From a bacterium (GTDB lineage: Bacteria; RBG-13-66-14): a DNA stretch of 47,123 bases. The notes below the pieces were generated by a model that saw only the letters and a list, made by a program, of their open reading frames with translations, did not search any database and was not told the origin of the DNA. The translations under genes and the position numbers were made by a program. How positions within the stretch are numbered: position 1 is the first letter of the stretch; each line of letters starts with the position of its first letter. The stretch covers positions 1-47,123 of the forward strand of contig DATKYS010000030.1 in NCBI GenBank assembly GCA_035528375.1, in the 5' to 3' direction. Below, in pieces: positions 1-47,123 of this stretch.

Positions 1-874
1 GATGGACTGGTACTTCAACGTGGACCTGGACTACGACCCCGTCTATCACCTGATGAGCCCCGAGAAGGGCGAAGTAGTATATGCATTCCCCTTCACGTTC
101 GACTGGGAGGACCAACAGATACCCAACCTGGAATCCTACACCCTCTGGTGGGGGACAGACCCGGACTTCATCACCTATAACGAAATTACGGACATTGACA
201 AGTCGGAGTATACGATATCCGGCGGCATCGAGGACGGGGCGCGCGTCTACTGGCGGGTGAAATCGCTCGACGACGGGGGCGGGGAGTATTGGGCCGAGGA
301 GCTGGACTGGTACTTCGACATTGACCTGGGCGGCGGGGTGGACCTCGCCGACTTCGGCGCGGGCGCGACCGACGAGGGCGTTCTCGTAAACTGGCGCCTC
401 TCGGGCGAGGAACCGGCAGGTCTGCGCGTCCTGCGGGGCGCCGGCGAGCCGGAGATGATTTCCGGCAATCTGCCCGGCGATTCATCCAGATACCTCGACC
501 GGGGCGTGGAACCCGGCGGGAGTTACGCCTACTGGCTGGAGGTCATTGACGCGGAAGGCGTGGTCAGCCGCTTCGGCCCCACGGAGGCGGTCTCGGTTCC
601 CGGGGAGACGTTTACTCTCGTCCTCTACGCCGCCTATCCGAGCCCGTCGCGGGATGCCGTCAACTTCGTCTACTCCCTGCCCGACGACGGCCACGCAGTG
701 CTGTCGGTTTACGATTTATCGGGTCGGAGGATTGCGACGCCGGTTGACTCGGAGCTGACCGCCGGGCGTCACGAAGTTTCCTGGTCCTGCGCGGAAATTC
801 CCTCCGGCGTCTACCTCTACCGCCTGGAAACGAGCGCGGGGTCGCTGACGCAGCGGCTGGTCGTCAGCCGGTAG
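1..874 (+). CDS. Secreted FN3-like protein with T9SS type A sorting domain (5' partial)
   Basis: This is the C-terminal part of a secreted protein. The reading frame is open to the window edge, and the ATG at base 2 falls inside a module (MDWYFNVD) that is internal in the neighbouring paralog, so the true start lies upstream. The visible part has one FN3-like module (ESYTLWWGTDPDF, then VYWRVKSLDD), a linker domain starting near VDLADFGAGATDEG, and a C-terminal domain ending YLYRLETSAGSLTQRLVVSR. That last domain matches the Por/type IX secretion sorting signal, which directs export across the outer membrane and is then cleaved. The protein is nearly identical over this length to the end of the next gene (about 2480-3292), so the pair arose by tandem duplication. 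The cargo function is unknown. Confidence 0.8.
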   Translation, partial: MDWYFNVDLDYDPVYHLMSPEKGEVVYAFPFTFDWEDQQIPNLESYTLWWGTDPDFITYNEITDIDKSEYTISGGIEDGARVYWRVKSLDDGGGEYWAEELDWYFDIDLGGGVDLADFGAGATDEGVLVNWRLSGEEPAGLRVLRGAGEPEMISGNLPGDSSRYLDRGVEPGGSYAYWLEVIDAEGVVSRFGPTEAVSVPGETFTLVLYAAYPSPSRDAVNFVYSLPDDGHAVLSVYDLSGRRIATPVDSELTAGRHEVSWSCAEIPSGVYLYRLETSAGSLTQRLVVSR

Positions 875-945
875 CGGCCTCCCGTCTCGAATCCCACCCG
901 CGCCCTCCGGTACGAGGAGAGCGTAAAAAGACCTTAAATCGAAGA

Positions 946-968
946 CGGGGTTGTTCCCCGCTTTTTTT
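946..968 (+). terminator. Rho-independent terminator
   Basis: A five-base-pair CGGGG/CCCCG stem with loop TTGTT is followed by C and seven T residues, 72 bases after the stop of the first gene. Confidence 0.65.
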
Positions 969-1046
969 CTGGGAAGCACAGACCCTTATTTTCCAACGGT
1001 TCACCGAATATCTTCTTTTCGGCGTTTTTAAAGGTGACCAGGCGGG

Positions 1047-1075
1047 TTGACACGGTTACGATTTGGGGTTACATT
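1047..1075 (+). promoter_or_regulatory. Sigma-70-like promoter for the propeller/T9SS gene
   Basis: A perfect TTGACA -35 is followed by a 17-base spacer and TACATT as -10. The predicted start point is about 30 bases before the downstream ATG. Confidence 0.6.
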
Positions 1076-1111
1076 GACGGCGGATGACATAAGTGATTTG
1101 GGGGTGGCGGG

Positions 1112-3292
1112 ATGAAAGCGCTTCACTTTGGCTCGATTCTACTCTTCCTGGTGTCGGCTGCTCCGGCCGGTCTGTGGCATATCGAAGAGGTGGATTACAG
1201 CGGCGCGTTAGGTTTCGGAACGTCCCTCGAGCTGGACGCGGACGACCAGCCGCTTATCGCGTACTACATGGATAATCAATTGATGCTCGCCCGGTGGGAG
1301 GCGGGGGGATGGAACATCGAGGCGGTTGTAGCAGGTGATTTTGGTGGTGAATCCATTTCCCTGACCCTGGACAGCCTGGACCTACCCCACATAGCTTATG
1401 TCGCGAATTGGCCGGCGGTGGACCTTAAATACGCCCACTGGACCGGAACCGAATGGCTGACTGAGACGGTTGACGGTGACGGATCCAGCGGCCCTTACTG
1501 TTCCATTGCAGTGGATTCGTCCGATAATCCACACATAGCCTATATGGATGTACAAGCCAACGGTCTGAAATACGCCCGTTGGGACGGCGACGAGTGGCTG
1601 CTCGAGATCATAGACACCGATGGCGCTTGTACGGACGTCTCGCTCGCGCTGGATTCGAACGACCGCCCCAACATATCATATACGAACAGGGACGCCGCTG
1701 AACTTAAATATGCGCGTTGGGACGGCTCCCAATGGTTGATCGAGACCGTGGACGGCGACGGTCCTTTCCGTACGTTTACTTCGATAGCCCTGGATTCGTC
1801 CGAACATCCCCATATCGCCTACGCTTACAACAGCAAAGGCGTCATCTACCAGAAATACGCCTACTGGGACGGGTCGGAGTGGCAGATAGAGAGAGCTGAT
1901 GGGGGGATTTCGAGTTTGGTTGGTGGTTATTGTTCAATCGCTCTTGATTCCACCGACCAACCCTACATCTCCTATTACAGACAACTTGATACCGTACTCA
2001 AATGCGCCCACAATGACGGCTCAGACTGGATTCCCGAGGTTGTGGACCCGGATTCTGGTTCCGGCAGGTATACCTCCATCGAGATTGATTCCCTCGACCA
2101 GCCCCATATCAGCTACGAAGGCTCACCTCCCGATTCCAAAGGTCTCCGGTACGCCTGGTACGAGGTCTCCTTTCATCTTTTAAGCCCCGGGAATGGCGAT
2201 ACAGTATACGCATTTCCCATTACGTTTGACTGGGAAGACCACGATCTTGACGGTCTCGAGAGCTACACCCTCTGGTGGGGGACCGATCCGGACTTCATCA
2301 CCTATAACGAAGTTACGGATATTGACGAGTCGGAGTATACGTTAGTTGGCGGCATCGAGGACGGGGACCGCATCTACTGGCGTGTGAAATCGCTGGACGA
2401 CGGGGACGGCGAGTACTGGGCCGAGGAGATGAATTGGTACTTCGACGTGGAATTGATCCAATTTCATCTCCTGGATCCAACGAAGGGCGAGGTCGTTGAT
2501 ACTCTTTCGCCACTCCTGGATTGGGAGGATTCCCCCGACTCCGACCACGAATCCTACACCCTCTGGTGGGGAACCGACCCGGACTTCGTTACCTACAATG
2601 AGGTTACCGGTATAAACGAATCTAAGTATACGATTCCGAGCGGAATCGGTGATGGGGACCGCGTCTACTGGCGGGTGAAATCACTGGACGACGAGGGCGG
2701 CGACTACTGGGCCGAGGAGCTGGACTGGTACTTCGATGTTGACCTGCCCGGCGGGATTGATCTTGCCGATTTCGGCGCGGGCGCGACCGACGAGGGCGTT
2801 CTCGTAAACTGGCGCTTCTCTGGCGAAGAGCCCACCGGGGTGCGCGTCCTGCGGGGCGTGGGCGAGCCGGAAGTTATATCAGGAAATTTAACCGGCGATT
2901 CATCCAGATACCTCGACCGGGATGTAGAACCCGGCGAGAGTTACGCCTACTGGCTGGAGGTCGTCGAGGCCGACGGGACTGTCGAGCGCTTCGGGCCGAC
3001 AGAGGCTGTCTCGGTCCCCGAGATAACGTTTGAGCTCGTCCTCTACGCCGCCTACCCGAGCCCGTCGCGGGACACCGTCAACTTCGCCTACTCCCTGCCC
3101 GCCGACGGCCGCGTCGTGCTATCGGTTTACGATTTATCGGGTCGGAGGATTGCGACGCTGGTCAACGACGAGCTGACCGCCGGTCGTCACGAGGCGTCCT
3201 GGAACTGCGCGGAAATCACCTCCGGCGTGTACCTCTACCGCCTGGAAACGAACGCGGGGTCGCTGACGAAGCGGCTGGTAGTCAGCCGGTAG
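1112..3292 (+). CDS. Secreted seven-repeat beta-propeller/FN3 protein with T9SS sorting domain
   Basis: This is a 726-residue exported protein. A signal peptide (MKALHFGSILLFLVSAAPAG) is followed by seven repeats of about 45 residues with the pattern D-x-P-H-I-A-Y ... L-K-Y-A-R-W-D-G-x-x-W, from roughly residue 45 to 350; this is consistent with a seven-bladed propeller. Two FN3-like modules of about 95 residues (each with SYTLWWGTDPDF and YWRVKSLDD), a linker domain and a Por-type C-terminal sorting domain follow. It is preceded by a good promoter, and the ATG at 1112 has GGGGGTGGCGGG as ribosome binding site. A repeat that also forms a terminator lies just downstream. Repeats near DSSDNPHIAY are known in uncharacterised surface proteins of uncultured bacteria; the ligand is unknown. 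Confidence 0.85.
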   Translation: MKALHFGSILLFLVSAAPAGLWHIEEVDYSGALGFGTSLELDADDQPLIAYYMDNQLMLARWEAGGWNIEAVVAGDFGGESISLTLDSLDLPHIAYVANWPAVDLKYAHWTGTEWLTETVDGDGSSGPYCSIAVDSSDNPHIAYMDVQANGLKYARWDGDEWLLEIIDTDGACTDVSLALDSNDRPNISYTNRDAAELKYARWDGSQWLIETVDGDGPFRTFTSIALDSSEHPHIAYAYNSKGVIYQKYAYWDGSEWQIERADGGISSLVGGYCSIALDSTDQPYISYYRQLDTVLKCAHNDGSDWIPEVVDPDSGSGRYTSIEIDSLDQPHISYEGSPPDSKGLRYAWYEVSFHLLSPGNGDTVYAFPITFDWEDHDLDGLESYTLWWGTDPDFITYNEVTDIDESEYTLVGGIEDGDRIYWRVKSLDDGDGEYWAEEMNWYFDVELIQFHLLDPTKGEVVDTLSPLLDWEDSPDSDHESYTLWWGTDPDFVTYNEVTGINESKYTIPSGIGDGDRVYWRVKSLDDEGGDYWAEELDWYFDVDLPGGIDLADFGAGATDEGVLVNWRFSGEEPTGVRVLRGVGEPEVISGNLTGDSSRYLDRDVEPGESYAYWLEVVEADGTVERFGPTEAVSVPEITFELVLYAAYPSPSRDTVNFAYSLPADGRVVLSVYDLSGRRIATLVNDELTAGRHEASWNCAEITSGVYLYRLETNAGSLTKRLVVSR

Positions 3293-3325
3293 CGGCTCTC
3301 CTCACCCCCGTTTGCGATGACGTAG

Positions 3326-3352
3326 GGGCCGACCTTTAGGTCGGCCCTTTTT
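3326..3352 (+). terminator. Terminator formed by a genome repeat
   Basis: GGGCCGACC-TTTA-GGTCGGCCC followed by five T residues. The same core (taggggccgacc...ggtcggccc) recurs at 15286-15310 and about 18746-18781, so a dispersed repeat appears to serve as terminator here. Confidence 0.7.
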
Positions 3353-3357
3353 ATTAA

Positions 3358-3605
3358 GACAGCCCTCACCCCCATCCCCGTGCCTCGCAGGCCTCCCACG
3401 GGGAGAGGGGGGCCGCGTATATGCCTCTACCCTCACCCTAACCCGTAGGCGAGCCTCTCCCTTAAAGGGAGAGGGGACCGCTACACCCCTCACCCTAGCC
3501 CGTCGGCGAGCCGCTCCCTAAAAGGGGGAGGGGACATGCGGCAGCCCTCACCCCTGCCCGTGAGGCTGAGCCTCCTCCCACAGGAAGAGGGTGGGACACC
3601 TGCCC
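3358..3605 (+). repeat. Cluster of palindromic intergenic repeats (3293-3743 gap)
   Basis: The 451-base gap between genes holds the terminator above and then at least four tandem-like copies of a repeat of the form ccctcacccta.cccgt.ggcgagcc.ctcccttaaagggagaggggac. Its end is an inverted repeat (CTCTCCCTT / AAGGGAGAG). Variants occur at 17036-17135, 18786-18895, 22600-22660, 32430-32575, 44890-44950 and 47065-47103. No coding sequence was seen here. Confidence 0.75.
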
Positions 3606-3705
3606 CGCGCCTCGCTAGTGGCGATACGTGGGGTGGGGATTCCTAACCCACCACTGTAATTCTCCAATCGCCGACCGGCGGGACCTCGCCGACGCCGGCG
3701 ATTTT

Positions 3706-3714
3706 TGCTATAAT
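3706..3714 (+). promoter_or_regulatory. Extended -10 promoter for the cNMP-binding gene
   Basis: TGC-TATAAT, an extended -10 with a perfect TATAAT, lies 30 bases before the ATG. No convincing -35 was seen, as is usual for extended -10 promoters. Confidence 0.55.
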
Positions 3715-3743
3715 CTTTTCGTCACGTGTAAGCGAGGTTCCCC

Positions 3744-4220
3744 ATGCCCACCCCGGACCAGATACGCGACGTCATGCTCTTCGCCGGTCTAGACGATTCC
3801 GAGCTCGAGGAGGTCGCCTCCCGCATGAAGGAGGAGACCTTCGCCAAGGACGACTTCATCTTCTACGAGGGCGACACCGGGGACAAGTTCTACATCGTGG
3901 ATTCCGGCATGGTCTCCATCACCCTCGCCATCGAGGGGGTGGGGACCGAGGAGCTTCTGTACCTGGAGCGCCCGGCTTTCTTCGGCGAGATGGCGCTCAT
4001 AGATGCCGCGCCCCGCTCGGCCTCCGCCGTCTGCCGCAAGGACACCAAGCTCCTCTCCCTGGGCAAGGCGGATTTCGAGAAGCTCATCGTCGAGGACATC
4101 GAAATCGGCAATAAAATCATGATCGCCTTCATCCGCACCTTCTGCACCCGCATCCGCAAGTCCAACGAGAAGCTGCGTAACTACTACAAGATTCACAAGG
4201 CCTTCGAGGGCTCGTCGTAA
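3744..4220 (+). CDS. Cyclic nucleotide-binding domain protein (Crp-type sensor without HTH)
   Basis: A 158-residue cytoplasmic protein that is essentially one cNMP-binding domain. Residues about 10-120 carry the jelly-roll signature (FAGLDDSELEEVA, then FYEGDTGDKFYIVDSGMVSI). Near residue 80 is the phosphate-binding cassette GEMALIDAAPRSASA, including the arginine that contacts the cyclic phosphate. A helical tail follows (about 121-158), with no DNA-binding helix-turn-helix, so it is not a classical Crp regulator. It may be a stand-alone sensor or an adaptor that binds a partner. It is monocistronic: its own extended -10 promoter lies upstream and a hairpin downstream. cNMP binding is inferred from the family. 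Confidence 0.85.
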   Translation: MPTPDQIRDVMLFAGLDDSELEEVASRMKEETFAKDDFIFYEGDTGDKFYIVDSGMVSITLAIEGVGTEELLYLERPAFFGEMALIDAAPRSASAVCRKDTKLLSLGKADFEKLIVEDIEIGNKIMIAFIRTFCTRIRKSNEKLRNYYKIHKAFEGSS

Positions 4221-4331
4221 CCCCGGTCCGGTCCGATTCCCCACGTCCATCCACAGGCGGGTATCTGCACCCGAAGGGAAATCTCGGGCCCGGCCCAGAC
4301 CGACGTAGAAAACGCGCCCACATCCCCCCAG

Positions 4332-4352
4332 AGGCGGGAATCCCCGCCTTTT
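4332..4352 (+). terminator. Putative terminator
   Basis: AGGCGGG / CCCGCCT stem with a four-base loop followed by TTTT, between the cNMP gene and the next ATG. Confidence 0.45.
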
Positions 4353-4364
4353 AAAAAAATTTCC

Positions 4365-4898
4365 ATGACCGACCCCGCCCCATTCCCAGGCTCGATTACC
4401 GGTGACGAGCTCGCCCGTCTCCTCTCGGGCAGCCCGCCCCTGGTGGAGGGGATGCCCGACCCCCGGACCCAGGTGACCCCGAACGGAGTGGACCTCACCG
4501 CGGCCGAGGTGGCCTGGTTTTGCGACGACACTCCCGGCCGCCTGGATTTCGATAACTCCGACCGCCGGCTGCCGGAGACGGAGGTCATCCCCTGGCGGGA
4601 TGGGCGGCTCATCCTGCCGCCCGGGGTCTACCTCGTCCGTTACTCCGAGAAGGTCAACCTGCCGCGGGACGTTCTGGCGCTGGGGAAGCCGCGCTCGAGC
4701 CTGTTGCGCTGCGGGGCGCACCTGGGCAGCGCGGTGTGGGACGCGGGTTACTCGGGGCGCGGACAGGGGCTCCTCGCCGTTTTCAACCCCGCCGGTCTGG
4801 AACTCGCCGAGCGGGCCCGGGTTTTACAACTTCTGTTTTTCCGCCTGAATGGGGAGACCGCAGGCTATCGGGGCGGCTACCAGGGCGAGGGCGGGTAG
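4365..4898 (+). CDS. dCTP deaminase/dUTPase family protein, probably dUTPase
   Basis: A 177-residue member of the dCTP deaminase/dUTPase superfamily. These trimeric enzymes hydrolyse dUTP to dUMP and pyrophosphate and, in some members, deaminate dCTP. The family core is at residues about 105-150: GKPRSSLLRCGAHLGSAVWDAGYSGRG, here split as KPRSSLLRCG and VWDAGYSGRG, then LLAVFNPAGLEL. In dCTP deaminases the catalytic glutamate sits in the matching V-L-E-F-Y-N segment; here that position reads alanine (L-L-A-V-F-N). A deaminase activity is therefore unlikely and dUTP hydrolysis is the better guess. The next gene starts three bases after this stop, which suggests coupling. Confidence 0.75.
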   Translation: MTDPAPFPGSITGDELARLLSGSPPLVEGMPDPRTQVTPNGVDLTAAEVAWFCDDTPGRLDFDNSDRRLPETEVIPWRDGRLILPPGVYLVRYSEKVNLPRDVLALGKPRSSLLRCGAHLGSAVWDAGYSGRGQGLLAVFNPAGLELAERARVLQLLFFRLNGETAGYRGGYQGEGG

Positions 4899-4901
4899 AA
4901 G

Positions 4902-5300
4902 ATGGGCGACGAACCGAAGAACGCTGGACGCCTGGGGCCGGTGGCCCGGGGGTTTCTCATCGCCGCCGGCTCGCTCTGTCTGGGTCTTGGCGTTCTGGGC
5001 ATCTTCCTCCCGGTCCTCCCCACCACGCCGTTCCTTTTACTGACCGCCGTCTGCTACGCCCACGGCTCCAAGAGGCTCCACGACTGGCTCATGGGCACCC
5101 GCCTCGGGGCCTACATCAGCGCCTGGCGCGAGAAGAAAGCCATCCCCCTCCGCTTGAAAATTTGGACCCTAACCCTGATGGCGACGTTCATAACCGTCTC
5201 CGCCGTCTTCTTCGTCGAGGCGCTCTGGCTGCGCATTCTTTTGGGCGTCGTCCTGGTCGCCGTCGGCATCCACATCCTTTCCATCCCCACGGCCCGTTAA
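4902..5300 (+). CDS. DUF454 (YbaN-like) inner-membrane protein
   Basis: A 132-residue polytopic membrane protein of the DUF454/YbaN family. The family signature is clear: a first hydrophobic helix GSLCLGLGVLGIFLPVLPTT, then PFLLLTAVCYAHGSKRLHDWL, a short cytoplasmic loop (GAYISAWREKKAIP), and two more hydrophobic segments (IWTLTLMATFITVSAVFFV and ILLGVVLVAVGIHIL). Function is unknown across the family. It lies three bases after the dUTPase-like gene and is probably co-transcribed with it. Confidence 0.85.
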   Translation: MGDEPKNAGRLGPVARGFLIAAGSLCLGLGVLGIFLPVLPTTPFLLLTAVCYAHGSKRLHDWLMGTRLGAYISAWREKKAIPLRLKIWTLTLMATFITVSAVFFVEALWLRILLGVVLVAVGIHILSIPTAR

Positions 5301-5313
5301 CCCCCGCCTCCCG

Positions 5314-5343
5314 TTGTCAGACCCTGCCGTGGCGTGATATGCT
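5314..5343 (+). promoter_or_regulatory. Putative promoter for the SPFH gene
   Basis: TTGTCA, 18-base spacer, TATGCT; the predicted start lies about 33 bases before the ATG at 5383. Confidence 0.4.
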
Positions 5344-5382
5344 AGGGTCCGCAAATTCCCCCCGCGCATTCAAGGAGTGACC

Positions 5383-6411
5383 ATGGCCATCGAAGTCCTG
5401 CAATCCCTCGACAACACGGGCGACGTCCTCGTCGAGCGCGTCCCGCGCGACGGCTCCGGCGACATCGCCTACGGCGCCCAGGTCGTCGTCCACGAGAGCC
5501 AGGAGGCCATCTTCTTCCGCGACGGCCAGGCGCTGGACCGCTTCGCCCCCGGACGCCACACCGTCACCTCGGCCAACATCCCGCTCCTGCGGGCGTTGAT
5601 CAAGCTCCCCTTCGGCGGCCAGACCCCCTTCAAGGTCGAGGTCTACTTCGTCAACCGGAAGGTGTTCACCGACCTCAAGTGGGGGACGCCGCAGCCGGTG
5701 GCCTTCCGCGACGCCGAGTTCGGCATCGTCCGCCTCCGCGCTCACGGCATCTACTCCCTGCGCATCACCGACTCCGGCCTATTCGTCAACAAGTACGTGG
5801 GCACCGGCAATTTAAAAATGGTCGGCGAGCTCGAGGACTTCCTCCGCGGGATAATCGTCAGCCAGACCTTCGACTTCCTGGGCGAGCAGGTCAAGAGCCT
5901 CCTCGATCTCCCCCCGCTCTACGACGAGTTCGCCATTGCGCTCAAGGCCAAGCTCACCGAGGAGGTCGCCACCTACGGGATCGAGCTGGTGGACTTCACC
6001 GTGGGGGCGATAACCGCCCCGCCCGAGGTCGAGAAGGCCATGGACGAGCGCGCCAAGATGGGCGCCATCGGCGACATGGACCGCTACACCCGCTACAAGA
6101 CCGCCGAGGCCATCGGCGACGCGGCCAAGCAGCCCGGCGGCGGGGGGATGGCCGGCATGGGCGCCGGACTCGGCGCGGGCATGGCAATCGGGGGACAGAT
6201 GGCCGACGCCATGAAGGACAAGGGTGGGTCCAAGGCCGCCCCGGAGAAGGTAATCGTCTGCGGCAAGTGCGGCTTCGAGAACGCGGCGGGGAACAAGTTC
6301 TGCGGCAAGTGCGGCGCGCTGCTGCACCCCGTCTGCCCCCACTGCGGCGCCGAGCTCGTCCCCGGCGACAAGTTCTGCGGCAAATGCGGCAAGGAGATTG
6401 AACCTTCCTGA
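5383..6411 (+). CDS. SPFH/Band 7 protein with double zinc ribbon (YdjI/virion-core-like)
   Basis: A 342-residue protein. ATG 5383 is preferred over the GTG at 5377 because AAGGAG (5372-5377) then sits at proper spacing. Residues about 1-215 form an SPFH domain of the type that recruits to membranes in bacteria and in YdjI-like proteins (DGQALDRFAPGRHTVTSANIP, then IELVDFTVGAITAPPEVEKAMDERAKMG, read in two parts). A glycine-rich linker follows (GGGGMAGMGAGLGAGMAIGG). The C-terminus (about 290-342) holds two zinc ribbons with four CxxC knuckles: CGKCG, CGKCG, CPHCG, CGKCG. SPFH proteins scaffold membrane microdomains; relatives in Bacillus take part in the envelope-stress/phage-shock response. 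There is no transmembrane helix. A decayed copy of the last knuckle lies at 6941-7018. Confidence 0.8.
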   Translation: MAIEVLQSLDNTGDVLVERVPRDGSGDIAYGAQVVVHESQEAIFFRDGQALDRFAPGRHTVTSANIPLLRALIKLPFGGQTPFKVEVYFVNRKVFTDLKWGTPQPVAFRDAEFGIVRLRAHGIYSLRITDSGLFVNKYVGTGNLKMVGELEDFLRGIIVSQTFDFLGEQVKSLLDLPPLYDEFAIALKAKLTEEVATYGIELVDFTVGAITAPPEVEKAMDERAKMGAIGDMDRYTRYKTAEAIGDAAKQPGGGGMAGMGAGLGAGMAIGGQMADAMKDKGGSKAAPEKVIVCGKCGFENAAGNKFCGKCGALLHPVCPHCGAELVPGDKFCGKCGKEIEPS

Positions 6412-6454
6412 CGTCGCGGGGTATCCTCAAACGCCGGGCCGGAGGTGGGACCGA

Positions 6455-6913
6455 ATGGCCGAGGCGAAGATAGAGCTAAAGAGAGGCGTGAACTTCACCG
6501 CGGCGCACCTGCGGGGATGGGAGAGCCTGGAGGAGTTCAGCTTTCAGCTTCCGGGGATGAAGGACCGCTATCCGGGGAAGCTGTTCATGAAAGAGCCGCT
6601 GGGGCTTACGGGGGTGGAGATGTCGCTCAACCGCCTCCCGCCGGGCGGCGAGATTCCCTTCCTCCACCGTCACCGGAACAACGAGGAGCTGTACATCTTC
6701 ATCAAGGGGCGGGGGCGATTCCAGGTGGACGGCGAGGTCCTGGAGGTCGGCGAGGGGTCGGTGATACGGGTCGCCCAGGACGGCGTCCGCGCCTGGCGCA
6801 ACGACTCAGACGAGGACCTGTACTTCATCGTCATTCAGGCCAGGGCCGGCAGCATGCCCGACGCGTGCATCTCCGATGGCGTCGGCGTCAAGGGAAAGGC
6901 TGAGTGGGATTAG
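6455..6913 (+). CDS. Cupin-domain protein
   Basis: A 152-residue single-domain cupin. ATG 6455 follows GGAGGTGGGA (6441-6450), so the longer TTG frame from 6398, which overlaps the upstream gene, is not needed. Cupin motif 1 is visible as G-G-E-I-P-F-L-H-R-H-R-N-N-E-E-L-Y-I-F-I-K-G with the metal-binding histidines and glutamate. Motif 2 (G-E-G-S-V-I-R-V...V-R-A-W-R-N) has arginine where many cupins have histidine, so the metal site may be incomplete. Substrate unknown; small cupins include sugar isomerases, dioxygenases and storage-type domains. Confidence 0.8.
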   Translation: MAEAKIELKRGVNFTAAHLRGWESLEEFSFQLPGMKDRYPGKLFMKEPLGLTGVEMSLNRLPPGGEIPFLHRHRNNEELYIFIKGRGRFQVDGEVLEVGEGSVIRVAQDGVRAWRNDSDEDLYFIVIQARAGSMPDACISDGVGVKGKAEWD

Positions 6914-6940
6914 CCCCTTGCTCGGCCACCATCTCCAACC

Positions 6941-7018
6941 CGCCTGCCCGACCGCGGCGCCTTTCTCACCCCCGGCGACAAATTCCGCGGCAAGTGCGGC
7001 AAGGAGCTGAAAGAGTAA
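6941..7018 (+). pseudogene. Decayed duplicate of the SPFH gene's zinc-ribbon tail
   Basis: These bases closely match 6328-6411, the end of the SPFH/zinc-ribbon gene. The frame reads ...RGAFLTPGDKFRGKCGKELKE and a stop, against CGAELVPGDKFCGKCGKEIEPS in the gene. Most zinc-binding cysteines of the last ribbon are lost, and there is no start codon or ribosome binding site. It is a partial tandem duplication fragment lying behind the cupin gene. Confidence 0.7.
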
Positions 7019-7054
7019 AAAGAAGCTCACAAAGAACAGCGAGATAGACGGTTC

Positions 7055-7071
7055 ATGTTTCCGCGAAACAT
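7055..7071. promoter_or_regulatory. 17-bp palindrome upstream of the RNase-H-like gene
   Basis: ATGTTTC-CGC-GAAACAT, a perfect seven-base inverted repeat ending 20 bases before the ATG at 7092. Its size and placement are operator-like; no regulator gene is adjacent. Confidence 0.35.
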
Positions 7072-7091
7072 TTTCGAGGTATGGTGTTGGC

Positions 7092-7760
7092 ATGTGCAAG
7101 AAGGCAGATGATATAGTCGTTTATGCCTGTGATGTAGGCTCAACAAGAGGAGAAAACTTCGGATGGGCCAAATGCGAGAATGGAGAGATAAAATTAGGTA
7201 CAAACAAAATAGATGAATTGGTAAATGAACTTTCCAAGTCACTTTATAAGAAACCCGTGGCACTAGGTTTCGAATGTCCCTGTTTCCTGCCTATCCCTGG
7301 AAAATCCGCCCAATTGAGTAAGGGGCGAGTTAATGAACACGACAGGTCATGCTTCGCTCCCGCAGGCGGCTATGTAGCTACACTCGGTATACACCAAATG
7401 GCATTTATATTCGATAATATAAAACAAAATGTTTTAAAAGTATCAGTTAATTATAGTGAATGGGATAAAGAACCTAAGTCACTTTTTATTTGGGAGGCAT
7501 TTGTATCTGGAGCTGCTCACAGCGATGACAACAACCATATGCAAGACGCAGCCACAGCGGTTGATGAGTTTATAAAGAGGTATAACAATGGTTCACTGGG
7601 AAATAGCGATGTAACAATCCCAGTTGGCTCAGAGTGCATTTCACTAGCTGGTCTGGCTTGTAGATGGTCCAATCTGCCATACACTAATGACGTGTTACGC
7701 GAAGAACTGATGGTTATTAAACCTACCGAGCAATATAAGAACGAAATTGAAAATAGCTAA
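7092..7760 (+). CDS. AT-rich orphan protein, possible RNase H-like (DUF429-type) fold
   Basis: A 222-residue soluble protein of unknown function. Base composition is far more AT-rich than its neighbours, indicating transfer. The order of motifs suggests a ribonuclease H-like fold. An N-terminal strand has an acidic residue and glycine (ACDVGSTRGENFGWA, residues about 12-26). A second strand ends in an acid (VALGFECPCFLP, about 56-67), resembling the I-D-x-P-L motif of DUF429 proteins. A late helix reads HMQDAATAVDEF (about 149-160), where DUF429 proteins carry the last aspartate of a D-A-x-x-A motif. This is pattern reading only; nuclease activity is not shown. It sits between a repeat fragment and hypC and has a 17-bp palindrome in front. 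Confidence 0.7.
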   Translation: MCKKADDIVVYACDVGSTRGENFGWAKCENGEIKLGTNKIDELVNELSKSLYKKPVALGFECPCFLPIPGKSAQLSKGRVNEHDRSCFAPAGGYVATLGIHQMAFIFDNIKQNVLKVSVNYSEWDKEPKSLFIWEAFVSGAAHSDDNNHMQDAATAVDEFIKRYNNGSLGNSDVTIPVGSECISLAGLACRWSNLPYTNDVLREELMVIKPTEQYKNEIENS

Positions 7761-7809
7761 CTAACCTGCTAAGTTTCCCAGCGAAGGAATACGCACCACC
7801 GGAGCCACC

Positions 7810-8061
7810 ATGTGCCTCTCCGTGCCGATGAGAATCATAGAGGTCGAGGGGGATAAGGCCGTCGTCGAGCTGGGCGGCGCCACCCAGGAAATCTCCGTCG
7901 TCCTCGTGGACCCACCGCCCGTCCCCGGCCAGTACGCCATCGTCCACGCCGGTTTCGCCCTCAACGTGATAGACGAGGACGAGGCGCGGGAGAACCTGGC
8001 CCTTTTGGAAGAGCTGGCCGAGCACCACCAGCGCGAGCTCGACGCCCGGGGGGAGGGGTAG
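7810..8061 (+). CDS. hypC: Hydrogenase maturation chaperone HypC
   Basis: An 83-residue HypC/HybG/HupF protein. HypC binds HypD and carries the Fe(CN)2CO precursor to the large subunit of [NiFe] hydrogenases. The diagnostic N-terminus M-C-L-S-V-P-M-R-I is present with the essential Cys2, followed by the small beta barrel (VPGQYAIVHAGFALNVIDEDEA). GGAGCC lies before the ATG. hypD follows directly: its TTG is the base after this TAG. No hydrogenase structural genes and no hypA, B, E or F lie in the window. Confidence 0.95.
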   Translation: MCLSVPMRIIEVEGDKAVVELGGATQEISVVLVDPPPVPGQYAIVHAGFALNVIDEDEARENLALLEELAEHHQRELDARGEG

Positions 8062-9153
8062 TTGCGCCACCTGGATGAGTACCGGCGGAAGGGGCTGGTG
8101 CGGGGTTTGGCGGCGGCGATTACGGTCGAGGCCGACCCCGAAAAAATCTACACCCTGATGGAGGTCTGCGGGACGCACACCATGAGCGTGGCCCGCACCG
8201 GCCTGCGGAAGCTCCTGCCGAAGAATATCAAGCTCCTCTCCGGACCGGGCTGCCCGGTGTGCGTGACCGGCGTGGGCTTCGTGGACGCCGCGGTCGCCTA
8301 CGCCCGGCGGCCGGAAACCATCGTCTGCACCTTCGGCGATATGGTGAAGGTGCCGGGGTCTTCGGGCTCCCTGGCGACGGAGCGTGCCCGGGGCGCCGAC
8401 GTCCGCGTCCTCTACTCCCCCGCCGAGGCACTTGCAATCGCGGGGGAAAACCCGGATAAGCTCGTCCTCTTCCTCGGTGTGGGCTTCGAGACGACCACGC
8501 CCACCGTGGCCGCCCTGGTGGACGCGGCGGTCAAGGGGAGCGTTAAAAATTTCGCCCTCCTCTCGGCGCACAAGACCATGCCGCAGGCGCTGCGGGCGCT
8601 CTGCACCGGCGGGGTGAAGCTGGACGGATTTCTGCTGCCCGGCCACGTGAGCGTCGTCACCGGCCTGGGCATCTACCGCTTCGTCCCGGAGGAGTTCGGC
8701 CTGGCGTGCGCGGTGACCGGCTTCGAGGCGGCGGACATTTTGAGCGGAATCCTGGCCCTGGTGCGACAGGTGAACGCCGGCGAACCGAAGGTGGAGAACG
8801 CCTACCCCCGGGCGGTGACCGAGGGGGGCAACCCCAAGGCCCGGGCGCTGGTGGCGAAATATTTCCAGGCGTGCGACGCCGACTGGCGCGGCCTGGGCGT
8901 CATCCCCGGCTCCGGCCTCGAGCTGCGGGAGGAATATGTGAATTACGACGCGCTCAAGGCGTATCCCGTGGAGGTCGGGGAGCCGATGGAACCGGCGGGC
9001 TGCCGCTGCGGCGACGTCCTGCGCGGGCTGATCCACCCCACCGAATGCCCGCTATTCGAGAATCCCTGCAACCCCGGGGAGCCGATGGGCGCCTGCATGG
9101 TCTCCAGCGAGGGCGCCTGCGCCGCGGCCTACCGATACGGAGCGCGGACATGA
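8062..9153 (+). CDS. hypD: Hydrogenase iron-cyanide assembly protein HypD
   Basis: A 363-residue HypD, the iron-sulfur scaffold on which the Fe(CN)2CO group of [NiFe] hydrogenase is built together with HypC. Conserved cysteine motifs are present: MEVCGTHT (about residues 33-40), SGPGCPVCVT (about 59-68), and the C-terminal cluster region GCRCGDVLRG, HPTECPLF and GACMVSSEGAC that ligates the [4Fe-4S] cluster. Length is normal for the family. The start is TTG at 8062, immediately after the hypC stop, so translation is probably coupled. Its own stop overlaps the ATG of the next gene (ATGA). Confidence 0.95.
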   Translation: MRHLDEYRRKGLVRGLAAAITVEADPEKIYTLMEVCGTHTMSVARTGLRKLLPKNIKLLSGPGCPVCVTGVGFVDAAVAYARRPETIVCTFGDMVKVPGSSGSLATERARGADVRVLYSPAEALAIAGENPDKLVLFLGVGFETTTPTVAALVDAAVKGSVKNFALLSAHKTMPQALRALCTGGVKLDGFLLPGHVSVVTGLGIYRFVPEEFGLACAVTGFEAADILSGILALVRQVNAGEPKVENAYPRAVTEGGNPKARALVAKYFQACDADWRGLGVIPGSGLELREEYVNYDALKAYPVEVGEPMEPAGCRCGDVLRGLIHPTECPLFENPCNPGEPMGACMVSSEGACAAAYRYGART

Positions 9154-9419
9154 ACGTCGCGGAGCTCGCCGAGGCGCTGTGGGTCATCGGCCTCTCCCTG
9201 GCGGCCAACGGCCTGTTGTGGTATTTCATCGGCGGCTGGAACGTGAAGAACGAAAAAGGTAAGACCATCGGCCCGCCGGGGTCTAATTTCAAGAAAATCG
9301 AGGTCGAGGGGGCCGACGCGGTGAAGCTCGGTCAGCGGCGGCGGAAGTGGAGCCAGGTGATGTTCATGGCCGGTATCGCGGCGCTGGTGTCCTGGGCCAT
9401 AACGTGGATGGGTGGTTAG
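9150..9419 (+). CDS. Small two-helix membrane protein coupled to hypD
   Basis: An 89-residue protein whose ATG overlaps the hypD stop (ATGA at 9150-9153). It has an N-terminal hydrophobic helix (LWVIGLSLAANGLLWYFIGG), a charged loop with GPPGSNFKKIEVEG, and a C-terminal hydrophobic helix (VMFMAGIAALVSWAITWMGG). No family was recognised. Its position suggests co-translation with hypD but not necessarily a role in hydrogenase maturation. Confidence 0.7.
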   Translation: MNVAELAEALWVIGLSLAANGLLWYFIGGWNVKNEKGKTIGPPGSNFKKIEVEGADAVKLGQRRRKWSQVMFMAGIAALVSWAITWMGG

Positions 9420-9427
9420 CGCCGCCC

Positions 9428-9456
9428 TTGACGGAAACCCCGAGACGTACTATATT
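9428..9456 (+). promoter_or_regulatory. Sigma-70-like promoter for the split propeller lipoprotein
   Basis: TTGACG, 17-base spacer, TATATT. It begins 9 bases after the stop of the preceding gene and would start transcription near 9463. Confidence 0.6.
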
Positions 9457-9492
9457 GGTCCATGGAGAAATACATCCAGGGATGTTTTTTAT

Positions 9493-10044
9493 ATGACCAG
9501 AGCCCGGTGGATTGGTCTGTTCGCGGTCCTGTTGGCCCTCGCGGGCTGCACGGAACCGGCGGAGCTGGATACAAGCGCGCCCGAGCTTCTCTACGAGGGA
9601 CCGGTCGGCTGGTCGCCCGAATTATCCCCGGACGGCACGTATCTGGCTATCCCTGAAGGCGTCAGTTACGGTGACGATGAAGCCGTGGACATGCTGCTCC
9701 TGGACATGGAATCCGGCGAGATAACGAACTTGACGCAGTACAACCCCCTGGATGGAATAACCCAAGACGCTCGTTATCCCTGTTGGTCGCCCGATGGGGA
9801 ATACGTCTACTTCATCCAGGTCGAGGGATGGGATCCCATCTATAGCGTCTGTCGCATCCCCTCCGCCGGCGGCGATATAGAGACCATCCTCACCCTGCCC
9901 GAAGCACGCCTCCTCGGCGTCAACGGCGCCGGCACCGAACTGGCCTTCTACTACCGGGACGATAACTATTCGTACCACATTGGCAGGTACGACCTCACTT
10001 CCGGTGGGCTGACCGACGTCCCCGGCGGGGACGACCTGGGGTGA
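9493..10044 (+). pseudogene. PD40/TolB-like propeller lipoprotein, N-terminal part (frame-broken)
   Basis: A 183-residue frame starting at ATG 9493. The lipoprotein signal peptide (MTRARWIGLFAVLLALAGC) has lipobox L-A-G-C, followed by PD40/WD40-like blades with W-S-P-E-L-S-P-D-G-T-Y-L and C-W-S-P-D-G-E-Y-V-Y-F. It stops at TGA 10042-10044 right after GGDDLG. The next frame begins at 10041 and continues the same propeller (LRYTPDGESLMATIE). One extra G in the GGGG run at 10038-10041 would join them into a protein of about 300 residues. Options are a recent inactivating mutation, a homopolymer error in the assembly, or a slip site; the sequence alone cannot decide. Confidence 0.7.
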
Positions 10045-10394
10045 AGAGCCTGAGGTACACGCCCGACGGGGAGTCCCTCATGGCGACAATCGAGCGGAGC
10101 CCGGACATCCCCTACCGCTCGGACGTGGTCCTCTTTCCCCTTGTAGACGGCGAACCGGTGGAGCTGGACTTAGATTTCGACTGGTCGCCCAGCCGTCTCT
10201 CCTTCTCGCCGGAGGGCGACCGTTGCCTTTTCCAGTGTTTCCAGTACCACTGTATCGTCCCGATTACCGGAGGCGAAGGCGCGTACTATCTCCCCGACGT
10301 GTGGGGGGAAATCACACGGGGGGCTTGGTTCTCATACGGTTACATCTACTTCGTCCTCGACGGGTACGAGGTCTGGCGGTACAAGCCTGAATAG
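10041..10394 (+). pseudogene. PD40/TolB-like propeller lipoprotein, C-terminal part
   Basis: A 117-codon frame with no signal peptide and only an internal GTG as possible start. It carries two further propeller blades (LRYTPDGESLMA; LSFSPEGDRCLF) and ends YEVWRYKPE. It is the continuation of the upstream lipoprotein after a one-base frame break, and is followed 20 bases later by a strong hairpin terminator. Confidence 0.7.
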
Positions 10395-10413
10395 CGGCGG
10401 TGGTGCGGTGCAT

Positions 10414-10446
10414 AAAAAGAGCGGGCCGCGGCCCGCCTCTTTTTTA
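10414..10446. terminator. Bidirectional Rho-independent terminator
   Basis: GCGGGCCGCGGCCCGC palindrome with an A-run on the left and seven T residues on the right. It lies between convergent genes (propeller on plus, methyltransferase on minus). Confidence 0.8.
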
Positions 10447-10460
10447 CGACATCCCGAGGA

Positions 10461-11069
10461 TTAACCCGGTGGCGCCACCACCACGAAGTAAATCCCCTTC
10501 TCGATGATTTCGTGCGGGCGCAGGCGCGTCCTTTGCAAAATTTCCCGCACCTCGGGGATGGTGAAGGAAATTTTCAGGATGGGGACGAGGTGCCCCAGCC
10601 AGGAGCGTTTGATCGAGCCGAGGTACAGCCGGCCACCGGGCGCCAGTACACGCTCCAGCTCGTTCACCAGCGCCACCGGGTCGGGCACTATCTGCAGCAC
10701 GTCGGTACAGATGACCACGTCGAAATGCCCGTCGGGGTGGGGCGTGGCCGCGGCGTCGCCCACCTCGAAGCGCAGGTTCGGGAGGGGGCCGGACTTCGCG
10801 GCCTTCTCCCGGGCCATTTCTACAAGCTCGGGCGAGAGGTCGAGGCCGACCGCCTCCGCGTCGGGAAAGACCTTGGCCAGCTCGATTGAGCACTCCCCGC
10901 TGCCGCAGCCGGCATCCAGGATGGGTCCCCCGGTGTAGCCGACGCGCGCGAGCTCTTTGGCGTAGGTGCGCCCCATCCGGCGGTTGCGTGCCGCCGAGCG
11001 ACGCCCGTAGGCCCGCGCCTTCTCAGGGTCGGCGAACATTCCCTCGACCAGCTCCGGCTGCCGCTCCAC
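10461..11069 (-). CDS. Class I SAM-dependent methyltransferase
   Basis: A 202-residue methyltransferase of the Rossmann class I type. Motif I is I-L-D-A-G-C-G-S-G-E-C-S (about residues 50-61), motif II ends in A-V-G-L-D-L-S (about 72-78), a D-A-A-A acidic turn follows near residue 108, and motif IV is F-D-V-V-I-C-T-D-V-L (about 120-129). The segment ERVLAPGGRLYLGS is the usual post-motif V strand. The substrate is unknown; the compact form resembles ubiquinone/menaquinone-type (UbiE-like, Methyltransf_11) enzymes acting on small molecules. The next upstream gene on this strand is the AT-rich RipA-like gene, 44 bases away, but composition differs so strongly that a shared operon is doubtful. 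Confidence 0.85.
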   Translation of the reverse strand: MERQPELVEGMFADPEKARAYGRRSAARNRRMGRTYAKELARVGYTGGPILDAGCGSGECSIELAKVFPDAEAVGLDLSPELVEMAREKAAKSGPLPNLRFEVGDAAATPHPDGHFDVVICTDVLQIVPDPVALVNELERVLAPGGRLYLGSIKRSWLGHLVPILKISFTIPEVREILQRTRLRPHEIIEKGIYFVVVAPPG

Positions 11070-11113
11070 GGCTCACCCTCGCAGAATATTCACATACCTA
11101 TTTTCCATAAAAC

Positions 11114-11683
11114 CTAGTTTTTATTGAATAGGGAAATGCCTTTGATTGAAATGACATTAGCTAAGTCAAGTACCAAGATAACAATATAAATAAAATATAA
11201 AACAATGAAGCACCACGGCAATAATTTCTCAATTTTGGGTAATCTTTTGTAATGAGCACAAAACTTTCCTTTACCAAGTGCCAACCACTCTGCTTTGAAC
11301 AGCGATAAAGGCAATCTACTCTCAATCTCCTGGATCAGCGAAAACTTCACTTCAGTAAGCTTTGCGAAATTCCTCGACAGCCTAACCCAATAAGCACAGA
11401 TTAAAACACCAACAGAAGGGAATATCAGGCCCCAATAAATATCAAATTTAAAAGCAATTGCTGCAATCAGAGCTGCGTTTATGGCAACAAGATAGTTGTT
11501 ATGCGTGTCTCTTCTTCGACCGACCTGATCCATTACATTTACATAGCATTTATATTGTTCAATCAATAACTTATCTTTATCAAGTTTATTATTTTCGTTG
11601 AAGAGGACTTTCTTCGCTCTTTCTTGAAGAACGTGCGAACAAAAATCGATAAGTCTTTCTTTGTCTTTCTTACAATTACTCAT
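11114..11683 (-). CDS. RipA-like/8xMP-type membrane protein, AT-rich island
   Basis: A 189-residue membrane protein with a soluble N-terminus, a conserved-looking motif Y-K-C-Y-V-N-V-M-D-Q-V-G-R-R-R-D-T-H-N-N-Y (residues about 44-64), two adjacent hydrophobic helices (about 64-80 and 83-101), and a third near the end (about 155-174). The sequence RR..(T)xNN(Y/F)LxxNxAL preceding the first helix is the pattern I associate with the RipA-family octameric membrane proteins, but I cannot confirm this by search. GC content is much lower than the flanks. AAAGGAGC precedes the ATG. Such small membrane proteins are often scattered, sometimes next to defence genes; no partner is visible here. Confidence 0.7.
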   Translation of the reverse strand: MSNCKKDKERLIDFCSHVLQERAKKVLFNENNKLDKDKLLIEQYKCYVNVMDQVGRRRDTHNNYLVAINAALIAAIAFKFDIYWGLIFPSVGVLICAYWVRLSRNFAKLTEVKFSLIQEIESRLPLSLFKAEWLALGKGKFCAHYKRLPKIEKLLPWCFIVLYFIYIVILVLDLANVISIKGISLFNKN

Positions 11684-11763
11684 CTTTTGCTCCTTTAGTG
11701 GCAGTTGACACTTATTAATTTTGCTGGCGCGTGAGGGATATGAAATAGTAGCGACGCCTTAAA

Positions 11764-12876
11764 TCACTTCTCCCGCGCGAAGCGGGGCTCGTACGTCTCG
11801 AACAGCCGCCCCCAGGGCGATTCGTCCAGCCACCTCTTGTAGATGCGCTGACCCTTCCAGTTCCACCAGAACTTGTCGTGGTAGAGGTCCGAGGCGGCGA
11901 CGAATACCGAGACCAACGGCGTGTGGAAGAAGAGCTTCTGGATGGGGCGGAAAGGCCCGAACCAGAGGAGGTCCCCCACCAGGGAGGCGAAGTTGTCCCC
12001 CACGGTGAAGCCCCAGCTTTCCTTCGAGACGTCCACGTCGCCGGCGATTTCGATTTCCTCGATTCGCCCCGTGCCCAGGCCGCGCTCGTGGGCCAGCCGG
12101 ATGTACTCGATCTGGAGGGGGTCGAAGCCCATCATCTTGGCCGCCACGGCGTCAATGGCCACCTGGTCCGCCGAGGCCAGCATGAGGTCTTTTTGTACCG
12201 GGATGAGGGTCCGCGGCCCGGGGCCGTTGCCCGCCGAGGTGCCGTCCATCACGGCGAAGATTCCCGGGTGTATCTCCCGCTGAATCGCCAGGAGGTCCAC
12301 CAGGGTCTGGTGAATCCAGGAGTGGGTGTAGTGGCGCCTGGTGGCTAAAAGCCCCCCGAAGGCGTTCTTCATCGCCCCGGTGGTGGTGGTGTAAATGTGG
12401 CACTTGACCGTGGGCAGATGGACGATGTTCTTGCCCAAAAAGTAGTCGGGGAGGTGGATACCCTCGGGGAAAATTCGATTCAGGACCAGCATCTCGGCCT
12501 TCGGTTCGTAGCGGCGCCACACCATGTGGTCCGAGCGGAAGTTGAAGAGGACCGGGACGCCGTACCTCTCGTAAACGGGTCGGTACTTGTTCAGAAAATC
12601 GCCGCGCTCGGCCTCGGTGACCACGGTCTTGTTCTCCACGGCCACCAGGTCGCCCCGGCCCTCGCTCGCACGCAGGGCCTTTATGACCCCCTCGAGCTGC
12701 CAGGGGGTGGTGTTGGCCGAGGGCATGGGCAGGTGCCAGGAGATGTTGTCCTTGAGGATGGTGGTCTTCCTGGCGGGCAGGGCGCCCTCGAAGCCGGCGA
12801 GCTCCATCGCCCGGGCGGTGTCTTCCAGGACGGACTCGGGTCGCGTTTTTACGACGGCCACCTTGGCGCGGGCCAT
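11764..12876 (-). CDS. DUF362 domain protein
   Basis: A 370-residue DUF362 protein. Family features: an N-terminal strand VAVVKTRPESVLEDTARAM, the L-K-D-N-I-S-W motif (DUF362 proteins have K-P-N-x), N-I-V-H-L-P-T-V-K-C-H-I-Y-T-T-T-T-G-A-M-K-N in mid-protein, I-F-A-V-M-D-G-T, and L-A-S-A-D-Q-V-A-I-D-A-V-A-A-K-M-M-G at about residue 235. There is no attached ferredoxin domain, unlike many relatives. The last 70 residues are rich in Trp/Tyr/Phe (KFWWNWKGQRIYKRW). Biochemical role is not established for the family; redox or cofactor-related functions have been proposed. AAGGAGAG precedes the ATG. Confidence 0.8.
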   Translation of the reverse strand: MARAKVAVVKTRPESVLEDTARAMELAGFEGALPARKTTILKDNISWHLPMPSANTTPWQLEGVIKALRASEGRGDLVAVENKTVVTEAERGDFLNKYRPVYERYGVPVLFNFRSDHMVWRRYEPKAEMLVLNRIFPEGIHLPDYFLGKNIVHLPTVKCHIYTTTTGAMKNAFGGLLATRRHYTHSWIHQTLVDLLAIQREIHPGIFAVMDGTSAGNGPGPRTLIPVQKDLMLASADQVAIDAVAAKMMGFDPLQIEYIRLAHERGLGTGRIEEIEIAGDVDVSKESWGFTVGDNFASLVGDLLWFGPFRPIQKLFFHTPLVSVFVAASDLYHDKFWWNWKGQRIYKRWLDESPWGRLFETYEPRFAREK

Positions 12877-13134
12877 TGACTCTCCTTGGGGTCTCGATTA
12901 GAATATTCCGAATCTTGTACAGGCTCGGAGCCGTCCCACTTCGGGCTTAGGCTAGCATAATTAACCTAATAGTTCCAAGGGGCGGCGGGATGTTACATTT
13001 TACCCCATCGAACCGGAGCGGGGGATACAGGTGCCGGCGACAGCGGGAAGCTCAATTTTTATAATTGATTAAGAAAACCGCGTTTAGCTACCTGGGCACC
13101 TTTGGACTGTACGTGGCATGGAGTTTGCTTTACA

Positions 13135-13677
13135 ATGGGTCGCAAGTCCGTCCGGGAACGAATCTTGAAGCCCAAGAACCTCATCATCTTAGCCGCTTTC
13201 GCCGTCCTGGTGCTCACCGCAGGGGTCCTGCACTTCGGTCAGCAGCAGACCCAAGCCGCGGCGCAACAGCACGTCTCGATAGTCTCGAGCGAAAAAAACG
13301 ACTCCCTCGAACAGGCGGGTGACGGCATCAACGTCTGGCTGATCAAGGGCACGGTTCCCGCGGACGGCTTCGTCTCCTGCCAGGTCAGCTTCACCGACGG
13401 CCGGGTCGAGACCGTCCCCCTCGACGGGAGTTACGTGCTCGACGACCGGTGCTATTTCCTGGTTTCCCTCTTCCCCGCAGTGGGCGATTGGGGCGCCACC
13501 GTGCGCATTTCCTACAATCGTCTGGACCAGACCGAGGCCGACTTCAGGGCCGACCGTATAGTGATGTTGGAAAAGGTCGCCCCTCAGCTGCCCGCGGACA
13601 GGCCCGAGGAAGGCTTCATCTGGCGTGGGGAGGAGCTACCGGGGTGTAACGTGTGGCGTTGGGAGATTAATTTGTAG
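13135..13677 (+). CDS. Membrane-anchored hypothetical protein
   Basis: A 180-residue protein. ATG 13135 is chosen because the next residues form a basic segment and one hydrophobic helix (NLIILAAFAVLVLTAGVLHF, about residues 13-32), giving an N-terminal anchor with the rest outside the cytoplasm. The outer part has a beta-rich look (GFVSCQVSFTDGRVETVPLDG) and ends in a short domain with three aromatic residues (WRWEINL). An in-frame ATG 33 bases upstream would only add polar residues. No family was recognised. A hairpin terminator follows at once. Confidence 0.65.
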   Translation: MGRKSVRERILKPKNLIILAAFAVLVLTAGVLHFGQQQTQAAAQQHVSIVSSEKNDSLEQAGDGINVWLIKGTVPADGFVSCQVSFTDGRVETVPLDGSYVLDDRCYFLVSLFPAVGDWGATVRISYNRLDQTEADFRADRIVMLEKVAPQLPADRPEEGFIWRGEELPGCNVWRWEINL

Positions 13678-13692
13678 CCTGCGTTCCCGGTA

Positions 13693-13722
13693 GAAAAGGG
13701 GCCCCCCCTAGGGGGCCTTTTT
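13693..13722 (+). terminator. Rho-independent terminator
   Basis: AAAAGG..CCCCC-TA-GGGGG..CC hairpin with a T-run, starting 16 bases after the preceding stop. The rest of the 434-base gap (13678-14111) contains the promoter listed next and otherwise nothing recognisable. Confidence 0.75.
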
Positions 13723-13915
13723 ACAGGTGGAAATTGGTGCCGTATCCTGACCCTCCCCCCTGGGTGAGTCTGTATGGTGCGGGCCGGGGTGGGTGGTGCG
13801 ATAGCGGGCGGGTAACCCTCGTCATCGCTACCGGTATGGCGCAGACCGTAGAGAGGGGGGCGGCGCAACGGATCACGGACGGCGCGGTAAAAAAATACCC
13901 CGCACGGGTACGGGA

Positions 13916-13944
13916 TTGACTTACGGCATTTCCCCTGGTAAAAT
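13916..13944 (+). promoter_or_regulatory. Strong sigma-70-like promoter
   Basis: TTGACT, 17-base spacer, TAAAAT. It would give a leader of about 160 bases to the choice-of-anchor-J gene at 14112. Confidence 0.6.
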
Positions 13945-14111
13945 GTTACGGACGATTGAAATCCACCGTCCTCCCAGGGCGGACGGATGGTAGCGCGGCA
14001 GGCGGATACGCAAAATTAAGGTTACGAATTAATCCATTCCCCGTTTCCCGGCCTCAAAACAAGCTGAAAAAATCACTACTCAACCCACCCCCCCCAAAAA
14101 AGGAGACTCCC

Positions 14112-15218
14112 ATGCGTAAGCTCATTGTGCTCTTGTCCTTGGTTCTACTCTGTACGGCGTTCGCCGGTACGCCCTTCCTGAGCGTCGGCGGCTCCAACGA
14201 CGCCCAAACCGCCCACTGGCAGGCCTACGACGACGGCACCGACGACGTGGCCGCCTGCGTCGTGGACGACACCGACGAGTACGGCCTGGGCGACAAGACC
14301 TGGATGTACAACACCGACGGTATAGACTTCTCCGACGCGGAGACCGCTTACCTCACCTTCTCCTACATGCTGGACACGGACAGCTCCGACGACTACCTGG
14401 CCGTCTACGCCGTGGACTACGAGCCCGTCGGCGGCGACTTCGACCCCGATTCCGAGACGCCCCTGGAGGTCTACGACACCAACGCGGACGACTGGACCGA
14501 CGAGACCCTGTTCCTGTCCGACCATCTCGGCGAGGACGACGTCTACATCGTCTTCTACTGGGAGTCCGACGCGACCGACGTCGCCGCCGGCCCGCGCCTC
14601 AACGAGGCCTGCGTCTACTCCTGGGACGGCGAGTCCATGGATTGGAACCAGATACTCTACTGGAACGAAAACCACTACGGTGAGGCGGTCAACCTCGACC
14701 TATCCGACGGCGCCGGCGGCACCATCGGCGTGGACTTCCACTACAACGACGCCAGCTGGGACTGGTACTGCGAGGTGGACAACGCCGTCATCTCCGACGA
14801 CTCGCGCGGCGAGCTCCTCAACGAGCAGTTCGAGTCTTGGCCGCCCTCGGGTTGGGACATATACACCGGGGAAACCTACACTTGGGTGAGTAACACCACG
14901 TGCTACCGCTCGAACCAAACCGGAGGCAGCGGTAACTGCGCCGACGCCGACTCCGATTACTGGTACATGGGGGTCGACGCCCACATGGTTACCCCGCCCA
15001 TCGACTGCTCCGGCAGCACCACCGTCGACCTGGACTTCCTCGCCTACTATTGGGACATCGGCGGCGGCGACTACTTCGAGGTCCTGCTGGGCACCGCCGG
15101 CATGTCGGCCGACATCGAGGACATGTTCGACGACCTCGGCGGCTGGACCACCGTGGACGAGGGCGAGTACCTCGACGTGGTGACCACTAGCTGGGGCGAC
15201 ATCAAGGCCACCTTCTAG
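14112..15218 (+). CDS. Secreted choice-of-anchor-J domain protein
   Basis: A 368-residue exported protein. ATG 14112 follows AAAAAGGAGA and opens a signal peptide (MRKLIVLLSLVLLCTAFAG). The mature protein is strikingly rich in Asp, Trp and Tyr. Its second half carries a choice-of-anchor-J/MAM-like module: L-L-N-E-Q-F-E-S-W-P-P-S-G-W, then NCADADSDYW, MVTPPIDCSGSTTVDLDF and D-Y-F-E-V-L-L-G. The first half looks like a diverged copy (A-Y-L-T-F-S-Y-M-L-D, D-D-Y-L-A-V-Y-A-V-D-Y). Such modules bind carbohydrate or protein at the surface. No C-terminal T9SS tail is present, unlike the proteins at the left end. Confidence 0.75.
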   Translation: MRKLIVLLSLVLLCTAFAGTPFLSVGGSNDAQTAHWQAYDDGTDDVAACVVDDTDEYGLGDKTWMYNTDGIDFSDAETAYLTFSYMLDTDSSDDYLAVYAVDYEPVGGDFDPDSETPLEVYDTNADDWTDETLFLSDHLGEDDVYIVFYWESDATDVAAGPRLNEACVYSWDGESMDWNQILYWNENHYGEAVNLDLSDGAGGTIGVDFHYNDASWDWYCEVDNAVISDDSRGELLNEQFESWPPSGWDIYTGETYTWVSNTTCYRSNQTGGSGNCADADSDYWYMGVDAHMVTPPIDCSGSTTVDLDFLAYYWDIGGGDYFEVLLGTAGMSADIEDMFDDLGGWTTVDEGEYLDVVTTSWGDIKATF

Positions 15219-15240
15219 TCCCGTACCCGCAACGCTGAAA

Positions 15241-15266
15241 AAGGGGTCGGTCGTCCGGCCCCTTCT
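15241..15266 (+). terminator. Putative terminator
   Basis: AAGGGGTCGG-TCGT-CCGGCCCCTT hairpin, 22 bases after the stop; the T-tract is weak. Confidence 0.5.
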
Positions 15267-15280
15267 GTATTGCTTAAACA

Positions 15281-15436
15281 GACGTAGGGGCCGACCTTCA
15301 GGTCGGCCCGCGGTTTCCCTTGTAAACGGCGATGTGGGGCGGCCCCGTGGGACGAGTCCCCTGCGGGCCGCCGCGATATTTTGATGCTCGACGGTGGTTA
15401 AACCCGCGGGCGGGTGTGGACACCCGCCCCTACGTC
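15281..15436. repeat. 156-bp composite repeat with inverted ends
   Basis: The segment starts with GACGTAGGGG and ends with CCCCTACGTC, a perfect 10-base terminal inverted repeat. It contains three nested hairpins (ccgacc/ggtcgg, gggcggcccc.../gggccgcc, cgggcgggtg/cacccgcccc). It occupies most of the 313-base gap before the aldehyde dehydrogenase gene and carries no coding sequence, resembling a non-autonomous mobile repeat. Confidence 0.55.
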
Positions 15437-15531
15437 AAAACCGCAATCCCACCGTTGACCGCCCCGCGGGCCGGTTGCTATCATCACCCCGAAGCTCAAC
15501 CCACCCCCTTTCAGCCCCAAAGCGAGGAACA

Positions 15532-17028
15532 ATGCCCGAGCCGAAGCACTTCAAGAACTACATCGGCGGCGCGTGGGTCGAGGCCGCCTCCGGCGAACGC
15601 TACGAAAACCGCAACCCGGCCGATACAGACGACCTGGTCGCCACCCACCCGAGATCCGATGGGCGGGACGTGGACGCCGCCGTGGCCGCGGCCAGGGAGG
15701 CCTTCGAATCCTGGCGCCTGGTCCCCGCCCCCGAGCGCGGCCTGGCGATAATGAAGGCCGCGGAAATCCTGAAAGCGCGCAAAGAGGAAATTTCCCGGAT
15801 GATGACCCGGGAGATGGGCAAGGTCATCGCCGAGACCCGGGGTGACACCCAGGAGGCCATAGACTGCGGGATGTACGCCGCGGGGGAGGGCCGCCGCCTC
15901 TTCGGCCGCCACACACCCGTCGAGATGCGCAACAAATTCGGCATGGCCATCCGCCGGCCCGTGGGCGTCTGCGGCATGATAACCCCCTGGAATTTCCCCA
16001 TCGCCATCCCCTCGTGGAAGATGTTCCCCGCGCTCATCTGCGGCAACACCTGCGTCATCAAGCCCGCGACCCTCACCCCGGCGAGCGTGGGCAACTTCAT
16101 GGAGGTCTTCGAGGAGGCCGGCTTCCCGCCCGGCGTGGTGAACATGGTCACCGGCGGCGGCTCAACCGTGGGCAAGGCCATCGTCGAGCACCCCGATGTC
16201 AACCGCGTCTCGTTCACCGGCTCGGTGGAGATAGGCAACATGCTGGCCGGGCAGTGCGGGGCGCTGGGCAAGCCGTTTTCCGCCGAGCTGGGCGGCAAAA
16301 ACGCCCAGATCGTCATGGACGACGCCAACCTTCCCCTGGCGCTCGACGGCGTCCTGTGGGGCGCCTTCGGCACCACCGGCCAGCGCTGCACCGCCACCAG
16401 CCGCCTCATCCTCCACGAAAAAATCCACGACGGGTTCATGGAAAAGCTCATCGAGCGGGCCAAAAAGCTCAAGGTCGGCAACGGCCTCGACGAGTCCGTG
16501 GACATGGGCCCCGCCGTGTCCGAGGACCAACTCAAGACCGACCTCTACTACATCGAGGTGGGCAAGAACGAGGACAAGGCCGCGCTCGTCCTGGGCGGGA
16601 AGCGGCTCACCGGCGGCGCCTACGACAAGGGCTTCTTCATCGAGCCGACGATTTTTTCAGGGGTCAAGGCGGGGATGCGCCTGGAGCAGGAGGAGATTTT
16701 CGGCCCGATCCTTTCCGTGATAAAGGTCGGGAGCTTCGAGGAGGCCATCCGCGTCCAGAACGACACCGCCTACGGCCTCTCCAGCTCCATCTACACCGAG
16801 AACGTGAACCTGGCCTTCAAGGCGATTCAGGACATCGAGGCGGGGATAACGTACATCAACGGGCCGACCATCGGCGCCGAGGTGCACCTGCCCTTCGGCG
16901 GGGTGAAGGGCACCGGCAACGGGCACCGCGAGGCGTCCTGGACGGTGCTGGATTTCTACACCGAGTGGAAGAGCGTTTACGTGGAGTACTCCGGCAGGCT
17001 CCAGCGCGCGCAGATCGACAACCAGTAG
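15532..17028 (+). CDS. NAD(P)-dependent aldehyde dehydrogenase
   Basis: A 498-residue ALDH-superfamily enzyme oxidising an aldehyde to the acid with NAD(P). ATG 15532 follows GAGGAAC; the frame extends upstream only into the repeat. Motifs: TPWNFPIAIP (cofactor/substrate region), KPATLTPAS, F-T-G-S-V-E-I-G, the general base glutamate in S-A-E-L-G-G-K-N, the nucleophilic cysteine in T-T-G-Q-R-C-T-A-T-S-R, and E-I-F-G-P-I-L-S near the C-terminus. Overall it resembles the piperideine-6-carboxylate/aminoadipate-semialdehyde type group more than betaine aldehyde dehydrogenases, but the substrate cannot be fixed from sequence. It stands alone between repeat clusters. Confidence 0.9.
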   Translation: MPEPKHFKNYIGGAWVEAASGERYENRNPADTDDLVATHPRSDGRDVDAAVAAAREAFESWRLVPAPERGLAIMKAAEILKARKEEISRMMTREMGKVIAETRGDTQEAIDCGMYAAGEGRRLFGRHTPVEMRNKFGMAIRRPVGVCGMITPWNFPIAIPSWKMFPALICGNTCVIKPATLTPASVGNFMEVFEEAGFPPGVVNMVTGGGSTVGKAIVEHPDVNRVSFTGSVEIGNMLAGQCGALGKPFSAELGGKNAQIVMDDANLPLALDGVLWGAFGTTGQRCTATSRLILHEKIHDGFMEKLIERAKKLKVGNGLDESVDMGPAVSEDQLKTDLYYIEVGKNEDKAALVLGGKRLTGGAYDKGFFIEPTIFSGVKAGMRLEQEEIFGPILSVIKVGSFEEAIRVQNDTAYGLSSSIYTENVNLAFKAIQDIEAGITYINGPTIGAEVHLPFGGVKGTGNGHREASWTVLDFYTEWKSVYVEYSGRLQRAQIDNQ

Positions 17029-17035
17029 CACCTTT

Positions 17036-17135
17036 CATGTCCCCTCTCCCCTCTGGGGAGCGGCTCACCGACGGGCTAGGGAGGGGGGTTCATATCTCCT
17101 CGCCCCTTTGGGGAAAGGGATAGGGTGAGGGGTGA
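17036..17135 (+). repeat. Palindromic intergenic repeats
   Basis: Two variants of the cctctccc.../...gggagagg family, directly behind the aldehyde dehydrogenase gene. Confidence 0.65.
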
Positions 17136-17138
17136 GAT

Positions 17139-17207
17139 GTAGGGCGGCAGCTCTGTATGCCGCCCTCCTCAACGTTTTTCGGGCGGGGTACAGAGCCCCC
17201 GCCCTAC
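17139..17207. repeat. 69-bp MITE-like palindromic element
   Basis: Two 19-base arms, GTAGGGCGGCAGCTCTGTA and the inverse of GTAGGGCGGGGGCTCTGTA, face each other across about 31 bases that contain a further inverted GGGCGG/CCGCCC pair. It is probably a mobile non-coding repeat. The remaining bases up to 17373 are AT-rich and show nothing recognisable. Confidence 0.6.
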
Positions 17208-17373
17208 AGGTTGGTTTGCGTTTAACCGTTGGTAGGCTTACAACAAACATTGACGTAACGATAGTGGTAACTGTAGTTGTAGCGTGGACACTTAATGTGC
17301 CGGTCACAGCCGGGCTTCCTGCTATCTGCTACAATGCCTCCTTCTTATTTGGTGGCAGGATACCATACTTCTA

Positions 17374-18207
17374 CTACAAACATGCCCACATTATAAGAAG
17401 TCCAACACCAACAATTATAAGAAGCCATGGCACACTTAATAGCTCTTCCCTTTCTTGTGCCTGCCTTGCAAGTCTTTCCCTCTCTTGTTGTGCAAGCCTT
17501 TCCTCTTCTAGTCGTACGTCTCGTACGTCTGAACTACTTGTTGGGCAGTTAATTGTAAATGTTTTTCCAACATCAACATCGGCGTATTTGACATCAATCG
17601 TCTTCTGGTATCCATAAGTCCCTGAATATACAAATTTTATCTTGTGTGAACCTGTTGTAACGTCGTATTCAACAGGGCATACGCCTATGTATTGTCCATT
17701 AACATAAGCTTCAACACCGTCATCATTTGCCCTAATTCGTAAATGAATAACACTTGCTTTACTTGCCATTTCCTTTGCTAAATCATTACATATGCTGGGT
17801 ATTTGGTCCTCTCCTTCTGCCGTAAACGTGTCGGCTAATGTAATCTCTGCTGTCTCCACTTTAACAAAGCGGGTGGATACCGTATATGTGTTGCCAAATT
17901 TAGTAATACTGCCAACACCAACATAATCAGCCCCAAGTATTTGTCCTATCTGTACCGCTGTTGACGGGTCAACAAGCCCTGAAGTCTGAAATGCTTGTTC
18001 TTCTAAAACGCGGATTATCTGACCGCGCTCAATCAACCTAAAAGCGCCGGTATCGGACAGTCTTGAAGACAGAATCTCTGTTACCCCTCGTGCATAATCC
18101 TGGGAGCAGTTAATTCCCTCAAAGTCAACGACGGCCACGGTTGGGGTCGTCGCAAGAACGGCATTAACGGCGAAGAGGTAAGCGAGGAAACCAGCGATCT
18201 TCCGCAT
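17374..18207 (-). CDS. CsgG/LpoB-like domain protein with PEGA domain and C-terminal helix
   Basis: A 277-residue exported protein. ATG 18207 gives a signal peptide (MRKIAGFLAYLFAVNAVLA) with AAAGG nine bases upstream; the frame opens 12 codons earlier without benefit. Residues about 22-145 form a CsgG/FlgO/LpoB-type domain: VAVVDFEG, LSSRLSDTGAFRLIERGQI, and GQILGADYVGVGSITKFG. Residues about 155-215 are a PEGA-like beta domain (VEAYVNGQYIGVCPVEYDV, then G-S-H-K-I). A charged coiled coil (LEEERLAQQERERLARQAQ) and a terminal transmembrane helix (WLLIIVGVGLLIMWACL) follow. Such proteins are envelope-associated lipoprotein-like sensors or assembly factors. No lipobox is evident. The gene is AT-rich compared with its neighbours. 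Confidence 0.75.
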   Translation of the reverse strand: MRKIAGFLAYLFAVNAVLATTPTVAVVDFEGINCSQDYARGVTEILSSRLSDTGAFRLIERGQIIRVLEEQAFQTSGLVDPSTAVQIGQILGADYVGVGSITKFGNTYTVSTRFVKVETAEITLADTFTAEGEDQIPSICNDLAKEMASKASVIHLRIRANDDGVEAYVNGQYIGVCPVEYDVTTGSHKIKFVYSGTYGYQKTIDVKYADVDVGKTFTINCPTSSSDVRDVRLEEERLAQQERERLARQAQEREELLSVPWLLIIVGVGLLIMWACL

Positions 18208-18277
18208 GACTACAACCTTTTGTTGAGTTCTACTCCTCCTCAATCCTTTTTAAGTCTAGTAAAAGTGTGGGGGGTGC

Positions 18278-18283
18278 TGTCAA
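18278..18283 (-). promoter_or_regulatory. Possible -35 box for the CsgG/PEGA gene
   Basis: TTGACA on the minus strand, about 70 bases upstream of the start. Candidate -10 hexamers TACTAG and TAGACT lie 16 and 19 bases further on. Spacing is not ideal, so this is tentative. Confidence 0.3.
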
Positions 18284-18294
18284 GGTTTTTTTCA

Positions 18295-18358
18295 GCGGGG
18301 ACTAAAGTCCCCGCCCTACATTTCGACGGATTGAGGATAGAATCCCCGCCCTACATTA
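18295..18358. repeat. Short palindromes of the gggcgggga family
   Basis: Two units of the type agcggggactaaagtccccgcccta and ggatagaatccccgccctac. Similar units occur at 22500-22590 and 44807-44890. Confidence 0.55.
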
Positions 18359-18376
18359 CGTGAATCGAGGTCTGCT

Positions 18377-18403
18377 TCCCCCCTTGCGCGGGGGGATTTT
18401 TTT
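18377..18403 (+). terminator. Orphan strong terminator
   Basis: TCCCCCC-TTGCGC-GGGGGGA followed by seven T residues. It reads on the plus strand, but the nearest gene upstream is on the minus strand, so it does not close any visible plus-strand gene. Confidence 0.6.
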
Positions 18404-18443
18404 CGCTATTTTATGAACGAAGGGGTTTCGCGGGAGGGCGGAA

Positions 18444-18680
18444 ATGGAAGAATACTACCATGTTGACGTGCGGATGAAGGACGGGGAGGTGGTCCGGGCC
18501 ACGGCGCTCGGGCGCTTCGCCGCCTGGGTCTGCCCCTACTGCCGGCACCAGATGCTGGCGGAACTGGACTTCGACCCCGGCGCCCGGCCCACCCGGGCGA
18601 GCCACTGTTGCGAGAAGAGTTACCTCCTCCACGGCGATAGCGGCAGTCCCGAGAAAATCGGGTACATCGAGGAGCAGTAG
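18444..18680 (+). CDS. Small zinc-knuckle protein
   Basis: A 78-residue protein with GGGAGGGCGG before the ATG. It has a CPYC knuckle (about residues 32-35) and a later CC pair (residues 55-56, S-H-C-C-E-K) that could complete a zinc site. The N-terminus is a short beta hairpin (YYHVDVRMKDGEVVRATAL). No family was recognised. It stands alone, followed by dispersed repeats. Confidence 0.6.
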   Translation: MEEYYHVDVRMKDGEVVRATALGRFAAWVCPYCRHQMLAELDFDPGARPTRASHCCEKSYLLHGDSGSPEKIGYIEEQ

Positions 18681-18743
18681 GGGCGGGAATCTAAGCCCGC
18701 CCGACGTTTTCGCTCTTCCACCCCGACTCATGCCTGCGCCGAT

Positions 18744-18895
18744 GTAGGGGCCGACCGACGGCGCGCCGTTTAGGTCGGCCCGCATCTTTTCTAAGGTAGC
18801 CCTCACCCCGGCCCTCTCCCTAGAAGGGAGAGGGTGCTGCTACACCCCCCTCCCTAGCCCGTAGGCGCGCCTCCCCCCAAAGGGGGGAGGGGATG
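18744..18895 (+). repeat. Repeat cluster before the outer-membrane barrel gene
   Basis: One copy of the taggggccgacc...ggtcggccc hairpin, with ACGGCGCGCCG inserted in its loop, then two copies of the ccctcaccc...gggagaggg family. No gene was seen. Confidence 0.65.
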
Positions 18896-18933
18896 TGTTA
18901 TCCTCTTTTCGGACGATTAACCGAGGAGGCCGG

Positions 18934-19542
18934 TTGAAGCGGACCGTCGTTTTATTACTCCTCGCGGCGCTGGCCGCCGGGGCGCTCGAGGTGGGCGTGA
19001 CCCTCTCCGCCCGGGGCTTATTCGCCCTGGACTCGCCCTACTCCTTCGACGCCTTCTGGGACCAGGACATAGACGCGGGCGTACAGTACGGCTTCGGCTT
19101 CATGCTCAATCTTTTCCTGGGCGGCGGATTCGCCCTGGGACCCTGCGTCTCCGGCACCTTCTTCACCGATGAAATCGCCCTGGACGACCCCTACTCGGAC
19201 TACGACACAGCCTACACCTACGACTGGACCGAGCTTTTCTTCGGGCTGGGGGCGCGCTACGACTTCGTCACCCGCGGCAGCTACCGCCCCTGGGTCCGCA
19301 TCGCCGGCGGCTACCTCTCCACCGACCTCACCGTCACCGAGAAGGGCGTGGGGACGACGGACTCCTCCGGGGGGAACTGGGGGGCGGAGGCCGGGCTGGG
19401 ACTCGACCTCTACATGGCCGACTACTTCAGCGTGGGCGTTTCCTGCGAGTACCGCCTGACGGGCGTTGGGATGGATTCCGAGGTTTTAGCCGACACCGCG
19501 TCGGCGCTCGGCGCCGGGGTGAACCTGGGCTTCGTTTTCTAA
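18934..19542 (+). CDS. Outer-membrane beta-barrel protein
   Basis: A 202-residue exported protein. The start is TTG 18934, preceded by GAGGAGG (18923-18929), which opens a signal peptide (MKRTVVLLLLAALAAGALEV). The mature part has alternating hydrophobic strands with glycine and aromatic girdles (GFGFMLNLFLGGGFALGPCV, FGLGARYDFVTRG, WVRIAGGYLSTDL) and ends in a strand finishing with F (GVNLGFVF), a typical C-terminal outer-membrane insertion signal. It fits the eight-stranded OmpA/OmpW-like size class. Function unknown. A 31-codon truncated sibling begins 11 bases downstream. Confidence 0.75.
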   Translation: MKRTVVLLLLAALAAGALEVGVTLSARGLFALDSPYSFDAFWDQDIDAGVQYGFGFMLNLFLGGGFALGPCVSGTFFTDEIALDDPYSDYDTAYTYDWTELFFGLGARYDFVTRGSYRPWVRIAGGYLSTDLTVTEKGVGTTDSSGGNWGAEAGLGLDLYMADYFSVGVSCEYRLTGVGMDSEVLADTASALGAGVNLGFVF

Positions 19543-19552
19543 GAGATGGAGC

Positions 19553-19645
19553 ATGAGACGCTGGATTTGGTTTATCCTAGTATTCTTATACGCGACCGCC
19601 GCGCAGGGGCTCGGTTTCGGCTTCAACGCCGGGATCAACCTGTAA
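19553..19645 (+). pseudogene. Truncated sibling of the outer-membrane barrel gene
   Basis: GGAGC then ATG 19553 opens a 30-residue frame: MRRWIWFILVFLYATAAQG followed by LGFGFNAGINL and TAA. This is a signal peptide plus the first strand of a barrel protein, cut off by the stop. No continuation was seen in the other frames of the next 100 bases. It is either a remnant or a genuine exported micropeptide. Confidence 0.5.
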
Positions 19646-19750
19646 TTTACCATTGTATGAGTGACCGGCCGACGCGCCCTTGAACCGGCGCGCCACTCTA
19701 TGTTAATCTGGCCGCGGGACCGGCTAACGCGTTGAAACGGAAAAGGCAGA

Positions 19751-19984
19751 ATGCCCTCCTTCGATGACGTCCCCATCAAAAAGGGTGGCGAGGTGGTGGC
19801 CCAGGCCATGGGAATGGGCCCGCGGGTCGTCTTCCGCTGCGTCAACAGCAACTGTTACGCCCAGCTCCTGTTCAACGCCGCCGAGGAGGAGGCCGGGGTC
19901 GGGATATGCCAGGGCTGCGGGGCGCAGTACCGGCTGACCCTGTCCCCCGACGACGGACGGATCGTCGGTCTGGAGATGCTCTGA
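19751..19984 (+). CDS. Small zinc-ribbon protein
   Basis: A 77-residue cytoplasmic protein. It carries two cysteine pairs, C-V-N-S-N-C (about residues 30-35) and C-Q-G-C (about 53-56), spaced as in a zinc ribbon, followed by a short beta hairpin (AQYRLTLSPDDGRIVGLEM). AAAAGG precedes the ATG. No family assigned. A hairpin terminator begins 26 bases later, so it is a single-gene unit. Confidence 0.65.
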   Translation: MPSFDDVPIKKGGEVVAQAMGMGPRVVFRCVNSNCYAQLLFNAAEEEAGVGICQGCGAQYRLTLSPDDGRIVGLEML

Positions 19985-20009
19985 TCCCGCTCGAATCGAA
20001 ACGTACACT

Positions 20010-20034
20010 GGTCGGCGATGGCCGGCCCTTTTTT
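20010..20034 (+). terminator. Rho-independent terminator
   Basis: GGTCGGC-GATG-GCCGGCC stem followed by C and six T residues. Confidence 0.7.
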
Positions 20035-20134
20035 ATGTAATCTCGACTTCCCGGATTGAATAATGTCCGGGCCCCGGCGCATAATCCGATGCGGTTCCCC
20101 ATGGATGGGAGAATTTTGGGCTGATGGAGGAAGA

Positions 20135-20335
20135 ATGAACGCGAAGGCCGAGTTCCCGGCGATCGGCAAGATGTCGGAAAAATTCTTCGACGCGGTGATT
20201 TACACCTTTCTGGGTGCGGTCCGTCCCGAGGTGCTCGTCGGCCCGCGGCACGGGGTGGACACCGCCGTCGTCCGCACCGGTCACGTTCGGGTCCGCGACC
20301 CTCGTCCCTTTTATTTTACCCGGTCCTTGTCCTAA
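20135..20335 (+). pseudogene. Truncated AIR synthase-related (PurM/HypE-like) protein, N-terminal fragment
   Basis: A 66-residue frame with a good GGAGGA ribosome binding site. Residues 10-50 read as the start of an AIR synthase-related/HypE-like ATPase (IGKMSEKFFDAVIY, then LGAVRPEVLVGPRHGVDTAVV), where intact relatives run to about 330 residues. The frame then leaves the family sequence (RPFYFTRSLS) and stops 31 bases before the nitroreductase ATG. No downstream remainder was found, so the 3' part was deleted. Confidence 0.6.
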
Positions 20336-20366
20336 ACTTGGGTGTACCGTCGTCCCGAGGTGAGGC

Positions 20367-20978
20367 ATGCCCGCCGAAGACTTGAGCCCGATCGAGCGCC
20401 CGGCGTCCACGGACCACCCGGTCCACGGGCTCATAGCCGCCCGCTGGAGCCCCCGGGCCCTGGACCCCGACCGCCCCGTGGAACGGGAGAAGCTCGAGAG
20501 CATTTTTGAAGCCGCCCGCTGGGCGCCCTCCTGCTTCAACGACCAGCCCTGGAATTTTTTAGTATTCACCACCGAGAACCCCGAGACTCTCGAAAAGGCG
20601 CGTGAGAGCCTCTCCGAGGGCAACGACTGGGCGCGGAAGGCTCCGGTGCTCATCTTCTCCGTCGCCCGTAAAAATTTCACCCACAACGGCAAGCCCAACC
20701 GTTTCGCGGAGCACGACCAGGGCATGGCCTCGGTCCTGGCCGCGCTGGAGGCGGTGAACCGGGGGCTCTGCTTCCACCAGATGGCCGGCTTCTCGCGAGC
20801 CAAGCTCGCCGAGAGCTTCGGTGTCCCCGAGGACCACGAGGTAATGGCGGCCATCGCGGTGGGTTATCCGGGAAAAATCGCCGACCTGCCCCCCGAGAAA
20901 CGTGAGGCCGAGACCGCTCCGCGGGAGCGTAGACCCCAGACCGCCTTCGTCCACTACAACGGCTGGCAGCCCCGATAA
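20367..20978 (+). CDS. Nitroreductase family protein
   Basis: A 203-residue FMN-dependent nitroreductase-fold protein. The N-terminus has the FMN phosphate-binding signature with A-A-R-W-S-P-R-A-L, then F-E-A-A-R-W-A-P-S-C-F-N-D-Q-P-W-N-F-L-V (about residues 49-68). Later segments match the family: APVLIFSVA, D-Q-G-M-A-S-V-L-A-A-L-E-A-V-N-R-G-L (about 116-133) and A-A-I-A-V-G-Y-P-G (about 165-173). It likely reduces quinones, nitro or other small electrophiles with NAD(P)H. GAGGTGAGG precedes the ATG. Confidence 0.9.
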   Translation: MPAEDLSPIERPASTDHPVHGLIAARWSPRALDPDRPVEREKLESIFEAARWAPSCFNDQPWNFLVFTTENPETLEKARESLSEGNDWARKAPVLIFSVARKNFTHNGKPNRFAEHDQGMASVLAALEAVNRGLCFHQMAGFSRAKLAESFGVPEDHEVMAAIAVGYPGKIADLPPEKREAETAPRERRPQTAFVHYNGWQPR

Positions 20979-21035
20979 AAAGATGACAGCCCCGGGTTGC
21001 GTGTGCTAACTTTACGGGCGCCGCAGAGGAGTACC

Positions 21036-21494
21036 ATGGCCGACATCCAACTCCAGGTGCAGCTTTCGCGACCCCCGACCGACGTCTGGAAAGCCCTTTT
21101 CAACCCGGCCGCCCGGCGCATCTGGTGGGCGTACGGCATCCAGCTCCAGCCGGAGTCCGGCTCCCCCTTCTTCGAATACTGGCGCGACGGTGACGGACAC
21201 GAGCGCGTCAGCCGGGGCAAGGTCCTCTCCGCCAAGAAGAACCGGCTCCTGCGCCTGAGCTGGCAGGACGACGACTGGCCCGCCGCCACGCAGGTGGAGT
21301 TCAGGCTGGCCTCCAAGCGGGGCGCGACGAACCTGACCCTGGTCCACTCCGGCTTCGAGGCCCTGGGGCCCAAGCTCCAGTACAACGTCGAGGAGTACAC
21401 CGGCGGCTGGGAGGCGCTCCTCGAGGACCTGCGGGTCTACCTCGAGGGGCCGGCCGAGGAGCTCGCCGAAACGCCGGAAGACGACGAAACGTAA
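21036..21494 (+). CDS. SRPBCC (AHSA1/START-like) domain protein
   Basis: A 152-residue protein starting at ATG 21036 behind AGAGGAG. It has the helix-grip layout of AHSA1-type SRPBCC proteins: an opening strand IQLQVQLSRPPTDVWKALFN, W-W-A-Y-G-I, G-K-V-L-S-A-K-K-N-R-L-L-R-L-S-W, and the closing TLVHSGF...GWEALLEDLRVYLEG. These domains hold a hydrophobic pocket and act as ligand carriers, cyclases, or activators of Hsp90-like proteins; the ligand here is unknown. The next small gene starts 16 bases on, so the two may be co-transcribed. Confidence 0.8.
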   Translation: MADIQLQVQLSRPPTDVWKALFNPAARRIWWAYGIQLQPESGSPFFEYWRDGDGHERVSRGKVLSAKKNRLLRLSWQDDDWPAATQVEFRLASKRGATNLTLVHSGFEALGPKLQYNVEEYTGGWEALLEDLRVYLEGPAEELAETPEDDET

Positions 21495-21510
21495 CCCCGG
21501 GGGACGTGAC

Positions 21511-21753
21511 ATGGACGAGAAAAAGTTCCGAGCCGTGCTGGAGGAGATAGCCGCCGAGATGGGCCGGGGCTCCCGCGTGGCCAAGGACAAGCTGGACGAG
21601 TGGACGCTCAAGGTGAAGGACGCCTGGCCCGAGGTGGAGGGTAGCTTCGAGCGATTCGGCCGGGCCTTCGCCGCCAGCATCGGCGCCTTCGCCAAGGCCT
21701 TCCGCGACTCCTACCACGGGGAGGACGAGGATGGAGAGGATGAAAAGGAATAA
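21511..21753 (+). CDS. Small amphipathic helical protein
   Basis: An 80-residue charged, nearly all-helical protein (FRAVLEEIAAEMGRGSR...KVKDAWPEVEGSFERFG) with an acidic tail GEDEDGEDEKE. GGGGGACGTG precedes the ATG. No family was recognised. Its end overlaps the start of the following lipoprotein gene by 23 bases, indicating translational coupling with it. Confidence 0.65.
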   Translation: MDEKKFRAVLEEIAAEMGRGSRVAKDKLDEWTLKVKDAWPEVEGSFERFGRAFAASIGAFAKAFRDSYHGEDEDGEDEKE

Positions 21754-22444
21754 TAACAACCGCCCGGCACGAAGGGGCGTGATTGCAGCCGCTTTCACCC
21801 TGGCGTCCCTTTTACTTCTTGTCGGCTGCGCCTCTCCGACCGGCGTGGAGGGCAGCGACATGTGGTGGCCCCAGGCCGTCGGCTGGAGCTGGCTCTACGT
21901 CGCGACCGACCAGGATGACCTCGAGATAAATGTGAATATCGAGGACACCGCCGAGTACGGGGACCACGAGTGTTTCATCAACGAGTTCGGAGACTACGAT
22001 TCCCACGAGGGGATGCTCGTCGCGGTCCGCCCCACCTCGGACGAGGCCTTCGAGATTTGGGACCAGCGATTCTGGGTGGACCTGGGCGACGGCTGGTGGG
22101 TCGAGACGGAGCTGCGCTACACCGACCCGATCACCGTTTACATCTCGGGCACGCTCGACGACCCCGTCTCGGACTCGGGCGAGGGTGTCGTTTACGTGAG
22201 CGGAATCCCCGTCGGCGACGGGTTCACGGCCACACTGACCTCGGAGACCCTGGAGACCGGCGTCGAGCTCGAGGTCCAGGACACGACATACACCGACATG
22301 CGCCGGTTGGAATTCACCCTCGAGAGCGACGTGCAGGACCCGGTGGTCTCCCACGGCTACTTCAAGCGTGGCGTGGGGCTGGTCCGCAGTGAGGGCCTCT
22401 GGGGCTACGGCGTGCTGGAACTCGTGAGCTACGAGACGCCGTAG
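21731..22444 (+). CDS. Lipoprotein of unknown function
   Basis: A 237-residue lipoprotein. A basic N-terminus (MERMKRNNNNRPARRG) and hydrophobic stretch end in the lipobox L-L-V-G-C (Cys about residue 33). ATG 21731 is favoured over 21740 because GGGGAGG lies six bases upstream. The mature protein is acidic and beta-rich with the opening P-Q-A-V-G-W-S-W-L-Y (a pattern common in secreted beta-domain lipoproteins), and later S-H-G-Y-F-K-R-G-V-G-L-V-R, typical of proteins in which a threshold signal ends in a VGLV strand. Function is not assigned. Confidence 0.7.
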   Translation: MERMKRNNNNRPARRGVIAAAFTLASLLLLVGCASPTGVEGSDMWWPQAVGWSWLYVATDQDDLEINVNIEDTAEYGDHECFINEFGDYDSHEGMLVAVRPTSDEAFEIWDQRFWVDLGDGWWVETELRYTDPITVYISGTLDDPVSDSGEGVVYVSGIPVGDGFTATLTSETLETGVELEVQDTTYTDMRRLEFTLESDVQDPVVSHGYFKRGVGLVRSEGLWGYGVLELVSYETP

Positions 22445-22499
22445 GATTCGATGGGGCGCGAGGTGTGTTTTTCCCCGTGTCCGTTCCTCACCGTTCAAC

Positions 22500-22665
22500 C
22501 ACAGGGCGGGGGCTTGAGTGCCCCGCCCGTTTTCACCCCTCACCCCAAGCCACGATGCCGTAGGGCGGGGAATCATTTCCCCGCCGCTTCAACGCATATA
22601 CCCCGACCCTCGCCCTAGCCCGTCGGCGTGCCGCTCCCTAAAAGGGAAAGGGGATGGAAGGCAGG
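22500..22665. repeat. Dispersed palindromic repeats
   Basis: The gap from 22445 to 22743 holds two units of the agggcgggg.../...ccccgcc family and one cctcgcccta...ctccctaaaagggaaagggg unit. No gene was seen. Confidence 0.6.
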
Positions 22666-22702
22666 TTTCCCACGGGGACGGGGATATCTCGGCGCCCCCC
22701 TG

Positions 22703-22711
22703 TGCTATAAT
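22703..22711 (+). promoter_or_regulatory. Extended -10 promoter
   Basis: TGC-TATAAT with perfect -10, 32 bases before the ATG of the next lipoprotein; same form as the one at 3706-3714. Confidence 0.5.
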
Positions 22712-22743
22712 CGCCTTCGACTGAAACGACCCAAGGAGAGCGG

Positions 22744-23295
22744 ATGGACCTGTTGAGACTCTTCGCCGCACTGGGCTACGTGGCCCTGGTCGTCCTGTTG
22801 GGGTGCGCCGGTGGGGAGGGTGAATCCGCCGACAACGCCGCGCAGAACGCCGTGGTCGCCCTGCCGGACGTCTCGCCCGGCGAGGTGTACATGGCCTACG
22901 TGCGCTCGGTCCGCCGCGGGGAGTTCGACCGCCTCACCTCCTACTACTCGAAGGAAGCCCTGGCGGAGCTGGACCAGCTCGCCGGTGAGATGAACCGGGA
23001 GGCTCCGGAGCTGAAGCTGTCCGCGGAGAAGATGATCGTGGACGCCGCCCGCCAGGCGGAGCCCGGTTTCGCCGACGAGGTGGATATCCTGAGCGAGGTC
23101 GTGGACGCCGAGCGCGGCACGGCCGAGGTCTCCTGGCGCACCGCCGACACGCCCGCCGGCGGGGAGGGGTTCGTCTTCTTCGTCCTCGAGGACGGGGCGT
23201 GGAAAATCGGGCTGGAGAGCCCCGCGCCCCCCGAGGATGAAAGAACGGCTCCGGTGCTGCCCTCGGGTTCCGGCGCGACCGGGACGGTGCAGTGA
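22744..23295 (+). CDS. DUF4878-like lipoprotein
   Basis: A 183-residue lipoprotein with lipobox V-L-L-G-C (Cys about residue 21) and AAGGAG before the ATG. The mature part begins with a low-complexity Ala/Asp linker and then P-G-E-V-Y-M-A-Y-V-R-S-V-R-R-G-E-F-D-R-L-T-S-Y-Y-S, the helix of an NTF2-like (DUF4878-type) fold. It closes with strands ending in F-V-L-E-D-G-A-W-K-I-G-L. NTF2-like lipoproteins bind small ligands or partners in the envelope; the role here is unknown. Extended -10 promoter upstream; ogt starts one base after the stop codon. Confidence 0.7.
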   Translation: MDLLRLFAALGYVALVVLLGCAGGEGESADNAAQNAVVALPDVSPGEVYMAYVRSVRRGEFDRLTSYYSKEALAELDQLAGEMNREAPELKLSAEKMIVDAARQAEPGFADEVDILSEVVDAERGTAEVSWRTADTPAGGEGFVFFVLEDGAWKIGLESPAPPEDERTAPVLPSGSGATGTVQ

Positions 23296-23296
23296 C

Positions 23297-23842
23297 ATGG
23301 CGACCGGCGAGATACGCTTCGCCTGGATGGTGGCCCCGTGGAGCGCCTACGGCTGGGGGAACATCGCCGTGGAGGTCGCGGGCGACGCCCTGACGCGGAT
23401 CGGGCTCCTGAACGGCTGGTACAATCCCCCGCCCGGGGTGAAACCGCGCCCCGACGACCCGCTCCTGAGCGCGGCCATCGAGCAGATCTACGCCTACCTG
23501 AACGGGACCCGGCGGAGCTTCGATCTACCGTTGAATCCCGGCGGGACCGCGTTCGAGAACAAGGTTTGGCGGGAGCTTTCCGCGATTCCCTACGGCGGGA
23601 CGCGGACCTACGGCGAGATTGCGGTCGCTGTGGGGAGCCCCCGAGGGGCGCGCGCCGTGGGCGGGGCGGTGGGAGCCAACCCGCTCCCCATAATCATCCC
23701 CTGCCACCGGGTGCTGCGCGCCGGGGGGAAGCTCGGTGGATACGGCGGCCACACCGAGCGGGATTTCAAGCTGAAGTGCTTCTTCCTGGCGCTCGAAGGG
23801 GCCGAGCGGCCGCCCGACTGCGACCGGTACTCCATCCGCTGA
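23297..23842 (+). CDS. ogt: Methylated-DNA--protein-cysteine methyltransferase
   Basis: A 181-residue suicide DNA repair protein that removes O6-alkyl groups from guanine onto its own cysteine. The active-site P-C-H-R-V (about residues 135-139) is intact. Other motifs are F-E-N-K-V-W-R-E-L-S-A-I-P-Y-G, T-Y-G-E-I-A, the recognition-helix region R-A-V-G-G-A-V-G-A-N-P (arginine finger) and L-G-G-Y-G-G. The N-terminal domain is short, as in Ogt rather than Ada. ATG 23297 begins one base after the stop of the upstream lipoprotein, so a longer frame from 23237 is not needed. Confidence 0.95.
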   Translation: MATGEIRFAWMVAPWSAYGWGNIAVEVAGDALTRIGLLNGWYNPPPGVKPRPDDPLLSAAIEQIYAYLNGTRRSFDLPLNPGGTAFENKVWRELSAIPYGGTRTYGEIAVAVGSPRGARAVGGAVGANPLPIIIPCHRVLRAGGKLGGYGGHTERDFKLKCFFLALEGAERPPDCDRYSIR

Positions 23843-23906
23843 ATTGCCTCTTTTTCGGGCGGGTCGGCTCCGGCGGTGACGCGGTTCCGGAGCCCCCGCC
23901 TTTTCT

Positions 23907-25268
23907 ATGGGACCGATGATGGGCAACTTGTCGCCAGCTCTGAGTGAGGTCGTGGCGCGAATCCGCGGGGCCGGCGGTCGCGTCTGGCTCGTGGGCGGGG
24001 CACTGCGCGACGAGCTCCTCGGGCGTCCGACCGGTGAGCTAGACCTGGCCACCGACCTCCTCCCGGATCGCGTGCTGGCGCTCTTCCCCGGCAGTCTTGA
24101 CGTGGGGGCCCGCTTCGGCACGGTGATGGTGCGGCTCGGCGGCGAGACCTTCGAGGTGACGACGCTGCGCGGCGAGGGGACGTATTCCGACGGCCGCCGC
24201 CCGGACGAGGTGCGCTTCGGGCTGGATATAAAAGAAGACCTGGCCCGCCGGGACTTCACCGTGAACGCCCTGGCTCGCGAGCTGCCCGACGGCGACCTCG
24301 TGGACCCCTTCGGCGGACGTGCCGATTTGAAAAGGGGGCTTCTGCGGACGGTGGGCAATCCTGACGAGCGGCTGGCCGAGGACGGCCTGCGGGCCTATCG
24401 CGCCTGCCGCTTCGCCGCGACGTTGGAGTTCGAGGTCGAGCCGAGGCTCCTGCGGGCCGTCCGGCGCAACGCCGCCGTCGCCCGGGGGGTGGCCTGGGAG
24501 CGTATCGGCGGCGAGCTCGCCAAGACGATGACGGCCCCGAGGCCCGGCGTCACCTTCGAGCTCCTGCGCGGGACCGGCCTCCTGGACCACTGCCTGCCCG
24601 AACTGGCCGCCTGTTACGGCGTGACCCAGAACCGCTACCACGACTTCGATGTCTTCGATCACAGCCTGCGCTCCTGCGACCTGGCGCCGTCGGAGAAGCC
24701 GGTGGTGCGGTGGGCGGCGCTCCTGCACGACGTCGCCAAGCCGCCGACCAAGCAGCCCAAGGACCGCGACTTCGTCTTCTACGGCCACGACGAGCGGTCG
24801 GCGGAGATGGCCGACCGGGCCATGCGGCGGCTGACCCTGTCCCGGGAGCTGCGCGAGCGGGTGTGCCTCTTGATAAAAAACCACATGCTCCTCTACTCGC
24901 CGGAGTGGACCGACGCGGCGGTGCGGCGCTTCGTGCGGCGGGTGGGGCCGGAGAACGTCGCCGACCTCTTCGACCTGGTCATCGCCGACCGCCAGGCCCA
25001 CCGGCGGACCGAGGTGTTCCAGCTTCCCGCGGACATCTCCGAGCTGATGGGACGAATCGAGTCCCTGGGCGCGGCGGGGGCGCCGCTGACCGTGGCCGAC
25101 CTGGCCGTGTCGGGCGATGACCTCCTCGAAATGTCGGGTCGTGGGCCGGGCCGATGGGTGGGCGAAATTTTGGACCGCCTGGTGGATGAGGTGCTGGAGC
25201 GCCCGGACCTGAACGAGCGGGAGGCGCTCTTGGAGCGGGCGCGGGAGATGCTGGCCGATGAGCGGTGA
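23907..25268 (+). CDS. cca: CCA tRNA nucleotidyltransferase/poly(A) polymerase family with HD domain
   Basis: A 453-residue class II nucleotidyltransferase that adds or repairs the 3' CCA of tRNA (or adds A). Motifs: V-W-L-V-G-G-A-L-R-D-E-L-L-G-R (about residues 26-40), then R-R-D-F-T-V-N-A-L, L-V-D-P-F-G-G, and E-D-G-L-R-A-Y-R-A-C-R-F-A-A. A C-terminal HD domain follows (F-D-H-S-L-R... A-A-L-L-H-D-V-A-K). The metal-binding DxD is here E-L-D: the first aspartate is glutamate, a conservative but unusual change in a catalytic residue. The methyltransferase gene downstream overlaps its end by 11 bases. Confidence 0.9.
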   Translation: MGPMMGNLSPALSEVVARIRGAGGRVWLVGGALRDELLGRPTGELDLATDLLPDRVLALFPGSLDVGARFGTVMVRLGGETFEVTTLRGEGTYSDGRRPDEVRFGLDIKEDLARRDFTVNALARELPDGDLVDPFGGRADLKRGLLRTVGNPDERLAEDGLRAYRACRFAATLEFEVEPRLLRAVRRNAAVARGVAWERIGGELAKTMTAPRPGVTFELLRGTGLLDHCLPELAACYGVTQNRYHDFDVFDHSLRSCDLAPSEKPVVRWAALLHDVAKPPTKQPKDRDFVFYGHDERSAEMADRAMRRLTLSRELRERVCLLIKNHMLLYSPEWTDAAVRRFVRRVGPENVADLFDLVIADRQAHRRTEVFQLPADISELMGRIESLGAAGAPLTVADLAVSGDDLLEMSGRGPGRWVGEILDRLVDEVLERPDLNEREALLERAREMLADER

Positions 25269-26538
25269 CCGCCTCCACCGCCTGCGGGTCGTGGACGTCG
25301 CCGGCCGCGACGGCGTGGCCCGGCTCGAAGGTCGGGTCGTTTTCGTTCCCGGCACCGTCCCCGGCGACACGGCCCTCGTGGAAATAACACGCCAGACGCG
25401 GGACTACTCCCACGGCCGGGTCGTGGAGCTACTGGAGGGCGGCGAGGGACGCGTCGAGCCTGCTTGTGAAATTTTCGGCCGCTGCGGCGGCTGCGACTGG
25501 CTGCACATCGCCCATCCCGTCCAGCTCCGGCTCAAGGGGAAACTGACGGCCGACCTGGCGCGTAAGAACGCCCGGCTGGACATCGAGCCCCCGCCCGTGG
25601 AGCCCTCGGAGCCCTTCTGTCACCGCGCCGTCGCCCGACTCCAGGTCGCCCGTCATTCCGGGGAGCCGGAGCTCGGGTACTACGTCCGGGGCAGCCACGA
25701 GCTGGTCGCCTGGGACGCCTGCCCCCTGTTGATGGAGCCGCTCAACACCGCGGTGGGGGCGGTCCGCAAGGTTTTACGAACCGGAATCGGTGGGGATTGG
25801 TCGGGTCTTTTCGAGGTGACCGTCGAGAGGGCCGCCGGAGGTTGGGCGCTCACCCTGGGATTCGACCGGAGCGCGCCGCCCGGTACCGATTGGTCGGCCC
25901 CGGCCGGGGAGCTTCCCGGCCTCGTCGCCCTCCGGGTGAAGGGGAAAAACTTCTCGACGGCGGCGTGGGGCGGGGAGCGATTCGAGACCGGCTCCCTCGC
26001 TTCGCCGCTTGTAAAAACGCCGGGTGTCTTCCGCCAGCCCAACGACGCGGGTGCGCGGTGGTTGCACGCGCGGATGACCATGCTCTGCGGGGAGTTGAAA
26101 CCCGAGGTTGTGTGGGACCTCTACGGCGGGGGAGGCCCGCTGGGCTCGACGGCCCTCGCGGGCGGGGCGCGGCTCTGGCTCGTCGAGGCGGATCCCCTCG
26201 GCGCGGCCGACGCGGAGGAGAACCTGTCCCGGTCGGGGTGGGATTTTCGGGTCGCGGCGGGAACGGTGGAGCGGGCCCTGGTCGAGGGACCGGACGCTCC
26301 GTTCGAGAGGCCCGACCTGGTCATCCTGGACCCGCCCCGGACGGGGCTTTCCCGGGAAGTCACCGATGCGCTGAACACGCTTAAGCCGCCGCTCATCGCC
26401 TACGTGTCCTGCAACCCGGCGCGTTTCTGGCGCGACGCCGCGCTTTTCATCCGGGGGGGATACGAGCTGGAAGGATTAGCGGCGTTCGACATGCTCCCCC
26501 AGACGCCGGGCCTGGAGCTCGTCGGCATTTTCCGATAA
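25258..26538 (+). CDS. TrmA/RlmD-family RNA (uracil-5-)-methyltransferase
   Basis: A 426-residue RNA m5U methyltransferase. Order of parts: N-terminal TRAM-like barrel (VFVPGTVPGDTALVEI), iron-sulfur cysteines in C-E-I-F-G-R-C-G-G-C-D-W (about residues 78-89) with a fourth in A-W-D-A-C-P, SAM site V-W-D-L-Y-G-G-G-G-P-L-G (about 285-296), D-P-P-R-T-G-L, and the catalytic cysteine in Y-V-S-C-N-P-A. The usual D-L-Y-x-G-x-G motif is present. Members modify U1939 or U747 of 23S rRNA or U54 of tRNA; the target is not resolved. Overlaps cca by 11 bases. Confidence 0.9.
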   Translation: MSGDRLHRLRVVDVAGRDGVARLEGRVVFVPGTVPGDTALVEITRQTRDYSHGRVVELLEGGEGRVEPACEIFGRCGGCDWLHIAHPVQLRLKGKLTADLARKNARLDIEPPPVEPSEPFCHRAVARLQVARHSGEPELGYYVRGSHELVAWDACPLLMEPLNTAVGAVRKVLRTGIGGDWSGLFEVTVERAAGGWALTLGFDRSAPPGTDWSAPAGELPGLVALRVKGKNFSTAAWGGERFETGSLASPLVKTPGVFRQPNDAGARWLHARMTMLCGELKPEVVWDLYGGGGPLGSTALAGGARLWLVEADPLGAADAEENLSRSGWDFRVAAGTVERALVEGPDAPFERPDLVILDPPRTGLSREVTDALNTLKPPLIAYVSCNPARFWRDAALFIRGGYELEGLAAFDMLPQTPGLELVGIFR

Positions 26539-26542
26539 ATAA

Positions 26543-26575
26543 GGGGGCCGGTCTGGGGGGGCAGACCGACCCCTT
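26543..26575 (+). terminator. Hairpin after the methyltransferase gene
   Basis: GGGG-CC-GGTCTG / CAGACC-GA-CCCC around a G-rich loop, four bases after the stop codon. The T-tract is weak. Confidence 0.45.
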
Positions 26576-27059
26576 CTCTGGGCGGGAGGCTTTGGCTCGC
26601 CTCCCCCCGTGGGACCGGTTGGGGGAGGAATGGCCGGTCCCCGTTTTTTCGAAGGTCGGGGAGGGGATTTCCGACCTCCACGGCGGATATTCCCGTCCGC
26701 CTCAGGGGATACGCGGGTTAATTCCGATGGGTTCCGAATAAATTTTGGGTTTGACCAGCCGCCGCGAAGTCGTATTTGCGTGCGCATTATTACGCTGTGT
26801 CGGGCGGTGATTTGTCGTTCCAACGTTCGCCGCGCGCGGCACCGGGGCGGACGGCTGGAGGAGAATCAGTTGATTGGGGTTATAGCGACCCACCCCCCGA
26901 GTAAGACAAAGGGGGATTTTTATCCCCCTCAAACGCAAGACGAGGGGCTTCAGCCCCTTGCTCGCATCATGAGGGGTTACCACCCCCTTTTTCGTACCGC
27001 CGGCTTCAAGTCGCGAACGGCGGCGCTCCCGTGATAAATGGAAAGATACCACCGGACCT
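26576..27059. other. Non-coding gap with an array of short hairpins
   Basis: About 480 bases without a convincing gene. Three short stem-loops stand in a row at 26911-26928 (GGGGGAT/ATCCCCC), 26943-26958 (AGGGGCT/AGCCCCT) and 26971-26992 (GGGGT/CCCC with five T residues). They lie between convergent genes and probably end transcription from both sides. Weak TTGACC and TATTTG hexamers 16 bases apart near 26751-26778 could drive a short RNA. Confidence 0.5.
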
Positions 27060-27947
27060 TCACCGCCCCCGGACCCGTCCCTCGATGAACCGAATGACGG
27101 CCCCGGCCACGTCCGCGCCGGTGATCTCCTCCGCTCCCCGGAAGCCCGGCACCGAGTTGACCTCCAGGACCTTCGGTCCGTCGTCCGTGGGCAGGAGGTC
27201 CACCCCGGCGAAGTCCAGCCCCAACGCCTCCGCGGCGGCCAGCGCCAGCTCCCGTTCCTCGTCCGTGGGCTCATGCGGGACGCCGCTCCCGCCCCGGTGC
27301 AGGTTCGAGCGGAAATCGTCCGCGGGCGCCCGCCGCTCGTAGCACGCGATCACGCTCCCGCCCAGGACCAGGACGCGCAGGTCGCTCCCCCCGGCCTCGG
27401 GGTGGTGGCGCTCCAGGAAGACGTTCTGCTCCAGGACCGCTGAGAGTTGCCACTGGCCGCGCAGCGCCTTCATAGACTCCACCAGTGCCGTCCCCACCCC
27501 CCGCGTCCCCCGCACCCATTTGAGCACCAGGGGGAAGCCGCCCACCGCCTCGGCCGCGCGCTTCAGTTGAGATTCGTCGGTGACCAGCGCCGCGTCCACC
27601 GTCGGAACGCCCGCCGCCCGCAGGAGCTGGTGCGTGTGGAACTTGTCCGAGCAGCGGAGCACGGCCCGGGTGGAGTTGAGGGTGGGCACGCCCATCGCCT
27701 CGAGGTGCCGCCAGAGCGCCAGGTCCCAGCCGAAATCCAGCCTTCGGTACCCGGAGCGGAAAACGGCGAAGTCCGGCGGGTCCAGCGCCTCGCCGTCCGA
27801 TAGCAGCCGGAGACCGTCCCCGGTGACCAGGGCGGTCAGGCGCGTCGTGTCGAGCTCCCGCAGCTCGTGCCCGCGCGCCCGGGCGGTCTCGGCTAGGCGC
27901 CGGGACGAGTGGAGCTCGAAGTTTCGCGACAGGCTCCAGATGAGCAT
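27060..27947 (-). CDS. RimK-type ATP-grasp ligase
   Basis: A 295-residue ATP-grasp protein of the RimK/LysX group, which joins an amino acid or glutamate to a carboxylate using ATP. ATG 27947 is chosen over a TTG nine bases upstream. Motifs: a pre-ATP-grasp region ending V-P-T-L-N-S-T-R-A-V-L-R-C-S-D-K-F-H-T-H-Q-L-L-R (about residues 92-115), P-L-V-L-K-W-V-R-G-T-R-G-V-G (ATP-binding loop), L-R-V-L-V-L-G-G-S-V-I-A, D-F-R-S-N-L-H-R-G-G and the metal-binding L-E-V-N-S-V-P-G-F-R-G. No partner carrier protein (LysW) is visible, so it is more likely RimK-like than LysX-like. The substrate is unknown. Confidence 0.85.
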   Translation of the reverse strand: MLIWSLSRNFELHSSRRLAETARARGHELRELDTTRLTALVTGDGLRLLSDGEALDPPDFAVFRSGYRRLDFGWDLALWRHLEAMGVPTLNSTRAVLRCSDKFHTHQLLRAAGVPTVDAALVTDESQLKRAAEAVGGFPLVLKWVRGTRGVGTALVESMKALRGQWQLSAVLEQNVFLERHHPEAGGSDLRVLVLGGSVIACYERRAPADDFRSNLHRGGSGVPHEPTDEERELALAAAEALGLDFAGVDLLPTDDGPKVLEVNSVPGFRGAEEITGADVAGAVIRFIEGRVRGR

Positions 27948-28202
27948 GGGGGTCAATCCCGGTGGATCAGGGGTAGGGAGGACGACATTTAACGCTTAGT
28001 TTAAAGAGTCGAGAACCTTATCCATTGACGAACGGAGTCTGCGTTAACCCCATCGGGTTAGAAGAGTGAGCGCGGGCGGACCGTATATTGGCCTGCCAAC
28101 GGTATGCGGTGACGTAACCCGTATTATCAGTGCCGGGACCGACGACGTATCGGGTTCGTTCCGAGGATGTCCGCCACTGGAGACGCGGGTATTGAGCCGC
28201 TT

Positions 28203-30617
28203 CTACGGTGTTTTGCTCCACCTAAAGGCCCCGGTGGCCGAGACCAGGGCGTACGCGACGAGCCCGGCCATCAGCCCGACCGAGTAGCCCAGGCTGACCG
28301 CGATGATCGTTGCCAGCACCGAAGCCATGACGCTCATGACGCTGTTGATTCCCCAGACGTAGGGGATCATGCCGCTGCTGCCCGCTTCGTCCAGACGCGA
28401 AATACCCAGGGGGAAGGCCATCCCCATGACGAACCCCAGGGGCGCCAGCAGGAGAGCCGCGATGATGAGGCGCCAGACGAGGAAGGCCGGCATGGCCAGG
28501 TTCAAGACCCAGGGCACCACGAAAGCCTGGACGAGGATCAGGCCCCCGATCGCGGCGAAGATCGTCATGTTCAAACCGCGCAGCGGGAAGCGTTTCTTGA
28601 GGCGGTTCGTCGTCGCGCTGCCCAGTCCCGCGAACAGGAGCAGGGAGAAGATAACGATGGAGGTCGCATACGCCGGGTGCCCAAGGAAGAGCACGTAGCG
28701 CTGGATGAGTGAGAGCTCGACCAGCATGAAACCCAGACCGATGCCCGCGAAATACAGCCACTTCTGCGGGCGGGCCAGCACGTTTTTTAAGCCGTACCCG
28801 TCTTTTTTTCTCAGGGCCAGCGGCAGGACGATGAAGAGAAGGGAGGCGGCGACGAGTGCATAGAACAGGTACCGCAGTACCGTGGTCGCGTCGGCCGCGA
28901 CCGCTGTGTCACCGGAAGCCTCCGGGTTCTCCAGCACCGAGCTGTGGAATAGAAAGAAGAATGGCCAGTCGTCTACGGGGGGACGGATATCTATAGGGAG
29001 GGAAGCCGTATAGGAGTCCCTCTCCCTGGAGAAAAGCGTGTTGATGCCTGCGTCCGATCCGCCCTGCCCGGGAATCCAAACGGTGTCGAACTGCAGACGC
29101 TCGACGGCATCCCGCAACCTGCTCAGCTCTTCCTCGGTGAAGGGGATCTTAGACATCAGCACCGTGGCGATGCGGTCCCCTCCGATGACAACGATATGGC
29201 GGGCTGGTTCTCGAATTCCCCGCCTTTCGAGGGTCTCGATGCAGAGGTTGACCAGGCGCAGTGTCTCGTCGCTGCGACCTCCCCCCTTGTACCAGCGTGA
29301 GATGGTCAGGATGCCGTCCCGCCTCAGGTGATCAAGGTAGAGCTGAAAGGCTTCCACCGTGTAGAGGTTGTTCTCGGACAGGGCGAAGGCCCCCGCCATG
29401 GAGGCGGCCCAGGAGTCTATTAGCGAGATCATGATAAGGTCGTATTTGGCGTCATCGCGCGCTATGTAACTGCGCGCCTCGTCCACGACCGCCCTGACCC
29501 CGGGCATCTCGTAGGGGCGGCCCGAAAAATCGCCGTACACGTTCTCGACCACCTCTATCATGTCTGGGTTGATCTCTACGGCGGTGACCCGTTTCGCCCC
29601 GAAGTACTTGGCCGCCAGAACGTCCCGACCCCCGCCCGACCCGATGACTAAAACGTCGTCGAAGTCCCTGTACTGGTACGCGACGTTGGTGACGTCGTAG
29701 CCGAGGAAATCGAGCTTTTCGAGGTTGCCGTCGAAGTTGGTGATCGGTGTGCCGGCGCAGTCGTCCTGGTCTATCCAGTACTGCTCGATGCCGCTTCCCG
29801 AAAATGTGGGGCTCATCCCCCAACCGAAGGGCGTGTCCGGTTTCTGGAAGAAGATGTTATCGTAGACGGTCAGGCTGGCGAGGGCGTTCCATGACGTGTA
29901 GACGGGCTTTTCGTCGGCGTGGGCGACCTTCGTGTAGCGCACCGCGTAGGGGTTGGAGGAGAGGAAGAGTGACAATGCCAGGGCTACGATTATGAGACCC
30001 GTTGCCGCGGCCGGGATGGTGAACCTCCACTTCGCCTTTCGAACGGCGGGCGTCGCATTTTCATTCTGCATGCCCCGGTTCAAGAGAAAGGCGGCCGCGA
30101 CGGGAAGCACCCCGGCCCAGGCCAGGAGGTTGGGTGCCGGGATGATGTTCAGGAGCGGGATGACGACCAGGCACCCCAGGCTCGCCCCGGAGAGGTCCGC
30201 CCAGTACAGGGTGCCGATGCGCTCCGAGTACGAGGAAAACACGCCCGCAATGACGACCCCGGCGAAAAAGAAGGGCAGGAAAAAGAGGACGAGTGTCAGC
30301 GCCAAGTTGAAGAGTCCAGAGGAATCAAACACGAACTTCAGATTCAGGTTCAGGTAAATTAATGGGCTGACTGCGGCAAAAAGACCACAGAGGACCGCGG
30401 CCAGTGGGATGATGCTTTTCGCGTGGCGGCGGAACCAGCCGCCGAAAACTAAGATGAGGGCCGACGCGGCTCCGTAACCCAGAAGGGCCAGTGAGATGAC
30501 GAAGAAGGCGAAGTAGTACCAGACCGTCACCGAAAAGACCCGCATCAGCGACAGCTCGTAGATGAGGGTCGTGACGGATACCAGGGCGATTGCCACGAGG
30601 AGGCTGTAACGTTTCAT
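28203..30617 (-). CDS. Spermidine synthase-like domain in a polytopic membrane protein
   Basis: An 804-residue protein with three parts. Residues 1-230 hold about seven membrane helices (YELSLMRVFSVTVWYYFAFFV at the start is typical). Residues about 300-540 form a SpeE-like methyltransferase-fold domain with nucleotide-binding loop V-L-V-I-G-S-G-G-G-R-D-V-L-A-A, acidic V-E-I-N-P-D-M and D-L-I-M-I-S-L-I-D-S-W. Residues about 590-804 return to six or seven helices. This architecture is common in bacteria and usually annotated as a spermidine synthase-like transporter. The D-D acidic pair that binds putrescine in true SpeE is not obvious, so the substrate is uncertain. Confidence 0.85.
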   Translation of the reverse strand: MKRYSLLVAIALVSVTTLIYELSLMRVFSVTVWYYFAFFVISLALLGYGAASALILVFGGWFRRHAKSIIPLAAVLCGLFAAVSPLIYLNLNLKFVFDSSGLFNLALTLVLFFLPFFFAGVVIAGVFSSYSERIGTLYWADLSGASLGCLVVIPLLNIIPAPNLLAWAGVLPVAAAFLLNRGMQNENATPAVRKAKWRFTIPAAATGLIIVALALSLFLSSNPYAVRYTKVAHADEKPVYTSWNALASLTVYDNIFFQKPDTPFGWGMSPTFSGSGIEQYWIDQDDCAGTPITNFDGNLEKLDFLGYDVTNVAYQYRDFDDVLVIGSGGGRDVLAAKYFGAKRVTAVEINPDMIEVVENVYGDFSGRPYEMPGVRAVVDEARSYIARDDAKYDLIMISLIDSWAASMAGAFALSENNLYTVEAFQLYLDHLRRDGILTISRWYKGGGRSDETLRLVNLCIETLERRGIREPARHIVVIGGDRIATVLMSKIPFTEEELSRLRDAVERLQFDTVWIPGQGGSDAGINTLFSRERDSYTASLPIDIRPPVDDWPFFFLFHSSVLENPEASGDTAVAADATTVLRYLFYALVAASLLFIVLPLALRKKDGYGLKNVLARPQKWLYFAGIGLGFMLVELSLIQRYVLFLGHPAYATSIVIFSLLLFAGLGSATTNRLKKRFPLRGLNMTIFAAIGGLILVQAFVVPWVLNLAMPAFLVWRLIIAALLLAPLGFVMGMAFPLGISRLDEAGSSGMIPYVWGINSVMSVMASVLATIIAVSLGYSVGLMAGLVAYALVSATGAFRWSKTP

Positions 30618-30651
30618 CGGATCACTTCGCTTTCGTTACAGATTGAGAGGC

Positions 30652-31149
30652 TCATCGGATGGCGTTCTCCAGCAACTGGCGCAGGTCCGCCCGCGCCTCT
30701 TTTTCGAAGGACCTTTCCAGGACGCCGAAGGCCGTTTCCAGGCGCGCCGTACCCCGGAGCGTGTAGCAGAGGTTCTCCACGTTACCGGCGAGGATGATGT
30801 TGAGGAGTGCGCGGTGGTCCAGCGCGAAGGGAAGTAAAACCCGCACGGTGTCCGCCGGGGGTATGGCGTACGTCGAATCCAGGCTCCCGGAGCCCACCGC
30901 GACGCCGTTTATCTCGAGTTCGTAGTCGGCCCCGACCAGGTTCCCGCCGAAGGCGTTCGGGTTGGTTACCTCGGCGGCGAAGACGAGGGTGGATTTCTCG
31001 TCACCGAACACCCAACTTTTGAGACCCGCAATCGCGACGGTGGGCTGGATGACCTTCGGGCCGCACGAAAGGAGGGGCGCGGCCGCGCAGAGGGTCGCGA
31101 TTAATACTGCGCTGAACTTCCGCGAAGGCGGCGGTTTCGGCGGACCCAT
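30652..31149 (-). CDS. LEA14-like (WHy domain) lipoprotein
   Basis: A 165-residue lipoprotein. A hydrophobic segment ends in lipobox L-L-S-C (Cys about residue 29). Residues about 35-150 form a WHy/LEA type 2 domain (F-A-A-E-V-T-N-P-N-A-F-G-G-N, then Y-E-L-E-I-N-G-V-A-V-G-S-G). WHy domains occur in stress and desiccation proteins and in bacterial lipoproteins linked to outer-membrane maintenance. It ends 34 bases upstream of the spermidine synthase-like gene on the same strand; co-transcription is plausible. Confidence 0.8.
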   Translation of the reverse strand: MGPPKPPPSRKFSAVLIATLCAAAPLLSCGPKVIQPTVAIAGLKSWVFGDEKSTLVFAAEVTNPNAFGGNLVGADYELEINGVAVGSGSLDSTYAIPPADTVRVLLPFALDHRALLNIILAGNVENLCYTLRGTARLETAFGVLERSFEKEARADLRQLLENAIR

Positions 31150-31216
31150 CGCGGCGGCCTCCGGCTCGGGGTTCGAGTATCATACCAGCGGGCGGTTCCG
31201 CAAAGCAAGGATGCGC

Positions 31217-31245
31217 TTGACCGTCCGCCCCGCTCGCTGTAATAT
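31217..31245 (+). promoter_or_regulatory. Promoter giving a leaderless or near-leaderless Sua5 mRNA
   Basis: TTGACC, 17-base spacer, TAATAT. The -10 ends only seven bases before the ATG at 31253, so transcription would begin at or next to the start codon. Confidence 0.5.
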
Positions 31246-31252
31246 TGCAAGG

Positions 31253-31975
31253 ATGTCTTGGCTTCTTAGAGATTTCAGGGGTGACCCGCTCCCCATCGTC
31301 CTGGAAGCCCTGCGGCGTCCGGGGGCTGTGGCCGTGCTGTTGACCGACACGGTCTACGGCCTCGTGGCGCGGGCCTCCGACGCCGAGGCGGTGGAGCGTG
31401 TCTACCGCCTGAAGAAGCGCGACCCCGACAAGCCGCTCCCCTACCTCTTCGGCGCGTCCTACTGGGTGGAGCGATACTGCCGGGTGGCCGATCCGCGCGC
31501 CCGGGCCTACGTGAAAATCGCCTGGCCGGGGCCGCTCGCCGCCAACGCCTGGGAGGACGACTACACCCCCGGCGTGGAAACGCGCTGGCTGCCGCTGGCC
31601 AATCACTTCTGGCCCGGTCCCCTGACCCTCGTTCTGCCCGCGGGGGAAACGTTGCCCAGGGCCGGTCTTGGGGGAGGAGAAACCGTGGCCTGCCGTGTGC
31701 CGGGAAACGATTTACTCCTCCGCGTCTTCACCGTCATCAACGAGCCGCTGGTCGCGCCGAGCGCCAACCTCACCGGCGAGATGACTCTCGCCACGGCCGA
31801 CGAGGTCATCGAGGTGTTCGAGAAGGACGTGGACCTGATAGTGGACTCGGGGACGGTGAAGAACCCCCTGGCCTCGACCGTTCTGGACCTGACGGGGCCC
31901 AAGCCGCGGATTCTGCGCGAGGGGCGCGTTCCCATCGCGAAAATTTCCGCCGTCATCGGCCCCGTGGATAGATAA
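31253..31975 (+). CDS. Sua5/YciO/YrdC-family protein (threonylcarbamoyl-AMP synthase type)
   Basis: A 240-residue YrdC-fold protein. This family makes threonylcarbamoyl-AMP for the t6A37 modification of tRNA; YciO members have an unproven role. Features are L-L-T-D-T-V-Y-G-L-V-A-R-A, the KR signature L-K-K-R-D-P-D-K-P-L-P-Y-L-F, F-W-P-G-P-L-T-L-V-L, A-C-R-V-P and A-P-S-A-N-L-T-G. Between the KR and WPGPLT motifs there is an extra stretch of about 25 residues that contains a second W-P-G-P-L. It heads a likely operon with rpiB, whose GTG starts 14 bases after this stop. Confidence 0.85.
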   Translation: MSWLLRDFRGDPLPIVLEALRRPGAVAVLLTDTVYGLVARASDAEAVERVYRLKKRDPDKPLPYLFGASYWVERYCRVADPRARAYVKIAWPGPLAANAWEDDYTPGVETRWLPLANHFWPGPLTLVLPAGETLPRAGLGGGETVACRVPGNDLLLRVFTVINEPLVAPSANLTGEMTLATADEVIEVFEKDVDLIVDSGTVKNPLASTVLDLTGPKPRILREGRVPIAKISAVIGPVDR

Positions 31976-31988
31976 TCCGGGAGGAAGA

Positions 31989-32426
31989 GTGAAGGTAGCC
32001 CTCGGCTGCGACCACGGCGGAATCGCCGTCAAGAACGCCGTCCGCGACTGGTGCCGCGCGAGGGGCTACGAGGTCAGCGACTTCGGCACGGACACCGAGG
32101 AGTCGGTGGACTACCCCGATTACGCGAGGCTCGTCGGCGGGGCGGTGGCCGCTGGAGATGCGGACCGAGGCGTGCTGGTCTGCACCAACGGAATAGGCAT
32201 GTGCATGGCGGCGAACAAGGTGCACGGCGTCCGGGCGGCCCTGGTGCGCATCCCGGAAAATGCTATTCGCTCGCGCGCCCACAACGACGCCAACGTCCTG
32301 TGCCTGGCGGGGCAGATAGACGCGCCGCCGGATTTGCCCGCGCTTTTGGCCGCCTGGTTCGACACGCCCTTCGAGGGCGGCCGCCACGCGCGCCGGGTGG
32401 CCAAAATCATGGCCCTGGAAAAGTAG
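31989..32426 (+). CDS. rpiB: Ribose-5-phosphate isomerase B
   Basis: A 145-residue RpiB/LacAB isomerase interconverting ribose-5-phosphate and ribulose-5-phosphate in the pentose phosphate pathway. The N-terminus K-V-A-L-G-C-D-H-G-G and D-F-G-T-D-T-E-E-S-V-D-Y-P-D-Y are diagnostic. The catalytic cysteine is in V-L-V-C-T-N-G-I-G-M-C-M-A-A-N-K (about residues 66-82), and R-S-R-A-H-N-D-A-N-V-L matches the phosphate-binding region. GTG start behind GGGAGGAAG. Confidence 0.95.
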   Translation: MKVALGCDHGGIAVKNAVRDWCRARGYEVSDFGTDTEESVDYPDYARLVGGAVAAGDADRGVLVCTNGIGMCMAANKVHGVRAALVRIPENAIRSRAHNDANVLCLAGQIDAPPDLPALLAAWFDTPFEGGRHARRVAKIMALEK

Positions 32427-32427
32427 C

Positions 32428-32580
32428 GGTCCCCCTCTCCCCGTGGGAGAGGGGATGGGGGTGAGGGCTACCTTATATCCCCTCCCCCCATTGGGGGGGA
32501 AGCGCGCTTACCGGTTAGGGTGAGGGGTGCAGCGTCCCCTCCCCCCTTTGGGGGGAGGGCAGGGAGGGGGGTTCATAATC
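32428..32580 (+). repeat. Repeat cluster reaching into the cutA 5' end
   Basis: Three palindromic units (ccctctccccgtgggagaggggatgggggtgagggc; cctccccccattggggggg; cctcccccctttggggggaggg). The last one covers the first possible start codons of cutA. Confidence 0.7.
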
Positions 32581-32901
32581 ACCGACACCAACCTCCGCTT
32601 CATCTACATCACCTGCGCCGACGCGGCCCAGGCGGAAAAAATCGCCCGCGCCCTCGTCGAAGAACGCCTCGCCGCCTGTGCCAACATACTCCCCGGCGTC
32701 CGCTCCATCTACCGCTGGAAGGGGAACATCGAGGAGGCGGAGGAGGTCGCGCTAATCGCCAAGACGCGGGCGGGGCTGGTGGATGCGCTCACCGAACGGG
32801 TCAAGGCCCTGCACTCCTACGAGGTCCCCTGCATCGTCGCCCTGCCCATCACGGGGGGGAATCGGGAGTTCCTGGCGTGGATTGAAGAGGAAACAGGTTA
32901 A
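32527..32901 (+). CDS. cutA: CutA1 divalent-cation tolerance protein
   Basis: A 124-residue CutA protein by the longest reading, a small trimeric ferredoxin-like protein implicated in divalent cation tolerance. Diagnostic features: F-I-Y-I-T-C-A-D-A-A-Q-A-E-K-I-A-R-A-L-V, E-R-L-A-A-C-A-N-I-L-P-G-V-R-S-I-Y-R-W-K-G, L-I-A-K-T-R and Y-E-V-P-C-I-V-A-L-P-I. No ATG precedes the conserved part. The candidates are GTG 32527 and TTG 32548, both inside a palindromic repeat, giving a Pro/Gly-rich N-terminus that is not part of the family. The native start appears to have been replaced by the repeat. Confidence 0.9.
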   Translation: MQRPLPPLGGGQGGGFIITDTNLRFIYITCADAAQAEKIARALVEERLAACANILPGVRSIYRWKGNIEEAEEVALIAKTRAGLVDALTERVKALHSYEVPCIVALPITGGNREFLAWIEEETG

Positions 32902-33059
32902 TGACATCTTCCGCCCCATCTGTAAAACCGATTTCGATACCTAGGGCCCGTTTGTAAAAATCTACGAGCATTTCTTTTCAGGTCTTGACTGGGCTGGGGT
33001 AGAAGTAGCATAGTTGTAGTTGTTTTATAGCTAAGAACTTTTTAACTTAAGGGGGTAAA

Positions 33060-35093
33060 GTGGATATTTCATATGAAGATCATAAGGGGTCCATTGTAAA
33101 CGAGGTTCTAAGAATTGTTGATGCGGATGACTTTGATGTAGAGGATGAATTTACAGCATTTAACTATCTTGTTGCTGAACTTTTTTCGAATGCTAGTCTA
33201 GATGATCAAATTATGGTAACTGATAAATCTAATGATCATGGTATAGATTTTTACTCTGTTATTGATGGTTCATACGAAATATTTCAGTGTAAATTTGCAG
33301 ATTCGGAAAAAATTGTTTCATCTCCATCACCACTGCATTTTAACAAAGAAGGAGTAGAAGATATTGAAAGGGCGTATAAATATATTTTGAGGATATCAGA
33401 TATAAAGAACGTTTCTCCCAAGGTTAAGCATTTGAGAGCTCAATTAACAGAAAACTACAACGACATTACGTTTAATCTATGTATTTTTGGCGATCTCACT
33501 AAAAGTGCTCTTGATATGTTTAACTCTATTAAAAAAGAGTATGAAGATGATCGCATTAAATTTAATCTATATACTTGGAAAGAAGTTATTTATGAGATAG
33601 TTAAGAGAGTATATATTAGTGATAAAGATATTAATTACACATTCAATATTTTTGATACACAAGTACTTAAGAAGCATAATTATTGTTATTTTCTAGCATA
33701 TGTAAAGGAATTTTATGATCTCTTTGAGCGTTATGGTTGGGCATTATTTGATCTGAATGTTAGATACGAACAAAAAAATTCTCCAGTAAACAAGGAAATT
33801 ATTAATTCACTAACACACAATAAAAGTATGAAAATATTTCACCACCTTAACAATGGAATATTAATACTTTGTGATAACTATACTAAATCAAATGATGATA
33901 GTAAGGTTACTATAAATGGATTACATATAATAAACGGCTGTCAGACAGTTAGATCAATTGGCAGGGCTTATGATAAAATTGTGGGTGATGATAGCAAACG
34001 TAGCACATTTGTTGAAAGTTGCTTTGTACAGGTTAAAGTAATTAGAAAAGATAGCAGCATTTCTGACATGTTGGATGATATTATAATATCTACAAACTAT
34101 CAAAATGAAATGTCAACAAGAAATTTAAAATCTAATACAAATGAGCAACTTCAAATTAAATCGATGTTTGATTCTTTAAAGCATAAGTGGTTTTATCAAA
34201 GAAAAGATGGCGAATTCGATAGCCTAAGAAATGATCCAAGAATTGGTAGCAGAAGTTTCAAGGTTTCAAATTATTTAAGCCGGAAAGGAAATGCTTATCG
34301 TATGGTTGATAATAATGATTTAGCTAAAGCTTGGGCATCTCACATAGGATTATCACACATGATAAGCATGAATAAAAAAATATTTGACGATAGAATATAT
34401 ACGAATATCTTCAAGGCAAAGCCAACAGAAAAATTATGGCTTACTATTCAAGATCCGCAAGGAATTGTAGAGCTTGATGATGATGAGTTGTTTGATTATA
34501 GTGGATTGCCAAAAGCTGAGGAATATCTGCTTTCTTATTTAGTGTTACAATTTATAAATAAATATACACCTTCTTCGTCTAAAAACAGAGAAAATGCCCT
34601 GGCGCGTGCAAGTAAAAAAACTATTTCAAAAGAGGAAAGGGATGCATATTTAGTTACAGATGATGAATATATGGTAACAAACATGATATTGAATAGTAAA
34701 GAGATTTTTGCGCAAATGTATTCAGCTATACTTGGCCAGAAGTATGGACGAACGTTTAGCACATATCGTAAATTGTGCTCATATAAAACAAATAAGCAAT
34801 TGTTTGAAAATCCGGATTTTAAAAAATACGTACAGACCTTAGAACCTAATTTAGAAAATATATTGTGGATGATCTATGAGTTTGTCAAATATGTGTATAA
34901 ACAAATTTACATTGAAGTGAAGGCCGATTACTTAGGTGCTCCGAGAAGGAAGGCATATTTGGGGAGCAAAAAATTTATTCTAAGAATTAAGGGGAAGATT
35001 GACGATCTTAATAATGAAAATAATTTTAAGGAATTGCTCCGTGGTTGGAAGAAAAATGATTCTTCGTTCATTGATAGTCTTCCAACCATATAG
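33060..35093 (+). CDS. AIPR-family putative phage-defence protein with restriction-endonuclease-like N-terminus
   Basis: A 677-residue protein whose base composition (around 30% GC) contrasts sharply with both neighbours, so it is very likely acquired. The N-terminal 150 residues look like a PD-(D/E)xK nuclease domain: D-H-G-I-D-F (G61-I62-D63) and Y-E-I-F-Q-C-K (Q76-C77-K78) are the expected catalytic pairs. The middle, about residues 215-320, matches the AIPR family (abortive infection phage resistance): [24 protein letters not shown], and [19 protein letters not shown] 33060 follows GGGGGTAAA. It is alone: no methylase or toxin-antitoxin partner is adjacent. Confidence 0.85.
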
Positions 35094-35122
35094 TTACATA
35101 CTGTAAAAGTAGGGGTTTAAGT

Positions 35123-36370
35123 ATGACATCGCTCCGTTCCTTCGACCCTGAGATTGCCGATGCCATAGCCGGCGAGATTAAGCGCCAGGCGGAAGGCATC
35201 GAGCTCATCGCAAGTGAAAACTTCGTCAGCATCCCCGTCCTCGAAGCGATGGGCTCCGTGATGACCAACAAGTACGCCGAGGGCTACCCCGGCAAGCGGT
35301 ACTACGGCGGCTGCGAGTTCGTGGACGAGGCGGAGCGCCTGGCGCGCGACCGGGCCAAGGAGCTTTTCGGGTCCGAGCGCGCCAACGTCCAGCCGCATTC
35401 GGGCACCCAGGCCAACATGGCGGTCTTCTTCGCCTGCTGCGACCCCGGCGACACGGTGATGGGCCAGTCGCTCACCCACGGCGGGCACCTGTCGCACGGC
35501 CACCCGGTGAACTTCTCCGGCCGCTTCTATCACGTGGTCCAGTACGAGGTACACCCGGAAACCCACCGGCTGGACTACGACATGATCCGCGACGTGGCGA
35601 AGCAGTGCAAGCCGAAGATGATAATGTCGGGCGCCAGCGCCTACCCGCGGTTCATCGACTTCGCGGCCTTCCGCTCGATTGCCGACGAGGTGGGGGCGAA
35701 GCTGGTGGCGGACATCGCGCACATCGCGGGGATGGTGGCGACCAAGCTGCACCCGGACTCGATTCCCTACGCGCACTACACGACGACGACGACGCATAAG
35801 ACGCTTCGCGGCCCGCGCGGGGGGCTCATCCTCACCGACAAGGACAACTACAGCGCGCTGCAGAAGAACGTCTTCCCGGGCATCCAGGGCGGCCCGCTGA
35901 TGCACGTCATCGCGGCCAAGGCCGTGGCGCTCAAAGAGGCGCTCCAGCCCGAGTTCAAGGTCTACCAGCAGCGGATATTGGACAACGCCAAGGCCCTCGC
36001 AAATTACCTGATGGAGGAGGGTTTCACGCTGGTCACCGGCGGGACAGACAACCACCTGATGCTCCTGGACATGCGCTCGAAGGGGCTGACGGGGAAGGAC
36101 TTCGAGGAGGCGCTGGAGCGGGCGGGCATCACCGTCAACAAGAACACCATCCCCTTCGACCCGGAGAGCCCCTTCGTGACCTCGGGGGTGCGGGTGGGGA
36201 CGCCGGCGGTGACGACGCGGGGCTTCGGCGACGCGGAGATGAAGCGCATCGCGGGGTGGTTCGGTCGCGTGGCCGCCGACCACACGAACGAGGATTTGGC
36301 TGCCAAAATCAAGGGCGAGGTCCGGGAGCTGTGCAAGGGTTTCCCGCTCTACGCCGAGCTGAAGGTCTAG
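35123..36370 (+). CDS. glyA: Serine hydroxymethyltransferase
   Basis: A 415-residue PLP enzyme converting serine and tetrahydrofolate to glycine and methylene-tetrahydrofolate. The N-terminal [11 protein letters not shown] and [13 protein letters not shown] are hallmark motifs, and the PLP lysine is in [15 protein letters not shown] (about residue 228). Full length. The start lies only 30 bases after the AIPR gene, so the island occupies the place where glyA's own promoter would be expected. Two terminators follow. Confidence 0.97.
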
Positions 36371-36392
36371 CCGTTTTGTGGCATAAAAAAAG

Positions 36393-36412
36393 GCCGCCTT
36401 CGGGCGGCTTTT
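36393..36412 (+). terminator. Rho-independent terminator of glyA
   Basis: GCCGCC-TTCG-GGCGGC stem-loop followed by TTTT, with an A-run on the left side. Confidence 0.75.
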
Positions 36413-36450
36413 CCGTTTCTGCGCGGAGGGGGGACGGCTTCCCGGTTTAC

Positions 36451-36480
36451 AAAAAAGGGCCGCCCGCGAGCGGCTTTTTT
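36451..36480. terminator. Second, bidirectional terminator
   Basis: GCCGC-CCGCGA-GCGGC stem flanked by six A residues and six T residues; it lies between glyA and the convergent lipoprotein gene, touching the latter's stop codon. Confidence 0.7.
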
Positions 36481-37045
36481 AATAGAGGTCGAATGAGACT
36501 AATGTTCCGTCTATCATGTTTATCTCGACCCGCGCTAATTTGTCGAACGTCGGGTTGAAGAGGGTAATCCGCGCATCCGAACTGTACTCGCCGCAGAAGG
36601 CCTCGAATCCGTAACAAACGTCGTCCTCACGTCCAGTGATGTAGCGGTAGCAGTACCGCCCCAGCTCGAGCCAGTCCGCGAGATCGGCGGAGGTGTAGGT
36701 GAACGATATATCGTAGCTGTGATAATTTTCGTCCTCCATAACGGTGGTGCTTCCGTCGGGGTGGACGACGATGCGGACCAGGATGTCGGGGTCGTTGTAC
36801 CAGAAGCGCCAGTAGGGGTGCTGGACACCGCCGTAGAGGAAGCCCTGGATGTCGAGGTATGTGGCCTCGACCCTGAACATGACAAGGCTCTGGTCGTAGA
36901 AGTCCGCAATGACTCCGTCGGCAATGGTCCGCGCCCAGTCCAGGTCGCCCCCCTCAGTCGGGGTGACCTCGGTAAACGTGCTGCACCCAGCGAGGGCGAA
37001 GCCGACGATCAATGGGGGCAGCAACTTCTTGATGAAGGGTTTCAC
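36479..37045 (-). CDS. Lipoprotein, tandem paralog 2
   Basis: A 188-residue lipoprotein with lipobox A-L-A-G-C (Cys about residue 21) and GTG start. Its GTG overlaps the TAG stop of the upstream paralog (TAGTG), so translation is coupled. The mature domain shares a pattern with its neighbour: W-A-R/S-x-I-A-x-x-x, Y-L-D-I-x-G, V-x-I-V-H-P-D-G-S/R and Y-x-x-x-T-G-x-x-D-D-V-C-Y, ending in F-x-x-Y. No known family was recognised. Confidence 0.7.
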   Translation of the reverse strand: MKPFIKKLLPPLIVGFALAGCSTFTEVTPTEGGDLDWARTIADGVIADFYDQSLVMFRVEATYLDIQGFLYGGVQHPYWRFWYNDPDILVRIVVHPDGSTTVMEDENYHSYDISFTYTSADLADWLELGRYCYRYITGREDDVCYGFEAFCGEYSSDARITLFNPTFDKLARVEINMIDGTLVSFDLY

Positions 37046-37608
37046 TAGTAGAAGTTGAATCCCGTTATTTCGCCGGTTTGGGCAAGGAGATACGCCACGG
37101 CCAACCTTTCAAGATCAACATCATAAAGGCCGACCGCTACTAAATCGCAATTATCCATTTCCTCTTCACACCAGCAGTTCATTACATAGCAGACGTCGTC
37201 CGTCAGGCCGGTTAACTCCCGATACACGCGAGAGGCGGTCCGCAGCCACGAGGCGACGGCCTCGGAGCTGTACGTTGAATTTAGCGGAGATGCACCGTAG
37301 CCGTCAAACTCGAAGATGGAATACCGGCCGTCGGGGTGGATGATGACCCACAGCAACGTGTACGAGCCGTCGGAGTAGTACACGTCCCACTCGGGGAAGG
37401 GTATATCCTCGTACAGGTCGCCTGAAATATCCAGGTATTCGGCGCCAAAGGACGACACGTACCAGTGCTCGCCGTAGGCCAGGTCCACGGCGTCGCGGGC
37501 GATGGCACTGGCCCAGTCCCAGCCGGTGAGCCCGCCGTCCGCGCCGACGCCCAGGTCACACGCCAGCGCCATGAGCCCCACGAGCACGATGAGCCGGGTG
37601 ATGCGCAT
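37045..37608 (-). CDS. Secreted protein, tandem paralog 1
   Basis: A 187-residue exported protein with a short signal (MRITRLIVLVGLMALACDLG) whose cysteine could be lipidated (L-M-A-L-A-C). It shares with the next gene the motifs Y-L-D-I-S-G-D-L-Y, V-I-I-H-P-D-G-R-Y and Y-R-E-L-T-G-L-T-D-D-V-C-Y-V-M, so the two are a tandem duplication. Cysteines in the second half are more numerous here (C-Y-V-M-N-C-W-C). Function unknown. Confidence 0.7.
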   Translation of the reverse strand: MRITRLIVLVGLMALACDLGVGADGGLTGWDWASAIARDAVDLAYGEHWYVSSFGAEYLDISGDLYEDIPFPEWDVYYSDGSYTLLWVIIHPDGRYSIFEFDGYGASPLNSTYSSEAVASWLRTASRVYRELTGLTDDVCYVMNCWCEEEMDNCDLVAVGLYDVDLERLAVAYLLAQTGEITGFNFY

Positions 37609-37679
37609 CGAATCCCCCAGAAGATTTCAACAGGTATTATAATCAACCTCCGGGTGCTACGCAACGGATAACTCATCTG

Positions 37680-38195
37680 ATGCACGTACCAACTGAAAGC
37701 TACATCGCCCTGGACGTGGAGACCACGGGGCTGGACGCGGGGCTGCACCGGGTGGTGGAGATAGCCCTGGTGCGCTTCGAGTCCGGCGTCGAGACGGACG
37801 CCTGGAGCAGCCTGGTCAACCCGGGGTGCAACATCCCGCCGGATGCGACGGCGATTCACGGGATAAGCGACCGCGACGCGGCCGGTGCGCCGACCTTCGC
37901 CGCGCTCGCCCCCGTCGTCGCCGGGCGGATGGCCGGGTTTCCGCTCCTGGCCTACAACGCCCCCTTCGATTTCGGTTTTTTGCAAATCGAGATGGCCCGC
38001 GCGGGGAGGACGATTCCGCCGCTGGCCGCCTGGTTGGATCCCCTGCCGTTGGCGCGGGCCAGGCTCTCCTACGGCCGGGCGACGCTGGAGATCGCCTGCC
38101 GCGAGTTCGGCATCCCCCTGCCTCGGGCGCACCGGGCAGCCGCCGACGCGCGGGCGGCGGGGCTCCTGTGGCTCAAGCTCACCGGGGCTAATTGA
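37680..38195 (+). CDS. DnaQ-like 3'-5' exonuclease domain protein
   Basis: A 171-residue DEDDh exonuclease, like the proofreading epsilon subunit of DNA polymerase III. Exo I is A-L-D-V-E-T-T-G-L (Asp about residue 11, Glu 13). Exo II is L-A-Y-N-A-P-F-D-F-G-F-L (about 95-106), and Exo III is R-A-H-R-A-A-A-D-A-R-A (His about 146, Asp about 151). H-G-I-S-D-R-D follows the usual I-H-G-I motif. It is shorter than standard epsilon and lacks a polymerase-binding tail, so it could be a stand-alone RNase T- or DnaQ-like nuclease. Confidence 0.9.
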   Translation: MHVPTESYIALDVETTGLDAGLHRVVEIALVRFESGVETDAWSSLVNPGCNIPPDATAIHGISDRDAAGAPTFAALAPVVAGRMAGFPLLAYNAPFDFGFLQIEMARAGRTIPPLAAWLDPLPLARARLSYGRATLEIACREFGIPLPRAHRAAADARAAGLLWLKLTGAN

Positions 38196-38316
38196 GACTC
38201 TGTCGGGATGAAATTCCGTACTCGACCGTCTATACTGCGTTGACCGGTGGGTATGGGAACCTCCCCACCGACCGTCGGCCCCGGGGCTCCCCCTCACGTG
38301 AGACAAGGAGACTGCG

Positions 38317-38394
38317 ATGGACGGCCTCTTCGGGATTCTCGGCATCGAGCACGAGCGCCGGCCCTTCCGGTCGGGACGAGTTGGGGCCCGGTAA
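38317..38394 (+). CDS. 25-residue micro-ORF with its own ribosome binding site and terminator
   Basis: ATG 38317 follows AAGGAG (38305-38310) at good spacing and encodes 25 residues (MDGLFGILGIEHERRPFRSG and a short tail). A strong terminator lies 20 bases after its stop, and no longer frame competes. It may be a leader peptide, a small protein, or a chance frame; composition gives no clue. The surrounding gap (38196-38536, 341 bases) holds nothing else except the terminator and promoter listed next. Confidence 0.35.
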   Translation: MDGLFGILGIEHERRPFRSGRVGAR

Positions 38395-38413
38395 GCCTGA
38401 GCGGTTGGCTCGA

Positions 38414-38440
38414 GGGTGGTCCGCGGACCGCCCTTTTTTT
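38414..38440 (+). terminator. Strong Rho-independent terminator
   Basis: GGGTGGTCC-GC-GGACCGCCC hairpin (one G-T pair) followed by seven T residues, isolating the next transcription unit. Confidence 0.8.
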
Positions 38441-38456
38441 AGCCCGCCGGTCGCGG

Positions 38457-38485
38457 TTGACACACCGCATTTCGGTGCATAGACT
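38457..38485 (+). promoter_or_regulatory. Sigma-70-like promoter with an inverted repeat in the spacer
   Basis: TTGACA, 17-base spacer, TAGACT. The spacer is almost filled by CACCG-CATTT-CGGTG (38463-38477), a perfect five-base inverted repeat between the -35 and -10. This is where a repressor would block polymerase. It is not an NrdR box by sequence. Confidence 0.55.
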
Positions 38486-38536
38486 TGGACCGCCTCCGCC
38501 GAAGGAGTTTTACTGGATCATCTGCCCCTGACACTC

Positions 38537-40444
38537 TTGAAGCTGCGCGACGGTCGCCTGGTTCCCTACGACAAGGAACGGGTCTCGGCCCAGGTGATGG
38601 CCGCCGCCCAGGCCGTCGGCATGGAGGACCCCCTCTGGCCCGCCGAGGTGGCCGAGGCGGTCACGCTCTACCTGCGGCGCAAGACCGCCACCGGCGTCCC
38701 CACCGAGGAGCAGCTCGAGGACGCCGTGGTGAAAATCCTGCTGCGCACGGGCCATGTGGACATGGCGAAGGCCTACGTCCTCTACCGCAGCCAGCGGCGG
38801 CTGGAGGAGGCCCAGGTCTTCGATCATCGCCTGACGACCCACCAGCTCGACCTGTTGGAGACCAACGAGGGGTCCATCCTGGTGCGGGACCTCTCGGGGG
38901 AGCTCTTCCCCTGGTCGCGCCAGGGGCGTATCTCGGCCATCGTCATCAACTCCGGCCTCGACCCGTCCATCGCCGAGCAGCTCGTCCTGGAGGTCGAAAA
39001 GATGCTCCGCGAGGCCAAGCTGTTTCCCGTTCCACTTCCCGTCATCCTCTCCCTCCACGCCCTGAAGCTCATCGAGCTTGGCGCCGGCTCCTACGCGGAC
39101 ATTGATCCGGTGGCGGTGCCGGCCCAGCTCGTCCGGAGTGCGCTCACCCAGGGGCGTATCGAGGACCGGACGCCCCGGGAGGCCGTCGAGACCTCCGGCG
39201 GCTACATCGTCGGGCAGTACGCCGTCTCCAACGTGTATCCCAAGTCGGTCCGCTACGACCACTACCACGGCAGCCTGCAGATTCGGTCCCCCCAGATGGT
39301 CAACCGCTTCCTCTCGGCCGGGTGGAGCCCGGAGGTGGGCCCGGAAATCGGTCTGGGGAGCTACACCACGGAGAGATGGCTGGAGCTGATGAGCCTGCCG
39401 GACCGCCTGGCACCCTATTTTTCCCGGATGGAGCTCCCGCGGTTCGACGTCCTCCTGGCGCGGCTGGGAGCCGGTTCCGGGATGGTGGACCTCGACGTCG
39501 CCGCCATGCTGGGGTTGCGTTTCTGGCCGTCCTCTACGGAGCGCCTGGTCATCGGCCTCGGCGCCGGGCTGGACACCTCGTCCGACCTCGCCGCTTACTC
39601 CCTGACCGTCGCCGGGCTGGTGGACCGTATGGACCGGCGGGTCGAGCTGGTAGTCGAGGTGGGGGAATCCTCCGACGAGGGATTCGTCGCAAAACTGGTG
39701 GAGGCCTCCGGGCGGGCGTGCCTGCGCTTCACCCGCCCCCGCGAGGTGCAACCTACGCCGAAGGCCGGGGCGGGGGACGTGCTCCGCAGCCCCGTGGCGA
39801 GCCGGGTGGCGGTCAACCTCCGGCGCGTCTCCACCTCCGGCGCGGGCAAGGCGGACCAGTTGGGAATCGAGGTCATCGGCCACGCCCTGGAGGCGGCCCG
39901 GGTGAAGGCCGATTTCCTGCGGTCGGTGGCCGGACGGCGCTCGTCCGGGGTGCTCGGAGGGCTGGTGGACGGCCTGGGTCTCGACTGGGTGAGCGCGGCG
40001 GCGGGAGTGGCGGAGCTCGAGCTCTTCGGCCTGGACACGGCCGTCTTCGAGCTGACCGGCGACTGGCCCTCCGGGAACCCGGAGTCGGCAAAACTCCTCG
40101 GGCGACTGGCGAGGAAGCTGGTCCGGGCGGCCCGTGATTTTTCCGAGAAGCTGGGGCTGACCCTCGTCGTCCGCGCCGGTGTGGACCCCGCTCTCGAGGG
40201 CTTCTTCGGGATGCTGGATCAGGTGGTGCTCGGCCTCCCGGCGCCGCCGCCATCGCTTTTCACCCTCTCGCCTGACGCGGCGCACCTCTTCCGCGGGCCC
40301 TACGCCCCGGCCTGGCCCGACGACGTGTCCGTGGAGCTCTGGACCGTCCTGGACCCGGAGTCGGCCCTGGCTTGCATTCGGACCGCCCTCGACGCCGGGG
40401 CGTCGTCGGTTTTCGTTCAGAAGGGCAACCCATGTATCTCTTGA
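38537..40444 (+). CDS. Degenerate class III ribonucleotide reductase (NrdD) paralog with ATP-cone
   Basis: A 635-residue protein. Residues 1-90 are an ATP-cone (K-L-R-D-G-R-L-V-P-Y-D-K-E-R-V, then A-K-A-Y-V-L-Y-R-S-Q-R). A second cone-like segment follows (about 110-175), then a diverged NrdD body: Q-Y-A-V-S-N-V-Y-P-K-S-V with H-G-S-L-Q-I-R-S-P where NrdD has G-D-I-H-I-H-D-L, and later R-V-A-V-N-L-R-R-V-S where NrdD has V-x-I-N-L-P-R-I. Only three cysteines exist (about residues 395, 613, 633), so the N-terminal catalytic cysteine is missing; the C-terminal zinc cysteines and R-V-x-G-Y glycyl-radical loop are absent too. It is thus probably inactive as a reductase. Start: TTG 38537, or CTG 38513, which has GAAGGAG five bases upstream. 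Overlaps queD. Confidence 0.75.
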   Translation: MKLRDGRLVPYDKERVSAQVMAAAQAVGMEDPLWPAEVAEAVTLYLRRKTATGVPTEEQLEDAVVKILLRTGHVDMAKAYVLYRSQRRLEEAQVFDHRLTTHQLDLLETNEGSILVRDLSGELFPWSRQGRISAIVINSGLDPSIAEQLVLEVEKMLREAKLFPVPLPVILSLHALKLIELGAGSYADIDPVAVPAQLVRSALTQGRIEDRTPREAVETSGGYIVGQYAVSNVYPKSVRYDHYHGSLQIRSPQMVNRFLSAGWSPEVGPEIGLGSYTTERWLELMSLPDRLAPYFSRMELPRFDVLLARLGAGSGMVDLDVAAMLGLRFWPSSTERLVIGLGAGLDTSSDLAAYSLTVAGLVDRMDRRVELVVEVGESSDEGFVAKLVEASGRACLRFTRPREVQPTPKAGAGDVLRSPVASRVAVNLRRVSTSGAGKADQLGIEVIGHALEAARVKADFLRSVAGRRSSGVLGGLVDGLGLDWVSAAAGVAELELFGLDTAVFELTGDWPSGNPESAKLLGRLARKLVRAARDFSEKLGLTLVVRAGVDPALEGFFGMLDQVVLGLPAPPPSLFTLSPDAAHLFRGPYAPAWPDDVSVELWTVLDPESALACIRTALDAGASSVFVQKGNPCIS

Positions 40445-40815
40445 CCGTTACGGGAAGCTTTTCCTCGGCCCACGCGCTGCGGGGCTACGGCGGTCCCTGC
40501 GAGCGACTCCACGGCCACAACTGGCGGGTCGAGGTGACCGTTTCCGCACCTCAGCTCGATGGGCAGGGGCTAGCCATTGACTTCAGGGTGCTCCGGGAGC
40601 ACCTGGGGAAAATTTGCGACCGGCTCGATCACCGATTCCTGAACGAGCTGGAGCCCTTCGACCGGCTCAACCCCACCAGCGAGATTTTGGCGAAATACCT
40701 GGCCGGGGAGCTTGAGTCGAGCTTGAAGGGCGCCGACGCGCCGGTCCGGGTACACGAGGTCCGCGTTTGGGAATCCGAGGGTGCCTCGGCCGCGTGGCGG
40801 AACGAGGAATCGTAA
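40432..40815 (+). CDS. queD: 6-carboxy-5,6,7,8-tetrahydropterin synthase QueD
   Basis: A 127-residue PTPS/QueD enzyme making CPH4 from dihydroneopterin triphosphate, the second step to preQ0 and queuosine. Zinc histidines are in F-S-S-A-H-A-L and L-H-G-H-N-W. The catalytic cysteine sits in C-E-R-L-H-G-H, spaced as in QueD, and R-L-D-H-R-F-L-N plus the final V-W-E-S-E-G-A complete the active site. Its ATG lies inside the end of the NrdD-like gene (13-base overlap), and its TAA overlaps the queC ATG by one base (TAATG). Confidence 0.9.
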   Translation: MYLLTVTGSFSSAHALRGYGGPCERLHGHNWRVEVTVSAPQLDGQGLAIDFRVLREHLGKICDRLDHRFLNELEPFDRLNPTSEILAKYLAGELESSLKGADAPVRVHEVRVWESEGASAAWRNEES

Positions 40816-41519
40816 TGAACGCGAAGACCCTCGTCCTCCTCTCGGGTGGGCTGGACTCGTACGGCGCGGCGGCCGAGCTGCGGGCCGGCGGTCAATTGGG
40901 CGCGACCCTGTGGGTGGATTACGGCCAGCTCGCCGCGGAAGGGGAGCGCGCGGCGGCGGAGTCGCAGGCGGGGGTACTGGGCGTTCCCCTGCGCGAGACG
41001 GAAACGGACCTCTACCGCGACCTCCCCCGCACCGGCGCCCTGATCGAGGGCGGGCTGGAGGACGACGCGGACGTCGGGCGGTTGTGGGTTCCGGCGCGTA
41101 ACGCCGTCCTCTTCAGCCTGGGGGCCGCCGTGGCCGAGTCCCTGGGGATGGCCGCCGTCGCGATGGGGTTGAACGCCGACGAGGCGGTGGATTTCCCCGA
41201 CAACAGCCCCTCCTTCCTCGCCGCCGCCGACCGCTTCCTCTTCCTCGCCACCGCCGGCCGGGTACAGGCCGTGTCGCCCACGGTGCACCGGACGAAGCGG
41301 GAGATCGTCGCCCGCCTGCTGGACCTCGGCCTCCCCCTGGACCGTATCTACTCCTGCTACCGTCCCCCCGACGCCCGCGGCCGGATGTGCGGGCGGTGCC
41401 CCAGTTGCCGGAGGCTCAAGGACGCGCTGTCGGCGAACTCAGGCGCCCGAGGGGTGGACCTCCTCGGCCGCTTCGCCCCTGCCCCCGGAACCTCCGCCGC
41501 CGGCGGGCGTACAGGATAG
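40815..41519 (+). CDS. queC: 7-cyano-7-deazaguanine synthase QueC
   Basis: A 234-residue ATP-dependent enzyme converting 7-carboxy-7-deazaguanine to preQ0. The PP-loop S-G-G-L-D-S (about residues 10-15), W-V-P-A-R-N-A-V-L-F-S-L, G-L-N-A-D-E-A-V-D-F-P-D, and the zinc cysteines in Y-S-C-Y... M-C-G-R-C-P-S-C-R-R-L-K (about 195-206) are all present. It follows queD with one base of overlap. QueE, which supplies its substrate, and GTP cyclohydrolase are not in the window. Confidence 0.93.
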   Translation: MNAKTLVLLSGGLDSYGAAAELRAGGQLGATLWVDYGQLAAEGERAAAESQAGVLGVPLRETETDLYRDLPRTGALIEGGLEDDADVGRLWVPARNAVLFSLGAAVAESLGMAAVAMGLNADEAVDFPDNSPSFLAAADRFLFLATAGRVQAVSPTVHRTKREIVARLLDLGLPLDRIYSCYRPPDARGRMCGRCPSCRRLKDALSANSGARGVDLLGRFAPAPGTSAAGGRTG

Positions 41520-41523
41520 TGCC

Positions 41524-44500
41524 ATGCTGGAGCTCGGACAGGTTCTGGCGCGGGTGCGAAACCGGCTGAGGGCGGTGCGGTGGGCGCGGTGGGCGCTCCT
41601 CTTCCTGGTCGCCCTGGTCGCGCCGTTGCCTTTAGTTCTCTTCGCCGTCGCCGCCGGGCTGCCCTGGTTGCTGGGCTGGCTGGGCTGGCTGGTCGCGGCC
41701 TTTCTTCTATTTTACCGGCCCCTCCTCTCGCCGAGGGCGGTTTCGGCGAGCCGAGCGGACATCCCGCTGGCCGCGCGCACCCTCGAAGGTTCCGATACAT
41801 TTCTGGGCGACGAGCTCTCCTCGGCCGCCGAGCTCCTGGATTCACCGAACCCTTTCGCCCGGCTCCAGGTGCGGCGTGCCGAGAGGCTGCTGGCCGCGGC
41901 GAAACCCGACCTGGGAGACGTCTGGCGGAGCGAGCTCAGGCGCCCCCTGACCGGGGCCTTGGGGGCGCTCCTCGTTTTCGGTCTCGGGGTCCTCATCGGT
42001 CCGGGGAGCTACGACCTGGGTTGGCGCGGGATGTTGGGCGCGGACACCTCGCCGCCCGTCCCCCGGCTCATCGAGGTCGAACCGGGTAACCTCGAAATCG
42101 CTCCCGGGTCTCGTGTGACCGTCCGGGCCCTCTTCGATCACCCCCCCCGGGCGCCGGTCCTCCGGCACCGGCCCCTCAGCGGCGGACCCTGGCGGGAGAC
42201 CGCGCTCGAGCCGGTGGACGACCCGCTCGTCTTCGCCGCCGCGCTGCCGCCGCTGGAAGAACCCCTCGAGTACCAGGTGCTCCACGCCGCCGGCGCCGGC
42301 GAAAGGTACGCCCTCACCCTCCTGCCCTCCCCCCGGTTGAGCGGTCTGCGCCTGAAAATTACACCTCCGGCGTACACCGGCCTGCCCCCCCGCGAGCTGC
42401 CTCCGGGCGAGGGGAACGTCATCGCCCCCGTGGGCAGCCGCATCGGGCTCGAGGCGCTGGCGACGCCGGAGCTCTCCGCCGCCGGGCTCGAGTTCGAGGA
42501 ATCACCGGCCGTCCCGGTGGAGCCGCTCCCGCTGGCCGCCGGTTCCCGTCTGGCGACCTCCTTCACCCTCCGTCGGAGCGAGGGCTGGAATCTCCGCCTC
42601 ACCGCGGCGAACGGCCTCGAGTCCGCCACGCCGCGTTACCGCCTGGTGGCCCTCCCCGACGAGCCGCCTACCATCGTCCTCGACGAGCCCGGGGGCGCCG
42701 TGGACCTGGACATCACCATGACCGTCCCCCTCTCGGCGCGGGTGGCCGACGACTACGGTGTTTCCTCTCTCTCGCTGGTTTACTCCCGGCGGGGTGAGGG
42801 GGGCGGCGTCGGAGAGCCGGAGCGCCTGGTCATCGCCCGGAACCTCGGCCTCGTGGCCCGGGTGGATTACCGCTGGAATCTGACCGGGGTGGACCTCCTC
42901 CCCGGTGAGGAGCTCCTGTGCCGCCTGGAGGTAACCGACAACGACGCCTTCGCCGGTCCGAAGACCGTCCCGTCGGCGGGCTTCGTGGTCCGCTACCCCG
43001 GCATCGAGGAGATAGTGGAGGGGGAGACCTTCGCCGGGCCGCTGGACTCCCTCGAGGAGCTGGGGGAGCGGGAGGAGCGACTGGCCCAGCGGATGGAGGA
43101 GCTGGCCCGCGAGCACCGCGGCGAGGAACGGGTGGGCTCCGAGGAACAGAGGCAGCTCCGCCGGCTGATGGACGAGCAGGCGGAGGCGGTGGCCCGGGCC
43201 GAGGAGGTCGTCCGCCGGCTCGAGGACACCCTGAACACCCTCTACGAGAAGAACCTCATCACCCCCGAGAGCTTCGCCAAACTCTCCGAGGTGCAGGGGC
43301 TCCTGGAAAAGGTCCTGGACGAGCGGCTGAAGGAGCAGCTCGCCTCGCTGCAGCGGGCGGTTGAGAATCTGGACCGGGCCGAGATCGAGCGGCTGGCGGC
43401 CCAGTTCAATCAAACCCGGCAGGAGTTCGAGCGCAGTCTGGACCGGATGCTGGAACTCCTCCGGCGGGCCGAGGCGGAACAGCGGCTGACGGAGCTGGTC
43501 GAGCGGGCGGCCGAGGCCTCCGAGCGATCGGGGGAAATTCTCGAAGAGCCGAATCCCGAGGACGCCTCCGACCAGGCCGGTGAAATCGAGTCGCTCTCCG
43601 AGGAAGCCGAGACGGTCCGGGAGGCGCTCTCCGAGTTGGCGACCGTGGACGAGGACCTGGGCCGGGCGGCGGAGGAGGTGGGTGAGGCGGCGGCGGAGCT
43701 GGCCGAGTCCGGCGCGGCGGAGCTCTCCTCGCAGGCGGCGGAATCCCTGCAGGCCGGCGAATCCCGGTCGGCGCGGGGGATGCTGGGGCAGACCTCCCAA
43801 TCTCTGGGCCAGTTCCACCAGAGCCTCGCCGGGACCCTCGCCGAGCTGAGGTCCAGCCAACACCGCAAGCTCCTCGAGATGATAGCCGCTCAGGTCAACG
43901 CCTTGATTCTCCTCTCCCGGTACCAGGAGCAGGTCGTCGGCCTTATCGCGGGCCCCGGGTCCGCGGAGCGGAGCGGAGAAATCGGGCGGCGCCTGGCCTC
44001 CATCTCCGCCGGGGTGCGCCGGGTGGCGGTGAACCTGGAGGACGTCTACCGCCAGACCGTTTACCTGGACTCGGATCTCCTGGACCAGTTGGAGCAGCTC
44101 GCGGTCAGCCTGGATTCCAGCGCGGCCGAAATCGCCGCCGGGGAGAGGCCCAACGCCTCCCTCACCGGGCGCCAGCTCGCCACCCTCACGGCCGTCGGGC
44201 TCAAGCTCCTGGAGATACAGGGGCAGGCCATGAGCGCCGCTAGCTCCACGGGAATGAGTGAGCTGATGGCCGCCCTGGGGGAGCTGGCGGCCCGGCAGCA
44301 GGGGGTGAACCAGCAGACGATGCAGGGCGCGGGCGGGATGCCGATGCCCATGCCCGGCGGGTTCAACCTGGCGCAGCTCGCGGCCCGGCAGGCGGCGATT
44401 CAGCAGGGTCTCGGGGAGCTCGCGCAGAAGTACGGCGAGATGGAGGGCATGCTGGGTGATATTGGCGAGATGGCGTCCCAGGCGGGGGGAATCGAGGAGC

Positions 44501-44784
44501 TCCTGCGCGAGGGACGCCTCGGCGAGCCCACGCAACAGGAGCAGCAGCAACTCCTGCGGCGGATGCTCGACGCGCAGCGGTCGCTGAACGAGGAGGAGCT
44601 CTCCCGGCGAAGGGAGTCGCAGCAGGCGAGGCCCTACACCGTCCAGCCGCCGCCCCCGCTCGAGGTGGAGCGGCCGGAGGATTTTGGCGAGCTGCGGCCC
44701 GCCGATTCCCGGCTCGAGATAGGGATGTTCCCGCCCGAGTACCGCCAGGCCATCGAGGAGTACCTGCGCCGGTTGGGGGAGTGA
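41524..44784 (+). CDS. DUF4175-like large membrane protein with coiled coils
   Basis: A 1086-residue protein starting five bases after queC. Residues about 20-65 form two membrane helices (WALLFLVALVAPLPLVLFAV and LLGWLGWLVAAFLLFY), with a third around residue 140. Residues 170-490 look beta-rich (LIEVEPGNLEIAPGSRVTVR, VADDYGVSSLSLVY), as in DUF4175 proteins, where such Ig-like segments recur. Residues about 510-840 are long charged coiled coils (LARAEEVVRRLEDTLN), and the tail from about 900 is rich in Gln/Met/Gly. Members usually lie beside MoxR-type ATPase and vWA-domain genes, which are not seen here. Confidence 0.75.
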   Translation: MLELGQVLARVRNRLRAVRWARWALLFLVALVAPLPLVLFAVAAGLPWLLGWLGWLVAAFLLFYRPLLSPRAVSASRADIPLAARTLEGSDTFLGDELSSAAELLDSPNPFARLQVRRAERLLAAAKPDLGDVWRSELRRPLTGALGALLVFGLGVLIGPGSYDLGWRGMLGADTSPPVPRLIEVEPGNLEIAPGSRVTVRALFDHPPRAPVLRHRPLSGGPWRETALEPVDDPLVFAAALPPLEEPLEYQVLHAAGAGERYALTLLPSPRLSGLRLKITPPAYTGLPPRELPPGEGNVIAPVGSRIGLEALATPELSAAGLEFEESPAVPVEPLPLAAGSRLATSFTLRRSEGWNLRLTAANGLESATPRYRLVALPDEPPTIVLDEPGGAVDLDITMTVPLSARVADDYGVSSLSLVYSRRGEGGGVGEPERLVIARNLGLVARVDYRWNLTGVDLLPGEELLCRLEVTDNDAFAGPKTVPSAGFVVRYPGIEEIVEGETFAGPLDSLEELGEREERLAQRMEELAREHRGEERVGSEEQRQLRRLMDEQAEAVARAEEVVRRLEDTLNTLYEKNLITPESFAKLSEVQGLLEKVLDERLKEQLASLQRAVENLDRAEIERLAAQFNQTRQEFERSLDRMLELLRRAEAEQRLTELVERAAEASERSGEILEEPNPEDASDQAGEIESLSEEAETVREALSELATVDEDLGRAAEEVGEAAAELAESGAAELSSQAAESLQAGESRSARGMLGQTSQSLGQFHQSLAGTLAELRSSQHRKLLEMIAAQVNALILLSRYQEQVVGLIAGPGSAERSGEIGRRLASISAGVRRVAVNLEDVYRQTVYLDSDLLDQLEQLAVSLDSSAAEIAAGERPNASLTGRQLATLTAVGLKLLEIQGQAMSAASSTGMSELMAALGELAARQQGVNQQTMQGAGGMPMPMPGGFNLAQLAARQAAIQQGLGELAQKYGEMEGMLGDIGEMASQAGGIEELLREGRLGEPTQQEQQQLLRRMLDAQRSLNEEELSRRRESQQARPYTVQPPPPLEVERPEDFGELRPADSRLEIGMFPPEYRQAIEEYLRRLGE

Positions 44785-44806
44785 GGGGAGCGCGATTCAT
44801 GATGTA

Positions 44807-45020
44807 GGGCGGGGACTTTTGTCCCCGCCACTTTTTTACCCCTCACCCTTAGTTGCGATGGCGTAGGGCGGGGATTCCTATCCCCGCCGTTTTAACATTT
44901 CCTACCCCGACCCTCACCCTAACCCTCTCCCTAAAAGGGAGAGGGGACATGCGGGCGACCGTGGAGGACTCGTCCTACCGGTCGCCCCTACGGCGAGATT
45001 CGCGGGGCATAGACGTAGGG
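44807..45020. repeat. Intergenic repeat cluster
   Basis: Two units of the tagggcgggg.../...ccccgcc hairpin, one ccctcaccctaaccc...aaaagggagaggggac unit, and one gggcgaccgtgg...ggtcgcccctac unit that recurs near 46986-47012. They fill the gap between convergent genes. Confidence 0.7.
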
Positions 45021-45029
45021 GCGGGTTTT

Positions 45030-46187
45030 TTAATTTACCGGATGTCCCCGGGCCAGGACCACCAGGCGCCCGTCCCGGCCCGCGACGTACACGGCGAGCC
45101 GGGCGCGTTCCTCGTCGGTGAGCTTCAGGTCCGCCGGGGGCGCGAAAAGGGTGGCTCCACCGCGCAGGCCCGGTTCGCGGATGAAGAGCCAATCGAGCGC
45201 GACCCGTCCCGACCCAGGCCCTTCGGGATCGAAGGGGGTGCCCGCGAGGTCCAGGGCCGCCAGCCGGTTCCAGCCGAGGGGGATGATCAGCTCCCGGCCG
45301 CGCAGGACCGCCCCCGGCCGGGGGATCCACCCCAGGTCCACCTCCCCCGCCGGAGTGCCGTCTTGGAAGAAAAGGAGCCTCCCCTCCACCGTCCCCACGG
45401 CCAGCCCCTCCCCGGGCAGGGCGTAGAGGGCGGAAGGCGGCGCGCCCAGCTCGTGGTACTCCACCAGCGGCGCGGCGGGGTTGTCCGGCGAAAAGCCGTA
45501 CAACCGGTTGTCCCCGCAGGCGAAATAAATCATCCCCCCCAGGACGGCCGGTGCGGCGGTCAGGCTCCCGCCGGTCCCGTAGCGCCAGAGCTCACCGCCC
45601 TCCGGGTCAATGGCGATCACGGTGTCGCCGGCGCCGTAGAGGAGCGTACCCCCGACCACCGCCGGCGGCGAGGTCGCGGGCAGCGGAAATTTCCGCGGGG
45701 CGGAATCGGCCGGGTCTGCCGGGTCGAGGGCCGCCCAGCTCTCCCGCCCCAGGCAGTAGAGGGTCGTCTCAGGTTTCTCGCCCCCGGTCGGCGCGGTCTC
45801 GGCGAGGGCGAATCGGACCGGTCCGCCGCCGGGAAGTCTTCCGGCGAAGACGACCGTCCCGTCGCCCTTAATCAGATACACGCCGCCGCCCGAGTCGCCC
45901 GCCGCCGCCAGATTGGGTCCCGCCGCCGCGAGGTCGGTGGGCTCGGCCGCCAGGGGCAGGACCCAGGCCAGGCTCCTCGCCCCACCCAGCGCCGCCAGAC
46001 GCGGCTCCGCCCCCCCGAAGGCGACGAACACGCGCCCGGGCGTGGGGCATACGATTGATAAATCCGCGCCCGGCGCCAGGGTGTGGCCCTCGTCGGGCGC
46101 CGGCAGCGGCTCCAGCTCCACCGGGACCCCCGGGAGGAGGCCGGAAAGGACGAGCGGCAGCCAGGCCAGGGTGAAAATCAAGGCCAT
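45030..46187 (-). CDS. Secreted PQQ-like beta-propeller protein
   Basis: A 385-residue exported protein. The start is ATG 46187 (or 46190), overlapping the TGA of the upstream gene and preceded by GGAGGGG. It opens a signal peptide (ALIFTLAWLPLVLSGLLPG). The rest has PQQ/YVTN-type blades: D-T-V-I-A-I-D-P-E-G-G-E-L-W-R-Y, G-G-M-I-Y-F-A-C-G-D-N-R-L-Y-G-F, V-G-T-V-E-G-R-L-L-F-F and A-G-R-D-G-R-L-V-V-L-A. Blades without catalytic residues suggest a scaffold or binding role rather than a dehydrogenase. Confidence 0.75.
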   Translation of the reverse strand: MALIFTLAWLPLVLSGLLPGVPVELEPLPAPDEGHTLAPGADLSIVCPTPGRVFVAFGGAEPRLAALGGARSLAWVLPLAAEPTDLAAAGPNLAAAGDSGGGVYLIKGDGTVVFAGRLPGGGPVRFALAETAPTGGEKPETTLYCLGRESWAALDPADPADSAPRKFPLPATSPPAVVGGTLLYGAGDTVIAIDPEGGELWRYGTGGSLTAAPAVLGGMIYFACGDNRLYGFSPDNPAAPLVEYHELGAPPSALYALPGEGLAVGTVEGRLLFFQDGTPAGEVDLGWIPRPGAVLRGRELIIPLGWNRLAALDLAGTPFDPEGPGSGRVALDWLFIREPGLRGGATLFAPPADLKLTDEERARLAVYVAGRDGRLVVLARGHPVN

Positions 46188-46912
46188 CATCGCCCCTCCG
46201 CGTCGCGGCCCCGCAGCATGTACCAAAGCTCGCGCTTCGGGACCAGCTCCTCCCCGGTGAGCCTCTCCACCACCGCTTCCCGGGAGTGCGGGCGTCCCAG
46301 CCGGTCGCGCCAGACCAGGCGCGGGAGCACCGGCCCGAGCTCCTCGGAGCACAGCCCGCAGACCGAAAAGGAGTCGTCGAAGGGGCCCGAGGAGCGGCAG
46401 GGGTCGCACCACTCCCAGGAATAAATTTCGAGGCTGCCCGGGTCGTATCGGGCGTCGAAGCCCACCCAGCCCGCGTGAACCCCGGGAATGACCCGGAGGC
46501 CGGGGAGCTCCCGGGCGAGGGCCTCCCGCCGGTCGGCTAGACCGGGATCGGTCACGACCAGGACCGCCGGTCCGTCGCCCAGGGCTTTTACCCGCTCCAC
46601 GAGGGCGCCCGGCTCCACCTCACCAAAGGCGACGTCCGGGGCGTGGGGCGGGGGGAGGCGGTTGGGCAGGCCCCGCCGGATTTCAGCCCGATAGACCTGC
46701 CGCAGCACCGTTTCGCTCTCCTCGATCCCGCCCGCCGCGACGTAGAACGGGGGGCGGAAGAGCGGGTCCGGGGGCAGGTCGGGGCGCAGGAAGAAGGCGA
46801 CGATTCCGGGGGTGCCGGACGGGGCGATGCAGAGTGTCAGCCCCCCGTCGTCGGCCGCCGCGGGCCCGAGGGCGGGGAACAGGAAGACGAGGGGGAGGAT
46901 TTTTTTGAGCAT
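46187..46912 (-). CDS. Secreted cysteine-containing protein of unknown function
   Basis: A 241-residue protein with a signal peptide (MLKKILPLVFLFPALGPAAA). Mid-protein there is a segment A-V-L-V-V-T-D-P-G-L-A-D-R-R-E-A-L. Near residue 165 comes S-W-E-W-C-D-P-C-R-S-S, a CxxC motif like that of thioredoxin-fold proteins, and 15 residues later V-C-G-L-C-S-E-E-L. The two CxxC pairs could bind metal or form disulfides. It is coupled to the PQQ-propeller gene by a stop/start overlap, so the two may act together at the envelope. Family not recognised. Confidence 0.65.
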   Translation of the reverse strand: MLKKILPLVFLFPALGPAAADDGGLTLCIAPSGTPGIVAFFLRPDLPPDPLFRPPFYVAAGGIEESETVLRQVYRAEIRRGLPNRLPPPHAPDVAFGEVEPGALVERVKALGDGPAVLVVTDPGLADRREALARELPGLRVIPGVHAGWVGFDARYDPGSLEIYSWEWCDPCRSSGPFDDSFSVCGLCSEELGPVLPRLVWRDRLGRPHSREAVVERLTGEELVPKRELWYMLRGRDAEGR

Positions 46913-46979
46913 GGCGGACCCCGCGGCGTTTGCGGTTCCATATTAAACCAAACTCGGTCGCCGAGGCCACCGGGTCGGG

Positions 46980-47123
46980 AAAAAACGACGGGCGACCGTG
47001 GACGGTCGCCCCTGCGGAAGGGATTTACGATTTATAGACGTATGGCCGGGTATCCGCACCCGCACGCCCCTCTCCCTAGCCCTCTCCCCAATGGGGAGAG
47101 GGGGCCGCGACACCCCCCCCCCC
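46980..47123. repeat. Repeat cluster at the window end
   Basis: A gggcgaccgtgg/acggtcgcccct hairpin unit followed by one ctctccctagccctctccccaatggggagaggg unit. The final run of C residues continues past the window. Confidence 0.6.

Follow-up and report, generated by a model that had tools for sequence, protein, structure and literature searches.

The window analyzed here (the whole 47,123-nucleotide stretch of contig DATKYS010000030.1) carries a gene that almost certainly both descends from the class III ribonucleotide reductase NrdD and encodes a catalytically inactive protein. The best reading of its origin is that its ancestor was a two-cone class III ribonucleotide reductase, and the gene, found throughout one family of Candidatus Coatesbacteria, is under purifying selection. 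The ATP-cones known to control ribonucleotide reductase sit on the catalytic enzyme, on the radical subunit, or on the repressor NrdR, and we see about an even chance that the product of the dead nrdD, referred to below as the window protein, has a regulatory role in nucleotide metabolism. The features of the locus are as follows; neighbor genes come from a simple script that takes the longest ORF, and gene boundaries are approximate.

38457..38485, plus strand: promoter-like site TTGACA-17 bp-TAGACT, read in the sequence
38513..40444, plus strand: dead nrdD-derived non-catalytic gene (open frame, orthologs, dN/dS 0.25)
38534..38809, plus strand: ATP-cone 1, residues 8-99 (PF03477, 51.4 bits; Z 13.7 on the 5olk NrdB ATP-cone)
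38867..39088, plus strand: degenerate cone 2, residues 119-192 (two-cone NrdDs matched at E 1e-7 to 1e-14; hhalign)
39206..39307, plus strand: start of the NrdD core, residues 232-265 (alignments)
39317..39793, plus strand: eroded middle, residues 269-427, the would-be finger-loop region (alignment, regional identities, residue table)
39794..40441, plus strand: C-terminal NrdD half-barrel, residues 428-643 (hhalign; fold superposition)
40432..40815, plus strand: queD, 6-carboxytetrahydropterin synthase family (PF01242, 125 bits)
40815..41519, plus strand: queC (PF06508, 124.5 bits)

Translation from CTG 38513, which has the Shine-Dalgarno sequence GAAGGAG five bases upstream, yields 643 amino acids and ends at the stop codon 40442-40444; the alternative start TTG 38537, on which the numbering of the preliminary description was based, yields 635. 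The G003 ortholog has a TTG start at the position matching CTG 38513, and the promoter-like site is conserved 5' of the G001 and G003 orthologs. The queD gene begins within the 3' end of the dead nrdD, with the same order in G001 and G003, but the queD/queC arrangement is confined to one genus and is absent in G005. No nrd gene adjoins the dead nrdD in Coatesbacteria, and no operator shared by the upstream regions of the dead nrdD and nrdJ was seen by eye. An antisense open frame of 591 amino acids was rejected as a high-GC artefact because the differences among relatives sit at third positions of codons in the plus-strand frame. Two further genes were noted nearby. A conserved microprotein gene, MDGLFGILGIEHERRPFRSGRVGAR (38317-38394, plus strand), has a Shine-Dalgarno sequence and a terminator-like hairpin on its 3' side, and a near-identical peptide is encoded 5' of the dead nrdD orthologs of G001, G002, and G003. 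Downstream of queC, 41524-44784 (plus strand) encodes a membrane-like protein of 1086 amino acids without a Pfam match; a protein with a similar start occupies the equivalent place in G002 and G003.

Searches of the window protein with Pfam and NCBIfam profiles and against PDB sequences returned only the ATP-cone (PF03477 cut-off, 25.8 bits) and no match to the NrdD body, an outcome that the preliminary description had named in advance as counting against its assignment to NrdD. More sensitive comparisons nonetheless recover the relationship. When cone 1 was removed from a profile of the seven orthologs, the remainder still found two-cone NrdDs encoded by other genomes at E 1e-7 to 1e-14, with matches spanning cone 2 and the beginning of the NrdD core; this identifies the "second cone-like helix set" of that description as the second cone of two-cone NrdDs. 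Profile-profile alignment by hhalign against two-cone NrdDs gave E 3e-14 over 393 columns, 1.4e-5 after removal of both cones, and 3.9e-6 for the C-terminal half alone, with column-shuffled controls at 0.3-0.8. The full-length AlphaFold model was poor (mean pLDDT 49.8, compared with 67.8 for the C-terminal half modeled alone), and therefore only the cone and the C-terminal parts were used for structural comparison. Cone 1 superposed on the 5olk cone with an rmsd of 1.7 over 94 residues. The proposed superposition on Thermotoga NrdD also succeeded, the C-terminal model of 218 residues aligning with T. maritima NrdD (4coj) at Z 12.6 and rmsd 3.3 over 174 residues; class III NrdDs occupied ranks 1-19 (Z 9.2-12.6), followed by other reductase classes (Z 7.0-8.5) and unrelated proteins (at most 5.6). 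In the full-length model, residues 408-643 matched T. maritima NrdD 360-626. Foldseek E-values for the C-terminal half were by themselves not significant (best 0.03). Because profile-profile alignment, fold superposition, and less eroded homologs all show NrdD, we attribute the miss by plain Pfam and NCBIfam searches to their limited sensitivity.

The catalytic apparatus was compared residue by residue in an alignment of 48 sequences, including 18 reference NrdDs. All 18 references carry the two histidines and the aspartate of HxHD, the beta-A cysteine, the zinc ligands (cysteines, with a histidine aligned at one place in four of them), and the glycyl-radical glycine, as well as finger-loop cysteines (a pair, or a single one in one reference). 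In the window protein, the HxHD positions are occupied by Q, R, and S, the beta-A cysteine by S, and the finger-loop pair by A and A, whereas H250 and G253 of the AHxxGxIHIHD region are retained. The half-barrel stops before the zinc/glycyl-radical domain, and neither the zinc cysteines nor the R-V-x-G-Y glycyl-radical loop is present in the aligned protein. Its only cysteines are at 403, 621, and 641, the first of these being residue 395 in the earlier numbering, before which no cysteine had been reported. The residue table thus bears out the losses described previously, and the remaining Coatesbacteria orthologs lack the same catalytic set.

An open frame for the dead nrdD was found in all seven genomes of its Coatesbacteria family and in none of seven genomes from other families of the phylum. 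The gene is therefore neither a sequencing error nor a fresh pseudogene, and the former, which had been raised as a possible source of the missing residues, is ruled out by the six relatives with the same losses, the third-position bias, and the dN/dS. Between the window and G001, 34, 32, and 102 differences fall on codon positions 1, 2, and 3, respectively, and dN/dS is 0.25 overall, 0.17-0.18 for residues 1-265, and 0.27-0.34 for the rest; when G002 is included, the ranges are 0.17-0.23 for residues 1-265 (the cones and core start) and 0.27-0.41 for the remainder. Identity across genera is highest in cone 1 (69-76%), followed by cone 2 (47-50%), the C-terminal half (36-42%), and the middle (about 20%), which is also much shorter in other genera. 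A contig scan with the single protein gave no matches, and an alignment query was required; this recovered four MAGs, three of them Candidatus Coatesbacteria, and no relatives were found on viral contigs. A true NrdD is missing from six of the seven own-family genomes and present in G006, and a class II-type reductase barrel occurs in six of the seven and in 13 of 14 phylum members. Since other families have the class II-type reductase without the dead NrdD, the latter is dispensable for that enzyme in general. Nearly all phylum members encode NrdR-sized ATP-cones, and the genome of the window has such a protein in a separate 170-aa frame elsewhere. In a sister family of Coatesbacteria, we also observed a frame of 399 amino acids that matched the ATP-cone twice (G007:C18:15930-16400).

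The preliminary description had called the ATP-cone intact. This holds for the fold of cone 1 but not for all of its nucleotide-binding residues. The basic residues near the phosphates in Prevotella copri NrdD are Lys7, Arg8, Arg87, and Arg91 (PMC11226230); the corresponding residues of the window cone are Leu, Arg, Arg, and Glu, so that two of the four are kept, and the Arg8 position is Thr in two relatives and Glu in one. The K-R-D-G motif reads L-[R/T/E]-D-G in every Coatesbacteria relative where it is readable, whereas KRDG is retained in dead two-cone and twin-cone homologs of other phyla. Cones of NrdD bind ATP or dATP, with consequences for activity and oligomeric state (PMC11226230). 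Because cone 1 has lost phosphate-near residues and KRDG is kept elsewhere, nucleotide sensing is better supported for the homologs of other phyla than for the window protein, and "intact" sensing is the weakest part of the earlier interpretation.

Dead NrdD homologs were identified in three other phyla (G111, G249, G386, G274, six f129 genomes, G141, and G278). The phylum of G249 is represented by four genomes, three of which encode a dead NrdD, and the two of these proteins that were tested matched PF13597 at 217-228 bits. The gene order dead nrdD, nrdR, class II nrdJ was seen in all three clusters found (G111, G249, and G386), where the intervals of 185-490 bp ahead of nrdR could accommodate a separate promoter. 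The phylum of G274 has eroded versions of 478-607 amino acids in G274 and the f129 genomes, with a gene for a YchF-like GTPase on the 3' side (L149, L194, L195, and L202-L205); the gene ends often overlap, and PF06071 was detected in the two GTPases tested. Four f261 genomes of that phylum encode a bare twin-cone protein of 185-196 amino acids beside an nrdD that keeps HIHDL and, judged by its sequence, is apparently active; the order nrdR, twin-cone remnant, nrdD was seen in the three genomes where the contig reaches far enough. Both genomes of the G141 phylum carry a dead version. Adjacency to nrdR is also seen for split two-cone class III enzymes. A tree built from 152 columns of the cone 2 region has well-supported branches that require a minimum of two switches between activity and inactivity, and it places the G249 group within active two-cone NrdDs; the Coatesbacteria branch is long, and its placement is not fixed by the tree. 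Activity has therefore been lost, with retention of the gene, more than once.

The split class III reductases seen alongside these homologs consist of a two-cone NrdD that ends directly after the zinc cysteines and an adjacent gene of about 100-113 codons encoding the glycyl-radical loop (ISRVTGYFSKI..WNKGKK). Examples are L193:5484-5846 with L193:5833-8184, and L196, L197, L198, L199, L200, L201, L206, and L146. The PF13597 match is divided between the two genes at positions 532/531, nrdR lies directly 5' of most of these loci, and our literature search found no paper on a class III reductase with a split glycyl loop. The glycyl-less two-cone NrdDs of f259/f260 had been considered as an early step of decay; in most of them the loop lies in the next gene, and they were therefore excluded from the dead set as split enzymes. 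Unusually long NrdD frames of 1211-1751 amino acids (L096 in G051, L196 in G397, L207, L208, and L210) suggest inteins, with an insertion in the finger-loop region of the L096 protein and a weak LAGLIDADG match in L208.

Several explanations can be weighed against these results. Fusion of an ATP-cone to a domain of other origin, with the likeness to NrdD due to chance, would explain why single-sequence and Pfam searches matched only the cone, but the hhalign results, the superposition of the C-terminal half, and the intermediate sequences that match PF13597 make this very improbable. Still harder to credit is a functional reductase that uses a separate glycyl-radical subunit in the manner of the split enzymes; stand-alone glycyl-radical genes do adjoin some two-cone NrdDs, but in the window protein HxHD and the cysteines of the finger loop and beta-A are missing as well, and the rest of the window showed no glycyl-radical motif. 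The short, poorly conserved middle third, together with the reduction of homologs in another phylum to two cones alone, could be taken as signs of a slowly decaying relic without present function, an explanation largely refuted by the open frame in every genome of the family, the low dN/dS, the conserved promoter, and the degree of cone identity across genera.

Repurposing of the NrdD remnant outside ribonucleotide reduction, as a scaffold or a sensor for 7-deazaguanine genes, with or without nucleotide binding, is the most serious alternative, possible though on balance unlikely. It draws on the overlap with queD followed by queC in the window's own genus, the altered phosphate-binding residues of cone 1, the YchF-like GTPase gene 3' of the dead NrdDs in f129 and G274, and the precedent of herpesvirus R1 homologs, which are inactive and serve unrelated roles (PMC5469499). 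However, the queD/queC neighborhood is lost in G005, the neighbors in two other phyla are nrdR and reductase genes, and the best conserved part of the protein is the cone rather than the barrel. The cones were kept repeatedly when the enzyme was lost, and in two other phyla the neighborhoods contain nrdR, nrdJ, or nrdD; both observations point to a regulatory protein of ribonucleotide reduction, and these neighborhoods lend some support to the regulatory role suggested in the preliminary description, which is plausible.

The best reading, for and against which we consider the chances roughly equal, is thus that the window protein, itself non-catalytic, responds to nucleotides and regulates ribonucleotide reduction. 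Under this regulatory reading, a different reductase, in this case the class II enzyme NrdJ, would have assumed the catalytic role of the ancestral two-cone NrdD; radical chemistry has been lost, and selection now acts mainly on cone 1 and less strictly on cone 2 and the half-barrel. The cones would change state with ATP or dATP, the half-barrel that remains would serve dimerisation or docking, and the dead NrdD would act in trans to modulate ribonucleotide reduction, by way of either the reductase or NrdR. For the window protein, we infer nucleotide binding, the partner, and the direction of the effect, and the naming of NrdJ or NrdR as the partner is tentative and rather doubtful. A similarly speculative generalization, which we would not expect to hold in full, is that recurrent NrdD pseudoenzymes, with more than one origin across phyla, are stand-alone twin-ATP-cone regulators of ribonucleotide reduction that provide a class II reductase, or another class III enzyme, of the same cell with a nucleotide switch acting in trans.

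Among known systems, the two-cone class III NrdDs share with the window protein the order cone 1, cone 2, NrdD body, the C-terminal half-barrel, and H250, G253, and N435 (of the NLPR strand); unlike them, it lacks HxHD, the active-site and finger-loop cysteines, the zinc site, and the glycyl loop, and its middle is shortened. Multiple ATP-cones have been described in subclades of all three reductase classes (PMC9669993). NrdR, which uses its cone in transcription control (PMC9110341), is likewise a non-enzymatic ATP-cone protein with a structurally similar cone, and it adjoins dead or twin-cone homologs in other phyla; the window protein differs in having two cones and NrdD remnants and no match to the NrdR-type N-terminal Zn-ribbon (PF22811), that is, no Zn-ribbon DNA-binding domain. 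The NrdB of Leeuwenhoekiella blandensis (PMC5794259), whose cone is the best sequence and fold match to window cone 1, also places the cone outside the catalytic subunit, in reductases with a cone-less catalytic subunit, but there it sits on the radical-generating subunit rather than on a dead homolog of the catalytic subunit. Herpesvirus R1 homologs, such as HCMV UL45 (PMC5469499), are likewise pseudoenzymes of the reductase large subunit retained for other functions, but they are viral, belong to class I, act on host signaling, and have an unrelated origin. Reductase pseudoenzymes (in herpesviruses) and non-catalytic carriers of ATP-cones (NrdR and NrdB) are thus already known; our literature search found no description of an inactive NrdD or dead class III reductase.

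If the cones kept on a dead reductase do regulate, they would constitute a further arrangement of ribonucleotide reductase control besides the known carriers. The active two-cone enzymes, the dead near-full-length proteins, the eroded forms, and the bare twin-cone proteins form a natural series in which to identify the smallest part that is still useful. Class II reductases have largely lost their ATP-cones (PMC9669993), and if it is true that dead NrdDs regulate these enzymes, this would help explain how the supply of dNTPs is sensed there.
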